Part shown: positions 1 through 54,570 of the stretch, one piece after another
How the letters are laid out: the number at the start of each line of letters is the position of its first letter
Numbering within the stretch: the first letter of the stretch is position 1
Virus record (IMG/VR): IMGVR_UViG_3300036851_000237
Location: 1-54,570 of that record
Length of the DNA stretch: 54,570 nt
Direction: 5' to 3' (one strand)
Source of the DNA: a virus
The notes under the pieces: model-generated
What the model saw: the letters and a program-made list of their open reading frames with translations, nothing else
Told to the model about the DNA's origin: nothing
Database searches by the model: none
Position numbers and translations under genes: made by a program

Positions 1-117
1 AGCCGGCGGTAATAATATCGATCATGGCGCAACCCTCATTCTGATGGAATGAACGCGCGCCATATGGCGCCGCGCTTCTGCGATTGCCTGCTGCACCATG
101 TCGGGGAAGTAGTGGCA
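1..117. repeat. Left copy of terminal direct repeat
   Basis: Bases 1-117 are identical to 54447-54563. Inside it, the stop of the 22-450 gene and the start of the next leftward gene (ATG at 25) overlap as ATGA. The second gene continues intact at 54471-54334 through the other copy. The repeat therefore most simply marks a circular or circularly permuted map cut at an arbitrary point. A short true direct terminal repeat is the alternative. Confidence 0.95.
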
Positions 118-450
118 TATAACGACGTTCTGCCCCTTGGTCGCGCGCATGATGCTGCAATTACGATTCATCGGGTCCGGGTCGCGGTGTGATGTGTAGA
201 ACTCGCGAACCGTTTTGTACGCGCACCCGCCGAGAACGTCGGCGCCGATTTCTTCCAGATGCTCGGGGTCGTCGCCGAAATAAACCGCGACCTTGGCAAT
301 GAACCATTCGACTCGGCGTTCGCGCACCGCGTCAATGTCCTCTTGAAACTCGAATGAGTCCGCCGGGTCCATGTCTTCCGGTGTGACTTCAAGCGTGACT
401 CGAAAATTTGGCGTGTCGAATGTCCAGACTGTTTCCCATTCTCGCGACAT
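22..450 (-). CDS. Hypothetical phage protein, 142 aa
   Basis: I do not recognise a family. The start at 450 is preferred over the upstream ATG at 519 because the Shine-Dalgarno GGAGATAACC sits just before it, the same leader seen in front of several neighbours. The product is acidic in its first half (residues 20-50) and contains three Cys and several His without a clear CxxC pair. It is part of the leftward operon that begins at 2541. Its stop overlaps the start of the small membrane protein gene that continues at the other end of the window (54471). Confidence 0.75.
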   Translation of the reverse strand: MSREWETVWTFDTPNFRVTLEVTPEDMDPADSFEFQEDIDAVRERRVEWFIAKVAVYFGDDPEHLEEIGADVLGGCAYKTVREFYTSHRDPDPMNRNCSIMRATKGQNVVICHYFPDMVQQAIAEARRHMARVHSIRMRVAP

Positions 451-519
451 TTGGTTATCTCCGCTTCTAGGGTTGTGGTGGCCAAGTCTGGCGCCGACAT
501 GCGGCGCCAGCCTAGGCAA

Positions 520-1068
520 TCACACCGCAAGAGCATTTCGCCCGGCATTGGTGATAGCGCCCGACTTGTTCAACAAACCGCGCGCGATTAGCGCGGTCTT
601 GGTTTCGTCATAGACCGCGCGCGACATTCCCGCGCGTTCGGCATATTCGAGCCGATACGATGATTTGTAGGTGTCGATAATTTCCAAGGTGCTGCGCTCT
701 TGCGCGGTCAGCGTGATAGCGGCGCCGGCCGGAAGCATCTTCACGACGTCGGCAGGGTGGATGTAGAACGTCAAGCCCATGTCTTTACCGGAAAACATGG
801 AATGCCGAACGACCGCGATTCCCGGTTCGAGTTTGACCGGCTTATCCGCGCGCTTGTCCCATGGTGCAGCCTGATGATTGACGGGCTCGATTGCCGCGCC
901 GTCAGCAAGGCGCACAATTAGGTAAGTCTCGCGACTACCGCCGGCCCATAAGCCAGCGTCGGCGGGTATCGACCATGATTCAGTGACAACGGCCTTAAAT
1001 TGCTTGCCGCTATAGGTGCCGCGCAAGTGTGACGGGACTTGTTCGGGGTCAAGATAGATCGTTTTCAT
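520..1068 (-). CDS. Hypothetical phage protein, 182 aa, HTH-like C-terminus
   Basis: The start at 1068 follows GGGAGATAATCC at normal spacing; the longer reading from 1113 lacks such a site. The N-terminal ~110 residues look like a small globular beta-rich domain. The last ~65 residues (from about TLTAQERSTLEIIDTY) resemble a winged-helix unit: helix, turn, a helix containing YAERAGMSRAVYDETKTALI, then a small wing. DNA binding is my inference from this pattern only. It lies in the leftward operon with unknown genes on both sides. Confidence 0.7.
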   Translation of the reverse strand: MKTIYLDPEQVPSHLRGTYSGKQFKAVVTESWSIPADAGLWAGGSRETYLIVRLADGAAIEPVNHQAAPWDKRADKPVKLEPGIAVVRHSMFSGKDMGLTFYIHPADVVKMLPAGAAITLTAQERSTLEIIDTYKSSYRLEYAERAGMSRAVYDETKTALIARGLLNKSGAITNAGRNALAV

Positions 1069-1143
1069 AGGCGGATTATCTCCCGTGTGGGTTAGGAACC
1101 TAGCGTTCCACACTGGCAGCGCGCGCGCTGCCAGCCTGCAAAG

Positions 1144-1377
1144 CTAGGCGCGGTGCGCAACGAATCCCGTGGCCTTCAATGCGCGCATAGCCTCGCGGCG
1201 ATTTGGGTAATCCCTTGTCGCGCTTTCGCATGCGGCTTTGACGTTGGCGGGCGCCGACTCGTCATTCTCTCCGGTATATGCCGCGACATGGAGTCCGACC
1301 CATTGCTCTCCGGGATTCGTCATTATCTGGGCGCTAACCGGCCAGCCATGAATCTTGCCATCAATCAATGTGTCCAT
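1144..1377 (-). CDS. Hypothetical small protein, 77 aa
   Basis: Starts at the ATG at 1377 with a G-rich site (GGGGG) upstream; the longer frame to 1521 overlaps the neighbour and has no ribosome site. No family is recognised. The C-terminal half has the pattern ACESATRDYPNRREAMRALK, which looks like a helical repeat of a kind common in small phage proteins. It is part of the leftward operon. Confidence 0.6.
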   Translation of the reverse strand: MDTLIDGKIHGWPVSAQIMTNPGEQWVGLHVAAYTGENDESAPANVKAACESATRDYPNRREAMRALKATGFVAHRA

Positions 1378-1379
1378 GG

Positions 1380-1586
1380 TCAGGCCCCCACACGATAAAG
1401 GGCGCCGCACGTCACGGCAGGGTGCCGCGACCAAGTGAGCGCAACCGCCCATGTCGTGCCGTGCAATTCCACACGGCGATAGTAGAGCGAGGCAAGGGCG
1501 CCGCCGCTCGAATAGATGCACCCCGAAAACAACTCGATTGCGAGACTCCCGACAAGGGGGATTCGTCGTGTGGCAAGTGAGTCCAT
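1380..1586 (-). CDS. Hypothetical small protein, 68 aa
   Basis: The ATG at 1586 lies two bases past the stop of the preceding gene (TGA at 1590-1588), with GGGGGAG upstream inside that gene, so translation is probably coupled. It contains a hydrophobic stretch (residues 8-30, IPLVGSLAIELFSGC) that might contact membrane, and few charged residues. No family is recognised. Confidence 0.5.
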   Translation of the reverse strand: MDSLATRRIPLVGSLAIELFSGCIYSSGGALASLYYRRVELHGTTWAVALTWSRHPAVTCGALYRVGA

Positions 1587-1587
1587 G

Positions 1588-2091
1588 TCACTCCCCCTTA
1601 TCGGCTTTGGTGAGTGCGGCGCGGGCCAAATCGATAGTCCGCTGCAGGCTGGCATCTGTGCCGTCCCCATGGATCAATTCATGGCAAGCCGCATACAACT
1701 CTTCTGCGGCGCCGCGCTTAAGGGAGAGAATGCGGTCAGCTTCGCGGGCTTCGGCATTGGCACGTAGTTTCGCCTCATAGGCCGCCTTGGCCGCCGCGAA
1801 CAACAGGCAACCTAGCGCCATGTCCCGCGCGCGGCGGATCATGTCGACGTTTCGCGGTTTTGTGCTGTCGAGTTGCCGCGTATTGAAGTCTCCCGGCCCG
1901 CGATGCTTCACGCCATGCGGCGGGTTTTTGTAGAGGACCGTTCCCCGTTCGAACGGAAGCTCGGGCGCATTTTTGCACCAAATATGGTAGCGCGCGCCGT
2001 CCGCTTCCCACCCTAGGGAAATGGTCGCGTTGAATGCGCTGTACTCGCCTAGCTCTACGTTTGTGACGTCGGCAGTTTTGAATTTGGTCAT
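1588..2091 (-). CDS. Hypothetical phage protein, 167 aa
   Basis: The start at 2091 follows CGGAGATAGCCC, the operon's typical ribosome site. Residues 1-85 are mixed alpha/beta; residues 95-150 are strongly helical and Ala/Arg/Glu-rich (AAAKAAYEAKLRANAEAREADRI), likely a coiled coil. No enzyme motif is visible. It belongs to the leftward early-type operon. Confidence 0.65.
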   Translation of the reverse strand: MTKFKTADVTNVELGEYSAFNATISLGWEADGARYHIWCKNAPELPFERGTVLYKNPPHGVKHRGPGDFNTRQLDSTKPRNVDMIRRARDMALGCLLFAAAKAAYEAKLRANAEAREADRILSLKRGAAEELYAACHELIHGDGTDASLQRTIDLARAALTKADKGE

Positions 2092-2167
2092 AGGGCTATC
2101 TCCGATCAGATGATTGAGAGAGTCCACGCCAGCGCATAGCCAGCGAGGAATGAGAGGGAAAGGCGAG

Positions 2168-2347
2168 TCATGGCTGAGTCCCCTCGCCCTTGGCCATGGC
2201 GTCATGTATCGCGGTCCGAAGCGCGAAAACAGCCTGCCAGTATTCATCGGCGGGGAACATCTTGCCGCGCGCTATCGCGGTCAGCATCGACTCAGCGGTG
2301 CGAGCCGCTTCCAGAAGAGTCGGGCGGTTTGTGACGGGGTGGGGCAT
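2168..2347 (-). CDS. Hypothetical small protein, 59 aa
   Basis: Starts at 2347, three bases after the stop of the gene at 2541-2350, so the two are probably co-translated. The product is mostly helical with no motif I recognise. The longer frame to 2425 runs into the neighbour and is not supported by a ribosome site. Confidence 0.5.
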   Translation of the reverse strand: MPHPVTNRPTLLEAARTAESMLTAIARGKMFPADEYWQAVFALRTAIHDAMAKGEGTQP

Positions 2348-2349
2348 GG

Positions 2350-2541
2350 TCAGCGCGCCCCTGGCTTGTACGATTGCAGCATTTCCATGGGGTACATGTT
2401 GCGGATTGTGCGCAACGTGCCCCATTGCTCACGCCAATCATTCAGCCATGCCTCAATCAGGCGGGCCTTCCACTTGCGCCCATGTTCTGCGGCGTAAGCG
2501 TCAAGAGCGGCGCAATGCTCGGGGGAATAGGTGGGCTTCAT
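2350..2541 (-). CDS. Hypothetical small protein, 63 aa, first gene of leftward operon
   Basis: First gene of the leftward operon that passes through the window junction. The start is fixed by GGAGATAACCCGCC immediately before ATG 2541. The leader upstream repeats the core (CTCGATAACCCGATACCGGAGATAACC). The product has a positively charged helical middle (HGRKWKARLIEAWLNDWREQWGTLRTIRNMY). A plausible promoter on the same strand is TTGCAA (about 2607-2602) and TATTCT (about 2583-2578) with an 18-base gap. Confidence 0.65.
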   Translation of the reverse strand: MKPTYSPEHCAALDAYAAEHGRKWKARLIEAWLNDWREQWGTLRTIRNMYPMEMLQSYKPGAR

Positions 2542-3444
2542 GGCGGGTTATCTCCGGTATCGGGTTATCGAGGTAGGTAGAATAAGGCCCAATGGTCCTA
2601 CATTGCAATGGGGTATTTGAATCAATTTCATCGCTGAGAGTAGGCCGAAACCATCGTTTCCCCAGGGGCGCCCAGGATTGCGCTGCAGCGTCCTTTCCCG
2701 CACCCCATGGCAGGGTAGGGGCATCCCTGGAACGATCCCGTAGCGCCCTACCTGGGGGCACGATTCCCAGAATGACGGGAGGGGCAGTCACCATGCCCAC
2801 CCTGCACCCCAAGCATAGAGGGGTGACTCCTCTCACACGGACTGCAGTCCCCCTACCGGGAGGGTGCGGTGTGGCAGCCAGGACGGCGCAAGAATGTTGC
2901 GCGAAAAAAAAAGAGGGGAATTAACACAAGGGGTATGTGGAATAGACCCGTATCGGGTCGAAAAATCCCCCGGTAGCATGGACTCGAGCGGTCAAAAACC
3001 CTACAGCCTGGCCGGGGCATTCCCAAGCCCTTGATATTGCACGGGTTTCCTGGGTGGATACAGGGAACCCCCCGTCCTGGGGGCGGTAGTGCTTTGGCGG
3101 TTAAATCAGGAATGATAGGTATATCAAGGGGTTACGCTCACGTTTTCCCCTCCCCCAGGAAAACAGGGGGCATTTACCCTCATGTATTGCGACTAAAGAG
3201 CGCGCTAAGCCATTGATATGACGGGGCAGGCGTTTCCGGGTGCCGTGATTCGGCCGACCCCCAACCTACCGCTATCCATCTCCGAGCTGATGCCCCTTTG
3301 GCGCTTTCCCCTCCCCGTGGGGCGCGGCTGGCGCTCTGTCCGGGTCCCATCCAGGCCGCCGGCTGGCGTGCTGGCGCGGGGCCTCCTGGGGCGGGCTGGC
3401 GTCTCGTCTGGGGCCTCCGGTGCGGTATTGTGATTTGCGTCCAT
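2542..3444. other. Long non-coding divergent region with inverted repeats
   Basis: About 900 bases separate the leftward operon (from 2541) and the rightward HTH gene (3496). I see no convincing gene in 2542-3204. It holds a GACCCG-TAT-CGGGTC palindrome (about 2946-2960), a GCGCAA-N5-TTGCGC hairpin next to an A-run of nine (about 2886-2912), a 10-base inverted repeat CCCTTGATAT/ATATCAAGGG (3028-3037 and 3121-3130), and GTTTTCC-N9-GGAAAAC (about 3142-3164). It has the look of a control region, origin or packaging site; which one cannot be told by eye. Confidence 0.6.
3205..3444 (-). CDS. Possible basic 79-aa protein, doubtful
   Basis: An open frame starts exactly next to the left operator (3445-3459) and faces the HTH gene at 3496. 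The product is Pro/Arg/Gly-rich and low in hydrophobic residues, with no recognisable fold, and there is no Shine-Dalgarno. The position beside a palindromic operator is the only real argument for it. It could equally be chance in a GC-rich spacer. Confidence 0.25.
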   Translation of the reverse strand: MDANHNTAPEAPDETPARPRRPRASTPAGGLDGTRTERQPRPTGRGKRQRGISSEMDSGRLGVGRITAPGNACPVISMA

Positions 3445-3492
3445 TCACAGAGACTGTGCAAAATCCCCGGGCTAGTATCACAGTGGCTGTGA
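3445..3492. promoter_or_regulatory. Twin palindromic operators upstream of HTH gene
   Basis: Two 15-base sites share a 6-3-6 architecture: TCACAG-AGA-CTGTGC at 3445-3459 and the perfect palindrome TCACAG-TGG-CTGTGA at 3478-3492. Their centres are 33 bases apart, about three helical turns, so a dimeric regulator could bind both on one face. The right site ends three bases before the ATG of the HTH gene. A TAGTAT hexamer (3473-3478) abuts it. Autorepression by the 3496 product is the natural inference. Confidence 0.75.
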
Positions 3493-3495
3493 ATT

Positions 3496-3684
3496 ATGAC
3501 CCCTCAAGAGCTAAATCAGGCGCTCGATATGCTGGGCTGGTCGAAGGGCGATCTGGCCGAGCGGCTCAATGTTCACCGCAACACGGTGTCGAATTGGGGC
3601 CGGCGCGTGCCGGGGTATGTGGCGGCCTATGTCATGCTGGCGCTCAAGGTGCGGCGGCTGGCGGCGGCTCTGTCGGAACTGTAG
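3496..3684 (+). CDS. Cro/CI-type HTH regulator, 62 aa
   Basis: A single XRE/Cro-like helix-turn-helix fills the protein: residues 3-45 read ELNQALDMLGWSKGDLAERLN then HRNTVSNWGRRV, with the recognition helix at about 26-34. The size fits Cro-like proteins without a dimerisation or cleavage domain. No Shine-Dalgarno precedes ATG 3496, and the adjacent operator ends at 3492, so the message may be nearly leaderless. It probably represses itself through 3445-3492. Its operators differ from those of the main switch at 45.8-46.4 kb. Confidence 0.85.
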   Translation: MTPQELNQALDMLGWSKGDLAERLNVHRNTVSNWGRRVPGYVAAYVMLALKVRRLAAALSEL

Positions 3685-3694
3685 GAGGGCGGTG

Positions 3695-3937
3695 ATGAGC
3701 TGGAACTATCGGGTGATCCGCGGGGGCGACCCTGGCGGCGTCTACTACGCGATTCACGAAGTCTACTACGACGCGGATGGCGAGCCGAATGGCTGGTGCG
3801 AGGCTGACGCTCTTGCCGATACTCGGGACGATCTGTTCTCTGTCCTGGAGCGGATGAACGAGGCGGCGAAGAAGCCGGTGCTGGAGGTCCGCGAGGGCAA
3901 GCTGGTCGAGGTCGAGCCGGCGATAGGGGGGCTGTGA
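3695..3937 (+). CDS. Hypothetical protein, 80 aa
   Basis: The start at ATG 3695 is set by AGGAGGG just upstream, 10 bases past the stop of the HTH gene. The product (MSWNYRVIRGGDPGG…) carries acidic patches and a short beta pattern. Similar short proteins starting MSWNYR occur in many proteobacterial phages and genomes, but I cannot assign a role. It forms a three-gene rightward unit with the HTH gene and the next one. Confidence 0.75.
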   Translation: MSWNYRVIRGGDPGGVYYAIHEVYYDADGEPNGWCEADALADTRDDLFSVLERMNEAAKKPVLEVREGKLVEVEPAIGGL

Positions 3938-4281
3938 TGTTCAGCGCCAAGAAACTGATCGCCAACCTGCGCCCGCAGATCGGCGTGGGCAGCTACCAAG
4001 CCGAATGGGCGTATGAGTTGATCGCGAACACGGCCTACGCCCAGGCGCTCCAGGATTTGACGCTGGCAACAGCCGAGGCCGGCGACGAGACGATTGCACG
4101 GCTTCTGCGGCACGCGCTTTCCGATCAGGAGGCGCGGGCACTGGCCGACCAGATCATCATCCTGCGCGCCGCGGTGCGCGGTCATGACGCTCGCGTGAGC
4201 GAGCTGCTGGAGGCGAACAATCGCGAGGTCGAGCGGCGGCGCGCGGCCGAGGCGGCGCTTCGGCAGTTGCGCGGGGACTGA
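3937..4281 (+). CDS. Hypothetical helical protein, 114 aa
   Basis: ATG 3937 overlaps the previous stop (TGATG); a GTG at 3934 would add one residue. G-rich sequence upstream serves as ribosome site. The product is almost wholly helical, with a long Ala/Arg/Glu-rich C-terminal coiled coil (residues 60-112). No family is recognised. Its 3' end overlaps a convergent leftward gene (4157-4369). Confidence 0.7.
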   Translation: MFSAKKLIANLRPQIGVGSYQAEWAYELIANTAYAQALQDLTLATAEAGDETIARLLRHALSDQEARALADQIIILRAAVRGHDARVSELLEANNREVERRRAAEAALRQLRGD

Positions 4282-4369
4282 TCGCCGGCCCGCAGTTCAT
4301 GGTGCAGTGGCCGTCGTGGCAGTCGCCGCACGGGGTCTGACGGCGCTTCCCGAAATCGATGGGGGTCAT
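4157..4369 (-). CDS. Possible Cys-rich zinc-binding microprotein, 70 aa
   Basis: Residues 11-28 contain four closely spaced Cys and two His (CGDCHDGHCTMNC), a metal-binding pattern. The start overlaps the stop of the upstream membrane protein gene as ATGA, which supports it. The C-terminal 40 residues are Arg/Pro/Ala-rich and lie antisense to the end of the 3937 gene for 125 bases, which is unusual. A shorter functional protein or a stop missed by mutation is possible. Confidence 0.45.
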   Translation of the reverse strand: MTPIDFGKRRQTPCGDCHDGHCTMNCGPAISPRATAEAPPRPRAAARPRDCSPPAARSRERHDRAPRRAG

Positions 4370-4530
4370 CCCCGCAGCCCGTAGCAGATGAGGATCGTCG
4401 TCGCGAGCAAGGCGAAGACGAACCAGCCGATGCGGTCGGCGTCGCCGTCGTGCCGGACGTTGCGATAGGCGATGCCGCGGGCCAGGAGGCCGCACACGGC
4501 GGCGCCGAACAGGGCGGCCAGCCAGATCAT
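4366..4530 (-). CDS. Small two-TM membrane protein, 54 aa
   Basis: An open frame starts at 4530 with GGAGG seven bases upstream. It encodes two hydrophobic helices (about residues 2-18, IWLAALFGAAVCGLLA, and 35-52, GWFVFALLATTILICYG) separated by a charged loop. Its start and stop both overlap neighbours as ATGA, so it is embedded in a translationally coupled chain. The function is unknown; holin-like or superinfection-exclusion roles are possible but unsupported. Confidence 0.6.
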   Translation of the reverse strand: MIWLAALFGAAVCGLLARGIAYRNVRHDGDADRIGWFVFALLATTILICYGLRG

Positions 4531-4724
4531 TTGTCCTCCATGTCCCGGAGCTGGCGCTCCATCTGGCGCAGGCGCGCGTCAAGATCGGCCTGATGCTGTT
4601 CGGCGGCGCGGCGCTTCTGGCGCTGTTCGTAGTCATGGCGCCAGGAGCCGCCGCCGAGCTTGGCCGCGATCTGCCGCATCCCGTCCGTGGCGATCATCGC
4701 CTTGAGGAAGCCCTTGAAGCTCAG
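4527..4724 (-). CDS. Small coiled-coil protein, apparently CTG start, 65 aa
   Basis: The frame reads SFKGFLKAMIATDGMRQIAA and ends in a charged coiled coil (RLRQMERQLRDMEDK). The only start with a good ribosome site is CTG 4724, eight bases after AGAGGA and three bases beyond the upstream stop. The first ATG (4697) lacks a good site and would cut off the SFKGFL segment. The stop overlaps the next start. The function is unknown. Confidence 0.5.
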   Translation of the reverse strand: MSFKGFLKAMIATDGMRQIAAKLGGGSWRHDYEQRQKRRAAEQHQADLDARLRQMERQLRDMEDK

Positions 4725-4727
4725 CGG

Positions 4728-4892
4728 TCAGTCCTCTGGCGGTTGCTCGCCGTGCATCGGGCAGTTCGCGGCGCCCGGGCAATGGCCGGGCATGTCGGGA
4801 TACCCGCACAGGCAGCGCGTTGCCCAGCGGCGGCGGCGGCGTTCGTAAAAGGCATCGCGGCGGGCGTCCCCGTCATCATCGCGCTCGCTCAT
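4728..4892 (-). CDS. Cys-rich microprotein, 54 aa
   Basis: The ATG at 4892 overlaps the stop of the upstream gene (ATGA). After an Arg-rich segment (ERRRRRW) the protein holds CLCGYPDMPGHCPGAANCPMH, four Cys and two His in 21 residues or so, suggestive of a single zinc site. It has no named family that I recognise. It is one of several Cys-rich microproteins in this leftward cluster. Confidence 0.55.
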   Translation of the reverse strand: MSERDDDGDARRDAFYERRRRRWATRCLCGYPDMPGHCPGAANCPMHGEQPPED

Positions 4893-5221
4893 GGCTCAAG
4901 CCGCTCGCTGCGCTTGGGCGCTTTCGTCTCACCCAGAATGTATTCGACGTCGACCACATCGCCATCGGCGAGCTTGTCGAAATTCTGATCGATGAAGTGA
5001 TGGCCGTAGCGCCACGTCCGGTCACTCCAATGATAGGGATTGGCGCTGGCCATGCGCTCGCCGGTCAGGTGCGTGATCATCACGGAATTTCCGTTGACGG
5101 GATAGCCGCACCGCAGATGCAGGTAATAGGCTTGCGTGCGGTCCGCGGCGGACAGCTTGATCGCCAGCACCGGAATCATCGTGTGCTTGTCGCGCAATTC
5201 GAGAATCTTGGTTTCCATCAT
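4889..5221 (-). CDS. Hypothetical protein, 110 aa
   Basis: Begins at tandem ATGs (5221/5218) after GGGGGGC. Mixed alpha/beta composition, with no motif recognised. The segment with many aromatic and His residues in the middle (HWSDRTWRYGHHFID) may be structural. It is ten bases downstream of the 5231-5434 gene and overlaps the next start. Confidence 0.65.
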   Translation of the reverse strand: MMETKILELRDKHTMIPVLAIKLSAADRTQAYYLHLRCGYPVNGNSVMITHLTGERMASANPYHWSDRTWRYGHHFIDQNFDKLADGDVVDVEYILGETKAPKRSERLEP

Positions 5222-5230
5222 GCCCCCCGG

Positions 5231-5434
5231 TCAGTTACGCGGTTCCCATGGCCGCTCGATCTTCATCCGGTCAAACCACACCTGGGCCTCTTGCTCGGTC
5301 TTCACGATCTCCATCGTCAGAATGACGCAACGGTGATCGCCCCATTGCGGGTGGCCTTGCGTCATCACGGCAAGCAGACCGCGGCCCTTCGGATCATCGC
5401 CGATAGTCAGATAGAGATAATCCTTGGCCATCAT
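5231..5434 (-). CDS. Hypothetical protein, 67 aa
   Basis: Starts at ATGATG (5434) with CCGGGGGGC upstream, only 13 bases from the 3' end of the tRNA gene. A short beta-rich start (YLYLTIGDDPKGRGLLAVM) is followed by a helix. I do not recognise it. Confidence 0.6.
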   Translation of the reverse strand: MMAKDYLYLTIGDDPKGRGLLAVMTQGHPQWGDHRCVILTMEIVKTEQEAQVWFDRMKIERPWEPRN

Positions 5435-5447
5435 GCCCCCCGGATAT

Positions 5448-5522
5448 TGGTGCCGGCCGCAGGATTCGAACCCGCGTGAGACTGCTTACAAAGCAGTTGC
5501 CTTGCCTCTCGGCCAGACCGGC
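5448..5522 (-). tRNA. tRNA-Thr (anticodon TGT), CCA encoded
   Basis: On the minus strand all arms fold. A 7-bp acceptor stem GCCGGTC/GGCCGGC has one G-U. The D arm is GCC…GGC. The 5-bp anticodon stem ACTGC/GCAGT encloses TTTGTAA, so the anticodon is UGU (reads ACA). The T arm GCGGG-TTCGAAT-CCTGC follows, then ACCA. Without CCA the gene ends at 5451. In this GC-rich genome ACA is likely a rare Thr codon for the host, so the gene may supplement translation. It sits inside the leftward microprotein operon. Confidence 0.93.
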
Positions 5523-5528
5523 GTAAAC

Positions 5529-5780
5529 CTACCTAGCACGGCGCCATTTCCACCACCACTCGGAGCCGCGCCAGCCGTATGAGAGATCGGGCACCAATTC
5601 GTGCGTCACCGGATCGTCGCGCACATCGATTGTATAGCCCTTGGCCTTGATCCACTCCCAGACTTCGCGCGTCGTTTTGAACAGCATCCATTTGAGGATC
5701 GGCGCCGTCTCGATCACGCGGCCCTTGTGCGTGATCAAGCCGGCGCAGAAGTGCGGCGCGGTGATCTGGACGAGCTTCAT
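5529..5780 (-). CDS. Hypothetical protein, 83 aa
   Basis: ATG 5780 overlaps the stop of the upstream zinc-motif gene. The product is rich in Trp near both the middle and the end (EVWEWIKAKGY; SEWWWKWRR). No family is recognised. Its end lies seven bases from the tRNA 5' end. Confidence 0.65.
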   Translation of the reverse strand: MKLVQITAPHFCAGLITHKGRVIETAPILKWMLFKTTREVWEWIKAKGYTIDVRDDPVTHELVPDLSYGWRGSEWWWKWRRAR

Positions 5781-5959
5781 TTATCCGGCCTTTCCATTTC
5801 GGGGGCCAAGATACGGCGCACCGGATCAATCTCAAACCAACCGGGCCACGTCAGGCAGTGCGCGCAGAGCTTCGGCTCCAGCGGTGCACGCTTGATCGCG
5901 CGGTAGATCGTGCGCTTGCACTCGACGCACACGAAAACCTCACCGTGATCATTTTCCAT
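5777..5959 (-). CDS. Zinc-ribbon-like small protein, 60 aa
   Basis: Two CxxC knuckles are visible (CVECKRTIYRA… and LCAHCLTW), about 20 residues apart, typical of a zinc ribbon. The start at 5959 is favoured by GAGGA six bases upstream; an in-frame ATG at 5971 would add four residues. It overlaps the ends of both neighbours. Its role is unknown. Confidence 0.65.
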   Translation of the reverse strand: MENDHGEVFVCVECKRTIYRAIKRAPLEPKLCAHCLTWPGWFEIDPVRRILAPEMERPDK

Positions 5960-6203
5960 GGTCGTCCTCATCGAGGCTCTTTGCGAGGTTTTCGCGCGAC
6001 CAGCCCGCCCGAATCAGATTCGCCAGCTCATTCATCGCCTGGGGCGCCGGCACGCCCTCATAGAGCGTCAACATCGCCGGGTCTTCCAACATCTGCGCGA
6101 TCATCTCGCCGACAAGAATACCGGATTCGATCTGCGCGTCCCGGATCGCTTCTTCGAGAAACGACCGCGCGTTGGGTGTGAGCCTGGGATCGATATCGTT
6201 CAT
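5949..6203 (-). CDS. Hypothetical helical protein, 84 aa
   Basis: The frame is helical and acidic, with no hydrophobic segment long enough for a membrane span. ATG 6203 overlaps the stop of the upstream membrane protein gene. No motif is recognised. Confidence 0.65.
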   Translation of the reverse strand: MNDIDPRLTPNARSFLEEAIRDAQIESGILVGEMIAQMLEDPAMLTLYEGVPAPQAMNELANLIRAGWSRENLAKSLDEDDHGK

Positions 6204-6361
6204 AGCTTCGCCTTCAAGTAGACCGCGATTGCGAACATGACTCCCGTGATCAGGATGGCAACGCCATCGAGGGTGCGGCGGGGGAGGTAGAGGCAGGCAA
6301 AGCCGAACGCCAAGCCTGTCACCACCTGTAGGATTTCAGCGAGCACCGCAGTCGTGCTCAT
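6200..6361 (-). CDS. Small two-TM membrane protein, 53 aa
   Basis: The start at 6361 (ATGA overlap with the upstream stop) gives two hydrophobic helices (residues ~6-25 and ~31-49) joined by YLPRRTLDG. It is a second membrane microprotein in this cluster besides 4366-4530. Their spacing inside coupled chains suggests small accessory membrane factors; the function is unknown. Confidence 0.6.
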   Translation of the reverse strand: MSTTAVLAEILQVVTGLAFGFACLYLPRRTLDGVAILITGVMFAIAVYLKAKL

Positions 6362-6567
6362 GGCGGCGGCTCCGCAATCATCACTTCGGGGAACTCGCCG
6401 TTCTCCAGCCGCAGCATGCCGTTCACGCTTGCGCGCGCGACAATATCCGCAGCCTGATGATAGTTGTAACGCCCGGCCTCGCGCAGCGAGCGCGTATAGC
6501 CCATCGATCCGGGCTTCCACCAAGCGCCGTGTTCGTTCGACCAGATCAGATAGAGGGGATCAGGCAT
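6358..6567 (-). CDS. Hypothetical protein, 69 aa
   Basis: Reads PLYLIWSNEHGAWWKPGSMGYT then SLREAGRYNYHQAADIVARA. The N-terminal pattern (LIWSNEHGAWW) is a recurrent motif of small phage and proteobacterial hypothetical proteins, role unknown. It is coupled to both neighbours by overlaps. Confidence 0.7.
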   Translation of the reverse strand: MPDPLYLIWSNEHGAWWKPGSMGYTRSLREAGRYNYHQAADIVARASVNGMLRLENGEFPEVMIAEPPP

Positions 6568-6898
6568 TGCCGGATTTCTGGTGCTGGGCGAGGCGGGCGC
6601 TGAGTTCTTTTGCGAAGCGCTCCAGCTCGTCGTTGATCTGGTCCATGCGCTTGAGATCGCGCCGGGTGGGCTCCGCGCCCGGCTCCATAATCGTCATCAT
6701 GCTGGCAAACAAATGCTGCGCGCCCGCGAAGAACGCCATCTGCATTTCGCGGAGTTGGTCATCAGGCGCATCCGAGTTGATCGCGAACTTGCGCAGGCTC
6801 AGCCAGCCCGCCTCGATCAGCAAGCCCCTGTCGACCGCCTCGCGCGTCAGATGGTCAAGCCATAGGGCAAGTTTTTTCGGGTCTTTCTTTTCGTTCAT
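6560..6898 (-). CDS. Hypothetical helical protein, 112 aa
   Basis: All-helical, with a C-terminal coiled coil (RRDLKRMDQINDELERFAKEL). ATG 6898 overlaps the end of the upstream gene. I do not recognise it. Confidence 0.65.
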   Translation of the reverse strand: MNEKKDPKKLALWLDHLTREAVDRGLLIEAGWLSLRKFAINSDAPDDQLREMQMAFFAGAQHLFASMMTIMEPGAEPTRRDLKRMDQINDELERFAKELSARLAQHQKSGNA

Positions 6899-7224
6899 TT
6901 ACGCTTCCTCGTCGTCGGGAGTTTGGATTTCGTGCGCCGCGCGGTGAACTCTTCGATGAAGATTTTTAAGCCGGCGGCCATGGTCGCGTCGGGGCAGTTG
7001 AAAACATCATCATCGATCCAGCCGCCCTTGCGCGCCGCCACAACGATGAGCTGACCGAGGCGAAGCTCGGGCGCCAATAGGGATGCTCGGCAAAGTTCGG
7101 GCAGCATATCCGTGAGATCAACAAATCGCGTGACCGGGACATGCGTCACTCGCAGGGCCACGTTCTCGCCGCGGGCATGTGCCGCCGCTTCTTTGAGGCC
7201 CGCGATGATTTTCTTGCCGCTCAT
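6895..7224 (-). CDS. Hypothetical protein, 109 aa
   Basis: Begins MSGKKIIAGLKEAAAHARGE, which resembles the opening of some small HTH antitoxin-type proteins, but no helix-turn-helix follows. The rest is mixed alpha/beta with a basic tail (RRTKSKLPTTRKRK). Its role is unknown. Its start overlaps the previous stop. Confidence 0.65.
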   Translation of the reverse strand: MSGKKIIAGLKEAAAHARGENVALRVTHVPVTRFVDLTDMLPELCRASLLAPELRLGQLIVVAARKGGWIDDDVFNCPDATMAAGLKIFIEEFTARRTKSKLPTTRKRK

Positions 7225-7628
7225 CGTTGATCTTCCATGAAAGTGTGGCAGCGCGCGCAGTAGCGATTCGTCACGTCATTGGCGTTCCAGCTCTTGACGC
7301 GGCACGGCTGAAACTCGATGGCGCGGCCGTTGTCCGTGATCTTGTAGCTGCGGGGCTGTTCGGGGCTGCACCCGCCGGCCGCCATCTGCATGCGCGCGCG
7401 GAACTCGGCGAAGGTGCCGATGCGCTGATGCACCCAGATGCCGAGCGGCAGGAACACGACGTTGAAGCCCGAGCCGCAATTCTCGCTGGTGCAGTAGAGA
7501 TTTGTCGCCGCCCCACCCCGCGGGCCGACAAACCAAGCCGAGCCGCCGCAGTCAGGACACTCCAGGCGCGCGAGCCGAAGCTGATCGATGTCGGGGATGT
7601 CGCAGAAGACGTTGAGCATACGGGTCAT
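7221..7628 (-). CDS. Zinc-motif hypothetical protein, 135 aa
   Basis: The N-terminal region contains CPDCGG… and CTSENCGSGFN, a likely zinc ribbon. The C-terminus holds another CARCHTF. The start is probably ATG 7628 (or 7619), right after the stop of the upstream gene (TAG 7633-7631), implying coupled translation. No enzyme motif is seen. Confidence 0.65.
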   Translation of the reverse strand: MTRMLNVFCDIPDIDQLRLARLECPDCGGSAWFVGPRGGAATNLYCTSENCGSGFNVVFLPLGIWVHQRIGTFAEFRARMQMAAGGCSPEQPRSYKITDNGRAIEFQPCRVKSWNANDVTNRYCARCHTFMEDQR

Positions 7629-7630
7629 GG

Positions 7631-7879
7631 CTATATCCAGGTTTCGAGGACGCAAGGGTCATCGTCGGGCGTGCGGCCGATGCAGGCGAAGCCATCGCAA
7701 ATCAACATCTCGCGGATCGATGCCAGCGTGCCCGGCGTGCGCTCGCCGACGACGCAGCGAAGCGAGATCGGCGCGAAGCCGCCACGGATGGCGGCCCATT
7801 GCCGCGCGACATAGCGGTTCGGGTGGTCCGATGGGCTGTCATAGATCAGCCAAACGGTCAGCAATACCTTAGCCTGCAT
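7631..7879 (-). CDS. Hypothetical protein, 82 aa, first gene of leftward microprotein operon
   Basis: The start is placed at ATG 7879 (MQAKVLLTVWLIYDSP), with GGGGGCTG about ten bases upstream; the frame remains open to 7978 without a better site. The product is mixed, with three Cys. It heads the leftward run that ends at 4157 and faces the morphogenesis operon across 7880-8085. Confidence 0.6.
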   Translation of the reverse strand: MQAKVLLTVWLIYDSPSDHPNRYVARQWAAIRGGFAPISLRCVVGERTPGTLASIREMLICDGFACIGRTPDDDPCVLETWI

Positions 7880-8085
7880 AGAAAGCAGCCCCCTGCGCCG
7901 AAAAGCTAGCACAGCACCCGGCATGCGAGCTATCCCCTTGAATACGTTTTCCACAGCCGGTTGTTTCACGGGGAACACCCGTCCTACTTCGCCGTTCTGA
8001 TCGGCCCTATTTCTCGGCGGATGCTTCGCGCGCGCCCGATGCCATGCTACGTTTGCGCGCTGAGCAATGTAGGACGGAGTCGGTT
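7880..8085. promoter_or_regulatory. Divergent intergenic region with parS-like and DnaA-box-like sequences
   Basis: This 206-base spacer separates the leftward microprotein operon and the rightward morphogenesis operon. It contains TGTTTCACGGGGAACA (7962-7977), which matches the bacterial parS consensus TGTTTCACGTGAAACA at 14 of 16 bases. TTTTCCACA, one base from a DnaA box, lies 8 bases to its left. A 9-base inverted repeat CCGTCCTAC/GTAGGACGG (7979-7987 and 8069-8077) encloses the leader. A cos or pac site upstream of the terminase genes is also plausible here. Confidence 0.5.
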
Positions 8086-8571
8086 GTGGGCCGAAAGAAG
8101 GTCATCAAAATCCCGCCGAGCCTGGAGGCCAACACCGAGCGCGCCATGCGTCTCGGGGCCGATGATTTCGCGGCGATCCCCGCCAATGTCTGGCTACCGC
8201 CGACGATCCGCGGTGAGAAGCCCCGCGTCGTCGAGGAGGTCGCCTTTGTGTCGGCACCCCCGAGCGTGCGCGAGAACATCGTGCGCATCCACGCGAATTG
8301 CGATCCCATCGGATTTCTGGTCGCGGTCGCCAACGGCCAGCCGATTGCGTGCTTTTCCGTCGGCAAGAACGGCGAGATCAACACCCACTACGAATTTCCC
8401 GACCTGGAAATGCGCGTCAAGGTCATGCGCCATCTTGCCGACCGCATCCTGCCCAAGATGTCGCTCGCACTGCGCAAGGGCCTGGGGCCGGACGAAGACG
8501 AGAGCGGCGACCGCTCGCGCTCCAAGGCCATCATCGAGCGCGCGGCCGAGCGGTCGGACGAGGGGGGCTGA
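8086..8571 (+). CDS. Possible small terminase subunit, 161 aa
   Basis: First gene of the packaging/structural operon. GTG 8086 is chosen because GGACGGAG lies seven bases upstream; ATG 8044 has no site. The N-terminus is basic (GRKKVIKIPPSLEANTERAM). A central predicted alpha/beta region and a charged helical tail follow. The position (two genes upstream of the HNH and large terminase genes) and the length suit a small terminase subunit, but I see no clear HTH, so the assignment is contextual. Confidence 0.5.
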   Translation: MGRKKVIKIPPSLEANTERAMRLGADDFAAIPANVWLPPTIRGEKPRVVEEVAFVSAPPSVRENIVRIHANCDPIGFLVAVANGQPIACFSVGKNGEINTHYEFPDLEMRVKVMRHLADRILPKMSLALRKGLGPDEDESGDRSRSKAIIERAAERSDEGG

Positions 8572-8747
8572 TGGATTGGGGACTAATTTTCGCGGCCGGG
8601 ATGTTCGCCCTCTACATCCTGCCCACCGTCGAGATCATTTTCGACAAGCCGCCGGCAGATCGGCCCTATCGCCGTCACGCGGCGTCCATCCTGCTGGCGA
8701 TGCAGTTTCTCGCCATGGCGGTCATTATCGAGCGCGCGCTGGGGTAG
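8571..8747 (+). CDS. Small two-TM membrane protein, 58 aa
   Basis: ATG 8571 overlaps the previous stop (TGATGG). Two hydrophobic helices, residues ~3-23 and ~37-55, flank a charged loop. A membrane protein between packaging genes is unusual. Its role is unknown. Confidence 0.65.
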   Translation: MDWGLIFAAGMFALYILPTVEIIFDKPPADRPYRRHAASILLAMQFLAMAVIIERALG

Positions 8748-8749
8748 CC

Positions 8750-9118
8750 ATGGGACTGCAATGGCTTTTCGAGCAATTCGCCGGCAAGTGCCACTACTGC
8801 ACGCGGCCGATGACGCTTGAGCGCCATCAGCCGAACTCGATCACACGCGATCACGCCATCCCCAAGTCGCGCGGCGGCCATGGCGTTCGCAACAACGTCG
8901 TGGCGGCCTGCTGGCGCTGCAACAACGTCAAGAGCGACATGACGGCGCGGGAGTTCATCGCCATGTGGGGCGGGCGCTGGCATGAGCTGCCCGAGGCTCG
9001 GCCGGGCCAATTCTACAATGACGGGAAGCGCTATCGGCGCCGGGTGATGCGGATCATCACGCTCGCGGATCAGAAAGCGGTGACGTTGGCCGAAGTCTGG
9101 CCCAAGGAGTCGCCATGA
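8750..9118 (+). CDS. HNH endonuclease, packaging-associated, 122 aa
   Basis: The HNH/zinc signature is clear: CHYCTRPM (residues 14-21), ITRDHAIPKSRGG (the DH is the catalytic pair), NNVVAACWRCNNVKSDMT. HNH proteins encoded next to terminase and portal genes are known to assist terminase cleavage in cos-type phages (for example HK97 gp74). That context holds here, with the large terminase 230 bases downstream. The start is two bases after the previous stop. Confidence 0.9.
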   Translation: MGLQWLFEQFAGKCHYCTRPMTLERHQPNSITRDHAIPKSRGGHGVRNNVVAACWRCNNVKSDMTAREFIAMWGGRWHELPEARPGQFYNDGKRYRRRVMRIITLADQKAVTLAEVWPKESP

Positions 9119-9348
9119 GGCTCGACAGCCGCACCAACAGCCGCGCTCATCTGTTTTGCGTGCGCGTGCGCGGCGCCAAAGAGCTGCTTGAGGGCTGTAT
9201 CTGGGCCGACGATCAGACGGGCGAATATGCCATTTACCGGACGATGGATGGCCGCCCGGTCCGCGATCATTTCGGGAATGCGGTGATCGACGTGAAAAGC
9301 GCCGAGCTGGAGCTGCGGTTTATCCATTGGGGCGAGTGGCGTGCATGA
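9115..9348 (+). CDS. Hypothetical protein, 77 aa
   Basis: ATGA overlaps with both neighbours place it firmly in the packaging operon. The product looks like a small beta-rich domain (LFCVRVRGAKELLEGCIW… AIYRTMDGRPVRD). Its role is unknown. A head or packaging cofactor would fit the position. Confidence 0.7.
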   Translation: MRLDSRTNSRAHLFCVRVRGAKELLEGCIWADDQTGEYAIYRTMDGRPVRDHFGNAVIDVKSAELELRFIHWGEWRA

Positions 9349-10850
9349 GCCGGCTCGAAAAAGCGCTCAAATTCTGGTCGAAGAATCCGGTCGAGGCGAT
9401 CAAGGACTGGTTCAACGTCACGCCCGAGGACTATCAGGCCGAAATACTGCTGGACGTTTTTGTCCGCGACAAAGACCGTATCGCCGCCAAGTCGGCGCAT
9501 GGCGTCGGCAAGACGACGGTGCTCTCTTGGGCCGGATGGCTCTATCTCAACACCCGCATCAACAGCCGCGTGGTGGCGACGGCGCCCACGCAAAGCCAGC
9601 TTTTCGACGCCCTCTGGCCCGAATACGCCAAATGGCACCAAGAGCTGCCCGACGAGCTGCGCGATCAGTGGCATATCTCGGCCGGGCACATTCGCAACAA
9701 GACGAACCCGAAGGTGTGGTTTGCGGTCGCGCGCACGTCCAACAAGCCTGAGAATCTACAGGGCTTCCATTGCCAACACATCATGGTGCAGGTCGACGAG
9801 GCTAGCGCCGTCGCCCAGCCCGTGTTCGAGGTCATCGAGGGCATTCTCTCATCCGCCGATGACCAGAAGGGTGCGAATGCCGAGGAAACCAAGCTGCTGC
9901 TGACCGGCAATCCGAACTTCACGACCGGCGAGCTGTATCACGCCTTCCACAAGAACCGCGATCTCTACACCCGCTACACGATCTCGGGCGACACGAAGCT
10001 GCCGAGCGATCCCAACGGCGGGACGATCTATCTCAGCTCCCGCGTCAAAAAGAAATACCGCGAAACCATCGCCAAGAAATACGGTGACGACTCAGCCGTC
10101 TATGACGTGCGCGTGCGCGGCGTGTTCCCGCGCCAGGACGATACGAAGGTGATCCCCTTCGCCTGGGCCGAGGCGGCGCAATATGTTCACCTACCGCTGT
10201 TCGACGACAAGGCCGACCCCATCACGCTGGTTATGGACGTGGCCCGCTTCGGCGGCGATGAAACCGTGTTGTCGGTGTTCCGGGGCGGCCATCAGATCGC
10301 CATGAAGACGTGGCCCAAGACCTCAACCGAACAATGCGCCGATATCCTCTATGACGAGCACGAATATTGGAAATCGCGCCGCATCCCGATTGAGCGCACC
10401 GTGATCGATGAGCCCGGTGTTGGTGGTGGCGTGGTGGATGCCGCACGGCGCCGCGGCCTGCCGATCACGCCATACCATGGCGGCGAAAGCCTCCAGAAGG
10501 ATCGCGACCCGGACGAGGACGTCCGCATGTTCGCCAACCGCCGCAGTCGGGACTGGTGGAGTCTTCGCCGCCGGCTGGAGCGCGGCGACATTCGGCTTTT
10601 GCAGGACGAAACGCTGATCAATCAGCTCGCATCCGTCGAGTTCTATTACAACGAAAAAGAAAAAATCCAGGTCGAATCGAAAAAGGACTTGAGGGACCGT
10701 CTGGGCGATGACGCCTCGCCAGATAGGGCCGATACCGTGGTAATGGCCCTAGCTCCGTGGTACACCTACGTCCCGGCCGGCAATAACGTTTCCGAGGATG
10801 ACGTGATCTACGGTGAGGACCGGCCGCGCCCCGAGCTGGAGTTGTGGTGA
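9345..10850 (+). CDS. terL: Terminase large subunit, 501 aa
   Basis: ATP-driven DNA packaging motor and nuclease. The start at 9345 overlaps the previous stop (ATGA). The Walker A motif is KSAHGVGKTT (residues ~49-58), and Walker B VQVDEAS lies near 149. The RNase H-like nuclease domain shows its acidic residues in LVMDVARFGGDE (~294), VIDEPG (~351) and DRADTVV (~459). The length is typical of large terminases. It is followed immediately by the portal gene. Confidence 0.95.
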   Translation: MSRLEKALKFWSKNPVEAIKDWFNVTPEDYQAEILLDVFVRDKDRIAAKSAHGVGKTTVLSWAGWLYLNTRINSRVVATAPTQSQLFDALWPEYAKWHQELPDELRDQWHISAGHIRNKTNPKVWFAVARTSNKPENLQGFHCQHIMVQVDEASAVAQPVFEVIEGILSSADDQKGANAEETKLLLTGNPNFTTGELYHAFHKNRDLYTRYTISGDTKLPSDPNGGTIYLSSRVKKKYRETIAKKYGDDSAVYDVRVRGVFPRQDDTKVIPFAWAEAAQYVHLPLFDDKADPITLVMDVARFGGDETVLSVFRGGHQIAMKTWPKTSTEQCADILYDEHEYWKSRRIPIERTVIDEPGVGGGVVDAARRRGLPITPYHGGESLQKDRDPDEDVRMFANRRSRDWWSLRRRLERGDIRLLQDETLINQLASVEFYYNEKEKIQVESKKDLRDRLGDDASPDRADTVVMALAPWYTYVPAGNNVSEDDVIYGEDRPRPELELW

Positions 10851-12247
10851 TGGCGTCCTTGCGCGAGTTCGCGTCTCTTGCTGTCGATTTCCTGCGCCCG
10901 AAGCGCGAGGCGGCACGCCCCGCCGGGCGCCCCGCATCCGTCGAGCGCGAGATCACCGAGATTGCGACCGGCGACTCGCTCGTGTCGATGGCGCCGCTAT
11001 CGCCCAACCGGGTCGAGATTCGCAACCCCGACGATCTGATCCGCCGGCACAAGTTCAAAATCTATCGCGATATGCGCTTTGACGATCAGGTCAAGCTCGC
11101 GCTCCGCTTCAAGAAAATTCTGGTCTACGGCCGCGCCTGGGACGTGAAGGCCGCCAGCAAGGACGCGCGCGATCTGGAGATCGCCGCGTTCGTGCGCGCC
11201 AACATGGAAGCGGCCGGCTTCAAAAAGCTGGTGCGCAATTCGCTGACCGCGTTCGATTTCGGGTTTTCGTGCGGCGAGATTCTTTGGGAGGTCGGCCTAT
11301 ACGAGGGCCAGCGCGCCGTGCTGTTGAAGGGCGTCAAGCACCGCGACCCGGATTCGATTCGGATCATCGTCACCAAGGGCGGCGATATCGTCGGCTTCGA
11401 ACAGTGGACGGATTTCGGGAAGAAGATCGATATCCCGCCCGAGAAGATGTTTCATTTCGCCTATCAAGCCGAGTTCGACAATCACTATGGCACGTCCGAT
11501 CTGCGCGCCTGCTACCGCAATTGGTGGGCGAAGAAGTTTTTGATTCAATTCTGGTCGGTGTTTCTGGAGCGCCTGGGCGCACCCATGACGCTTGCCAAAT
11601 ACCCGCAGGGCGCCGCCTACGAGCTGAAAGAGACGATCAAGAACATCCTGCGCGGCCTCTCGTCCAAGACCGAAGTCATGGTGCCGCAGGGCGTCGAGAT
11701 CGAAGTGATTGAGTCCACGAAGGCGGCGAAGGGCGATTTCGACGCCGCGATCAAGTATCACGACTCGGCGATTGGCCGCGCGATCCTGATGCCCGGCCTG
11801 CTGGGGGCCTCGGATCACCAGGGCCGCGGCGCGGAATCGCAGTCGCGCCTACAGCTCCGCTCGCTGTTCAAGGACGCCGACGAAAACGGCAACGAGCTGC
11901 TGGCCGAGTTGCATCGCCAGATCGTCAAACCGCTGGTCGACTACAATTTCGCCATCGAAAACGACGCCTATCCCACGGTCGTCTTGCAGGATTACGGCGA
12001 GTTCGAAGCGGTCGAGATCGCCGATGCCATCCGGCAACTCTTCAATGTCGGCGTGCTCGACATGGATCAGGCGGACGTGAACTACACCCGCAAGATTCTC
12101 GGCATGCCGATCCGCGGCGAGGATGACGACGAGGATGAGGTTTTGCGTCCGCAGCCTGCACCGCTGCCGCAGTCCGGCATGGGGGCGGGCGCTGACGGTG
12201 GTGCAGGCGGCCCCACGGGTACGGGCAACACGAAGGCAGAGAAATGA
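10850..12247 (+). CDS. Portal protein, Mu gp29-like (DUF935), 465 aa
   Basis: Forms the dodecameric DNA entry ring and head-tail vertex. The position right after terminase and the DUF935-like sequence (FGFSCGEILWEVG near residues 130-145; QLRSLFKDADENGNELLAEL, then an IVKPLVDYNF segment) support this. ATG 10850 overlaps the terminase stop; GTGs at 10844/10847 are alternatives. The tail after ~430 is Asp/Glu- then Gly/Pro-rich and looks disordered. Confidence 0.9.
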   Translation: MASLREFASLAVDFLRPKREAARPAGRPASVEREITEIATGDSLVSMAPLSPNRVEIRNPDDLIRRHKFKIYRDMRFDDQVKLALRFKKILVYGRAWDVKAASKDARDLEIAAFVRANMEAAGFKKLVRNSLTAFDFGFSCGEILWEVGLYEGQRAVLLKGVKHRDPDSIRIIVTKGGDIVGFEQWTDFGKKIDIPPEKMFHFAYQAEFDNHYGTSDLRACYRNWWAKKFLIQFWSVFLERLGAPMTLAKYPQGAAYELKETIKNILRGLSSKTEVMVPQGVEIEVIESTKAAKGDFDAAIKYHDSAIGRAILMPGLLGASDHQGRGAESQSRLQLRSLFKDADENGNELLAELHRQIVKPLVDYNFAIENDAYPTVVLQDYGEFEAVEIADAIRQLFNVGVLDMDQADVNYTRKILGMPIRGEDDDEDEVLRPQPAPLPQSGMGAGADGGAGGPTGTGNTKAEK

Positions 12248-13293
12248 CCACGATCCCGAACGTCGAGCTGTTCGCCACCGGCATCTGGAAAGGGTCCGGC
12301 GGTTCAACGGCCGTCACGGACTCCGATCTCGATCAGATCGTCGCGTCCTACACCGAACTCGGCAAGACACCGGGCTTTCAGCCGTTCTTGAAGCTCGGCC
12401 ACGCCGAAAGCCAACGGTTCTTTGGGCAGCGCAAGGGCGCTCCGAATCTCGGCTTTGTCGAAAACATCCGCCGCGCCGGCAACAAGATCGTGGGCGATTT
12501 TGTCAACGTGCCCCAAGCGCTTGTTGACCTGATTCGCAATCGGCGCTACAACTCTGTCTCTATAGAGCTGTATCCGTCCTACGAATTTGGCGGCAAACTC
12601 TATCATAACGTCCTCTACGCCGTTGCGTTGCTCGGGGCCGAGTTGCCCGCGGTGAAGGGACTCAAAGAACTAGCTTCAAGCCTCTTCGAAGATGACCCGT
12701 TCGAAGGGGGCAAAGGCGAAACCACCCTGTTCGAGGAATGTCTGATGACCACATTCACCCAGGAACAGCTCGATACGCTGGTAGGCGCGGCCCGCACTCA
12801 GGAGCGCACGGCGGTCACGACGCAGTTTCAGGAACAGGTGAACACGCTGACCCGCGAGCGTGACGAGGCGCGCGGCGAGCGCGACCGCTCGCAGGGCGCA
12901 CTCCGCACCTTCGAAAGCGACCAGCACCGCCGCGAGTGCGAGCGGATGGTCGACGAGGCGATCAAGGATGGCAAGCTGCTGCCCAAGCAGAAAGTTCAGG
13001 CTCTCGCGTTCGCGATGGCCATGCCGGGCAAGATCAAGTTCGGTGACAAGGAAGAGGATGGCGCCAAGGCGTTCGCCGACTTCCTCAAGAGCATGGGCAA
13101 GGCGGTCGATACCTCGCAGCGCTCGGCCGGCGGCGGCAACGAACGCCGCGAGTTCTCGTCTGCCGGCGATGAGGTCGATCAGAAGGCCCAGACGCTCGTC
13201 ACCGAGGGCAAGGCCAAGACCTACGCCGAGGCCCGTCAGGTGATTCTCAAGTCCGACCCGGACCTCAAGGTCCGCTACTTCAACGGGGAATGA
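12244..13293 (+). CDS. Mu I-like prohead protease with scaffold region, 349 aa
   Basis: The N-terminal ~160 residues (MTTIPNVELFATGIWKGS… and RYNSVSIELYPSYEFGG… VALLGAELPAVKGLKEL) match the Mu-like phage protease family. The C-terminal half is a long coiled coil (TRERDEARGERDRSQ…) plus a helical domain, as expected for a fused scaffold. ATGA overlap with the portal gene. An internal in-frame start at 12745 probably gives the free scaffold. Confidence 0.88.
   Translation: MTTIPNVELFATGIWKGSGGSTAVTDSDLDQIVASYTELGKTPGFQPFLKLGHAESQRFFGQRKGAPNLGFVENIRRAGNKIVGDFVNVPQALVDLIRNRRYNSVSIELYPSYEFGGKLYHNVLYAVALLGAELPAVKGLKELASSLFEDDPFEGGKGETTLFEECLMTTFTQEQLDTLVGAARTQERTAVTTQFQEQVNTLTRERDEARGERDRSQGALRTFESDQHRRECERMVDEAIKDGKLLPKQKVQALAFAMAMPGKIKFGDKEEDGAKAFADFLKSMGKAVDTSQRSAGGGNERREFSSAGDEVDQKAQTLVTEGKAKTYAEARQVILKSDPDLKVRYFNGE
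12745..13293 (+). CDS. Nested in-frame scaffold protein, 182 aa (predicted)
   Basis: Within the protease gene, ATG 12745 (MTTFTQEQLDTLV) is in frame and follows GAGGAA with a seven-base gap. It begins exactly where the protease domain ends and the coiled-coil scaffold begins. Lambda C/Nu3 and Mu I/Z use the same nested arrangement, so independent initiation is a strong inference, though not proven by sequence alone. Confidence 0.65.
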   Translation: MTTFTQEQLDTLVGAARTQERTAVTTQFQEQVNTLTRERDEARGERDRSQGALRTFESDQHRRECERMVDEAIKDGKLLPKQKVQALAFAMAMPGKIKFGDKEEDGAKAFADFLKSMGKAVDTSQRSAGGGNERREFSSAGDEVDQKAQTLVTEGKAKTYAEARQVILKSDPDLKVRYFNGE

Positions 13294-13296
13294 GCG

Positions 13297-13695
13297 ATGG
13301 GCTTCCAGAAAAGCGTTGAGTCCGAGTCGTTCATCGCGAACAGCGATCTCTCGGCCGCCAAGCACCGCATCGTCGAACTGCATTCGACCGCCGGCAAGTG
13401 CGAGATCGCGGCGCTGGGCGAGGGCTACGGTGTCCTGCAGAACGAGCCCAAGTCGGGCGAGCACGCCACGGTCGCGAAGGGCGGCATCGCGCGCATCCAG
13501 GTCGGTACCGGCGGCGTTTCCATCGGCGGCTACGTGACGGCAGCGGCCTCGGGCTACGGCCTCGCTGTCCTGTCCGGTCAGGCCGCGGTGCGCAAGGTCA
13601 TCGGCCGCGCGCTGACCGCAGCGGCGTCGGGCATGACCGCAGATGTCGATCTGAATTACCGCTTCACGTTCCAGGCGTCTGGCGGCGCCATCTAG
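13297..13695 (+). CDS. Capsid decoration-type protein (DUF2190-like), 132 aa
   Basis: Small, Gly/Ala-rich, all-beta sequence (GKCEIAALGEGYGVLQNEP… GQAAVRKVIGRALTAAASG) directly upstream of the major capsid gene. This is the position and look of DUF2190 head-decoration proteins. It starts three bases after the protease stop. Confidence 0.75.
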   Translation: MGFQKSVESESFIANSDLSAAKHRIVELHSTAGKCEIAALGEGYGVLQNEPKSGEHATVAKGGIARIQVGTGGVSIGGYVTAAASGYGLAVLSGQAAVRKVIGRALTAAASGMTADVDLNYRFTFQASGGAI

Positions 13696-13711
13696 TCCGG
13701 GAGCCCCTTAA

Positions 13712-14683
13712 ATGACCACTTCCGCCCCTGCAACTGGCCGCGAGCTGCATATCGACGTGCCTCTGTCGAATGTGGTCGTCGGGCGGCGTCCCGAGGGCTT
13801 CATCGCGGATCGCCTGCTGCCGATCACGCCGGTCGATAAGCAGTCGGACATCTACTACAAGTTCCGCTATCGCGAGTGGTTCCGCCACGAGGTCAACATC
13901 ACGCACCGCGCCCCCGGCACCGAGCCGAAGCAGGTTGCGATGACCGTCACGTCGGATACCTACTACGCCAAGAACTTCGCCCTCGCCGCCGGCTGGCCGG
14001 TCGAGGACGTGGTGAACGCCGATGCGGTTCTCCAGTGGGCCGAGTCCAACGCGCTGTTCCTGATGGACCGGCTGATGATGGACTACGAGATGCGCATCGC
14101 CACCCTGGCGGTGAACACGTCCAACGTCCGCACGGTCGCGACGATCAGCTCGGCGTGGTCCGATCCGGTCAACTCGCGCCCGCTCGACGATCTCTTCACC
14201 TGGAAGGAAAACTTCCGCCGCGCGACCGGCAAGCGCCCGAACACGCTGATCCTGCCCGAACAGGTGATGACCTTCCTCAATCGCAACGACCAAATCCGCG
14301 ACATCCTGTTCGGTGATCGCGGCGGCCTTGCGACCGCCGAACAGATCGCCGCCATCGTCGGCGTGCGTCAGGTGCTCGTCCCGGAATCGCTGGTCAACAC
14401 CGCGACCGAGATGGCCACCACGCTCGGCTCGGGCACGCTCTCGGATGTCTGGGGTCCGCACATCTACTTCGCCAGCATCGACACGCTCCAGGGCATGATG
14501 ACCGATACGTGGCTCAATGCCTTCCGCTGGACCTCGCCCCTCTTCAACACGCCGCTGGCGGTGATCCGTCACCCCTTCGACACGAAGAAGAAGCGCTATG
14601 ACATCGAAGTGTCCTACTACCAGGACGAAAAGGTCGTCTCGTCCGACCTCGCGCTCCGCTTGATGGACGTGGTTTCGCTCTAA
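13712..14683 (+). CDS. Major capsid protein, Mu-like, 323 aa
   Basis: The size, its place after protease and decoration genes, and the sequence (IDVPLSNVVVGRRPEGFIADRLLP; FTWKENFRRATGKRPNTLILP) fit Mu-type/HK97-fold major capsid proteins. No delta-domain is needed because the scaffold is separate. A strong ribosome site (GGGAG) precedes ATG 13712, and a Rho-independent terminator follows (14706-14734), as often seen after highly expressed capsid genes. Confidence 0.92.
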   Translation: MTTSAPATGRELHIDVPLSNVVVGRRPEGFIADRLLPITPVDKQSDIYYKFRYREWFRHEVNITHRAPGTEPKQVAMTVTSDTYYAKNFALAAGWPVEDVVNADAVLQWAESNALFLMDRLMMDYEMRIATLAVNTSNVRTVATISSAWSDPVNSRPLDDLFTWKENFRRATGKRPNTLILPEQVMTFLNRNDQIRDILFGDRGGLATAEQIAAIVGVRQVLVPESLVNTATEMATTLGSGTLSDVWGPHIYFASIDTLQGMMTDTWLNAFRWTSPLFNTPLAVIRHPFDTKKKRYDIEVSYYQDEKVVSSDLALRLMDVVSL

Positions 14684-14705
14684 GCCTGATCCCGGGTGCC
14701 GTCAT

Positions 14706-14734
14706 AGGGCCGGTTCGAAAGGACCGGCCCTTTT
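14706..14734 (+). terminator. Rho-independent terminator after major capsid gene
   Basis: A perfect 9-bp stem AGGGCCGGT/ACCGGCCCT with loop TCGAAAGG is followed by TTTT. It lies 22 bases after the capsid stop codon and should reduce read-through into the glycosyltransferase gene, setting a high capsid-to-downstream ratio. Confidence 0.92.
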
Positions 14735-14860
14735 GATTCCGATTTTATTTTGCGACTCGTCCTATGTTGCTGTTACGCTCGGGGCGCCCGCGGGTGCCGG
14801 CGGGGGATATCAAAGTCCTCCCCCCGACTTGCCCTCGCCGGCTTCATACCTGGGGGTTTA
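14735..14860 (+). promoter_or_regulatory. Leader and possible promoter of the three-domain enzyme gene
   Basis: An AT-richer stretch follows the terminator (GATTTTATTTTGCGA). A possible promoter is TTGCGA (about 14750-14755) with TACGCT 18 bases further on. The leader ends with GGGGGT a few bases before ATG 14861. The promoter call is weak. A fresh start of transcription here would be logical after a terminator. Confidence 0.4.
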
Positions 14861-17779
14861 ATGGAAATCGTGATTGTTGCCGGCGGCATGCCGTTCGGCC
14901 CTGATACGTTGGATCATTTTTCGCTGGGCGGTTCCGAAACAGCGGCCCAGCAGATCGCCAAGGCGCTCAAGGCGCGCGATCATCTCGTCACCGTCTTTTG
15001 CAATCTCCCGCCGGCCGGTCGGCCCGACTTCCATCAGTCGGGAGCCTTGGGCTCGGACAAGGTGCGCTACGTCCAGATGGAGGCTTACGAGCCCTTCATC
15101 ACGTCGACGGAAGTTGACCTTCTGATCGTCAGCCGCGATCCGACCAAGATCAACCTGCCGCACCAAGCCCGCAAGGCGGTCCTCTGGATGCACGACCTCG
15201 CCACCCATGAGTTCATGGGGGGCGCACTCCCTCATATGGCGTGGTGCTTCGATGAAATCTGGGCCGTCTCCGAGTTCCACCGGCAGCAGATTCATCAGGT
15301 GACGGGCTACCCGCTCCGCTGCATCCGCGCCACGCGCAACGGCATCGTCAAGGTCGACGTGCTCGAAACCGAGCGCCTGGACAATCAACTGCTGTACGCC
15401 GCGCGCCCCGAGCGCGGGCTTGAGCATCTGGTGCGGCCGGACGGCATCATGTCGCGCCTGCCCGAGTTCAACCTCAAAGTCTGCATGTACGCCAATTTCC
15501 CGGAGCACATGCGGGGCTACTACACCGCGCTCAATGAATGGGCCAGCCGCCTGCCGAATGTCGAGATTCTGGGGTCAAAGACGCAGACCGAAATGCGGCA
15601 GTTGATTCATGACTCCGCGGCCTATGTCTACCCGACCAGCTTTGAGGAAACGAGCTGCATCCTCACTCGCGAGTGCATCGAGCAAAAGACCCCCTTCATC
15701 ACGACGCGGGCGGGCGCGCTGATCGACAGCCTGGGCGATTGCGGTGTGTACGTCGATGGCCTGCCAGAGCTGGGCAAGACCAATGACGAGTTCTATCAAG
15801 CCTTCGCCGACACGGTGAAGTCGATCCTCGGCAGCGAAGGGGCGATGCGCGAGATCGTCGCCAACATGAATGCGCGCGACGATCTCTATTGGGATCAGGT
15901 CGCCGCGGAGTGGGAGAGCTGGGCAACGGCCGCCGAGCCGCAGCTCTACTCGAAAATCCGCTCGATGATCGAAGACTCCGACATCGTGCCGGCGATTGCG
16001 CTGATGGGTTCGGCCTTCGAAGGCGCCTGGACGCTGGGCGTAGAAGCCTTGGGCCAGCAGCTTGAAAAGCTCTATCCCTACCTGCACGGCAAGGAGTCGT
16101 TCGCCGACTATTACGAGCGGTATTTCAAGCGTGAGGACGAAAAGGGCGCGCGCCACAAGCCCGACATGGATGGCAATAGCCGGTTCGAAGCCATCGCGCG
16201 CGAGATCGCCGCACTGCCGGACGGCTCGGCGATCCTCGATTACGGCTGCGCCGAGGGCGTGATCATCCTGGGGCTCGCGAAGCGCTTCCCGAACAAGTCT
16301 TTCTGCGGGGTGGATTTCGCGGCCAGCAACATCGAGCTGTGCCGGAAGTACGCCGAGGAAGATGGACTCAAGAACGTCTATTTCGCCGTGGGCAGCAGCG
16401 ACGATTGGCCGCCCGAGGCGATGCCGCCGGTCAACGGGTATTTCGATGCGGCGATTTGCTCGGAAGTCCTGGAGCACGTCGAGAAGCCTTGGGAGCTGGC
16501 GACGTTCGTGGAGTCGAAGGTCACGGCGGGCGGCCGGGTCATCATCACCGTGCCGGCGGGGCCGTGGGAAGCGACCGGGCTCTACGACAAGGATCAGTGG
16601 TTCTGGCGCGCGCATATCTGGCACATCAACAAGTGGATGCTGCGCAAGATGTTCGCCGACAAGGCGACCTGCAACATGTCGAGTCTGGCCAACGGGCATT
16701 TCCAGGACATGCGCGCTATCGGCCATACCGTCTTTGCCTACGAGGCCGATCACAAGCCGGTGCATGCGGTCGATCCGCTCGAAAAGGCCGAAGCCCATCG
16801 CGCGCGCCACACGCTCGGGGCCGCGATCATCGCCATGAACTCGCAGGCGACGATCCTCAAGACGCTGGACTCAATTGGCCGCGTGTGCAGCCAGATCAAC
16901 GTCGCTCTCGGACCGTCGACCGATCAGACAGAGCAACTGACCAAGACCTGGGCAAAAGAACACCCGTGGTGCGAGGTCAGCATCATCCCGGTTCCGAAGA
17001 TCGAGCCGGGCGCGTTCGGCTTCGATGACGCCCGCAACCGCAGCATCGCCGGGCTCGATACTGATTGGATTCTCTGGATCGACACGGACGAATACTTGTC
17101 GCTGCCCGAGAACGTCCTCAAATATCTTCGCTCGTCTGCGGTCGAATCTTACGCGGTTCATCAGCATCACTTTGCCTGCGATCCCCGCGGCGCCCCTCCC
17201 CAGATCGACAAGCCGGCGCGGATTTTCCGCAATCATCACACCTTCAAGTTCTATGGGAAGGTGCATGAGCACGCCGAGGTTTCGTTTAACGGCGGTCCTG
17301 GGTTCTGCCACCTGATCATGGACGCCGACATAGGACATATCGGCTACGAGAACGAGGCGGTGCGCCGGCTGCGCTTCAACCGGAATTTCCCGCTGCTGGA
17401 ATGGGATCGTCAGGTCTACCCCGAGCGCAAGCTGGGCCATTATTTGTGGATGCGCGACATCATTCATAGGATGCGCTACTATATCGAGATCGGGCAGGTG
17501 CCGGTGGCACGCCAACTTGCACAGGACGCTATCGACTTTTACGAAGGCCACTGGCAAGACCTCGATGCGTTCGGCAGCGCCGCCGGGCAGTCGCTCGGCT
17601 ACCTGACCGAGGCGCGGGCGTTCCTGGGGCAGGGGCTTGAGCTGCAAACCGTCCTGCGGTCCAACGGCCGCGAGATGGCGATCACAGGGCGGTTCCATAC
17701 GGTAGATGAGTTGACGCGGCTGCTGGCGAAGGTGTTACAGCCCGAGATCGACCGGAACAACAGCAAGTATTTGCGGTAG
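14861..17779 (+). CDS. Three-domain glycosyltransferase-methyltransferase-glycosyltransferase, 972 aa
   Basis: Residues 1-~370 are a GT-B (GT4-like) glycosyltransferase: an N-terminal Rossmann start MEIVIVAGGMPFG with LGGSETAAQQIAKAL, and the donor-site segment SFEETSCILTRECIEQKTPFI near 265. Residues ~440-620 are a class I SAM methyltransferase (ILDYGCAEGVIILGLA, motif I; FDAAICSEVLEHVEKPWE). Residues ~645-900 are a GT2-like, GT-A-fold domain with DWILWIDTDEYL as the DxD metal site. The C-terminal ~70 residues are helical. The start at 14861 follows GGGGGT; the frame runs open upstream to 14750 without support. Embedded between capsid and head-completion genes, it may build a methylated glycan on virion proteins; the target is inference. 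Confidence 0.85.
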   Translation: MEIVIVAGGMPFGPDTLDHFSLGGSETAAQQIAKALKARDHLVTVFCNLPPAGRPDFHQSGALGSDKVRYVQMEAYEPFITSTEVDLLIVSRDPTKINLPHQARKAVLWMHDLATHEFMGGALPHMAWCFDEIWAVSEFHRQQIHQVTGYPLRCIRATRNGIVKVDVLETERLDNQLLYAARPERGLEHLVRPDGIMSRLPEFNLKVCMYANFPEHMRGYYTALNEWASRLPNVEILGSKTQTEMRQLIHDSAAYVYPTSFEETSCILTRECIEQKTPFITTRAGALIDSLGDCGVYVDGLPELGKTNDEFYQAFADTVKSILGSEGAMREIVANMNARDDLYWDQVAAEWESWATAAEPQLYSKIRSMIEDSDIVPAIALMGSAFEGAWTLGVEALGQQLEKLYPYLHGKESFADYYERYFKREDEKGARHKPDMDGNSRFEAIAREIAALPDGSAILDYGCAEGVIILGLAKRFPNKSFCGVDFAASNIELCRKYAEEDGLKNVYFAVGSSDDWPPEAMPPVNGYFDAAICSEVLEHVEKPWELATFVESKVTAGGRVIITVPAGPWEATGLYDKDQWFWRAHIWHINKWMLRKMFADKATCNMSSLANGHFQDMRAIGHTVFAYEADHKPVHAVDPLEKAEAHRARHTLGAAIIAMNSQATILKTLDSIGRVCSQINVALGPSTDQTEQLTKTWAKEHPWCEVSIIPVPKIEPGAFGFDDARNRSIAGLDTDWILWIDTDEYLSLPENVLKYLRSSAVESYAVHQHHFACDPRGAPPQIDKPARIFRNHHTFKFYGKVHEHAEVSFNGGPGFCHLIMDADIGHIGYENEAVRRLRFNRNFPLLEWDRQVYPERKLGHYLWMRDIIHRMRYYIEIGQVPVARQLAQDAIDFYEGHWQDLDAFGSAAGQSLGYLTEARAFLGQGLELQTVLRSNGREMAITGRFHTVDELTRLLAKVLQPEIDRNNSKYLR

Positions 17780-17783
17780 AGAC

Positions 17784-18275
17784 ATGTCCTACGCGACCAT
17801 CGATAACGTCATCAACCGCTACAAGCCCATCCAGACGATGATCGGGGTGGGCTCGTATCAGGTGACGTCTGCCGAGGTGGCGTCCAGCTTCATCGCGGAT
17901 GCCGAGTCGTTCATCGATGCCTATCTCGCCGCCCGCTACGTGGTGCCGGTCCCTGCCACGCCTCTCGTCACCCAGCTCGCCTCCGATCTCGCCGTCTTCA
18001 ACATGGCGGTCGAGAAACTGCCGGAAGTGCCGGACTTCATGCAGGCGCGCTATGACCGCTGCCTGAAAACCCTGGAGATGCTGCGCGACGGCAAGATGTT
18101 CTTGTCGAGCGCCACCGTCACCACGTCGGGCGACCAAGAGGCGTGGTCGACGACGCAAGACTATCATCCCGTGTTCTCGCCGGTCCTCGATCCCATCGAC
18201 CAAGCGGCCGACATCGACCGGGTTGAAGCCGATCAGGATGCGCGCTCCGATGACGGCATTCCCGAGCTGACCTGA
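17784..18275 (+). CDS. Head-completion/adaptor protein, DUF1320 (Mu gp36-like), 163 aa
   Basis: Starts MSYATIDNVINRY, with FIADAESFIDAYLAARYVVP and the helical pattern TQLASDLAVFNMAVEK typical of the DUF1320 family. These are thought to act as head-tail adaptors under the portal. It lies four bases after the big enzyme gene and overlaps the next start (TGATGG). Confidence 0.85.
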   Translation: MSYATIDNVINRYKPIQTMIGVGSYQVTSAEVASSFIADAESFIDAYLAARYVVPVPATPLVTQLASDLAVFNMAVEKLPEVPDFMQARYDRCLKTLEMLRDGKMFLSSATVTTSGDQEAWSTTQDYHPVFSPVLDPIDQAADIDRVEADQDARSDDGIPELT

Positions 18276-18871
18276 TGGCCGTTACCGTCGTCGGCCTGGA
18301 TAACCTACGCGGCGCACTCAGCGAGCTGGAGGTTGCTTTCGGCGACGGCGCGCGGGGGCGCCGGCAATTGCTGACCCGCCTCACGCGCGCGTTCCGTGAC
18401 GCGACGCGCAACAACATCAGCCGCCAATCGGGCAACGGCGTGAGCTGGAAACGGCTGTCCAACTGGACCGTCGCCAAGACCGGGCGGCGCAAGGCGCTCA
18501 TCACGCTGCGCGACCGGATCAAAACCCAAGTCAATAAGAACGCGGGCATTGTGTATTTCGAACAGGACCACCCGCGTTGGAACCTGACGATGCACCACAA
18601 GGGGTTTACGTCGCGGGCCGTCAAGGGCAAGCGCATGTCGATTCCGATCCGCTTCCCCGCCATCAATATCGCCGGCCGGACGCGCAACCTCGTTTCGACC
18701 AACGACGCGCTCGGCTCCCGGCTGGTGATCACCAAGCGTAAGGCGTCCGTGATCCCGCCGCGCCCGGTCTGGCCCGAGGGCAAAGAGGCAGGGCAGCTCG
18801 TCAACAAGGGGCTGCAGGACTACCTCGCCTTTGTCCGCCGGCAGATCACCTTGGGGAGGCGGTCCTCATGA
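18275..18871 (+). CDS. Phage virion morphogenesis (tail completion) protein, 198 aa
   Basis: Resembles the Mu gpG/P2 gpS-type virion morphogenesis family: N-terminal LRGALSELE… RLTRAFRDATRNNISRQ, then WKRLSNWTVAKTGRRKALITLRDRI. It is basic and usually acts in joining head and tail. Overlaps with both neighbours show operon coupling. Confidence 0.78.
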   Translation: MAVTVVGLDNLRGALSELEVAFGDGARGRRQLLTRLTRAFRDATRNNISRQSGNGVSWKRLSNWTVAKTGRRKALITLRDRIKTQVNKNAGIVYFEQDHPRWNLTMHHKGFTSRAVKGKRMSIPIRFPAINIAGRTRNLVSTNDALGSRLVITKRKASVIPPRPVWPEGKEAGQLVNKGLQDYLAFVRRQITLGRRSS

Positions 18872-19299
18872 TCGACTTTGACGGCGTTGGTGAGACGATT
18901 ACGACTCGAATCCGCGACACCGTAACGGGATTCAAATCGGTCCATTATGAGGCCGACGAACGCGATTTCCATTTCGCCAACATGCCCATGTGCAATGTCG
19001 AAATCGAGTCGCAAGACCCGTCGATCCGCGCCGGCCAGGATTACGTGACCGAGACGACCTACCTTGTCCGGGTGGTCACGTTCGATCTCTCGTCCTACAA
19101 GGCGGCCTCGCTGTTGCGCTCAAGCCTTTTGAAATCCACCCAAAATGCCGTGCGCGCGAGTCCTTTGCTTCATGTGGATTTGGAGAGTATAGTCCTGGGG
19201 CCAGCAGTGTTTTCGAAGGCGATAGACGAAAAGACGGGCGCCTGGGAGTGCTGGGCGGCGTTCCAAGTCCGGTGTATCGCCTACTCGGATAGGAGCTAG
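18868..19299 (+). CDS. Tail terminator-type protein (Mu gp37-like), 143 aa
   Basis: Position between the morphogenesis protein and the tail tube, a length near 140 aa, and an alpha/beta pattern with a central hydrophobic strand (YLVRVVTFDLSSYKAASLL) fit tail terminator/minor tail proteins. Family assignment rests mainly on synteny. Confidence 0.65.
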   Translation: MIDFDGVGETITTRIRDTVTGFKSVHYEADERDFHFANMPMCNVEIESQDPSIRAGQDYVTETTYLVRVVTFDLSSYKAASLLRSSLLKSTQNAVRASPLLHVDLESIVLGPAVFSKAIDEKTGAWECWAAFQVRCIAYSDRS

Positions 19300-19304
19300 A
19301 GACA

Positions 19305-20366
19305 ATGCCGAGCGGTTCCGGCGGTCAAATCGCCTTTTACAAGTCCTCGTCGCTCTACGTCGCGGTCGGCTCAACTGACCGCTGGACGAATTTTGTGTCC
19401 GAGAGCATCGAGCACAATCTCGAAGAGCTGGAAGAGGGCGCGATCACCGGCCGCTTCGACGCGCCCCCCTCGCACAAGGGCATCGACTTCGCCCAAGGCG
19501 ACATCGTTTTCGAGCCGAACCCCAACGCCATCGGCAACCCGATGATGGGGCTCTATGGCACGCTGACGACCTCGCTGTTGTGCGCCGCCGGCTCGACCGG
19601 CGCCAACTCCGGGAGCCACGCCGGCCACGCGGCCTACTGGCATCAGTTCACCCCCCGCACATCGGCTTTTGACGAGTTCTCGTTTCAAGAGCCGTGGGGG
19701 ATCATGGTCTATAAGGATGTCGGCTCTGCCTTCATGGCCGAGGGCGCCATCTTCACCGGCCTGGAAATGGCCTTCCCCGCCGGCCAGCTCGTCGGCGCCA
19801 CCGCCAACATCATGGCGCGCAAGGTCAGCCGCAAGGCGCGCATCGCCGCGGTGCAGTCGCTCGTGTCCTCGGGCGGGCGCCCGTGGGTGTGGGATATGGC
19901 CTCGGTGCAGGTTTCGTCTGGCGTGACCGGCTCCAATTCGCTCGTCGCCAATACGAATTTTGAGTCCATCTCGGTCAACTTCCAGGCCGCGCATGAGGGC
20001 GTTGTCCTCCTGGACGGCAACAAGAACTATGCCGAGTTCCAGCGCAACGACTTCCGCCGCGTCGAGATCAGCGGCACGCTGTCGTTCCGCAACCAGCAGG
20101 AATATGACGCCTTTGTCGCCTACGAAAGCCGCTTCCTGCGGATCACGGCGCGCAACGTCAATTCGCAAATCCTGCTGGGCAACGTCGCCTCGGCCTTCTA
20201 CTACACCGTCACGCTCAATATCCCGTCCATGAAGTTCCTGTCGTGGTCGGCGCCGATCACCGGCCCGAACCGGATCATCGCGAATTTCCGCGCCAAGGCC
20301 GAATACAGCGAGACGGACGGCTATATGATCCGCGCTGAGCTGATCAACGTCACGTCTGGCTACTAG
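19305..20366 (+). CDS. Major tail tube protein, 353 aa
   Basis: Located just before the tail chaperone and tape-measure genes. Beta-rich, with paired structural segments (ESIEHNLEELEEGAITGRFDAPP; FESISVNFQAAHEGVVLLDGNKNYAEF) consistent with a duplicated tail-tube fold. There is no Ig tail. Gly/Ser-rich N-terminus. Established synteny makes this the tube subunit of a non-contractile tail, since no sheath gene is present. Confidence 0.85.
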   Translation: MPSGSGGQIAFYKSSSLYVAVGSTDRWTNFVSESIEHNLEELEEGAITGRFDAPPSHKGIDFAQGDIVFEPNPNAIGNPMMGLYGTLTTSLLCAAGSTGANSGSHAGHAAYWHQFTPRTSAFDEFSFQEPWGIMVYKDVGSAFMAEGAIFTGLEMAFPAGQLVGATANIMARKVSRKARIAAVQSLVSSGGRPWVWDMASVQVSSGVTGSNSLVANTNFESISVNFQAAHEGVVLLDGNKNYAEFQRNDFRRVEISGTLSFRNQQEYDAFVAYESRFLRITARNVNSQILLGNVASAFYYTVTLNIPSMKFLSWSAPITGPNRIIANFRAKAEYSETDGYMIRAELINVTSGY

Positions 20367-20413
20367 TCCGATCATCAATCCGGGGGCATGGAGATAATCC
20401 GCCATGAGATTTC

Positions 20414-20818
20414 ATGCGTGTGCAGTTCTCCAAGTGCGTGGCCTACGTTCCTGATTGGAACGACAACAAGGCGCTACCGGAAGCGGAGCGCGTCACTACC
20501 AAGCTGAATGTCCTGGCGATGGGCGACCTTCTGTTGCTCATGGACACGTTTCAGAAGCAAGGCATCGAGGGCAAGGTCGACAGCGACTCCCTCGCCAGCG
20601 TCAATCTCAGCCCCATCCTGAATCAGGTCGGGACGCTGGTCCCGAAATACTGCCAGATCAGCGGCCTGTCCTGGGAGGATGGGAGCCCCGTCTCGGCGGA
20701 TGACGTCGCCTCGGTCCCGAACTTCCTTCATCTCGCGGCCGAGCTGCTGATGAAGCTCGCCGAGATTTCGACGCCATCCGAGGCCGACGAAAAAAACTTG
20801 AACGCGCCGCGGAGCTAG
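20414..20818 (+). CDS. Tail assembly chaperone, zero-frame product, 134 aa
   Basis: Equivalent of lambda gpG. A small acidic/helical protein between tail tube and tape measure. Residues 125-128 are encoded by the slippery site (GAA AAA AAC), after which only six codons remain in frame. Its start is odd: the best ribosome site (GGAGATAATCC) points to an ATG ten bases upstream (about 20404) in another frame, which ends after 16 codons, so initiation may be indirect. Confidence 0.88.
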   Translation: MRVQFSKCVAYVPDWNDNKALPEAERVTTKLNVLAMGDLLLLMDTFQKQGIEGKVDSDSLASVNLSPILNQVGTLVPKYCQISGLSWEDGSPVSADDVASVPNFLHLAAELLMKLAEISTPSEADEKNLNAPRS

Positions 20819-21051
20819 GGGCAGACCCGCTCGGCGCGACCCTTGTCAGCCGCCTCGATACGTCGCAACGGACCTGCGTTTTTTATCTATCCTGGTTCTC
20901 CCGGCTCTACCGCCAGGGGGAAGCAGGGTTCTACAGCTACCAAACCCCTGATAACCGCCCTATAATCTCGCAGGACGCATATTTCTGGCGGGCCTTGGAA
21001 ATTATCTGTTCCCGCCGAAATGTCCTGCTTGAGCGGCAGCGGAGTCGGTAA
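20414..21051 (+). CDS. Tail assembly chaperone, -1 frameshift fusion (gpGT-like), about 212 aa
   Basis: Canonical signal: slippery heptamer A_AAA_AAC at 20791-20797, a five-base spacer, then a 7-bp stem CGCGCCG/CGGCGCG (20803-20809 with 20832-20838). After slipping back one base the frame stays open for 84 more codons (LERAAELGADPLGATLVSRL… FWRALEIICSRRNVLLERQRSR) and stops at TAA 21049-21051. That stop overlaps the tape-measure ATG. The extension fills an otherwise empty 230-base gap. Lambda-like phages need both products in a set ratio for tail assembly. Join: 20414-20797 plus 20797-21051. Confidence 0.88.
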
Positions 21052-24000
21052 TGGCGATTTTTGACGTCGGCATCATCATCACGGCGCTCAATCGAGCCGC
21101 CGCGCCGCTGCGCGACGTCAACCGCCAGCTCGTCACCATGGAGCGCAACGCCCAGCGCGCGCACCGCGGCATGCGCGCCATTGACGTGGTGCTCGCCGGC
21201 ATCGCCACCGGCACCGCCACGGCGCTGGTCAAGAAGCTCGTCGAGGTCGCGGCCGAGACTGAGAATTTGCGCCTGCGCTTCGGCGTGCTGTTCCGCGACG
21301 TCGACCGCGGCGTCAGCGTCTTCAAGCAGCTCCAGCAGGCTTTCGAGCGCTCGCCCATCGACATCAACGCCACCGCCGATGCGTTCGTGCGCCTCAAATC
21401 CGCCGGCATCGACGCGGCGTTTGAGTCCACCAAAGCGCTCACGGATGCCGTGGTCGCGTTCGGCGGCTCGACGAACGAGTTCAAGCGCGCCAGCCTCGCC
21501 TTGGGACAGATCGCCGGCAAGGGCACGCTGCAGATGGAAGAGTTGCGGCAGCAGTTGGGCGAGGCCGTGCCCACCGCGGCGCGCATTCTCGCCGACGAAC
21601 TCGGCATCTCGACCGCCAAGCTGTTCCAGCAAATCTCCCGGGGCCAAATCGACGCGACCACCGCGCTTGAGAATCTGCGCCGCGGCTTCGAAAAGAACTT
21701 CGGCGGCATCACGGACACCCTCGGCCGCGGCCTGACGGGCACGATGCAGCGCATCCGCAACGTCGTGACGCAGACCATCGACCGCATTTTCAACGATACG
21801 AGCCTGGGTACCAAGCTGGCCATCGTCTTCGACCGCATCGCGGATGCGATCAAGCGCTGGGGCGAGAGCATCACGGAAGCGGACATTGACCGCTTCTTTG
21901 TGATGCTGACGAATTTCGCGCGCGTGGCCGAGGGCGTGTTGCGCGCACTCTATGACATCGGTCGCGCGCTCCTGGCGGTCGCCAATGCGGTTGCGGCCGT
22001 CATCGGCGTGACCGGCGCCGAAGTCCTGACCTATGGCATCGTCGGCCTGCTGTTTTTTGGCAAGGCCGGGTTCATCATCGGCACTGCCATCGGCGTTGCG
22101 GTCAAGGTGGCCGATGCGTTCAATGGCGCCGTCGTCAAAATGGGCGGCGCGGTCAAGACCCTGTTGGATCGTTTCGGCGCGGCGGCCGAGTTCGGCCTCA
22201 TCGGCGGGCTGCTGCTGGGGCCGCAGGGCTTCATCATCGCTACCGTCGTCGCCTACGTGCTTGACGGCCTGCTATCGGCGATCCGCGACTTTGTGCTGAC
22301 GGCGGCGAAGATCGTTGGCGCATCCGATTTCGCGAAGGATGTCGAAGACCTGTTCGGCAAGTCGGGCTCGTCGCTCCTGAAAAAGTCGCTCGACGATATT
22401 CACGGCGCGATTGGCGGGCTCTGGAGTGAAAGCGCGAATCGGGGGTCGCTGACCGATAGCCTGATCGGGACGCCCGAAGAGATCGCCGAGCGCAAGAAGT
22501 CCATCGCCGACACGATCAAGGCTGTCCGCGAACAGCAGACCAAGATCGAACTCAGCGTTGCCGGCGAGAACGCGGCCACCCAGCTCGGGCGGCTGGAGGA
22601 TCGCATTCAGCAAACACTGGCCGGGTCGATCTCGCTGCCGTTCGAGTCCACGGTCGAGAATTTCCGCAACGATCTTAAGGAGATCGACAATCTCATTGCG
22701 GCGGAACGACGCCGGCTCGCGGATGCGATCTCGAATTTCGGCGAAACCGATCCGATCTTTGCGAAACTTGCGGCGGGCGTCGCCGACCTCGAAGCCATGC
22801 GGGAGGCTGCGCAAGGGCTGGTCGCCGCCTTCCGAGCCTCGGAACTCAAAAAGTTTGCCGACGAATTGCAGCGCGATCTTGGCCGCGTGCAAGATCAGCT
22901 CACCACCATCAACCACGACCTCATCGGCGACGAGGCCGGCGAGGCGATTGCGCGGATCAACCAGCAGTTTAACGAGCGCGGGCGCGAGCTGCAAAAGCAG
23001 GTCGACCAAGCCGCCCGGCTTGTCGCGCTCGACGGGTCGCGCCAGAAGATTCTCGATAGCGCGAACGCGGCCGTTGCCGACAACAACCGCCTGCGCGAGA
23101 AGTCCATCGAGATTCAGAAGCGGCTCAATGATCTGATCGTCGAACGCAAGGGGCTTGAGTCCAAGGCCGCCGTCCTGCAGTCCGATGCCGAGCTGCGCGA
23201 TCTGTCGCGGCGCTTCCGAGAGGGCTTCGCCGCGGCGTTCTCCAGCGACTTTGTTGACGAGGCCGAGCGGCTGCAAGACGAGTTTGGCGCCAAGATCATC
23301 CAGCTCAATTTGGATATCAACAAGCTGTTGCAGGCTCGGGAAAAGGCGAGCGAGACAGACAAGCGCCTCATCGACGAACAGATCGGTGCCATCGAACGGC
23401 TGCGCGAGAAATATGGCGAGCTGCGCGGGCGCGTGGATGCGTTCGCGCTCGTGACCGAAGAGACGATGCGCAAGGTCGGGCAGGCGATCACGGACTCGCT
23501 TGTCGACGCCATCGACGGGTTTGTTTCCGGCACCAAGTCGGCGAAAGATGTGCTCAATGACTTCTACCGCACGGCCAACAAGCTGGCGATTGAGTACCTG
23601 TTGAACCTCGCCAAGATCGAATTGCAGCAGAAGGCAATCGGGACGGCGGGCAGCAGTGCCGGCAGCGGGGGCGGCGGGGCGGGCTTCTTCGGCATGCTTG
23701 CCGGCCTGTTTAGCGGCGGCGCCGGCAGCGGCGCTGCGGCGGGCTCGGCGACCGGCATTGATATGAGCGCTGGCTTTCTGGGCGCGGTCGCGCGCGGCGG
23801 CGCGTTCCGCGGCCGTGTCAAGCCGTTCGCCAGTGGCGGCATCGTCAACGGTCCCATGATGTTCGGGCTGATGGGCGAGGCCGGCGAGGAAGCCATCATG
23901 CCGCTCGGGCGCGACCGGCGCGGCCGGCTGGGCGTGCGCGGCGGCGGCGGCGATCAGTTCCATATCAACATCACAGCGGTCGACGGGCCGGGCGTGCGCG

Positions 24001-24083
24001 ATCTCTTCATGCGCGAGGGCTCGGCGCTGGTCGAATCGCTCACCCATCGTATGCGCCTCAATCGCGGGATGCGCACCACATGA
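21051..24083 (+). CDS. Tape measure protein, 1010 aa
   Basis: The longest helical tail protein. Residues ~65-240 contain the tape-measure domain (NLRLRFGVLFRD… INATADAFVRLKSAG… QMEELRQQLGEAVPTAARILADELG). Hydrophobic segments lie near 310-400, long coiled coils at 480-800, and a Gly-rich C-terminal region with GGIVNGPMMFGLMGEAGEEAI-like motifs near 925-960. At about 1.5 Å per residue this predicts a tail of roughly 150 nm. It overlaps the chaperone fusion stop (TAATG). Confidence 0.95.
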   Translation: MAIFDVGIIITALNRAAAPLRDVNRQLVTMERNAQRAHRGMRAIDVVLAGIATGTATALVKKLVEVAAETENLRLRFGVLFRDVDRGVSVFKQLQQAFERSPIDINATADAFVRLKSAGIDAAFESTKALTDAVVAFGGSTNEFKRASLALGQIAGKGTLQMEELRQQLGEAVPTAARILADELGISTAKLFQQISRGQIDATTALENLRRGFEKNFGGITDTLGRGLTGTMQRIRNVVTQTIDRIFNDTSLGTKLAIVFDRIADAIKRWGESITEADIDRFFVMLTNFARVAEGVLRALYDIGRALLAVANAVAAVIGVTGAEVLTYGIVGLLFFGKAGFIIGTAIGVAVKVADAFNGAVVKMGGAVKTLLDRFGAAAEFGLIGGLLLGPQGFIIATVVAYVLDGLLSAIRDFVLTAAKIVGASDFAKDVEDLFGKSGSSLLKKSLDDIHGAIGGLWSESANRGSLTDSLIGTPEEIAERKKSIADTIKAVREQQTKIELSVAGENAATQLGRLEDRIQQTLAGSISLPFESTVENFRNDLKEIDNLIAAERRRLADAISNFGETDPIFAKLAAGVADLEAMREAAQGLVAAFRASELKKFADELQRDLGRVQDQLTTINHDLIGDEAGEAIARINQQFNERGRELQKQVDQAARLVALDGSRQKILDSANAAVADNNRLREKSIEIQKRLNDLIVERKGLESKAAVLQSDAELRDLSRRFREGFAAAFSSDFVDEAERLQDEFGAKIIQLNLDINKLLQAREKASETDKRLIDEQIGAIERLREKYGELRGRVDAFALVTEETMRKVGQAITDSLVDAIDGFVSGTKSAKDVLNDFYRTANKLAIEYLLNLAKIELQQKAIGTAGSSAGSGGGGAGFFGMLAGLFSGGAGSGAAAGSATGIDMSAGFLGAVARGGAFRGRVKPFASGGIVNGPMMFGLMGEAGEEAIMPLGRDRRGRLGVRGGGGDQFHINITAVDGPGVRDLFMREGSALVESLTHRMRLNRGMRTT

Positions 24084-24661
24084 GCGCCAACACGCTTCGC
24101 ATCTGGCCGGTGTCCCCGGTCCCGGCTGACCTCACGGCCAATCCGAAATGGAATGAGTCCGTGCAGCGCTATGACTCGGGCGCGCGTCAGGGCTCGACCC
24201 CCTACGTCAAGCCGCTCTACACCTACGGGGTCGGCCTCCAGAACATGCCGCTGTCCAAGGCGCAGAGCCTTCATGCCTTCTACAACACGCACCGCGCGAC
24301 CGCCTTCCCCTGGCTGTTCAAAGACCCCTATCGCAACCGCGTCAATTCGACCGTGTGCGTTCGCACGGGCACGAACCCGGCGTCCTTCTACGTCTATACC
24401 GTTGACAGCTTTTCGGTGATCCCGGAAAGCGGCTCGATCCTGATCACGTCGGCCCTGTCGGGCGCGCTGACGCAAGGATCGCACTACATCCTCAATCAGG
24501 ACAACGGGATCGTCGTCGCGAGCTTGCGGCCGACATCGGCGGATTATTGGACGGCATCGTGCTCGTATTTCAAAAAGGTGGCATTCTCGCAGGAATACGG
24601 CGAAACCTCGCGCCTCTGGGAAAACTTTTCCGGCCGCGTCGAATTTGAGGAATTGCTCTGA
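24080..24661 (+). CDS. Distal tail protein, DUF2460-like, 193 aa
   Basis: Lies between tape measure and the DUF2163 gene, as in alphaproteobacterial gene transfer agents and related siphophages. Sequence features include YDSGARQGSTPYVKPLYTY, LHAFYNTHRATAFPWLFKDPY and a C-terminal RLWENFSGRVEFEEL. It should form the hexameric ring below the tail tube. Confidence 0.8.
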   Translation: MSANTLRIWPVSPVPADLTANPKWNESVQRYDSGARQGSTPYVKPLYTYGVGLQNMPLSKAQSLHAFYNTHRATAFPWLFKDPYRNRVNSTVCVRTGTNPASFYVYTVDSFSVIPESGSILITSALSGALTQGSHYILNQDNGIVVASLRPTSADYWTASCSYFKKVAFSQEYGETSRLWENFSGRVEFEELL

Positions 24662-25503
24662 TGCGTACCGTGACCGGCGCACAGAGCGCGTTTTACACCG
24701 CGCTCCAAGCGGAAAAGATGGAGCTGTGCGAGCTGATCGAAATCACGACGCGCACGGGCACCTATCGCTACACAACCGCCAATCAGGCGCTCGTCAGCTC
24801 GGGCTCGATCTATGATCCGTTCCCCGGCTTGAATGCGCAGGGCGTCGAGGAAAGCACCGATCTTGGTATCGGCAATATCGCGTTCCAGATGGCCAATAGC
24901 GGGACGCTGCCCGGCGAGCTGACGAACGCGCAGGCACTTGAGCACGCGAGCATCGCTGCCTATCGCGTCTTCACGAATAGTCCCGATCTCGGGCGCTTGT
25001 ATTATTTCGATGGCAATCTGGCCGACTACATCGTTAACCGCGCCGAGATCGGCGGCCAGATTCGCAACCGGCTGAGCGGCAATCAAAACTGGCCCTATTA
25101 CAGCTACCAAGATAATTGCGCGTGGCGCTTTGGCTCGACCGGCTGCGGGATCAATACCAGCTCGTTCACCACGGCGACGAGCCTGATTGTCAGCTCCAGC
25201 ACGCGCAACATCATCCTCGCGACCAGCGGCGCACTCATCAACTCGTTCAACTTGAACGCTTTGCAGATGGGCCGCGCGACGATCACAAGCGGCGTCAACT
25301 CCGGGCAGGCGCGCGCGATTTTTGCCAACACGGGCGATCAGATCACCCTCTCCCATGCGCTGCCGTTCTCGCATGACGTGGCCGGCGTGACGTTCCAATT
25401 CACCCGCCCGTGCCGCAAGCGCTTCCTGACCGATTGCGTCAGCGTGTTCAACAACAGCTCGGCGCATCTCGGCTTCCAGTGGATTCCGAAGGAGGCGTTC
25501 TGA
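24661..25503 (+). CDS. Tail hub component, DUF2163 family, 280 aa
   Basis: Starts with the recognisable pattern LCELIEITTRTGTYRYTTANQ, with PGLNAQGVEESTDLGI and a Cys-containing C-terminal part (DNCAWRFGSTGCGI; CRKRFLTDCVSVFNN) typical of DUF2163/BR0599 C-terminal regions. Known in GTA tails as a hub protein. Coupled by overlap to both neighbours. Confidence 0.9.
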   Translation: MRTVTGAQSAFYTALQAEKMELCELIEITTRTGTYRYTTANQALVSSGSIYDPFPGLNAQGVEESTDLGIGNIAFQMANSGTLPGELTNAQALEHASIAAYRVFTNSPDLGRLYYFDGNLADYIVNRAEIGGQIRNRLSGNQNWPYYSYQDNCAWRFGSTGCGINTSSFTTATSLIVSSSTRNIILATSGALINSFNLNALQMGRATITSGVNSGQARAIFANTGDQITLSHALPFSHDVAGVTFQFTRPCRKRFLTDCVSVFNNSSAHLGFQWIPKEAF

Positions 25504-25943
25504 TGGACGCCATCCTGTCGCAAAAAGTCGCGGACGAGGCTGTGACCTGGGAGGGCACACCCTATCATCACAAAGGCCGCGTGAAGAACGTCGGCGTCGA
25601 TTGCGGCGGCTTCATCTATTGCGTCTACGCGCAATTCTTGAATCTCAAGCCGTTCCCCGACTACTACGCCGAGGATTGGGCGCTGCATGGTGGCAGCGAG
25701 GAAATCTATCTCGACTTCATCGGCGATTACGTCGTGCAGTCGATGCGGCCGGTGGTCGGGGGACTTGTGCTGTTTCAGTACGGCCGGCGCTTCGCGCACG
25801 GGGCCATTTACCTGCCGAATGATCGCTACATCCACGCCTGGGGCCGCACCGGGTTCGGGTGCGTGCAGATCAGCCGGCGCGGGTTCTTTTCTACGAATGA
25901 CGGGCGTCCGCGTGCCGCCAAGTTTTTCGACGTGGTGATCTGA
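25503..25943 (+). CDS. NlpC/P60 tail peptidase, 146 aa
   Basis: Papain-like cell-wall peptidase carried in the tail tip. The catalytic Cys34 lies in GVDCGGFIY and a catalytic His in RFAHGAIYLP, followed by YIHAWGRTG. This is the same gene order as in GTA (DUF2163, NlpC/P60, hub), supporting a role in local cell-wall opening during DNA entry. ATG 25503 overlaps the preceding stop. Confidence 0.92.
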   Translation: MDAILSQKVADEAVTWEGTPYHHKGRVKNVGVDCGGFIYCVYAQFLNLKPFPDYYAEDWALHGGSEEIYLDFIGDYVVQSMRPVVGGLVLFQYGRRFAHGAIYLPNDRYIHAWGRTGFGCVQISRRGFFSTNDGRPRAAKFFDVVI

Positions 25944-28900
25944 TGGCCCAGGCCCTTCCCGTTGCCGGCTATGTCATCGGCTCGTATTTCGGGCCGGTGG
26001 GGGCTGCGGTCGGCTACCTCATCGGTAGCTGGGCGATGGCTGCGCTCACAAAAAAGAAAAACGAGATTTTCGATCCGGGCGTTCAAGAGCTGCCGCGCAT
26101 CACGTCGGCGCTGCGCGGCGCCACTATGCCGGTATTGTTCGGCACGAATCGCGTGCCCGCCAACGTCGTGTTGGAACGGAACTTCACCGCGATCCGCCAG
26201 GAAACGACCGAGGGCGGCGGCGGCAAGGGCGGCGGGTCCGGCGGCGGCAAGGGCGGCGGCGGCATCACCAATGCCAGCTACATCTACAAGATGGACTTGA
26301 TCTATCACCTGGGCATGGTGCCGGAAGCCTACCAGCTTTTCCGCGGCTGGGTTGGGCAGACGCGCATCAGCCCGCTGAGCATCTATGCCATCACCCAGCA
26401 GACGGATTCACCGGCCGCGCAATTCAATCACGACCCCGCGGACGCTTCGATTGAGTTCGAACAGGGCGTGTACTTCCCCGGCGATCACCCGGAAGATTCG
26501 CAGTGGTCGCATCTGACGAGCCTCGTGGGCGCTCCCGTCCGCTGGCCGGGGACGGCCTGGGTTGGCTTCAAGCAGCTCGGGATCGGCTCGGAGCCTGTTC
26601 GCCCGCAGTTCTCGTTTGAGATCGGACCGGGCGGTCAGCTCGCATTGAACAGCGGCATCATCGGCTATAACGAGGTCAATTCCATCAGCGATTGGGTGAC
26701 GACGAGCGCGCGGCAGGTCAGCAATTACGGTTATGTGATTGGCAATATCGGCTCAACCTGGACGGCGATTTCTGTCAGCACTGGCGCGCTCGTCTGGGAT
26801 ATGACGACCGCCGAGTTCAACACCGCTATCGTCGCGCATACCGGCGCAAGCGCCTCACTGAGCGGCATCCATTGGGGCGGGATGCTGCCGGGCGGCGAGT
26901 ATTTCGTCGCGGTGTACGTCGAGTTTGTGTCCGGCACCGTTCGCCATGACTGGTATTGCCTCTTCCAGCTTAACGCCGCGAGCGACCCCACGATTATTTC
27001 AGCCGTCAAATTCAGCAACCTCGATTACAGTGCGGAGTCTTTCAACTTCATCACCGATACGAATTATCACTTCGATATCGCCGGGGCTAAAACTTATGAC
27101 GATCCCGTCATCTGCTGGGCCGAGGGGCGGCATTTTATCCAGATGCCCTCGGTCAATTCATGGATTAGCCGCGACCTCGAAACGCTGAATGACGGCAACG
27201 TCTGTCAAGCCTCGCAGTCCTCAATCTTCGGTTCGAATTGGGGCAACATGGACGGTGCCCGCGATTCGAGCTGGTGCTGGCTCGCCCCTGTGATCAACCC
27301 CACAAGTGGGGTCGCGACCACGCGCGCCTATTATTATGTGAACAAAGACATCGTTCAAAAGAGCCCTACCGCGGTCGATCAAAATTCGTATGTGCAAAAC
27401 AATCTGGTCGGCGTGTACCCAGACGGGGCAATCATCTATCAGGACTTCGGCGTGCTGATCGATCCCGTCATCTGGTCGGATATCGGGGAATGGGGCGGCA
27501 CGATCAACGGCCAGACTCCCGGCGCGCTGATCGCCAACGCTGATTTTGTGGACGCGCAGGGCGACACGGCATTCCCGTTCGATGACGCCTACGAGAACCT
27601 TGACGGCTCAACGCCGCAAACCGGGATCAACGATTACGATACGCGCCCGTCGTTTCAGAAAATCCCTGGCGGCGTGGCGTCGGGCGCCTATCTCGCGATC
27701 TTCTGCTTGCAGTATCAGACTGAAACAAACACGACGCCGACCGGCGAATTTGTGCGCGCGCGCGCGTTCATCTACAACCCGCTCACCGCAAAATATGTCG
27801 AGTATGCTGACGCGGACGGATCGACCTTCGATCCGGTGGCGGATGCCGGCGTGGTGCCCGGTGATCGCTACAATGAGGTTTGGGGTCCGCATTGGGCGGC
27901 TGTTGATTTCAGCACCAATAGGCTGATCCGCGTCACCACCTTCGATGGGACCGGCGTTCTCAATGATACGTTTGTCGTCTCGACCTTCGGCGACATCGAG
28001 ATCACCACGGGCGATGATGTCACGCCGCCCTATATCATTCGGCAAATCCTGGTGAACTCGCTGTTCGGCGTGTACGCGGGGCAAACGAGCCTGATCGACG
28101 AAACCAGCTACGACAACGCACATAATTATTGCGTCGATGAGGGGATCAAGATTTCGGCGCAGTATCGCCGCGAAGAGAATTGGAAGGATCACGTCGAGCT
28201 GCTGCTGGCCACATATGGCGGCTATCTCGTCTACTCTGGCGGCAAGTTCAAGTTCGGGTTCTCCAGCGCCACGGGCGTCACGGGCGCCGGCTCGTCGGTC
28301 CGCACCATTGACAATGATCATCTGCTGATCACCGAAAAGGGAAAGCCGCCGGTCGATGTCCAGAAGGCCGCGCGCGAGGACACCTATAATCGCGTGCGCG
28401 TCAACTTCTTCGACCGCTCGCTCGACTATGCCCAGAACCAAGTTGAAGAGAACGATGAGGTTGACCAGGACTTGAGCGGGACCATTCGCATGCGCGAGTT
28501 CCCGCCCGTGTTTGTCATGGCCGAGACGCTGGCGCGCAAGATCACGCTGCGCACACTCTGGACCAATCTCTATATCGGCGACACCTACACGTTCAAGGTC
28601 GGCCCGAAGGATCACGATCTTGAGCCCGGCGATGTGGTGACGCTCGTCGACAGCCATTGGCCCGATCTGCGCGGCGGCCAGAAGTGCCGCATCGTCAAGT
28701 GGAAGGAAAGCAAACGGCTGGAGTTCGACGTCACCGCCATTCAAGAGATCGATACGTTTCTGACGGCGACGACATCAGTGGCGGCCACGCCGGACATTTC
28801 GAGCCGCAACTATGCGCAGCCGGCCACGCTGCCGTGGTACAGCCGCGCCTACGAGCTGCCCCAGGAATATCAGACCGAGCCGACCCTGTACGTCGGCTGG

Positions 28901-29857
28901 GTGCCGTCCGGCAAGAACTATGGCGCGCGTCTCTATGTCTCGGCGGATGGCACCACCTACGCCCCGGCGATCAGCGTCGAGCCCTATCCGATTGCTGGCC
29001 GCATCATCACCACGCTGGCCGCAGATGAGCGGCGGACTTTCGAGGAAAATGTCGAGATCGTGCTGTTCCCGACGAGCCTCTACACGGTGACAAGCCCGAA
29101 CTTCGCCTTCAATGAAACCATCAACGAGGTCGGCATTGACGCGATGCACATTGGCGCCGGCCTGATCTGGGTTGGCTCCGAAATGCTGGCCTACTACGGT
29201 CGCACGCTGGTTTCGCAGAACCGCTATCGCTTTACGCGCGTGTACCGCGGCTGGGGCGGGACTCATATCCAGGCCCACAATTCCGGCGATTTCTTCTGGC
29301 GGCACGGCGGCGGCATCTTCACGCAGCCGTACAACGAGGACAAGATCGGCACCACGATCTATTACAAGGTCGTGCCCTACAATGAGAGCGGTGCCGAATA
29401 CGAGGTCACGTCCATCGCGGCCAATAGCTATCAGATTCAGGGGCGCTACTACCGGCCCCAGGTCGCCAACGGCTTCGAATACGTCGATAGTGCTGGCGTC
29501 GGGCAGCGCAGCAGCTATAAGCATGCGGTCGGGTCTACGGTTGATATCGCCGTGCAGTGGCGCGACAGCGCGCGGATGGCGGGCCATGGCGCGCAGGGCT
29601 TCGGGATCGGGGCCGGCGGCTTCGGCCGCTTCGCTACAGATACTCTGTCGCATGCGTGGCGTGTCGAGATCGTCGGCAGTGGCGGCGTCGTTGTGCGCTC
29701 GCTGGCCATCAGCGCGACCAGCTACACATACCCCCAATCGCAGAACGTTGCAGATAACGGCGCTTGGCGCGGCAATATCGCCGTGAAGCTGACGCCGTTC
29801 GGCACCTGGGGCGATGCAACCCGGACGAAGGTCATCAGCCTGGAGCTTTTCCAATGA
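25943..29857 (+). CDS. Central tail tip/host-specificity hub protein, 1304 aa
   Basis: N-terminal hydrophobic Gly-rich segment (VAGYVIGSYFGPVGAAVGYLIGSWAM), as in GTA-type "phage host specificity" proteins. A poly-Gly/Lys linker follows at residues ~92-110. A central insertion (~215-680) looks like a beta-propeller or other repeated beta domain. A hub domain follows (FGVYAGQTSLIDETSYDNAH… FKVGPKDHDLEPGDVVTLV) with beta-rich C-terminal modules. It probably forms the receptor-side tail tip. Confidence 0.85.
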   Translation: MAQALPVAGYVIGSYFGPVGAAVGYLIGSWAMAALTKKKNEIFDPGVQELPRITSALRGATMPVLFGTNRVPANVVLERNFTAIRQETTEGGGGKGGGSGGGKGGGGITNASYIYKMDLIYHLGMVPEAYQLFRGWVGQTRISPLSIYAITQQTDSPAAQFNHDPADASIEFEQGVYFPGDHPEDSQWSHLTSLVGAPVRWPGTAWVGFKQLGIGSEPVRPQFSFEIGPGGQLALNSGIIGYNEVNSISDWVTTSARQVSNYGYVIGNIGSTWTAISVSTGALVWDMTTAEFNTAIVAHTGASASLSGIHWGGMLPGGEYFVAVYVEFVSGTVRHDWYCLFQLNAASDPTIISAVKFSNLDYSAESFNFITDTNYHFDIAGAKTYDDPVICWAEGRHFIQMPSVNSWISRDLETLNDGNVCQASQSSIFGSNWGNMDGARDSSWCWLAPVINPTSGVATTRAYYYVNKDIVQKSPTAVDQNSYVQNNLVGVYPDGAIIYQDFGVLIDPVIWSDIGEWGGTINGQTPGALIANADFVDAQGDTAFPFDDAYENLDGSTPQTGINDYDTRPSFQKIPGGVASGAYLAIFCLQYQTETNTTPTGEFVRARAFIYNPLTAKYVEYADADGSTFDPVADAGVVPGDRYNEVWGPHWAAVDFSTNRLIRVTTFDGTGVLNDTFVVSTFGDIEITTGDDVTPPYIIRQILVNSLFGVYAGQTSLIDETSYDNAHNYCVDEGIKISAQYRREENWKDHVELLLATYGGYLVYSGGKFKFGFSSATGVTGAGSSVRTIDNDHLLITEKGKPPVDVQKAAREDTYNRVRVNFFDRSLDYAQNQVEENDEVDQDLSGTIRMREFPPVFVMAETLARKITLRTLWTNLYIGDTYTFKVGPKDHDLEPGDVVTLVDSHWPDLRGGQKCRIVKWKESKRLEFDVTAIQEIDTFLTATTSVAATPDISSRNYAQPATLPWYSRAYELPQEYQTEPTLYVGWVPSGKNYGARLYVSADGTTYAPAISVEPYPIAGRIITTLAADERRTFEENVEIVLFPTSLYTVTSPNFAFNETINEVGIDAMHIGAGLIWVGSEMLAYYGRTLVSQNRYRFTRVYRGWGGTHIQAHNSGDFFWRHGGGIFTQPYNEDKIGTTIYYKVVPYNESGAEYEVTSIAANSYQIQGRYYRPQVANGFEYVDSAGVGQRSSYKHAVGSTVDIAVQWRDSARMAGHGAQGFGIGAGGFGRFATDTLSHAWRVEIVGSGGVVVRSLAISATSYTYPQSQNVADNGAWRGNIAVKLTPFGTWGDATRTKVISLELFQ

Positions 29858-30687
29858 GCTTTTCATTCGACAACGAGCTTGAGTTGCAAGACGAAGGCGG
29901 CGCGGATTGGGATGCCGCGCTCCGCTCGAACTTCCAAATTCAAGAACGCGGGTTCCATCTCAAGGGCACTGCGGGGGCCGGCATTTCCAGCGGGCAAATC
30001 TGCCTGATGAACTCGGCCGGCTTCATCATGCCCTATGATTCCCGCTCGCTATCGCTGCGCTGGCCGCACTGCATGGCCTACAAGAATGTGTCGAGCGGCG
30101 CCGAAGCGATCTTTGTCCGCGAGGGCATTGTCCGGTCGATGGCCGTATGGTCTGGGAAGCTGACCCGCGGCGAGCCGGTCTTTGTGGCGCCGAACTCGCT
30201 TGGCTTCGCCGTGTCAAGCTATCCGGCAGCGGCTTACCCGGCCGGGATCGCGCTGGGCGTGGACGCCGTTTATTTCTGCCCCGGCCGCGACATCTTTCCC
30301 GAAACCGTGACCGAAGCGCAGACGCTCGCCAACGTGCTGATGGGCGCGGCGTCGGCATCGAACTTCGCTTTCAGTCTCGCCAACAAGGGCAATGTGCGGC
30401 AGCTTCGCGTGGTCGCGCAGAGCTGCAATGCTTATCGGGTGGAATGGTGGTCGGGGTCGGCGCGCGTCGGCAGCGAACAGCTTTATGCGACCCTCACACT
30501 TTCGAATGCGCTGGGTAACTCGGTCGACGTCACGACTCTCAATTATCTCGATCAAGCCGGCTTCCCCTGGTTCAACACGGACACGGCCTCACCGGCTTTG
30601 GTCTTCGGCCGCGTCACCGTGCAATCGGGGTCACAGGTCAGCTCGTCACACTTCGCCGTGACCGCTGTCGTTGAAAGGTTCCGCTGA
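29854..30687 (+). CDS. Tail appendage/fibre-type protein, 277 aa
   Basis: Follows the hub with ATGA overlap. Beta-rich, Ser/Ala-rich; residues 1-60 (LQDEGGADWDAALRSNFQIQERG) resemble attachment segments of small fibre proteins. The C-terminal part looks like a carbohydrate-binding type beta-sandwich. No enzymatic motif is seen. Confidence 0.65.
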   Translation: MSFSFDNELELQDEGGADWDAALRSNFQIQERGFHLKGTAGAGISSGQICLMNSAGFIMPYDSRSLSLRWPHCMAYKNVSSGAEAIFVREGIVRSMAVWSGKLTRGEPVFVAPNSLGFAVSSYPAAAYPAGIALGVDAVYFCPGRDIFPETVTEAQTLANVLMGAASASNFAFSLANKGNVRQLRVVAQSCNAYRVEWWSGSARVGSEQLYATLTLSNALGNSVDVTTLNYLDQAGFPWFNTDTASPALVFGRVTVQSGSQVSSSHFAVTAVVERFR

Positions 30688-32057
30688 TGCCGAATTGGTA
30701 TATCGACAAGACCGCGACCGGCACTGGCTCGGGTGACGCGCCTGCGAACGCGGCCACTGATCTCCGCTCGTTCTCGGCGGCATCGTCGCTCAATTGGGGC
30801 GATTACGTCTGGGTGCGGCGCACGCATTTCGAGGCATCGGCCACGGCCGTTGCATCGCTCGGCAAGACCGGCTTCAACGTGCAATGTCATGGCGTGATTC
30901 GTTGGCTCGGCTGGCCGAGTTCCGGCGATCCGTTTTATGAACTTCGGCCCGGCGATGCGCGCAGCGCGGGCTGGGATACCGATGCCGCGACGCCCTACGC
31001 GGGGATCAATTATCCGTCGCTGGTCCATTCGGTCGCCCCCACGGGCAACGCGGGCTGGAGTGTCTTGAGCGGCAACAATCTCTATAATTTCTGCCTCGCA
31101 AACTCCCTGTTCAATGGCGGGATGTCGGCGGCCAACTACGCGCACAATGCGCTGTCTCTCAAATATAACATGTGGCATCTGCACGGGTGGCCGGGGAACC
31201 AGCCTGTCACTTCGATTATTGACATGACCTATATTGGGTCGATTGGCTTCGCCTCGGCTGATGCGTTTTTCAGCAACGGCGTGGCGAATATGAAGCGCCT
31301 GACGATGACTCTATCTTGCCAGATCGCCACGGGCCTTTTTGCGATGCAAGCGATGTGCGAGGTTGAAGAGATCGTTTTGACCAGCAATTCCGTCTCGGCG
31401 CTGGCGCATGGCGGGGTGCAGACTGTCGGTTATCTGTCGAAACACGTCGGCAAGATTCGCGGCGCTGGCCAATTTGTAAATGGGAAGACGGCCACGCGAG
31501 ATAGCGGCGGCTCGGGCCGGCAAAATCATTTCACCGTCGATGATTGGTTCGGGGAAGGCCCGGCGATGCTTGAAACCGTGGGTGGGATCAGCCTCTCGCG
31601 CGCGACATCGGCGATGGCAGTGTATTCTGGTACGCCGTGCATGTTTTCAAGCGTCAATTCGACGGGCTCTAATGACGACATCAACCGCGCGAGCGGCAAC
31701 CTGTCGCACAACCTGCATCACATCCGCCAGCTCGTCCAATGTCTCAGCGGCGTGTCGGTCAAGGCGCGCTTTCCGTTCTGGGCGGTCGTCAACTCATTCG
31801 AAAATTTCGAGTGGCAAGCGTTTCTGCCCATCGCGGGAGGGAATGGCAAGCCGCTCAATTTCGCCAATAGCGGGCTGCTGCCGGGCTCGTCTGGGTTTTG
31901 GTCGGGCAACTCACTCGCTGCCGGCTCGGCGTATCTGGCTTATGCGGAATGGTTGCCGTCCGAGAGTGGCAGCGCGTGGCTGACCTTCCGCATGGGCTCG
32001 ATCTTCACGCGGTCAGGCTATATTGCCACCCCACCGTTCTTTGAGGTCGCGTCATGA
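30687..32057 (+). CDS. Tail spike/fibre, beta-helix-like, 456 aa
   Basis: N-terminus MPNWYIDKTATGTGSGDAPANA matches the opening common in right-handed beta-helix (pectate-lyase-like) phage spikes. Asn/Gly/Ser-rich repetitive beta pattern to residue ~330, then a compact C-terminal domain. It likely binds host surface polysaccharide; catalytic residues are not obvious. Confidence 0.7.
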   Translation: MPNWYIDKTATGTGSGDAPANAATDLRSFSAASSLNWGDYVWVRRTHFEASATAVASLGKTGFNVQCHGVIRWLGWPSSGDPFYELRPGDARSAGWDTDAATPYAGINYPSLVHSVAPTGNAGWSVLSGNNLYNFCLANSLFNGGMSAANYAHNALSLKYNMWHLHGWPGNQPVTSIIDMTYIGSIGFASADAFFSNGVANMKRLTMTLSCQIATGLFAMQAMCEVEEIVLTSNSVSALAHGGVQTVGYLSKHVGKIRGAGQFVNGKTATRDSGGSGRQNHFTVDDWFGEGPAMLETVGGISLSRATSAMAVYSGTPCMFSSVNSTGSNDDINRASGNLSHNLHHIRQLVQCLSGVSVKARFPFWAVVNSFENFEWQAFLPIAGGNGKPLNFANSGLLPGSSGFWSGNSLAAGSAYLAYAEWLPSESGSAWLTFRMGSIFTRSGYIATPPFFEVAS

Positions 32058-32257
32058 ATAACGTTTCGAACGGCGTGATCTCCGTCCAGAGCGACCCGCG
32101 CTATCCGCAAAACGGCATCTGGGTAGTCCATAATAATGCCTCGGGCGTGACGCCGCCGGTCGCGGCGCCGTCGGCCGGCTCGTTCCGCCGCGACTTCCCG
32201 ATTTTCTCGATGCGGGACTTCCCCGGCGTGTCGATGCGAGACTTCCCCCACCCATAG
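32054..32257 (+). CDS. Small protein with C-terminal RDFP repeats, 67 aa
   Basis: ATGA overlap with the spike gene. After a short beta-like N-terminus, the last 23 residues carry three near-repeats of (S/R)-(M/R)-R-D-F-P (RRDFPIFSMRDFPGVSMRDFPHP). A structural or export-like tail is possible; no family is known to me. A GC-rich inverted repeat (CCCAC/GTGGG) overlaps its stop codon but lacks a T-tract. Confidence 0.6.
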   Translation: MNNVSNGVISVQSDPRYPQNGIWVVHNNASGVTPPVAAPSAGSFRRDFPIFSMRDFPGVSMRDFPHP

Positions 32258-32305
32258 GTGTGGGCGGGCGAAACGGCCCTATCCAGCGCATAGAATCGTA
32301 TGATA

Positions 32306-32327
32306 GCGTCCTACTTCTGGAGGACGC
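32306..32327 (+). promoter_or_regulatory. Hairpin masking the ribosome site of the 32333 gene
   Basis: GCGTCCT pairs with AGGACGC across an eight-base loop. The right arm contains most of the Shine-Dalgarno (TGGAGGACG) of the gene starting at 32333. A perfect -10-like hexamer TATGAT lies just upstream (about 32299-32304), though I see no matching -35. Translation of the exported protein, and perhaps the lysis cassette, could be tuned by this fold. Confidence 0.5.
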
Positions 32328-32332
32328 GGGAC

Positions 32333-32641
32333 ATGCGTTATGCGCTGGTGGTTTTGCTGATCCTGATGGGTGGCATTGCCTGGGCACATGGCGATGCCAA
32401 ATGGATCGGCGACGGTGGCTATAAAAACGGTGCCGGCGAACTCTGCTGCGGCGAGCGCGACTGCCACCCGATCCTTCCCCAGGCCGTTCGCATGATTGGC
32501 GGCGAATACCACGTCACCCTCGGCGCGGCGACTTACGTGCTCACCGAGCGCGAGGCGCAGGACTCCATCGACGAGCGCTATTGGGTGTGCATCTGGGGCG
32601 GCGCCGTGAAGTGTTTCTTTCGGCCGAGGATGGGGGCGTAG
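32333..32641 (+). CDS. Exported Cys-rich protein, 102 aa
   Basis: Starts at ATG 32333, seven bases after GGAGGACG. A clear signal peptide (MRYALVVLLILMGGIAWA, cleavage before HGD) is followed by WIGDGGYKNGAGELCCGERDCHPI and two more Cys, suggesting disulphide bonding in the periplasm. Similar small exported proteins occur in alphaproteobacterial phages and genomes, role unknown. Its place at the head of the lysis cassette hints at lysis control or superinfection immunity. Confidence 0.75.
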   Translation: MRYALVVLLILMGGIAWAHGDAKWIGDGGYKNGAGELCCGERDCHPILPQAVRMIGGEYHVTLGAATYVLTEREAQDSIDERYWVCIWGGAVKCFFRPRMGA

Positions 32642-32643
32642 AC

Positions 32644-32898
32644 GTGGAAAACTGGCACCTCGACAAGCGCATTCCCATTGCCATCATCATGACGATCATC
32701 GTGCAGACGGTGACGTTCGTGGCATTGGGCGCGACGTGGAAGGCGCAGACAGAGGCGCGCATCCTGTCGCTTGAGAAATCCGACAACGACCGTAAAGGCG
32801 TCATCGAGCGGCTGGTCGTGATCGAAGTCCAGCAGCGGAATATTTCCGAACAGCTCAATGAACTCAAATCGACCCTGCGCGAGCGGCGGACAAACTGA
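32644..32898 (+). CDS. N-terminal TM plus coiled-coil protein, lysis cassette, 84 aa
   Basis: GTG 32644 is the likely start (GGGGGC upstream, two bases past the previous stop). Residues ~11-31 (IPIAIIMTIIVQTVTFVALGA) form a membrane anchor, followed by a charged coiled coil (RILSLEKSDNDRKGVIERLVV… LNELKSTLRE). This layout is typical of inner-membrane lysis accessories next to endolysin genes (holin-accessory or i-spanin-like). Overlaps the lysozyme start. Confidence 0.7.
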   Translation: MENWHLDKRIPIAIIMTIIVQTVTFVALGATWKAQTEARILSLEKSDNDRKGVIERLVVIEVQQRNISEQLNELKSTLRERRTN

Positions 32899-33332
32899 TG
32901 AACCGCAATTTTCTTTTCAACCAGCTCGTCGATCATGAGGGGATTCGACTGTTCCCCTACGTCGACACGAAAGGGAAGACGACCATCGGGGTAGGGCGAA
33001 ACCTCACGGATCGCGGCATCAGCACGTCCGAAGCGCATCATCTGTGCTGGAACGACATCGATATCGCCGAGCGGGCGCTTGACCGCAATGCGCGGTGGTG
33101 GCGGACCCTGCCGGAAATTCAGCAGCGCGTGCTTGCGGAAATGTGCTTTCAGCTCGGCTGGACCCGGCTCGCCAAGTTCGAAAAGTTCCTGGCGGCGCTC
33201 CAGCATGGCGATGACGAGGCCGCGTCAGCCGAAATGCTCGACAGTCTTTGGGCCGACCAGACTGACGGTAAAGAAGACGGCAAGATCGGGAACCGCGCCA
33301 AGAAATTGGCGAAGATGATTTTGGAGGTCTGA
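32898..33332 (+). CDS. Endolysin, GH24 T4-type lysozyme, 144 aa
   Basis: Muramidase. The catalytic triad is visible: E14 in VDHEGIRLF, D23 in YVDTKGKT and T29 in TTIGVG, with the same E-8-D-5-T spacing as T4 lysozyme. The length is about the T4 family minimum. No signal peptide or SAR helix, so it depends on a holin, encoded next door. Confidence 0.95.
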   Translation: MNRNFLFNQLVDHEGIRLFPYVDTKGKTTIGVGRNLTDRGISTSEAHHLCWNDIDIAERALDRNARWWRTLPEIQQRVLAEMCFQLGWTRLAKFEKFLAALQHGDDEAASAEMLDSLWADQTDGKEDGKIGNRAKKLAKMILEV

Positions 33333-33333
33333 G

Positions 33334-33870
33334 ATGGTACCCATGACCAAATCGCCGATGTCGTCGATGACGCTGCGCGGGGCCGCGCTGCTGGTGATCG
33401 GCTTTCTCGTCCAGCTCGGCACGATGGCCGGCTACATCTCGGCCGATGATGGGGCGCTCATCAACGATAAGGCGGGCCAGATCATCGGCGGCCTGATCGA
33501 TGTTACCGGCATCATCATGGTCGTGTGGGGCCGCGTCCGGGCCGGCGGCCTCGCCCTCAAGGTCATCCCGTTCCTGCTGCCGGTGCTCCTGGCGGCCTCG
33601 CTGAGCGCCTGTGCTGGGCTGGGGGAGGCGAGCACCAGCTCGCAGCTCTATGCGTCCTGCCGGACCTACGCCAGCCTGGAGCGCACGATCATCGTCCAGT
33701 ACATGCAGGGGCGCTTGAAGGATGAACAGATCGACCTTGTGAACACGGTCGCGCCCGGCGCGCGCGCCCTGTGCCGCAAGCCGGTCGGCGAGCCCGTGAC
33801 CACCGATATGCTGCGCGAGATCGAAGAGGCGATTCTGAAACTCCAGACCGTGAAAGGGACCACGCCATGA
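33334..33870 (+). CDS. Holin-like protein fused to lipoprotein-type segment, 178 aa
   Basis: Residues ~14-33 (GAALLVIGFLVQLGTMAGYI) and ~50-66 (IIGGLIDVTGIIMVVWG) are TM helices like those of phage holins. A third hydrophobic helix (~76-93) ends in the lipobox LSAC (AASLSAC), followed by a soluble helical domain with two more Cys. A lipobox inside one frame after two TM helices is odd: either a holin and an outer-membrane-type spanin have fused, or an internal unusual start makes the lipoprotein. GGAGG lies upstream of ATG 33334. Confidence 0.6.
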   Translation: MVPMTKSPMSSMTLRGAALLVIGFLVQLGTMAGYISADDGALINDKAGQIIGGLIDVTGIIMVVWGRVRAGGLALKVIPFLLPVLLAASLSACAGLGEASTSSQLYASCRTYASLERTIIVQYMQGRLKDEQIDLVNTVAPGARALCRKPVGEPVTTDMLREIEEAILKLQTVKGTTP

Positions 33871-34043
33871 CGCCCGCCGACATTGCCACCCTGATCGGGC
33901 TGGCCCGCGCCGCCCTCGATATCGCCCATACCGTCCAGACGGGCGGCGATCCTACCGAGGACCAATGGGCGGCGCTGGGCAAAGAGTTCGAATTGAACGA
34001 TTCGCTCCTTCAAGCCGCCCTTGCAAAGCGCGCCCAGAAGTAG
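33867..34043 (+). CDS. Hypothetical small protein, 58 aa
   Basis: ATGA overlap with the holin/lipoprotein gene. Helical (ADIATLIGLARAALDIAHTVQ… ELNDSLLQAALAKRAQ). The last member of the lysis cassette; role unknown. Confidence 0.65.
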   Translation: MTPADIATLIGLARAALDIAHTVQTGGDPTEDQWAALGKEFELNDSLLQAALAKRAQK

Positions 34044-34078
34044 GACAATTTGAGTCCCGATAACCCGGAGATACCCCC

Positions 34079-34306
34079 ATGCGGATACTCATCGCGCTGC
34101 TGGCTCTGGCCAGCTTCCCGGCTGCGGCCAAGGACACCCTGATCGTTAAGCCCTGGATCGGCGACCGCCAGATCATCACCGATCTGGACGGCCGCCCCAA
34201 GGCCGTGGTCAAGCCGTGGATCGGGGATCGCAAGATCGTCGAGCCATGGGACCGCCGCCAGCCGTCCGACAAACGTCCGACAAACGTCGGGGGCGCGGTG
34301 CGATGA
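34079..34306 (+). CDS. Exported repeat protein, 75 aa
   Basis: Signal peptide MRILIALLALASFPAAA, then two near-identical units VKPWIGDRQIITDLDGRPKA and VKPWIGDRKIVEPWD, ending in a basic tail. The start is set by CCGGAGATACCCCC. This is the first gene of the accessory block, with a leader (CCCGATAACCCGGAGAT) like that of other early-type genes. No family is known to me; a periplasmic repeat protein altering the lysogen's surface is one guess. Confidence 0.65.
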   Translation: MRILIALLALASFPAAAKDTLIVKPWIGDRQIITDLDGRPKAVVKPWIGDRKIVEPWDRRQPSDKRPTNVGGAVR

Positions 34307-34506
34307 CCAAGGCGCAAGCTGTTCTTGAGTTGCTGCGCGACTACCGTAAGGAGCGCCACAACACAACCGCATCGGCGCGGCGCGTTGTCAAAAGCTGCAA
34401 CACCCTCGGCCTGACGCCAGCCGAGCGCTTGGAAATTCTCGGCTTCCTCGATTACTGCGACCCGGACGGCAAGCCCTACGACTTAGACATCGCGCGCGTT
34501 TGGTAA
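34303..34506 (+). CDS. Hypothetical basic helical protein, 67 aa
   Basis: Starts ATG 34303, overlapping the previous stop. MTKAQAVLELLRDYRKERHN… LGLTPAERLEILGFLDYCDP is fully helical and might be a small DNA- or protein-binding module. Unrecognised. Confidence 0.6.
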   Translation: MTKAQAVLELLRDYRKERHNTTASARRVVKSCNTLGLTPAERLEILGFLDYCDPDGKPYDLDIARVW

Positions 34507-34523
34507 ACCCACAGGAGATACCC

Positions 34524-34979
34524 ATGCCCAGGAACAGTCAGAAAGAAACCGTGCTGCGCGCCCTCAAGGAACAGGGCCACAAGATCGACGGCCGCCCGGC
34601 GCGCTACGTGAAGGTGTTGAAGCGCGACGGCACGCTGATGATGGTCGGCCCGACCGGCGAGCTATTCGAGGGCCGCGCCGCGAACAACCTGCCTTATCTG
34701 CAAGCCCCGCCCATCGATCTGGGCACCAAGCAGGGCAAGGTCATCAAGCTGATCACACGGCGCGAGGGCGCGACGCTGGCCGAGCTGGTGAAGGCGACTA
34801 AATGGAAAGAGGATTCAATCCGCGGTTCGCTCGCCTCTGAGATTCCGCAGAAAATCGGGCCGGGCGTGAAGGTCGTTTCGGTAAAGGGGCCGGACGGGCA
34901 GCGCATCTACTACGCCGATTTGCCCAGTGCGGTCCGTGGAAACCTGCGCTTTAGTGGGGTGGCCGGCAATTCTGATTGA
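34524..34979 (+). CDS. DUF3489-like winged-helix protein, 151 aa
   Basis: ATG 34524 follows AGGAGATACCC. Residues ~70-110 read TKQGKVIKLITRREGATLAELVKATKWKEDSIRGSLASEI…, close to the DUF3489 pattern (a winged helix found in alphaproteobacterial phages and elements). The N-terminal half is a distinct basic domain. A DNA-binding role is likely by family. Its stop codon abuts the operator at 34979. Confidence 0.75.
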   Translation: MPRNSQKETVLRALKEQGHKIDGRPARYVKVLKRDGTLMMVGPTGELFEGRAANNLPYLQAPPIDLGTKQGKVIKLITRREGATLAELVKATKWKEDSIRGSLASEIPQKIGPGVKVVSVKGPDGQRIYYADLPSAVRGNLRFSGVAGNSD

Positions 34980-35015
34980 ACCTGCTTGACGTGCAGGTTA
35001 CAGCCGAGCGATAAC
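34979..35015 (+). promoter_or_regulatory. Promoter with switch-type operator before 35045
   Basis: AACCTGC-N7-GCAGGTT, a perfect 7-7-7 palindrome at 34979-34999, matches the architecture and bases of the switch operator at 46355-46375 (AATCTGC-N7-GCAGATT). It covers a good -35 (TTGACG, 34986-34991); CGATAA/GATAAC lies 17-18 bases on as -10. So the genes from 35045 are probably directly controlled by the phage repressor or Cro, 11 kb from the switch. Confidence 0.7.
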
Positions 35016-35044
35016 AGCGGTGACGATACTTTCGAGGCAAGAAC

Positions 35045-35425
35045 GTGGCCCGCTGTTATATTCTGCATGATCAGGGGCATATGAATTTCCGCCCCGCTGA
35101 GCGCTTCGGCGATCTTATCGTCTGCATCGATGGCAAAGTGGAACACAGCGAGCTGCCGCAAGCGGCGGCTCGGCTGCGCACCGCGCTGCAGCAGATCACC
35201 GCGCGCGACTTCCTGATCCCATGTGGTCATCCATCGTTGATCGCGCTGGCCGGCGCCCTCATGCTAGAGCGTGTCGGCAAGGTCCGCACGCTGATCTGGC
35301 AAGGTTCCGAAAAAAAATACGTGGCGATTGAGTTCGGTGCGGGGGGCGCACCGCCGGGCGCTGCGCTCGAAAGGGCGCAGCGCCCCGTCATGATGGGAAC
35401 CCTCTGCGGCTCGGGGGTGGCCTGA
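35045..35425 (+). CDS. Hypothetical protein, 126 aa, under the distant operator
   Basis: GTG 35045 with GAGGC upstream, about 30 bases after the predicted promoter. Sequence (CYILHDQGHMNFRPAERFGDLIVCIDGKVEHSEL… FLIPCGHPSLIALAGALML) is alpha/beta with an NTP- or substrate-binding look. No family is recognised. It overlaps the next gene by a TGATG. Confidence 0.65.
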   Translation: MARCYILHDQGHMNFRPAERFGDLIVCIDGKVEHSELPQAAARLRTALQQITARDFLIPCGHPSLIALAGALMLERVGKVRTLIWQGSEKKYVAIEFGAGGAPPGAALERAQRPVMMGTLCGSGVA

Positions 35426-35724
35426 TGTATCTCTTGCAGATTCATATGATGGGCCAGACCGCGGAGCTGACTTACAAGTCGCGTGAGGCGGCCGTTCGCG
35501 CCCAGGATTCCATGCGCGCCGCGATGAACGGCAAGCGGTGCCATCGCTATACGTTCATCGACGTCGTTGACGACTACGGCTTCAAGCTGGGCATCAATCC
35601 TGCGGTGATCTTGTATTTCGGTTGCTTCGACCCGGCGACGGCGATCTATGTGCGCGAGTTGAAGAAAGCACATTGGGAAGCGCTGGAGCCGAAACAGCCG
35701 ATGGGCATTGGGGGGAACGCATGA
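35425..35724 (+). CDS. Hypothetical protein, 99 aa
   Basis: Overlaps both neighbours (TGATG, ATGA). Short alpha/beta protein (LLQIHMMGQTAELTYKSREAAVRAQDSM… FTFID-like strand). Unrecognised; a member of the accessory operon. Confidence 0.6.
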   Translation: MYLLQIHMMGQTAELTYKSREAAVRAQDSMRAAMNGKRCHRYTFIDVVDDYGFKLGINPAVILYFGCFDPATAIYVRELKKAHWEALEPKQPMGIGGNA

Positions 35725-35978
35725 AGCCGATCACGCTTGCCGACGATGACGCGGCCCTCATCAAGAAAGTGGTCGACCGCGAGATGGCCATTCAGCGCTT
35801 TGTCGCGTTGATCAGCGAACAGGGCGAGCAACGCCTCGCCCAGGCGCAGACCGAGGCGCGCAAGACCTGGGCGCAGATCGCGCAGAAGTATGGCATCGAT
35901 ATCGAGAATGTCGTCTGGCAACCTTCGCCTGACTGCAAGCGGCTGATCCCGATGCAGCAGCGTTTCAAAAATGCCTGA
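35721..35978 (+). CDS. Hypothetical helical protein, 85 aa
   Basis: ATG 35721 overlaps the previous stop; GGGGGGAAC precedes. Helical with a coiled-coil centre (ISEQGEQRLAQAQTEARKTWAQIAQKYG). Unrecognised. Confidence 0.6.
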   Translation: MKPITLADDDAALIKKVVDREMAIQRFVALISEQGEQRLAQAQTEARKTWAQIAQKYGIDIENVVWQPSPDCKRLIPMQQRFKNA

Positions 35979-36315
35979 GCATTGGCTGGTCTATGCAGAA
36001 CGCCGACCCTATGGGCTCTTGCTTGCCTATCGCTGCTTTCCCGAACGCGAATGGACGGGATCGCTGCAGCACTACATCCCCGCCGCCTGGGGCGATTATG
36101 TTATCCGCCTCGATGGTCAGCTCGTCATCGTTTACCGCCATGTCGTTGCGACCGCCGCACCGTTCATGCTCTGCCGGCGCCGTGCAGGTGTCTTCGCCGG
36201 CTTTCCAAGCTTAGAGGCGGCGGATGACGCAATCCGACTCTTCGCCGGTCCAGCGCCGGACCAAACACTTGGTCAAAGGCGCGCACGGTCACGGCCGAGT
36301 CTTTCCATACACTGA
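35971..36315 (+). CDS. Hypothetical protein, 114 aa
   Basis: Starts inside the end of the previous gene (ATG 35971). The first ~85 residues look like a beta-rich domain (WLVYAERRPYGLLLAYRCFPE… YVIRLDGQLVIVYRHVV). The last 30 overlap the next gene out of frame for 92 bases, which is long for this genome. Either the overlap is real or the end here is unusual. Confidence 0.5.
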   Translation: MPEHWLVYAERRPYGLLLAYRCFPEREWTGSLQHYIPAAWGDYVIRLDGQLVIVYRHVVATAAPFMLCRRRAGVFAGFPSLEAADDAIRLFAGPAPDQTLGQRRARSRPSLSIH

Positions 36316-36754
36316 AAAGTTTTTTGAGGAAAAGGTTGAGAGCGCCGTCCGTCAGCAGGGCCTTGTGTGCTTCCGCCCATTCGAACGGATGTACGTCACG
36401 ATCCCGAATCTCTATGCGGCCGGCGGCAACTGGATCAAGCTGTTCTCGTTCCACACCGCCGGCACGATGAAAATACGCCCGACCGAACAGATGCCTTCGG
36501 AAGCTGTTGCAATGCTCGACAGCTTCGCGAAGCAAGATCGGGTCTGGATCGTGGCGCTCTGGCAGCGCAACGATGAGCCGACGCGGGTTGACATCCGGCT
36601 TTGGAAAGCGTTCCGCGAGCGCGCGGTCTGGGATCGCCAGGAAATCGACACGCTCGGGATTGCCTACGACACGGACGAGAGCCTAACTAAGTACGTCGCG
36701 GCCTACTTCGGCCCAGAGCATTCAGGCTATTCGAATCTGGAAGCTGGTCGATGA
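36224..36754 (+). CDS. Hypothetical protein, 176 aa
   Basis: ATG 36224 follows GAGGCGGCGG, within the preceding gene. Mixed alpha/beta (FRPFERMYVTIPNLYAAGGNWIKLFSF…). No motif is recognised. It overlaps the HNH-like gene start. Confidence 0.6.
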   Translation: MTQSDSSPVQRRTKHLVKGAHGHGRVFPYTEKFFEEKVESAVRQQGLVCFRPFERMYVTIPNLYAAGGNWIKLFSFHTAGTMKIRPTEQMPSEAVAMLDSFAKQDRVWIVALWQRNDEPTRVDIRLWKAFRERAVWDRQEIDTLGIAYDTDESLTKYVAAYFGPEHSGYSNLEAGR

Positions 36755-37122
36755 TCGTCCAGACGCGCCCCCTGGTGAATGCAAAGACTCCGCTGGAGAG
36801 CGTGCCGCGCGACTGGCTGAAATACATCGAGCCCTTTGTCGCCCGCCGCGGCTTCGAACCGTGTTGGATTTGGTGCCAGATGGTCGATATGAACGGCTAT
36901 CCAACGGCCACGATCAATAAAAAGCAGCTTAACGTTCGCACCTTCATCGCGAAGATGTTTTGGGAGTTGCCGGACCGAACGCGCATCTCAATGACGTGCG
37001 AGCGCCGGAACTGCATCAACCCGCATCACTTTGTCTTCAACCTCCCTGGTGGCCGCCGTCGCCGCGCCAGGGTGACTTTTAACCATGGAAAGGTCATTGA
37101 ACCGGCCGAGCCGGCGGCATAG
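36751..37122 (+). CDS. HNH_3-like protein, 123 aa
   Basis: Shows the pattern of short HNH endonucleases: CWIWCQMVDMNGYPT near residue 40, then MTCERRNCINPHHFVFN near 80-97, where NPHH is the metal-binding core. The first catalytic His is not obvious, so activity is uncertain. Short HNH genes often behave as homing nucleases inserted between phage genes. Confidence 0.7.
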   Translation: MIVQTRPLVNAKTPLESVPRDWLKYIEPFVARRGFEPCWIWCQMVDMNGYPTATINKKQLNVRTFIAKMFWELPDRTRISMTCERRNCINPHHFVFNLPGGRRRRARVTFNHGKVIEPAEPAA

Positions 37123-37135
37123 CCTTAGAGTTGTA

Positions 37136-37165
37136 CCGATAACCGATAACCCACGGAGTTAACGA
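37136..37165 (+). promoter_or_regulatory. Tandem CGATAACC leader motif
   Basis: CCGATAACCGATAACCC (37136-37152) directly precedes ACGGAG and the ATG at 37166. The same CGATAACC core recurs in front of 34079 and 47355, and in the leader of the leftward operon at 2541, pointing to a shared regulatory or ribosome-loading element. Confidence 0.5.
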
Positions 37166-37588
37166 ATGGCTAACCAGATCATCATACAGTTGACCAGCGC
37201 AATTTCCGGTGCGCCTGGGGACATGCTCTACATCGACAAGCAAAGCGGAAGTGCCTACGTGGTGCCGAGCGTCGTGCTCGAAAAAGTCATCGAAAAGAAA
37301 CTCGGGTCGTTTGTGAACGGCCACACGCCGAAACGAGTGGCGGGCCTTTCCAAAGCGGAGAACTTCCGCAACGACGTCTACAAAATGATTTGTGCTCGGC
37401 CGGGCATCCTCGGGGGAGAGATCGGTGAGAAACTACTCGGCCCGCACTACAAAAAGAAATACTGGAAGGTCAACGGAGCGCTCGACCATCTGCGGCAAGC
37501 TGGATTCGTCAGCATGGAGCGCAACGGCCGGGGCTTTGCCTATAGCCCAAAGAAAACGCTCCAGATCACGCACGAGAAATCCCAATAA
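37166..37588 (+). CDS. Winged-helix-like protein, 140 aa
   Basis: The C-terminal 80 residues (FRNDVYKMICARPGILGGEIGEKLLGPHYKKKYWKVNGALDHLRQAGFVSMERNGRGFAYSP) look like a winged helix with two helices and a wing. The N-terminal 55 residues form a beta-rich domain. DNA binding is inferred. The start is fixed by ACGGAG. Confidence 0.7.
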   Translation: MANQIIIQLTSAISGAPGDMLYIDKQSGSAYVVPSVVLEKVIEKKLGSFVNGHTPKRVAGLSKAENFRNDVYKMICARPGILGGEIGEKLLGPHYKKKYWKVNGALDHLRQAGFVSMERNGRGFAYSPKKTLQITHEKSQ

Positions 37589-37608
37589 CCAGGACGGAGA
37601 CATAACCC

Positions 37609-37929
37609 ATGGGTATGGACATCCCGCAGCAATTCGTCGGCCGCAAAAAGACCAAGGCGGACCGGAAAGCCTATGAAAAGTGGGTCAAGGACCGCAAGGC
37701 AGCGGCGCGCGAGACGGCAACCGAAATGGTCGCCAAGCTCGTAACCGAGGCCGGCGGCGATATCTTCAAAAGCCGGGACCGGGGCGACAAGCTGTCACAC
37801 ATCGCGATTCAGTGCGGGCTTTCGCCGAGCACGCTGACCAATCTGTCAGACGGGATCACACGCAATCCGCACGCGCGGACTCTGCAATCCATCGCGAACT
37901 ACAACAAAAAGAAATTTGGCTTCGGGTGA
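37609..37929 (+). CDS. HTH protein, 106 aa
   Basis: Residues ~62-95 (KLSHIAIQCGLSPSTLTNLSDGITRNPHARTLQSIANY) form an XRE-like helix-turn-helix; the N-terminal half is a basic helical region. ATG 37609 follows GGACGGAGACATAACCC. Last gene of the accessory block. It could modulate the switch or integrase region downstream. Confidence 0.75.
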   Translation: MGMDIPQQFVGRKKTKADRKAYEKWVKDRKAAARETATEMVAKLVTEAGGDIFKSRDRGDKLSHIAIQCGLSPSTLTNLSDGITRNPHARTLQSIANYNKKKFGFG

Positions 37930-37936
37930 GGGTGGG

Positions 37937-37968
37937 GGCTCGGGATCGGCTGTCGTCGATCCCGAGCC
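37937..37968. terminator. Strong hairpin between convergent blocks
   Basis: A perfect 12-bp stem GGCTCGGGATCG/CGATCCCGAGCC with an eight-base loop lies eight bases past the 37609 gene. There is no T-tract on either strand, so if it terminates transcription it does so inefficiently or with Rho. It lies between the rightward accessory block and the leftward integrase block. Confidence 0.6.
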
Positions 37969-38043
37969 ACCCTGGAGCGGGTGCGCGGGGGGAAGTCCCT
38001 ACACCCGCCTGTCGCCTGCCGTGAAGCGCGGCGACCCATCGAT

Positions 38044-38280
38044 CTAACCAGAACCCCGGCCGGGCGGCAAGCCGCCTTGGGCCTTCACGCATGCGGGGCA
38101 AATATCGCGTCCCCGCGTATGTCTCCACCCACGCATGCTCGCTTCATCGTGTAGCATTCCGCGCCCGGCCAGCATGGCGCTGCAGGTGTTACGGACCAGA
38201 GTCATCGGCCCCTCGTTCCGGCTCGACAGGCATTCCTCTGCCGTTCTTGCATCGCAGCGGAGTTCAATCCAGATAGCCAT
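38044..38280 (-). CDS. Cys-containing small protein, 78 aa
   Basis: Reads RCDARTAEECLSSRNEGPM… GWRHTRGRDICPACVKAQGG, ending in a CxxC unit, with a second Cys pair near the N-terminus: a likely zinc-binding fold. No good ribosome site is visible. It lies downstream of the integrase, beyond the attP candidate, so it would be split away from the integrase in the prophage. Confidence 0.55.
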   Translation of the reverse strand: MAIWIELRCDARTAEECLSSRNEGPMTLVRNTCSAMLAGRGMLHDEASMRGWRHTRGRDICPACVKAQGGLPPGRGSG

Positions 38281-38462
38281 TTTGGGCGAGACTCGCTGTA
38301 AGAGAGTGGCGAACAGTGCGGGAACGTGGCTGGAAAACGACTTTGCAAGCTGCTGTTTTTATTATCTTTCCAAATTTTTGTCGATTACTGAGCTAGTGCT
38401 TGATTCCAACGGCTTACGCGCCGTTTTCCCATCGTTTTCCAAATCGCGTTTTCCGGCGCGAC
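38281..38462. other. Candidate attP region with arm-type repeats
   Basis: An AT-richer non-coding gap next to the integrase stop. It holds three direct CGTTTTCC copies (38422-38429, 38433-38440, 38447-38454) and one inverted copy GGAAAACG (38332-38339). These flank an AT-rich core (about 38355-38385, TTTTTATTATCTTTCC…). Arm-type integrase sites flanking a core beside int are the normal attP layout. The core crossover sequence cannot be named without the host attB. Confidence 0.6.
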
Positions 38463-39515
38463 TCAGGCCGATTTGACAAGCTGGAGCACGGGGGCGCCGC
38501 CCGACAGATAGCGGTCGAGCGTGGTGTAGGCGTTCATGCTGAGATTGCGCGTGCGGGCGATGTAGGCGCGGCCCATCTTGACCTTTTCGCCAAACGAATG
38601 GCCCATGATCACCGCCGCTTCGACTTCGGTGCAGCGCGCCTCCTGCAACAGCGTGTCGAGCGTGCCGCGCAGATCGTGGAAATGCAGATCATCGTCAATG
38701 CCGGCGTCGAGCATCGCCTGCCCGAGCTGCTTGGAGATGTTGGCTTGCGTCCAGGCGATCCCGGTTTCGGTCGTGAGCAAAGGATCATCCTTGCCGCCGC
38801 GCGGCAGGCTCGCCATCAATTCGCGGAGCGGCGTCAGCGCGAACAAGGGCAGATGCACCACGGCGCCGGTCTTGCGCGCCGTTTTCTGCGGCTTGTAGAC
38901 CAGCCATTCGCCATCGAACTGCCCCCAGGTCAGGGCGCACAGATCGCCGACACGGCAACCCGTGAATTTGGCGAAGCGCAGCAGCCGCCCAAATTCCGGC
39001 TTCGCTTCGGCCAGCAGCCGATCAAACAGCGCATCGGCCCAGATGCACCCGGATCGGCTCGCCGCCTTGGCATCGCGCAGATGCTTGAGGCCGATGGCGC
39101 GGTTGTCCTCGATATGACCCTGATCGTCGGCCCAGGCGAGCAAGGCGCGCAGATGCGCCATCATCATGTCGGCGCGCGCGGGCGTGGCCTGGAATTTATT
39201 GCGCAGCTCGTAGAACTCGGCGCGCGCGCTCTTGGCCTCCAGCTCGGCGCGCGACATCCAGCCCAGCTCATCCTCGATGATCGTCAGATATTGGCGCTTC
39301 TGATAGCGGGTGTTTTCAGCGAGGCGGTTGAACTCGGGGCTTTTCACATAGCCCTCGATGAGCGTCCGCAGAAAGGCGCGCTGGGTGGCAACATACTGGC
39401 GTTGCCGCGCCGCGGCCCGGTCGTAGTGGTAGGCCTTAACGTCCCCGTTCGCCAGCGTCCGGCGGACGGTCTTCACGGCGCTGGTGGCGCGCGTGCCATT
39501 TGCGTTTGCGCTCAT
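38463..39515 (-). CDS. int: Tyrosine-family integrase, 350 aa
   Basis: Site-specific recombinase. Catalytic residues are visible: R188 (GCRVGDLCALTW), H280 and R283 (HDLRG), H306 (MGHSF) and the nucleophile probably Y318 (GRAYIARTR). The N-terminal ~160 residues carry arm-binding and core-binding (SAM-like) domains. It starts at 39515 with GGGAAG upstream and overlaps the Xis-like gene by 80 bases. Its presence makes the phage temperate. Confidence 0.95.
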   Translation of the reverse strand: MSANANGTRATSAVKTVRRTLANGDVKAYHYDRAAARQRQYVATQRAFLRTLIEGYVKSPEFNRLAENTRYQKRQYLTIIEDELGWMSRAELEAKSARAEFYELRNKFQATPARADMMMAHLRALLAWADDQGHIEDNRAIGLKHLRDAKAASRSGCIWADALFDRLLAEAKPEFGRLLRFAKFTGCRVGDLCALTWGQFDGEWLVYKPQKTARKTGAVVHLPLFALTPLRELMASLPRGGKDDPLLTTETGIAWTQANISKQLGQAMLDAGIDDDLHFHDLRGTLDTLLQEARCTEVEAAVIMGHSFGEKVKMGRAYIARTRNLSMNAYTTLDRYLSGGAPVLQLVKSA

Positions 39516-39750
39516 CTCGGCTTCCCTCCAAGAGTTCGACCCCGACAGTCAACCGTAAGTCGAAAATCCTGTCAAGTGCTTGTTTATCCCACAAAACCCG
39601 GCGCGTGCGGCGCAACGGGAAGGGCTTGGGGAAGGTGCCGGCCGCAACCTCTAGGTCGAACTGGCTGGGCGACAGGCCGACGTAATCGGCGGCCTGTTCG
39701 CGGCTCATCAGGCGCGGCAAATGGCCGGCGCGCGGTGGGGTGTCGCTCAT
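39436..39750 (-). CDS. AlpA/excisionase-like HTH protein, 104 aa
   Basis: MSREQAADYVGLSPSQFDLEVAAGTFPKPFPLRRTRRVLWDKQALDRIFD is the typical AlpA/Xis MerR-like winged-helix pattern used by recombination directionality factors. It starts at ATG 39750 and its 3' end overlaps the integrase start by 80 bases, implying tight co-expression. Confidence 0.8.
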   Translation of the reverse strand: MSDTPPRAGHLPRLMSREQAADYVGLSPSQFDLEVAAGTFPKPFPLRRTRRVLWDKQALDRIFDLRLTVGVELLEGSRDERKRKWHARHQRREDRPPDAGERGR

Positions 39751-40034
39751 TGCCAGATCACCTTGCCGCCCGGCAGCATCCTGCGCTGCGCCGGCCAGCG
39801 TACCGCGAGGCCGCACACGACGATCTCCATCCACACTTCCGGGTCATCGGCCACGCGGATGATCTCCAGCGGCGTGCCCACCGCGCCGGTCAGAACGACG
39901 TGCATCTGCGCGACGGCACCCAGGAAGCGCATGCCGTCGTCATGGCTCGCCAGATGAATCGCGGCCGGCGCACTCAGCCCGAGGCGGCGGAACTCGCGGT
40001 TGATGAGGGGTATGATGTCGAGAACATCGCTCAC
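39747..40034 (-). CDS. Hypothetical protein, 95 aa, GTG start
   Basis: GTG 40034 overlaps the previous stop (GTGA); earlier starts run deep into the neighbour. Compact alpha/beta protein (IIPLINREFRRLGLSAPAAIHLASHDD… LEIIRVADDPEVWMEIVVCGLAVRW). Unrecognised. Confidence 0.6.
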   Translation of the reverse strand: MSDVLDIIPLINREFRRLGLSAPAAIHLASHDDGMRFLGAVAQMHVVLTGAVGTPLEIIRVADDPEVWMEIVVCGLAVRWPAQRRMLPGGKVIWQ

Positions 40035-40363
40035 GCACTGCCGGCGGGATCGCCCGCGGCGAGCGCGCAGACCTGATCGGACTCGCGCGCGAGTTCGGCC
40101 AGCGCTTCCATGTTCTGCGCAATGAAGACGTCGACCGTGTGCATGACGGCGTAGCGCAACGTCACGTCCGATGCCTTGACGCGCACCAGCAGCTCGCACA
40201 ATTCGCCCGCCAGCACCATGGATATCGCGTTGACGGCGCCGTTGACTTGTTCGACATCGGCGGCATCGACCTCATCGACGAACTCAGTCTTGATGGCCCG
40301 CCGGATCGCGCGGCTCAAATTGTCGCAGCGCTGCTGCCTTGCCTCATCACTCAGCCGCGCCAT
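40031..40363 (-). CDS. Hypothetical helical protein, 110 aa
   Basis: All-helical with a hydrophobic centre (VNGAVNAISMVLAGELCELLV). The end is coupled to the next gene. No motif. Confidence 0.6.
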   Translation of the reverse strand: MARLSDEARQQRCDNLSRAIRRAIKTEFVDEVDAADVEQVNGAVNAISMVLAGELCELLVRVKASDVTLRYAVMHTVDVFIAQNMEALAELARESDQVCALAAGDPAGSA

Positions 40364-40655
40364 AGACGTACTCCTTCAAAAATTCGCGATGGGCCTGGAT
40401 CGCGATCTTGGCGAGATCGCGATAGTAGCCGCGCACATGCTGCGGCTGCGCCTGCCAATAGCCGAGCGTGGTGGCCGCGCGCGAGTTGAACATCGCCTTG
40501 GCCATGGTTTCGATTTCCAGCTCGGTGATCTCGCGCTCGCACTCGGCGACCATGATCTTGGCGACCAGCTTGCGATCACTCGCGGAGGGATCGCCGTTTA
40601 GCCCCATCGATTCGAGCAGCAGGCGGGCCGGTCGGTCGAGGGTATCGGTGCTCAT
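40347..40655 (-). CDS. Hypothetical protein, 102 aa
   Basis: Helical; MSTDTLDRPARLLLESMGLNG… AKIMVAECEREITELEIETMAKAMFNS. No family is recognised. Two bases separate it from the upstream gene's stop. Confidence 0.6.
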   Translation of the reverse strand: MSTDTLDRPARLLLESMGLNGDPSASDRKLVAKIMVAECEREITELEIETMAKAMFNSRAATTLGYWQAQPQHVRGYYRDLAKIAIQAHREFLKEYVYGAAE

Positions 40656-40657
40656 GG

Positions 40658-41353
40658 CTACGCCGCCTTGCCCAGCAATTTGCTGTCGATCAGCTCGACG
40701 CGCTTTTTGGCGTCATCGATGCGGGTGGTGAGGGTTGACAATTGGGCGAGGACTTTTTCGCATTCCGCCTCCAGGCCGGCGAGAAAGCCGCGCAGCTCGG
40801 TGATCTCGGGATGCACGCGGATCGGGCCGAACGCCTCTTCGCGGATGGACATGATCGCCGCGCGCGGCTCGTTGACCTCATCGGCAATGCGCTGATCGTG
40901 CCAGCCCGCCGTGTAGGTGCCCTTGTCGGCATCGAAATGGGATTCCAGCAGGTCCATGATCTTGCGGACCTTGGCCATCGGCGGCGGCGCTTTGTTATCC
41001 ACGGCGATTTTCTCCAGCTTGGAATCTTTCGGGATGATCACGGACATTGGCAGCGGGGGCGATGGCCGCGGCGGCGGCGCGATCTGCGGCGGCGGCGTGT
41101 CATAGATGGCGCTCGGCTTGATCGGCGGCGCCGCGCGGCACGCATCGCAATCCCATTGGTGCCGGCCGCGCCAGCGCCAGCCCTGGCGCTCCGCGTTCTG
41201 GATCACCTTTTCGGGCGGCATGTTGCGCCGCAGCCGCATGTCGAGCGTTCGCCCGCAGTCGCACTTGACCGTGCCGACGAAAAACCGCCGGCCCGCATCC
41301 ATGCCGGTGCCGATGCTGTACGCTTCGAACATGCCTTTGCGATCAGCGCCCAT
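40658..41353 (-). CDS. Zinc-motif protein with Pro-rich linker and coiled coil, 231 aa
   Basis: Residues ~29-72 hold KCDCGRTL and WDCDACRAA, a likely zinc ribbon. A Pro-rich linker (~75-105) follows, then a helical domain (AKVRKIMDLLESHFDADKGTY… RIADEVNEPRAAIMSIREEAFG) that looks like a winged helix, and a C-terminal coiled coil. This is the layout of a DNA-binding regulator or replication accessory, but no family is certain. Confidence 0.65.
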   Translation of the reverse strand: MGADRKGMFEAYSIGTGMDAGRRFFVGTVKCDCGRTLDMRLRRNMPPEKVIQNAERQGWRWRGRHQWDCDACRAAPPIKPSAIYDTPPPQIAPPPRPSPPLPMSVIIPKDSKLEKIAVDNKAPPPMAKVRKIMDLLESHFDADKGTYTAGWHDQRIADEVNEPRAAIMSIREEAFGPIRVHPEITELRGFLAGLEAECEKVLAQLSTLTTRIDDAKKRVELIDSKLLGKAA

Positions 41354-41567
41354 CGTCCAGCTCCGGGGCCAGCTCGATAAGGCGCGCGCGATGCTTTTCC
41401 ACCCACTTGAGAGTCGCGAGCGCGCCTTTCATCGCGGCCAAACGTTCGTCCGCTTCGGCCTGGGTGTACTTGGCCTGGGCCACCCATGTTGGAAACACGC
41501 GCACCCGCATGTCGATCTCGCGCGACACTTCCGCGATCTGCCGGGCGAGATCGACGTGCTCGCTCAT
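41343..41567 (-). CDS. Hypothetical coiled-coil protein, 74 aa
   Basis: Helical throughout (LARQIAEVSREIDMRVRVFPTWVAQAKYTQAEADERLAAMKGALATLKWVEKHRARL). The arrangement is seen in small alphaproteobacterial phage proteins without a known role. Confidence 0.65.
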   Translation of the reverse strand: MSEHVDLARQIAEVSREIDMRVRVFPTWVAQAKYTQAEADERLAAMKGALATLKWVEKHRARLIELAPELDDGR

Positions 41568-42025
41568 TCGATGTCACCCGCGGCGCTCGCCTTCACCAGC
41601 TCAAACAGGCGGCGGCGAATCTTGCGGTCGGGGATGTTGTAATAGGCGGTGATCAGCGCTTTCGTCTCTGACTTGATCAGCGGGTCATGCACGAAATTGT
41701 TGTTGACCGCAAACGCTTGCTTGCGCTCCGCGACCGCCTGCGGCAAGCCCTCGAAAAAATACGCAATCGAGACGTCGAGCGCGGCTGTCATGTCGAAGAG
41801 GCGCGAGGCGCCAACGCGATTCTTGCCGCGCTCGTATTTCTGGATTTGCTGGAAGGTGAGCCCCAGAAGGTCGCCCAACTTTTCCTGACTCATCTCAAGT
41901 TGCTGCCGGCGCGCGCGCATCCGCGCGCCGACATGAATGTCAACCGGGTCCGGGTTGCCGGTGCCCCGGCCGTATTTCGTTTTTTTGGTGTTACGCGATG
42001 GGCGCGGCGCTGACGGAACTGACAT
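41564..42025 (-). CDS. XRE-family regulator, 153 aa
   Basis: HTH at residues ~37-90 (HVGARMRARRQQLEMSQEKLGDLLGLTFQQIQKYERGKNRVGASRLFDMTAALDVSIAYFFEG), the common alphaproteobacterial XRE type. The C-terminal ~60 residues (SETKALITAYYNIPDRKIRRRLFELVKA) are typical of that group, not a LexA-like peptidase. It starts at 42025 with GGGGAAC upstream. A second regulator distinct from the switch repressor. Confidence 0.8.
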   Translation of the reverse strand: MSVPSAPRPSRNTKKTKYGRGTGNPDPVDIHVGARMRARRQQLEMSQEKLGDLLGLTFQQIQKYERGKNRVGASRLFDMTAALDVSIAYFFEGLPQAVAERKQAFAVNNNFVHDPLIKSETKALITAYYNIPDRKIRRRLFELVKASAAGDIE

Positions 42026-42371
42026 GGCTATTGTTCCCCTGATTATCGGATTGCCAACGGCGGTACGTGCGGCGGACGAGACTCTTGAACAATTCGAACC
42101 ACCAGAGCGGGCCAGGGTTCGCCTCCTGGTCGCTATGGCAGCGGTGGCACAACGGGACCACCAGATCATCGGACGGCTTCAACGATACACCCCCTTCAAG
42201 CCCAGCGCGAATATGTGCCCCGACGACTGTACCATCGCGGGCACCACATTTGAGGCACGAGCGTTCGCCCTGCACGCGCCGCCATGCGTCATCGCGCACG
42301 CGCGGCGGCTCCCCGAAGGGCAGCGCGGATTTGTCAATCCGCCCGTAGGTGCGGCCCTTGGGCAAAAGCAT
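41991..42371 (-). CDS. DUF968-like HNH-type protein, 126 aa
   Basis: Shows the pattern CLKCGARDGTVVGAHIRAGLEGGVSLKPSDDLVVPLCHRCHSDQ, matching the phage DUF968/HNH-like recombination nucleases: a Cys pair, a central H, and a PLC-x2-CH. Next to RecT, a role in recombination or DNA repair is likely. ATG 42371 overlaps the previous stop (TAATG). Confidence 0.75.
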   Translation of the reverse strand: MLLPKGRTYGRIDKSALPFGEPPRVRDDAWRRVQGERSCLKCGARDGTVVGAHIRAGLEGGVSLKPSDDLVVPLCHRCHSDQEANPGPLWWFELFKSLVRRTYRRWQSDNQGNNSHVSSVSAAPIA

Positions 42372-42616
42372 TAGGCGAGCCCTTTGGGTGATGAATGGCA
42401 ATACCAACCACGGAGACGGCGCAGCCCATCGAGGATGAGTTTGATGTCCCGTTTCGGCACATTGGTTTTCGCATGCAGCAGAATCGTGATGGCTTCTTCA
42501 TTCAGCCCGCTCTTGCGCAGGCTGTCGGCGGCCTCCCCAATTTTGATGATCGCCGCCGCTAGAACTTCCTTGGGTTCCGGGTTCACCGCGTCTTTTACAA
42601 CTGTGAACTTAGTCAT
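42371..42616 (-). CDS. Hypothetical small protein, 81 aa
   Basis: Helical (PKEVLAAAIIKIGEAADSLRKSGLNEEAITILLHAKTNVPKRDIKLILDGLRRLRGW). It overlaps RecT and the DUF968-like gene. Unrecognised; possibly a DNA-binding accessory. Confidence 0.65.
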   Translation of the reverse strand: MTKFTVVKDAVNPEPKEVLAAAIIKIGEAADSLRKSGLNEEAITILLHAKTNVPKRDIKLILDGLRRLRGWYCHSSPKGLA

Positions 42617-43589
42617 TTTTTGCGCCCTTTTTGAGATGCGCGCGCTTGTCGCGCAGGCGGCGATTGACCTGACCGGCGTAGACGGGCGGGGCGCTTTCGA
42701 GAGTCCCCTTGATCCGCTCGGCCAGCTCGTCGAGATAGGGGGGCGTCGTCACGCCATCGATCTCATCGCACACGCCCGCCGCCCATGGCCCCCAATCGTC
42801 GGGCGGCGCGGCGGCCGAGGCCGCCGGCATGGTTTCGGCGGCGGCAGGCTCGGCCTGCGGCGCCCCGAAGTCAGGCCGAACCATGATCGGCATCTCGGGC
42901 TTGTGCTCGATCCGGGGCGCGTCATCGAGAAACGACGTCTCGGCTTTGCGCTCGACCGGCGGCGGCATGTCCTGGACCTCTTCGGCGATGCCCAGCCCAT
43001 TCAGGTGGTCGGCGAAGCCGTCGCGCAGTGGCATCGCGCGCGCGCGGTTAAAAAGCATCCGGGCGGGGTAGAGAATCCACGGCTGCTTGGATGTGTTGCC
43101 CCACAACTTCGCCCGCTTGGCATCACCAATCGAGAACTCGCCGCGATAGGGGACGTCCTGGCCGCGGCGCTTGATCTCGACCACATGCTTGTAATCGTCG
43201 CTGCCCCAGGTGCCCTCGGTCCATTTCTTCATCCACTCAATCGAGCCGCTGCGCTGGCAGAGCGCCACGGCGCCATCACCCCAGATGCAGGCGCGATTGT
43301 TGATGATCATGATGGTGGCGAGCGCCGTCACCGGCCCCATGCCGCATTCGAGGCCCTTCATGATGCCGATGGCGACCTTGCCGCGATTGGGCACGCGCTG
43401 GCCGCTCTCGTCCTTGTCGCTGTAGGAGTCCGGCACCATGTTCGCGGCGATGTAGATGCCGGCGAGCCGCCAGACCTCTTCGATGCTGCGCGGGATGATG
43501 CCGAGAATATCCTCGCCCGCCTTGAGCGAGGAATACGCGGCCGGCAGATCGCTGGGCATCGTCTGTTGCTGTGCCGCGTCGGTCATCAC
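42609..43589 (-). CDS. recT: RecT-family single-strand annealing protein, 326 aa
   Basis: Sequence such as KVAIGIMKGLECGMGPVTALATIMIINNRACIWGDGAVALCQRSG and LWGNTSKQPWILYPARMLFNRARAMPLRDGFAD is diagnostic of RecT annealing proteins. The C-terminal ~110 residues are variable and Pro/Ala-rich. It is one base from the exonuclease gene upstream, forming a RecE/RecT pair. ATG 43586 is an alternative start, both behind GGAG. Confidence 0.92.
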   Translation of the reverse strand: MMTDAAQQQTMPSDLPAAYSSLKAGEDILGIIPRSIEEVWRLAGIYIAANMVPDSYSDKDESGQRVPNRGKVAIGIMKGLECGMGPVTALATIMIINNRACIWGDGAVALCQRSGSIEWMKKWTEGTWGSDDYKHVVEIKRRGQDVPYRGEFSIGDAKRAKLWGNTSKQPWILYPARMLFNRARAMPLRDGFADHLNGLGIAEEVQDMPPPVERKAETSFLDDAPRIEHKPEMPIMVRPDFGAPQAEPAAAETMPAASAAAPPDDWGPWAAGVCDEIDGVTTPPYLDELAERIKGTLESAPPVYAGQVNRRLRDKRAHLKKGAKND

Positions 43590-43590
43590 A

Positions 43591-44727
43591 TCACTCCGAA
43601 ATAAACTGCGGGAAGTCGCTGTCGTCGAACACGTCGATGCCGCTGTTGTCGATCCAGGGATCGGTGCCGAAGTGTTTCAGGCATTCAAGAAACCGCCGCT
43701 GGCCCTCACGCATCGCCGTCACGCCTATATCGAACGTCAGGTTGCGCGGCAGGATTTTTCCCTTCGCCAGGGGCGCGATTCCTTTCTGCTGAAACACAAA
43801 CATGAATTGCTGGTCGGTTGCCGTTGAAACGGCGTCCAAAAACTCAGCGGACACCGTTCCTGCGACGTGCCCGGCACGGATCAAGCGCGGGAGTTGCAAC
43901 ACGCCTTCCGTGTAGACCGCCGCTTGAATATGGTATTTACGTTCGGCCATTGCGAAAGCAATGGCCCGGTCAATCGACATGCCGCGTTTGTTGGCGAAGG
44001 TCTTCAAATCGACCATGGCGCGCGGCTTCAAATAGTCGATGCGGATTTTCATCGGCACGCCGGTTTCCGCGTCATACCAGCAGATCGTGACCTCGGGCAT
44101 GCCGCCCGTGAACGCCTTGCACAGCAGCGGGTGGCGCTCGATCATCGCCGCCGCGATCTCGATGCGCTTGATCAAGTCGCCATCCAGCAGGGTCTTGTCG
44201 GCATGCAGGGCCGCGTAGTCCTCGACGATGCGATCCCAGATTTTGGCGCGCGGCTCGACCATCAGCAGCCGCGCAATCAGCTCGTCCTTGGCGCCGCCGA
44301 CCTTCTGGCCGTGCTGGCGCAGCGCCTCCTTGAGATCGTCCATGGTGCGCAGCACGCCCTTGTGATCGGCGAGGTCGAGCTTGGGCGCGTAGGAGCGATA
44401 GAACGCCACGCTGCCCTCGACGATGCGGCTGTGATAGGCGCGGCCGATCAGCTTAGCCTCGCTGTCCTCGTATTCCTTGACCGGCGCCATCCACGAGCGC
44501 GCCCAGAAATCCATGGGCGAGATCAGCAGATTCTTGATGCCGGTGTTCGAAAGCGCGCGCATCGCGTGATAGGTGTCGTCGCGCATGCCGAAAAACACGC
44601 CCTCGGCGAAGCCTTCCAGCTCGACGCGCGGGACTTCCGGGGTCTGGTTTTCGAGGATATTGAGTTCGAAAACTTCGGGGCCGCTGGGGAAAACATCCGG
44701 GGCGGGCTCGGTCTGCGGTTCGCTCAA
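43591..44727 (-). CDS. RecE-like PD-(D/E)xK exonuclease, 378 aa
   Basis: 5'-3' exonuclease partner of RecT. Nuclease signature: GRAYHSRIVEG (His), KIRIDYLKPRAMVDLKTFA (the D…DxK core) and a YHIQAAVYTEG (QxxxY) motif. The start is best placed at TTG 44727, seven bases after CGGAGG and overlapping the previous stop. The frame continues open to 44910 only because it lies over the neighbouring gene. Confidence 0.88.
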   Translation of the reverse strand: MSEPQTEPAPDVFPSGPEVFELNILENQTPEVPRVELEGFAEGVFFGMRDDTYHAMRALSNTGIKNLLISPMDFWARSWMAPVKEYEDSEAKLIGRAYHSRIVEGSVAFYRSYAPKLDLADHKGVLRTMDDLKEALRQHGQKVGGAKDELIARLLMVEPRAKIWDRIVEDYAALHADKTLLDGDLIKRIEIAAAMIERHPLLCKAFTGGMPEVTICWYDAETGVPMKIRIDYLKPRAMVDLKTFANKRGMSIDRAIAFAMAERKYHIQAAVYTEGVLQLPRLIRAGHVAGTVSAEFLDAVSTATDQQFMFVFQQKGIAPLAKGKILPRNLTFDIGVTAMREGQRRFLECLKHFGTDPWIDNSGIDVFDDSDFPQFISE

Positions 44728-44915
44728 GCGATCCTCCGCACGGCCGGATTTTCGAGCAGCTTGGCGCGGCGCAGATAGTCGGCCTCGATGCGCAGATGCT
44801 CGTCGCGTTCCTTGTCGTTCGGAGCCCGCTTCGCCATTTCGCGGCGCGTGAACGCGGCGCCGATCCACCAGCCCGGCATGCGTTGCAGCCGCTCTAAACA
44901 GCCCTGGCACTTCAT
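44724..44915 (-). CDS. Hypothetical Cys-pair protein, 63 aa
   Basis: Starts MKCQGCLERLQRMPGWW, with a CxxC near the N-terminus, followed by a charged helical region. It is coupled to both neighbours (ATGA/TTGA overlaps). Unrecognised. Confidence 0.65.
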   Translation of the reverse strand: MKCQGCLERLQRMPGWWIGAAFTRREMAKRAPNDKERDEHLRIEADYLRRAKLLENPAVRRIA

Positions 44916-45079
44916 GGCTTTTTCTCCGGGGTCAACGATTCCAGCTCGGCGATCACCAATTCGATTCCGCGTTTCAAGACTGCAGTCTTCGACAGCTTGT
45001 AGGGGCCGGCGGTCTGTGCGCGCTCCAGCATCGGCCGCAGCTCGGCCGGCAGCGCGATGTGGACGAGCGGGGCGCTCAT
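44912..45079 (-). CDS. Ribbon-helix-helix-like microprotein, 55 aa
   Basis: An open frame of 55 codons in an ATGA-coupled chain: an N-terminal strand (LVHIALPAELRPMLERA) followed by two helices (YKLSKTAVLKRGIELVIAEL). This is the layout of ribbon-helix-helix DNA-binding proteins. Confidence 0.65.
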   Translation of the reverse strand: MSAPLVHIALPAELRPMLERAQTAGPYKLSKTAVLKRGIELVIAELESLTPEKKP

Positions 45080-45348
45080 ATCCGGCACCCCAGCGTTGCC
45101 TCGATTTCCGCTTGCGTGTAGCGCTTGCGTTGCACGTTCTGGAGTTGATTCAGCGCGCTCGCGACGGCGAGCGGCACGGTGTCGCCATAGCCGAAGATCG
45201 GCGGATCGTCAGGGGGGCTCACCCACACATAGAGCCGGTTGTGCGTGATGGTGAGGTTGACGAACAGCCGGTCGTGGGCGATCCCGTAGGCTTTCATCGC
45301 CGCGGCGCGCAGGCCCGCCATCTCGCTCATCATGTCATCCACGTTCAT
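45076..45348 (-). CDS. Hypothetical protein, 90 aa
   Basis: The start at 45348 overlaps the upstream stop. Alpha/beta (GIAHDRLFVNLTITHNRLYVWVSPPDDPP). Unrecognised. Confidence 0.6.
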   Translation of the reverse strand: MNVDDMMSEMAGLRAAAMKAYGIAHDRLFVNLTITHNRLYVWVSPPDDPPIFGYGDTVPLAVASALNQLQNVQRKRYTQAEIEATLGCRI

Positions 45349-45764
45349 GGGCTCAGCGCCTCTATTTTCGGTGACGGGCCGAGGCGCGGATGGCGCTGCC
45401 AGTGATCGCAGACGTAGTAGCTGATCGCGTCGATGCGGCAAATCGAACAGCGCATCTGGCCATTCGACCACCCGGCGCAGGTGAAGCACTTGCGCGCGAT
45501 GCCGTCAGCCTCGCGCTGGTCGTTGTCGGCCTCGCGATAGTGGAGCGCGGCCTTGGGCACGTAACCGGCCTTCTGGTCGTGCCACGCGGCGAGGGTGTTG
45601 CCGGCGAGCCAGGGCGTCATGCGGCATAGCTTCACCAGCAGCGCCTCGGCCTCCAGGTCGCCGATCCGGCCTTGCAGCCAGCGCTCGCGAATCACCGCGT
45701 CGAGGGGCCGGGGATGCCTGTCAAGTAGACTGTTCGCGTCAATTTTGTGTGCGTCGGCGTGCAT
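45345..45764 (-). CDS. Zinc-motif protein, first gene of leftward recombination operon, 139 aa
   Basis: The start is probably ATG 45764 (45788 is possible but lacks a site). C-terminal CFTCAGWSNGQMRCSICRID… YYVCDHW suggests a zinc-binding fold. First gene after the operator-bearing leader at 45800-45843, so probably under repressor control together with recE/recT. Confidence 0.65.
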   Translation of the reverse strand: MHADAHKIDANSLLDRHPRPLDAVIRERWLQGRIGDLEAEALLVKLCRMTPWLAGNTLAAWHDQKAGYVPKAALHYREADNDQREADGIARKCFTCAGWSNGQMRCSICRIDAISYYVCDHWQRHPRLGPSPKIEALSP

Positions 45765-45799
45765 GGGGCATCCCGTGATACCCCCCATTGGGAGCACAC

Positions 45800-45843
45800 A
45801 ATCTGCACGACACGCAATGACCAATCTGCATTAGATGCAGTAG
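45800..45843. promoter_or_regulatory. Two switch operators in the leftward leader
   Basis: Two tandem sites share the left half of the switch operator: AATCTGC-N7-GCAATGA (45800-45820) and AATCTGC-N7-GCAGTAG (45823-45843), with centres 23 bases apart. The second contains a perfect 15-base palindrome CTGCAT-TAG-ATGCAG. They sit between the repressor gene and the leftward recombination genes, in the role of lambda OL. No clear -35/-10 pair can be named. Confidence 0.7.
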
Positions 45844-45967
45844 ATTTCTGGGGATCATTCAAGAATGCGTAATAAACCCGAAGGCTTGCGCCGAGTCGCT
45901 TGCATACGAATGACCCCAGGCGATTCGGGCCCGCGGGGGTCGACTCGGTGCCCGTCTTAACGATTTC
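45844..45967. other. Spacer between leftward leader and repressor gene
   Basis: About 120 bases with no gene. It contains TTGAAT on the minus strand (complement at ~45858-45863) that could act as a -35 for the leftward operon. Otherwise nothing notable is seen. Confidence 0.3.
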
Positions 45968-46288
45968 TCAAGCAACTTTGTTGATATTGAGGGCCTTGGC
46001 CATCATCCGAAACAGCTCCAGAAACTCATGGCGCTTTTCAGGGGGAAGCTGATGAAACGTAGCAATTAATTCTTCTTCGCTCGGGTCCAGCGGATCGCGC
46101 GTTATCAAATCGCTGGGCTGGCACGCTAATTCAACCGCGAGTTTTTCGAGGTTGTCCTGGGTATAGGCAATTGTTCCGCTTTCCAGCTTCGACAGGTTGG
46201 CCGAGTGCATGCCGATTCGGCCGGCAAGTTGCTCTTGGGTCAAGCCCCGGTGCTTGCGCCACTGGCGGATGCGATTGGTTCTGCGCAT
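45968..46288 (-). CDS. Switch repressor, XRE family (CI-like), 106 aa
   Basis: HTH at residues ~8-60 (IRQWRKHRGLTQEQLAGRIGMHSANLSKLESGTIAYTQDNLEKLAVELACQPSDLI), then a short helical dimerisation region (EEELIATFHQLPPEKRHEFLELFRMM). It has no S24 peptidase domain, so induction would not be by RecA-stimulated self-cleavage. AAGGAG precedes ATG 46288. It faces the Cro-like gene across operators 46321-46375. Confidence 0.85.
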   Translation of the reverse strand: MRRTNRIRQWRKHRGLTQEQLAGRIGMHSANLSKLESGTIAYTQDNLEKLAVELACQPSDLITRDPLDPSEEELIATFHQLPPEKRHEFLELFRMMAKALNINKVA

Positions 46289-46320
46289 AGCGCCTTCTCC
46301 TTGTTATGAGAAATTTGAGT

Positions 46321-46375
46321 CCCACGCACTGTAAGCAGGTTGTCCTTGACTTGCAATCTGCTTTTTAAGCAGATT
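46321..46375. promoter_or_regulatory. Switch operators between repressor and Cro-like genes
   Basis: A perfect palindrome AATCTGC-N7-GCAGATT, in fact 9-3-9, lies at 46355-46375. A second site at 46321-46341 keeps only the right half (GCAGGTT). Centres are 34 bases apart. A good -35 (TTGACT, 46346-46351) overlaps the edge of the strong site and would serve the rightward early promoter. The rightward gene starts at 46383, eight bases past the operator. Confidence 0.8.
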
Positions 46376-46382
46376 TACGCCG

Positions 46383-46601
46383 ATGATGCTAGCTGAATGG
46401 CTGAAACAAAAAGGGCTATCGGATGACGCTTTCGGGGCGCTGATCGGCGTCACCGGGGCGAACGTCTGGAAGCTGAAAAAGGGCAACCACCGCCCAAATT
46501 GGACGGTCATGTCAGCCATCATCCGCGTGACGAACGGTGCCGTGCTCCCGAACGACTGGATGAAACCAGAGGATCACATGGCAATCGAGGTGACGTCATG
46601 A
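46383..46601 (+). CDS. Cro-like HTH protein, 72 aa
   Basis: MMLAEWLKQKGLSDDAFGALIGVTGANVWKLKKGNHRPNWTVMSAIIRVT is a single XRE-like HTH resembling DUF/YdaS-Cro types. First gene of the rightward early operon; the short distance to the operator makes self-repression likely. ATG 46383 or 46386 (tandem). Confidence 0.82.
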   Translation: MMLAEWLKQKGLSDDAFGALIGVTGANVWKLKKGNHRPNWTVMSAIIRVTNGAVLPNDWMKPEDHMAIEVTS

Positions 46602-46786
46602 GCAAGCACAAGTTTCGCAAGAGCGCCCCGCTGGGCTTTCGCCGCTTCGGTCGCGTGCGCGTGGCCGCCACGTTCAGCGCCGAGGAATTTGAACTGCTGC
46701 GCACCGCCGCCCAAAAGGCCGACGTGTCGCTGTCCGAGATGGTCCGCCGCGCGGTGGTGGCCCACCTGGGGGGACAGACGGAATGA
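46598..46786 (+). CDS. Ribbon-helix-helix-like protein, 62 aa
   Basis: Starts ATG 46598 (overlap with the Cro-like stop). FGRVRVAATFSAEEFELLRTAAQKADVSLSEMVRRAVVAHL is the typical strand-helix-helix of RHH (CopG/Arc-like) proteins. Probably an early DNA-binding protein. Confidence 0.75.
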   Translation: MSKHKFRKSAPLGFRRFGRVRVAATFSAEEFELLRTAAQKADVSLSEMVRRAVVAHLGGQTE

Positions 46787-47004
46787 CCTGCCGCGTGATC
46801 ATGCACCCGAAGCTGATGCAGGGGCCGCCGCCGGCTCGACCGAAGCGGCGCCCGCCGGGGATCGTCAGCGACGTCGTGAGCTGCGCGCTGGGTGTGGTCG
46901 CCGCGGTTCTGCTGGGGACCGTGTTTTTCGCCTTCGCCTTCATCGCGCTCGGCGTGATCGTCACCGTGCGCACAATCGATAAAATAACGGGGGGCTCGCC
47001 ATGA
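46783..47004 (+). CDS. Small membrane protein, 73 aa
   Basis: A Pro/Arg-rich N-terminus (~residues 8-25) followed by a long hydrophobic region (~28-62, SDVVSCALGVVAAVLLGTVFFAFAFIALGVIVTV). ATGA overlap with both neighbours. Unknown role. Confidence 0.65.
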   Translation: MTCRVIMHPKLMQGPPPARPKRRPPGIVSDVVSCALGVVAAVLLGTVFFAFAFIALGVIVTVRTIDKITGGSP

Positions 47005-47177
47005 ATCACATCGAAATTCCGAAAGCGGCTTGGCCCGAGAAATTCGGCCCGCTGGTCGCGCTAATTCCACCCCTGGTCATCGATCCTCTCCCCGACGCGG
47101 AACTCCTCTCCCGCCGCGTCGTACTCACGGCCGGCGCGCTCGCGGAGCGTGCCGGCCGCTTTGTCGGCATGATCTAA
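47001..47177 (+). CDS. Hypothetical microprotein, 58 aa
   Basis: An open frame directly coupled to the previous stop (ATGA at 47001). Encodes MNHIEIPKAAWPEKFGPLVALIPP… ELLSRRVVLTAGALAERAGRF. Unrecognised, but position and coupling support it. Confidence 0.55.
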   Translation: MNHIEIPKAAWPEKFGPLVALIPPLVIDPLPDAELLSRRVVLTAGALAERAGRFVGMI

Positions 47178-47212
47178 CCAGCACCCGAGGTTGATAATGC
47201 GGGGGTGTCACT

Positions 47213-47311
47213 ATGTTAATTTTTTTGGCCGGCGCCGTTATCGGGTCATGCGTCACGTTGCTGGTCGTGCTGATGCTGAATTTTTTTCGAGCCCGTAAAC
47301 GCGCGCGCTAA
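47213..47311 (+). CDS. Single-TM microprotein, 32 aa
   Basis: ATG 47213 follows GGGGGT. Encodes MLIFLAGAVIGSCVTLLVVLMLNFF followed by a basic tail RARKRAR: a one-pass membrane anchor. Many phages encode such proteins in early operons; role unknown. Confidence 0.5.
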   Translation: MLIFLAGAVIGSCVTLLVVLMLNFFRARKRAR

Positions 47312-47354
47312 AGCGCGCAACCGATAACCCCACATCAGAAGAAAGGAAAAACCC

Positions 47355-47702
47355 ATGACGGGAGTAGCACGTCCTTTTGCCGAGTTTCTGCGCGAGCAAC
47401 GACGCGGCGAGTTGCTGAATGATCTGACCGAAGCACTACACGAAGCGGTGACGGCGGTTGGCGAGCATCAGCTCGCGGCCGAGGTCACGCTCAAGATCAA
47501 GATCAAGCCGGCCGGCGAGCTGGGCGGCGCCGTCCAGGTGCAGGACGAGATCGCCACCAAGCTGCCCAAGCCGAAAACGGCGCCCTCGGTCTTCTTCATC
47601 ACGCCGGACAACAATCTGTCCAAGAACGACCCCCATCAAACCAAGCTGGAGCTGCGCGACGTGGCAACCGGCGAAACGCGCGATCTGCGCCAAGCGGAGT
47701 AA
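47355..47702 (+). CDS. Hypothetical protein, 115 aa
   Basis: The leader carries CCGATAACCCC and AAAGGA before ATG 47355. Sequence HEAVTAVGEHQLAAEVTLKIKIKP… VQVQDEIATKLPKPK looks like a small beta-rich domain seen beside DUF2303 genes in other phages; function unknown. Confidence 0.7.
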   Translation: MTGVARPFAEFLREQRRGELLNDLTEALHEAVTAVGEHQLAAEVTLKIKIKPAGELGGAVQVQDEIATKLPKPKTAPSVFFITPDNNLSKNDPHQTKLELRDVATGETRDLRQAE

Positions 47703-47708
47703 GAACCC

Positions 47709-48548
47709 ATGTACGAAAACGCCGATATGAAAGCCGTCATCGACACCGCGCAGCGCGCTGTCGAGCCGCAAATCATCGATCCCGGCTCCCTCGTTTTTTC
47801 CATGCCGCCGGGCGCCGAGCAGGCACAGATTCTCGACACCGAGAAATTCTTGCCCGCGCCCAATCGCAAGCGTGGCGCGGTCGAGCTGTTCACCGCACAG
47901 AGCTTTCTTGACTACGTGATCGACCATCGCACGGCTGGCTCGCGCATCTTTGCCGATGCCGATTGGCGCCAGCCGTCGATCACCGCCGTTATGAACGGCC
48001 ACGAGGCGGACGGCGGCGTAGCCGGCTGGCACGACCACAAGGCCAAGCTCGTGTTCCGTCCGACGCCGGAATGGCAGAACTGGACGCGGCTCAACAATCA
48101 GCAGATGACTCAGATCGCGTTCGCGGAGTTCATCGAGGACAATCTCAAGGACATCCACGCGCCGGCCGGCGCCGACATGCTGGAGATCGCGCAGACTCTC
48201 AACGCCAAGCGTGACGTCACCTTCCGCTCGGGCACCAAGATCGCCAACGGTGAAACGCTGATCGAATACAACGAGGTCATCAACGGCACCGCCGGCCGCG
48301 GCGGCAACTTCAAGATTCCCGACCATATGGTGCTGGGCATCCAGCCATTCGAGGGGACCGATGCTTACCGGGTCATCGCGCGTTTTCGCTATCGCATCGA
48401 CAGCGAAACCAAGTCGCTCAAGGTCTGGTTCACGCTGGAGCGCTTGCCTGACATCATCGCGGCGGTGATCAAGGACGCGCTCGACTTGATCATCAAGACG
48501 GCGGGCGTGCCCGTGCTCTACGGCAAGCCCCCGGTGCTGCCGTCGTGA
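47709..48548 (+). CDS. DUF2303-family protein, 279 aa
   Basis: Matches the phage DUF2303 pattern (AQSFLDYVIDHRTAGSRIFADADWRQPSITAVMNGHE… GWHDHKAKLVFRPTPEWQNW). The family is common in early regions of alpha- and betaproteobacterial phages; its function is not established. Confidence 0.9.
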   Translation: MYENADMKAVIDTAQRAVEPQIIDPGSLVFSMPPGAEQAQILDTEKFLPAPNRKRGAVELFTAQSFLDYVIDHRTAGSRIFADADWRQPSITAVMNGHEADGGVAGWHDHKAKLVFRPTPEWQNWTRLNNQQMTQIAFAEFIEDNLKDIHAPAGADMLEIAQTLNAKRDVTFRSGTKIANGETLIEYNEVINGTAGRGGNFKIPDHMVLGIQPFEGTDAYRVIARFRYRIDSETKSLKVWFTLERLPDIIAAVIKDALDLIIKTAGVPVLYGKPPVLPS

Positions 48549-49084
48549 CCAAGGCCGCCGAAAACCTCCCCCGGCCCGATCTTTTCGGGTCGTGGGGCCG
48601 GGCCTGGGAACAGGACATCCCAGCGATGCGGATCAATCAAAAGGTCGCCGCCGAGGCCGATCCCTCGGTCGGCGGCTGGGTGATCGAAGCACCGTGGGCG
48701 CATCCGGCATGGCATTCGTATCTGCTGGCGCTGATTCATCTGCGCCCGCTCGCCGGCTTCGATCCGCCGATTATGTACCTGCAGGGCGCCACGCACGAAT
48801 TTATCCTGTACGCGCTCGACCCCGATCATCCGCGCAGCGTCGATCAGCAATGCCATCTGCTGACGCCCGCGAATTTCGCGGCGCAGATCATCTGCGAAAA
48901 CGACACCGCGGCGCGCGACCGAATCAAAGCGGCGATCCAAGAAATCTGCGATGGCAAGCTGAGCCCGGACACCGATTACATGCGGCTCTGGGTGCAGCGC
49001 TTCGGCGGCAACATGCTGAAAAAATATCCCAGCGACTTCATGCTTCATCTGATCGACCTCGACGGTGCCAAGCGCGTGCATTGA
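48545..49084 (+). CDS. Hypothetical protein, 179 aa, GTG start
   Basis: GTG 48545 overlaps the previous stop. Features include the segment WEQDIPAMRINQKVAAEADPSVGGWVIEAPWAHPAWHSYLLALIHLRP, found beside DUF2303 in related phages (my recollection, unverified). Unknown role. Confidence 0.7.
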   Translation: MTKAAENLPRPDLFGSWGRAWEQDIPAMRINQKVAAEADPSVGGWVIEAPWAHPAWHSYLLALIHLRPLAGFDPPIMYLQGATHEFILYALDPDHPRSVDQQCHLLTPANFAAQIICENDTAARDRIKAAIQEICDGKLSPDTDYMRLWVQRFGGNMLKKYPSDFMLHLIDLDGAKRVH

Positions 49085-49386
49085 TGACGGACCTGTTCAC
49101 GTACCGCGATGAATACCCCAACAGCCCCGGCTATAAGCGTCCGGGGACCAGCCGAGAGGCAGCAGAGGCGATCAAGCCGCGCGCCGCTATCCTGCGAGAG
49201 CGTTCGCTGGCGGCGCTGAAACACCGGCCGATGACAGCGGATGAAGTTGCCGCGCATTTGGGTGAGTCCGTGCTGTCGATCCGCCCGCGCATCACCGAGC
49301 TGCATGAGCTGGGCTTGATCGAACAGACCGGCGAGCGCCGCCGCAATGCCTCGGGCCGCATGGCGGCGGTCTGGCGGCTCAAATGA
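49084..49386 (+). CDS. Winged-helix protein, 100 aa
   Basis: Residues ~35-98 (RERSLAALKHRPMTADEVAAHLGESVLSIRPRITELHELGLIEQTGERRRNASGRMAAVWRLK) form a clear winged helix of MarR-like type. It starts at ATG 49084, overlapping the previous stop, and precedes the methyltransferase gene. Confidence 0.8.
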   Translation: MTDLFTYRDEYPNSPGYKRPGTSREAAEAIKPRAAILRERSLAALKHRPMTADEVAAHLGESVLSIRPRITELHELGLIEQTGERRRNASGRMAAVWRLK

Positions 49387-50567
49387 CCATCAGCATCCAT
49401 CACGGTGATTGCTTGGAGCTGCTGCCGAAGCTGCCGGAAAACAGCATCGACGCTTGCGTGACCGATCCGCCCTATCATCTGGTCAGCATCCACAAGCGGT
49501 TTTCGAAAAGCGGCGGCGCGGATCGCCAGCCCGGCACCGATCAATACGACCGTCTCTCGCGCGGTTTCATGGGCAAAGCGTGGGATGGCGGCGACGTCGC
49601 GTTCCGGGTCGAAACCTGGGAAGCGGTGTTTCGTGTGCTCAAGCCCGGCGCGCACCTGATCGCGTTCGGCGGCACGCGCACCTATCACCGTATGGTCTGC
49701 GCCATCGAAGACGCCGGCTTTGAAATCCGCGATCAGATCGGCTGGCTGTACGGGTCTGGCTTCCCGAAGAGTCACAGCGTCGAAAAGAAACTGGACACGC
49801 GCAGCGACGAAGAAATCGAGGCGGGCGATCCGCAAGCACCCGATGCGATGCGGTGGCAGGGCTGGGGCACGGCGCTCAAGCCGGCCTGGGAGCCCGTAGT
49901 GCTCGCGCGCAAGCCGCTGATCGGCCGCGTCGTCGATAATGTGCTGGCGCACGGGACCGGGGCGCTCAATATCGATGCGTGCCGTCTGGAGCCGGCCGAT
50001 GGTGATTACAACTATGCCCCTGGCGAGCACGGCATCGAGGGGCGCACGCGGCAATCCTGGTTTGCGCTGTCCGCAGGCAAGCGCCATGAAGATGGTCGCT
50101 GGCCCGCGAACGTGATCCACGACGGGAGCGCTGAGGTCATCGCCGCCTTCCCTGATACGCCGGGGCAGCAGCGCGATGTCACCGGCAAAGAGCAATCGCA
50201 CGTCACCAAGAACACCTACGGGCATTTCGAGCGCGGCGGTGACGGCATGGAAGCCCGCGGCGATCTCGGCTCTGCGGCGCGATTTTTCTATCAGGCGAAA
50301 GCTGACAAGGGCGACCGCCTCGCCTCGAAACATCCGACCGTGAAGCCGGTCGATCTCATCGCCTATCTGTGCCGCATGGTGACGCCGCCGGGCGGTGTGA
50401 TCCTCGATCCGTTTGCGGGCTCGGGCACGACCGGCATGGCGTGCCTACGCGAAGGCTTTCACGCGATCCTGATGGAACGCGAGGCCGAATACGTCGCCGA
50501 CATCAAGCGCCGCATCGCGCATGTTCATGGCGAGGATACGCCGCTGTTCGGTGGGGCCGCGCCATGA
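49383..50567 (+). CDS. DNA adenine/cytosine-N4 methyltransferase, beta class, 394 aa
   Basis: SAM-dependent DNA methyltransferase. Catalytic DPPY lies near residue 31 (CVTDPPYHLV), the target recognition region in between, and the SAM motif DPFAGSGTTGMA at ~340, with AFGGTRTYHRM near 98. The order (DPPY before FxGxG) marks the beta group. There is no restriction partner nearby, so it is orphan and probably protects or regulates phage DNA. Confidence 0.92.
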   Translation: MTISIHHGDCLELLPKLPENSIDACVTDPPYHLVSIHKRFSKSGGADRQPGTDQYDRLSRGFMGKAWDGGDVAFRVETWEAVFRVLKPGAHLIAFGGTRTYHRMVCAIEDAGFEIRDQIGWLYGSGFPKSHSVEKKLDTRSDEEIEAGDPQAPDAMRWQGWGTALKPAWEPVVLARKPLIGRVVDNVLAHGTGALNIDACRLEPADGDYNYAPGEHGIEGRTRQSWFALSAGKRHEDGRWPANVIHDGSAEVIAAFPDTPGQQRDVTGKEQSHVTKNTYGHFERGGDGMEARGDLGSAARFFYQAKADKGDRLASKHPTVKPVDLIAYLCRMVTPPGGVILDPFAGSGTTGMACLREGFHAILMEREAEYVADIKRRIAHVHGEDTPLFGGAAP

Positions 50568-50902
50568 GGCTCGTCATTCTCGAATCTCCCTACGCCGCGC
50601 CGACACCCGAAGGCATCGCCGAGAACATCGCTTATGCACGGGCGTGCGTGCGCGATTGTCTCGGGCGATTTGAAAGCGCAATCGCCTCACATCTGCTCTA
50701 CACCCAGGACGGTATCTTGCGCGATGAGATCGCCGCCGAGCGCGCGCTCGGCATCAAAGCCGGCCATGCGTGGATCGCCGCTGCCGCCGCCGTCGTGGTC
50801 TACATGGACCGCGGCATCAGCAGCGGTATGGCAAAGGGGATCGAGCGCGCCAACGCGCTCGGCGTGCCTGTCGAAATCCGCTCACTGCGGGAGGGGTGCT
50901 GA
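50564..50902 (+). CDS. DUF7768/nucleoside-2-deoxyribosyltransferase-like protein, 112 aa
   Basis: MRLVILESPYAAPTPEGIAENIAYARACVRDCLGRFESAIASHLLYTQDGILRDE… GISSGMAKGIERANALGVPVEIRSL has the Rossmann-like layout of DUF7768/DUF4406 proteins common in phages. These resemble nucleoside deoxyribosyltransferases; substrate unknown. Confidence 0.85.
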   Translation: MRLVILESPYAAPTPEGIAENIAYARACVRDCLGRFESAIASHLLYTQDGILRDEIAAERALGIKAGHAWIAAAAAVVVYMDRGISSGMAKGIERANALGVPVEIRSLREGC

Positions 50903-51705
50903 TGGCTGAGTGGATGGCCTTCAATCCCGCCGACTACGTGACGAACACGCTACACCTCACCACGCGGCAGCATGGTGGGTACATTCTGCTGATTTGCGCG
51001 GCTTGGGCCGGTAAGGGTGTGCTGCCGGGCACCGATGCGGGGCTGATGGCCATCGCCAAGCTAAGCGCTAAGGAGTGGCGCGAGGATGGCGAAGCGCTCA
51101 AGTCCTTCCTCACGCGCCGGGGCGATGTGTGGGTGCATGAGCGGGTTGAGTTCGAATGGAAAGACGCCCAGTCGTTGATAGCCGCCAAGAGTAAGGCAGG
51201 ACGAGAGGGTGCGCGAAAGCGCTGGCAAGGGCGTGCCAATGACAAACCGATGGCAGTGCCATCGCAGACCCAAAGGCAAACTGATGCACCTACACCTACA
51301 CCTGTACCGAGTCCTGTAGTGAAGGGTCTATCTGCATCCCATACCGTTCTTGAATCTGAGAAACCGGCTGTGGAAAATTTAGAATTGAATGGTCAGAGGC
51401 GGATAGAGCCTCGGCACGGTGGGCTCATCGATTACCGTAACCCCAAGAATCGCAACGCCTTTGCCGACAACAAGGTGGTTGAAGTCTTGTCGCAGCGGAC
51501 CAATAACGCCGATGCTTGGATGACGGTTTTCGCGGCGCGCGATCCCAAAGCACTCGGTCACGAAAAAGCCCGCATTGAATGCGAGAGCATCGCGCGTACG
51601 CTTGGTGTGCGCTGGGAGGCCGAGACAAAACGAGATGCGGATCAAGCTCAAGCCCTGGATGGTGCCGCAGCGCCCGCAAAGCGCCCAGCTGGCGTTTCTA
51701 CTTAA
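50902..51705 (+). CDS. DUF1376 replication-type protein, 267 aa
   Basis: N-terminal ~95 residues (MAEWMAFNPADYVTNTLHLTTRQHGGYILLICAAW…) match DUF1376, a winged-helix domain of phage O-like replication proteins. The centre is a Gln/Thr/Pro linker (PTPTPVPSP). The C-terminal part is helical. No helicase-loader motif is clear. It probably helps start phage replication. Confidence 0.8.
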   Translation: MAEWMAFNPADYVTNTLHLTTRQHGGYILLICAAWAGKGVLPGTDAGLMAIAKLSAKEWREDGEALKSFLTRRGDVWVHERVEFEWKDAQSLIAAKSKAGREGARKRWQGRANDKPMAVPSQTQRQTDAPTPTPVPSPVVKGLSASHTVLESEKPAVENLELNGQRRIEPRHGGLIDYRNPKNRNAFADNKVVEVLSQRTNNADAWMTVFAARDPKALGHEKARIECESIARTLGVRWEAETKRDADQAQALDGAAAPAKRPAGVST

Positions 51706-52111
51706 TCGGCTGCGCGCGGCCGAGGGCGGGCTTGTCACGCATGCGGAACTAATCCAGGCGGTTTGGGGCAATGCCAGCGATGGAGGGCCAGAACACATTC
51801 GGACCTGCCTGCGCTTGCTGGTGAGGAAATTGCGCAGGATGGGGTTTCCGATTATAAGCGTCACGCACAGGGGATATTATTTCGCCCCGTCCTACATCGA
51901 TGTCGAAACCCGAGAAAGGGAGCTGCAATATGGTCGAACAAGCGACACCAGCCGACGCCCAGACCGAACAACCGGCCGCGAGCGAGCCCGCGCCGACGCC
52001 GGAAGCGACTCACCAGATCGTCAGCAACGTGCGCGTCAAGGTGGTCAACCGCATCGCCGAAAAGATGCGCGTGGCCTTCGGCAATCAGGCACAGCGCATT
52101 GCCGAGCTTGA
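51635..52111 (+). CDS. OmpR-type winged-helix protein in overlapping frame, 158 aa
   Basis: Residues ~10-85 (RPQSAQLAFLLNRLRAAEGGLVTHAELIQAVWGNASDGGPEHIRTCLRLLVRKLRRMGFPIISVTHRGYYF) match the Trans_reg_C winged helix, without any receiver domain. It starts inside the DUF1376 gene (71-base overlap). Its last 60 codons run over the next gene for 180 bases as low-complexity Arg-rich sequence. The domain is convincing; the true end of the product is uncertain. Confidence 0.7.
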   Translation: MRIKLKPWMVPQRPQSAQLAFLLNRLRAAEGGLVTHAELIQAVWGNASDGGPEHIRTCLRLLVRKLRRMGFPIISVTHRGYYFAPSYIDVETRERELQYGRTSDTSRRPDRTTGRERARADAGSDSPDRQQRARQGGQPHRRKDARGLRQSGTAHCRA

Positions 52112-52202
52112 AGCCATCACGGAATGGCAGAACGACAAGATCAACGAGCTGATCAAGCAGAACGCGCAGCTCCGCGCCGCGGCGAAGCAACCCGCGGCGT
52201 AA
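51930..52202 (+). CDS. Hypothetical coiled-coil protein, 90 aa
   Basis: ATG 51930 follows AGGGAGC. A low-complexity Ala/Pro/Glu N-terminus, then SNVRVKVVNRIAEKMRVAFGNQAQRIAELEAITEWQNDKINELIKQNAQL, a basic helix and coiled coil. Last gene of the rightward early operon. Confidence 0.65.
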   Translation: MVEQATPADAQTEQPAASEPAPTPEATHQIVSNVRVKVVNRIAEKMRVAFGNQAQRIAELEAITEWQNDKINELIKQNAQLRAAAKQPAA

Positions 52203-52387
52203 GCCGAAACTCGAATCTCCAAATTTTTTGGGATCGGCGAGGGTCCAAATTAGGCCCCGCCGATCTCCCCATCCCCAGGATCAGGCCGCTTTGCATCGTC
52301 CGCCGACCGCGCGGGCGCGATTATGTCGCACGCGAGTGAATGTCGCAGTGCGATATCGCGGCGCAATAAGCGCGCGCGGCCGCGTTT
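52203..52387. other. Gap between convergent early operons, with hairpin
   Basis: Contains an 8-bp stem GATCGGCG/CGCCGATC (52232-52239 and 52258-52265) with an internal GGG/CCC extension, lying between the ends of the rightward and leftward operons. It has no T-tract. No other feature is seen. Confidence 0.5.
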
Positions 52388-52705
52388 TTAGCGTTTTGGT
52401 TCAAGCATTTGCAATGCTTCACCAGCCCGCGCCCGTACACGTTGGCGCCATAGCAGCAATTCGACGGCGGCCCGCACCGGGCCGGGGATTGCGCGCGTGC
52501 CGCCGGCCCAATGCCGGACGGTGCGCGGCGCGCAATAGAGCGCACGGGCAAGCGCCGTCTGCCAGTCCTGCCCGTACAGCGTGACGCCAGCGGCGCGCAA
52601 GTCTGCGGGAGTCATAGCGGCAGGAACGGCGCCCGCCGTTGGCGCGATATCGCGGCGATTGTCGGCGCTAGGTTGCCCCGTGGCGCGGTGTTGGCGCCGG
52701 CCCAT
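52388..52705 (-). CDS. HTH-like protein, 105 aa
   Basis: Residues ~31-90 (MTPADLRAAGVTLYGQDWQTALARALYCAPRTVRHWAGGTRAIPGPVRAAVELLL) resemble the small XRE-like HTH common in phage early regions. The start at 52705 is chosen because GAGAGGGG lies upstream; ATG 52615 would leave only the HTH. Last gene of the leftward operon. Confidence 0.7.
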   Translation of the reverse strand: MGRRQHRATGQPSADNRRDIAPTAGAVPAAMTPADLRAAGVTLYGQDWQTALARALYCAPRTVRHWAGGTRAIPGPVRAAVELLLWRQRVRARAGEALQMLEPKR

Positions 52706-52768
52706 GCGGTTCCCCTCTCAGACGTTGGCACACAATCGAGGGGCCGGCGCCCGGCCCCTCTCAGTGGG

Positions 52769-53617
52769 TCAATTCGACAAGGTGCGCCCGTCAGCGCACT
52801 TTATCTCATAAGAGAATGGGAACTCCGACACCGCGTCTAGCAGCGCGGACAGAGTTTCACCAGCGAGCGGCTTGCGCCAGCCAAAGCAATGGCGCCCGGT
52901 GTGCTCATAGAAAAGCCAGTTATCGATAAGAGCCGGGAAGCGGTCAAGAATCCAAGTCGCCGCGCGCCGTTTCTCTTCTGCGCTCGCAATCGTCTTTTTG
53001 TAGTCGCTTTCCACGCGCGCGCGTGCGGCGGCAATGCGCGCCTTGCCGCGTTCCGTGACTCCGTGCAATTGCGCGTCACGATATAGCGGCAATAGGTGCG
53101 CGCGTTCCGGTTCCGTGAGTGGCGCGCGGTCGCGCGTATCATCGATTGGCAGCATGCGGGTAAGGTGAAGGTCGTTTTCCGCCAGATATTCCGAATCCAA
53201 GCAATGGGGGCAAAACACGTAACCCTTTTGCGCCGGTTCCTGCCGCCCGCAATAACCGCATTTCACGGTGTTGCGGCGTATCTCCCGCATTTCGGCGGTT
53301 TGCTCCAGCCAATGCCCGCGCTTAATCCCGCGCGGCGCACCAATGTTGGAAATGGCGTCAAGCGCCCAATCGAAAACGCGCAAGCCTTTTTCCGTGACAC
53401 CTGGAATCGGCGCGGTGTTCCATTGGTTGTCAAAAAGATGTTTCGTTTCTAACTCAATTTCGCGCCCGTCAACGTCGGGCATGTAGTGCGAACCGTTGCC
53501 GTGCGATTCAAAACAGCGCAAGCCTAGCGCGGTCAGCTTGTCGCGTAATTCGGCATATGCCGCCGCGCCGTCCTTAGTTCTGATATCGAAATTGTATGAG
53601 TGAATGACGGTTTTCAT
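52769..53617 (-). CDS. Zinc-ribbon-containing hypothetical protein, 282 aa
   Basis: Residues ~120-145 contain CGYCGRQEPAQKGYVFCPHCLDS, a zinc ribbon. The N-terminal 100 residues are alpha/beta (VIHSYNFDIRTKDGAAAYAELRDKLTALGL). The C-terminal half is helical and charged, then a compact domain with HCFGWRKPLAGETLSALLDAVSEFPFSYEIKC. No family name is certain. The leader reads ATAACCAAGGGATACCC, similar to the other genes of this operon. Confidence 0.7.
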   Translation of the reverse strand: MKTVIHSYNFDIRTKDGAAAYAELRDKLTALGLRCFESHGNGSHYMPDVDGREIELETKHLFDNQWNTAPIPGVTEKGLRVFDWALDAISNIGAPRGIKRGHWLEQTAEMREIRRNTVKCGYCGRQEPAQKGYVFCPHCLDSEYLAENDLHLTRMLPIDDTRDRAPLTEPERAHLLPLYRDAQLHGVTERGKARIAAARARVESDYKKTIASAEEKRRAATWILDRFPALIDNWLFYEHTGRHCFGWRKPLAGETLSALLDAVSEFPFSYEIKCADGRTLSN

Positions 53618-53657
53618 GGTTTGGGTATCCCTTGGTTATGGTGAAAACGTAGCGGAG

Positions 53658-54254
53658 TTAGGCCGCGCGCGACAAGCCAGCGACTAGCGCATGATCAGGG
53701 TGGATATCCGCGCCGCGCCATAGCGCGCGTTCGCTCATGTCGATACTGGCCAGCACGCGCGCCGACTCAATGGGCGGCACCATGTCGGCATAGCGCGGCG
53801 ACAACAGCTTGACCATGCGGCCGGCCGCGTTGCGCCGCCAAACGTAGTCGACGTCTGGCTCGCGTTCTGGCGCGGGGTGCGCCGCATAATAGGCGTCAAT
53901 CAAATCAGACTGACCCGAGTCCCTAAGCCGCGCTATTTCCGCGCCATGAGTGGCAAGCCATCGCTGATAGGCCATGCCCGCCATGTCATGCGCGCGAAAC
54001 TGCCGCGCCAAATTGCTGGCGCGCGCGGTTGCAACGTCGTCGGCGCCGTTCTCGGGGATTGAGACTGTCAACGTGATGATATGCGAGTCAACGAACGTCA
54101 CAGAGACAGGCACCCATCGCGATTTGCCTTTGCGCGCTTTTGGCGCCTTGGGTTTCGGCATGAGCAAATCCACCAGCGCGCGCCAATCGTCGGCGCTATT
54201 GGTGGCAGCGGCGCCCGCATAGAGGGCATTGATTTTATCTTGCAACCTTGACAT
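53658..54254 (-). CDS. Hypothetical phage protein, 198 aa
   Basis: Starts at ATG 54254 with AGAGGAG upstream; the frame open to 54422 lacks a site. Basic linker near residue 40 (KPKAPKARKGKSRW), then alpha/beta and helical parts. Unrecognised. Confidence 0.65.
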   Translation of the reverse strand: MSRLQDKINALYAGAAATNSADDWRALVDLLMPKPKAPKARKGKSRWVPVSVTFVDSHIITLTVSIPENGADDVATARASNLARQFRAHDMAGMAYQRWLATHGAEIARLRDSGQSDLIDAYYAAHPAPEREPDVDYVWRRNAAGRMVKLLSPRYADMVPPIESARVLASIDMSERALWRGADIHPDHALVAGLSRAA

Positions 54255-54333
54255 GGTAACCGACTCCTCTTTTCCATGGTGGATTTGTGGGGGTAGCGGC
54301 GCGCGTTGTCCTGGCCGATACGCGCGCCGTTTT

Positions 54334-54471
54334 TTATGCGATTCCCAAGCGCCGATTGATGCGCGCCCGTGTCTCGCGTTGTTTGAGATAGCGGCGCCAC
54401 GCCAGCATGGCGAACACCGCAACCTCTACAGTTTTGCCGACGATGTAGCCGGCGGTAATAATATCGATCAT
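54334..54471 (-). CDS. Single-TM microprotein across the junction, 45 aa
   Basis: MIDIITAGYIVGKTVEVAVFAMLAWRRYLKQRETRARINRRLG: one hydrophobic helix and a basic tail. Its first 25 bases are also at 1-25. ATGA overlap with the end of the 22-450 gene is seen in both repeat copies, proving that the operon runs through the junction. Confidence 0.6.
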   Translation of the reverse strand: MIDIITAGYIVGKTVEVAVFAMLAWRRYLKQRETRARINRRLGIA

Positions 54472-54563
54472 GGCGCAACCCTCATTCTGATGGAATGAAC
54501 GCGCGCCATATGGCGCCGCGCTTCTGCGATTGCCTGCTGCACCATGTCGGGGAAGTAGTGGCA
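54447..54563. repeat. Right copy of terminal direct repeat
   Basis: Identical to bases 1-117. It includes 96 bases of the 3' part of the gene at 22-450 (here 54468-54563). The window's last seven bases (54564-54570) depart from the left copy and form, with the preceding GTGGCA, a fold-back palindrome, probably an assembly end artefact. Confidence 0.95.
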
Positions 54564-54570
54564 ATGCCAC

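Follow-up and report, generated by a model that had tools for sequence, protein, structure and literature searches.

Glycosylation of phage virions is known from a few mycobacteriophages, in which it is an accessory trait. There, the enzymes Che8 gp110 and Corndog gp38 glycosylate capsid and tail-tube proteins (Freeman et al. 2023, as cited in PMC12363180), and that paper does not describe them as fusions of two glycosyltransferases (GTs) with a methyltransferase. Enzymes that combine two GTs and a methyltransferase are already known from a chlorovirus and from an S-layer system. A064R of chlorovirus PBCV-1 is a soluble polypeptide of 638 amino acids (aa) with two rhamnosyltransferases and an O-methyltransferase, which makes the methylated end of the glycan on the major capsid protein of its own virus by extending an existing N-glycan (PMC9614988). 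WsaE of Geobacillus, a soluble trifunctional S-layer enzyme, carries a 2-O-methyltransferase and two rhamnosyltransferases, and its methylation ends the chain (PMC2943079). In podovirus ctKR88 (MW202524, 3147-7307), a GT2-TPR-GT1 fusion lies two genes past the capsid gene, with further GT genes also following the capsid gene.

Here we describe a fusion of two GTs and a methyltransferase encoded in a 54,570-base stretch of viral DNA, called the window below. Its relevant features are the following.

9327-10850, + strand, terminase large subunit
10844-12247, + strand, portal protein (Portal_Mu)
12244-13293, + strand, head maturation protease
13297-13695, + strand, scaffold-like protein
13712-14683, + strand, major capsid (major head) protein, 323 aa, no cysteine (PHROG 1005, 3.5e-55)
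14706-14731, + strand, terminator-like hairpin after the capsid gene, 11 pairs
14796-14842, + strand, hairpin whose loop, CTCCCCCC (14818-14825), can pair with the Shine-Dalgarno of the fusion gene; conserved in kind in relatives
14852-14856, + strand, Shine-Dalgarno GGGGG of the fusion gene
14861-17779, + strand, GT-B/methyltransferase/GT-A fusion enzyme, single frame of 972 aa plus stop
14861-15940, + strand, GT-B domain (GT4-type), aa ~1-360, with LGGSE (22-26), N160, RPERG (182-186) and EX7E (263/271)
16181-16795, + strand, class I SAM methyltransferase domain, aa ~441-645, with DYGCAEG (460-466), D485 and EVLEH (535-539)
16793-17470, + strand, GT-A domain (GT2, SunS/GmaR-like), aa ~645-870, with GFDDARN (720-726), WIDTDE (739-744) and GKVHEHAE (799-806)
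17354-17776, + strand, C-terminal segment, helical with a small alpha/beta part, aa ~832-972 (secondary structure of the model)
17784-18275, + strand, Mu Gp36-type head-tail adaptor, the next gene after the fusion
18275, 19305 and 21051, starts of the neck, tube and tape measure genes
up to 29857, tail assembly and tail proteins
38463-39515, - strand, tyrosine integrase

The original prediction had placed the enzyme between a capsid gene ending in a terminator and a head-completion gene, and the hairpin at 14706-14731 and the Gp36-type adaptor at 17784 bear this out. Translation was taken to start at ATG 14861, because of the Shine-Dalgarno at 14852-14856 and because homologues begin at the same residue. 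Given the tyrosine integrase, the virus may be temperate. ARAGORN also called a tRNA-Phe at 22100-22199, within the tape measure gene; the call has no Rfam support and is probably false.

That a GT-B enzyme, a methyltransferase and a GT-A enzyme are joined in one 972-residue protein, as had been predicted, was supported by Pfam, profile and fold matches. The methyltransferase scored 52.3 bits against PF13847 (cut-off, 27), while the window protein alone stayed below the cut-offs for its GT-B (PF13439, 22.8 bits versus 28.5) and GT-A domains (PF00535, 19.7 bits versus 23.3). Five fusion homologues added to this picture: all five matched Glyco_transf_4 (best 4e-9, several at 1e-8 or better) and three of them Glycos_transf_2. 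A profile made with these homologues matched SunS (8e-14), GmaR (2e-9) and many methyltransferases among PDB sequences. The AlphaFold model, computed from a 34-row alignment, was confident (mean pLDDT, 90.5; pTM, 0.90), and Foldseek searches of the PDB returned relatives for all three parts: SunS/ThuS first for GT-A (SunS, 8e-15), 3mgg for the methyltransferase, and PimA/HepE/GtfA-type enzymes for GT-B, whose matches also included BshA, tetrahydrobiopterin glucosyltransferases and the phage glycosyltransferase structure HY126. No membrane segment was found in the protein. The fusion is thus a GT4-type GT-B enzyme, a class I SAM methyltransferase and a GT2/SunS-like GT-A enzyme in one protein.

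The catalytic residues, whose absence would by its own account have refuted the prediction, are kept in the 34 homologues with the exception of the first GT-A acidic motif. Conserved at more than 90% to invariant were LGGSE, N160, RPERG and EX7E in GT-B; G462, C463, G466, D485 and E538-H539 in the methyltransferase; and F721, R725-N726, W739, D741, D743-E744, G799 and HEHxE in GT-A, where WxDxDE, FxxxRN and GxxHEHxE are invariant in the alignment. GT4-type GT-B enzymes are recognized by the GT-B fold, a GGS loop and the R..(K/R)G and EX7E motifs, and the fusion has these motifs in a PimA/HepE fold. Motif I (DYGCxxG), an acidic residue after beta 2 and a score above the family cut-off define class I SAM methyltransferases; the Pfam match, the motifs and the 3mgg fold all place the middle domain there. 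Of the marks of a GT2-type GT-A enzyme, the DxD, ARN and VHE motifs and the GT-A fold are present; the first acidic, nucleotide-binding motif is to be taken apart from these, since it is absent in the window and its close subclade (ALGPSTD), with the D retained in many distant members. Donor binding by the GT-A domain of the window clade may therefore be unusual. The protein does not reach the SunS equivalog TIGR04195 (31.6 bits; cut-off, 350).

Among described enzymes, A064R is the closest analogue. Both are single soluble viral polypeptides in which a SAM methyltransferase is joined to two GT domains, but the order is GT, GT, methyltransferase in A064R versus GT-B, methyltransferase, GT-A here, and the chlorovirus and its capsid fold are unrelated to those of the window. 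No A064R entry appeared among the PDB sequence matches of the fusion at E <0.01 and <0.001, and the analogy is functional only, the fusion being tied to its major capsid protein by genetic linkage. WsaE is likewise soluble and holds a methyltransferase and two GTs in one protein; unlike the fusion, it is cellular, has its methyltransferase at the N terminus and builds a lipid-linked glycan that is moved to protein later. The ctKR88 protein also fuses GT-A and GT-B, in a parallel placement in an unrelated podovirus that we count in favor of a role on the virion, but belongs with an SU10-family capsid, contains no methyltransferase and has the reverse GT order. SunS/ThuS and GmaR, which gave the best profile and fold matches to the GT-A domain, are its closest relatives of solved structure.

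First scans of viral contigs with the single window protein gave no match, because the short patterns used were too specific; a methyltransferase-only query together with alignments succeeded. The methyltransferase query yielded four IMG/VR loci with full-length fusions of 48-56% identity in the same genomic slot, which argues that the fusion is no chance product. Forty-five IMG/VR loci were then chosen by a capsid-only profile, blind to the presence of the fusion. The fusion lay downstream of the capsid gene in 42 of them, as one open frame in every complete locus, and the remaining three contigs stop 0.1, 1.6 and 2.3 kb past the capsid gene. In the opposite direction, a profile built from 34 fusion sequences hit 409 IMG/VR stretches; of the best 80, 75 were new loci. 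The capsid gene was found upstream in 70 of the 75; the other five contigs start less than 600 nt ahead of the fusion. Some loci are near-copies of each other and some contigs occur in both sets, 80 being left once identical capsids were removed. Spacing is fixed within the close clade: the fusion follows the capsid gene by 90-224 nt, and gp36 follows the fusion by 3-19 nt. No fusion was found among the cultured phages or plasmids searched. The earlier statement that no well-described phage enzyme has this architecture therefore holds for those cultured phages, but the fusion is common in uncultured ones, and A064R is a viral analogue (PMC9614988).

In the set of 80, capsid and GT-domain pairwise identities correlate (Spearman, 0.79-0.81), and the methyltransferase diverges faster. 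In the capsid tree, 61 proteins from fusion-bearing phages and six from fusion-less ones fell on opposite sides of one branch (support, 100/98); the six (CRP-6, RSP, Kovu, Jenst, ValentiniPuff and L002) are picks from a list of cultured relatives plus one contig. These comparisons indicate that the fusion is co-inherited with the capsid gene, and a single gain is the simplest reading, short of proof. Swapping of the methyltransferase domain was considered and rejected: the methyltransferase and capsid trees are largely concordant and differ only in the placement of locus L030 and the window. The window methyltransferase is 57-68% identical to those of loci that stand no nearer to it in their capsids than other loci do, and capsid data reject the methyltransferase grouping (P = 0.0009, for a group named after looking). 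Faster divergence of this domain is the simpler reading.

SunS- and GmaR-like GT-A domains have peptides or proteins as substrates, and the substrates of UbiG/WbdD-like methyltransferases are small molecules or sugars. We consider it probable that the fusion is a soluble cytosolic enzyme that decorates a virion protein, the capsid protein being the likeliest, with a short glycan that is O-methylated. Late in infection, one GT domain would attach a host-derived sugar to this protein, whose likeliest gene lies just upstream; the second would extend the sugar chain; and the middle domain would O-methylate a sugar, possibly capping the chain, giving a particle with a short methylated glycan. Because of the protein and peptide substrates of its relatives, the GT-A domain may be the one that starts the chain, with GT-B extending it, by analogy with SunS, GmaR, A064R (PMC9614988) and WsaE (PMC2943079). 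A glycan on the phage's own capsid or tail proteins had been proposed from the outset; capsid linkage in both search directions strengthens that proposal, and the glycan itself is predicted.

By gene adjacency the capsid cannot be told apart from acceptors in the tail or elsewhere. The tail tube, the adaptor or, in distant members, a large protein between fusion and gp36 could instead be modified, which we regard as unlikely. The tight junction with gp36 in the close clade would suit such an acceptor, as would the tail-tube glycosylation reported in mycobacteriophages (PMC12363180); yet the capsid gene is the single gene that every long-enough locus has upstream of the fusion, and gp36 lies 3-5 kb away in several distant loci of the fusion-selected set. 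Proteins of 600-1070 aa beside the fusion in distant loci could be acceptors there, but are absent from the window clade. These large proteins (L100 13492-16701, L104 7571-10267, L097 14123-16312, L092 11682-13868 and L052 12131-13942) belong to no clear family and are possible head fibers or glycan acceptors.

With the capsid protein as the favored acceptor, two candidates for the site of attachment were examined and set aside. SunS glycosylates cysteine, and the capsid proteins of the window and of 32 of 80 relatives have none, so S-glycosylation of capsid cysteines was rejected as a general mechanism. N88, E98, R128, N138, R272, Y303 and E306 are capsid residues distinctive of fusion-bearing phages, but as acceptor sites they were unpersuasive, only six fusion-less sequences having been compared.

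Some loci carry further glycan genes, which speak for the preferred reading. In L060, an extra GT-B/methyltransferase gene and a GDP-mannose 4,6-dehydratase gene (3.8e-113) at 8152-11012, between capsid gene and fusion, form a small glycan cassette; L041 and L046 have an additional GT-B gene in that interval, and L061 has a short-chain dehydrogenase gene after the fusion. L046 (13251-13931) and L050 (11652-12335) also have radical SAM genes downstream of the fusion within the virion operon. Dehydratase-family matches were limited to 2 of 50 fusion-bearing records, and therefore most such phages would use host sugar nucleotides. No sugar-nucleotide genes were recognized in the window phage, from which dependence on those of the host would follow.

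The original prediction had alternatively allowed for alteration of the lysogen's surface. The nearest cellular match, L004 (a Candidatus Adiutrix metagenome-assembled genome), has separate GT-A-TPR and GT-B genes adjoining MptE-like and Maf genes. Maf and MptE-like genes together with GTs are a set typical of flagellin glycosylation islands, and we also count this match in favor of protein glycosylation on the virion. Both GT domains thus have relatives in a bacterial island of this type, and the window encodes an integrase; both points would be in keeping with an enzyme that alters flagellin or the host's surface glycan so as to mask receptors or exclude superinfection. We nevertheless judge such a role improbable: the enzyme has no membrane segment, its gene sits inside the late virion operon, and every complete locus has the fusion, while integrase matches came from just 2 (the window and L097) of 50 fusion-bearing records, many of these 50 being partial. 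This part of the prediction was accordingly weakened.

Glycosylation of modified bases in phage DNA would fit the use of glycosyltransferases on DNA by phages and the presence of HY126 among the GT-B fold matches. It appears very improbable, as the gene is tied to the capsid and not to replication genes, the GT-A domain is SunS/GmaR-like, and thymidylate synthase-type genes were found in 2 of 50 fusion-bearing records; Tet/JBP was matched in 0 of 50, a weak point because the positive control was likewise silent. Surface conversion of the lysogen is disfavored, as is DNA modification. The GT-B relatives PimA, BshA and tetrahydrobiopterin glucosyltransferases would agree with synthesis of a free glycoside or with some host target, e.g., a defense protein, the position then reflecting late timing only. 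Retention beside the capsid gene down to ~25% capsid identity is left unexplained by that account, to which we give little credence, and modification of the virion, most likely the capsid, remains the preferred reading.

Upstream of the fusion, the window hairpin places its loop CTCCCCCC opposite the Shine-Dalgarno GGGGG. In most close relatives, a long hairpin stands between the terminator and the start codon; its stem sequence differs among loci, and its loop (GTGCCCC, GTGCCCT or GATGCCCC) lies 41-46 nt ahead of the start codon and is complementary to the Shine-Dalgarno of its own locus (GGGGCAC, AGGGCAC or GGGGCATC). Such pairs were seen at L018 4158-4242, L030 2570-2654, L032 8017-8101, L033 8026-8110 and L038 3227-3311, among others, and at 14796-14856 in the window. 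Complementarity at single loci is by itself mostly not significant. Across loci, own-pairing scored 301 against a permuted mean of 264.6, and 0 of 20,000 permutations were as high, although the permutation corrects only partly for relatedness; an 11-locus subset gave P = 0.00015. At the level of sequence, the loop thus covaries with the Shine-Dalgarno of the fusion gene, and the hairpin, for which Rfam holds no matching family, may tune translation of the enzyme as a possible new translation-control element. In L018, L022, L025 and L026, a TATAAT-like motif directly after the capsid terminator and ahead of the hairpin suggests a separate promoter for the fusion gene.

Phage virion glycosylation as such was known before (PMC12363180, citing Freeman et al. 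2023); what is new is the domain order and the fixed capsid-gene neighbor in a large uncultured group without any member among the cultured phages searched. We tentatively propose, as a reading that falls a little short of probable, that a methylated capsid glycan is an obligate core feature of a large uncultured lineage of tailed phages, made by a single GT-methyltransferase-GT enzyme that was gained once with the capsid module, shows no loss and has its translation set by a hairpin masking the Shine-Dalgarno, in convergence with the chlorovirus system. As the enzyme is single and compact, the question is directly testable with one enzyme gene and one capsid gene. The fusion is kept beside the capsid gene in every long-enough locus while the capsid diverges to ~25% identity. 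Should the enzyme act on the virion, glycosylation of the particle would rank as a core trait of long standing in a widespread phage group rather than as an ornament, and would bear on adsorption, on the stability of the particle and on how it is recognized.
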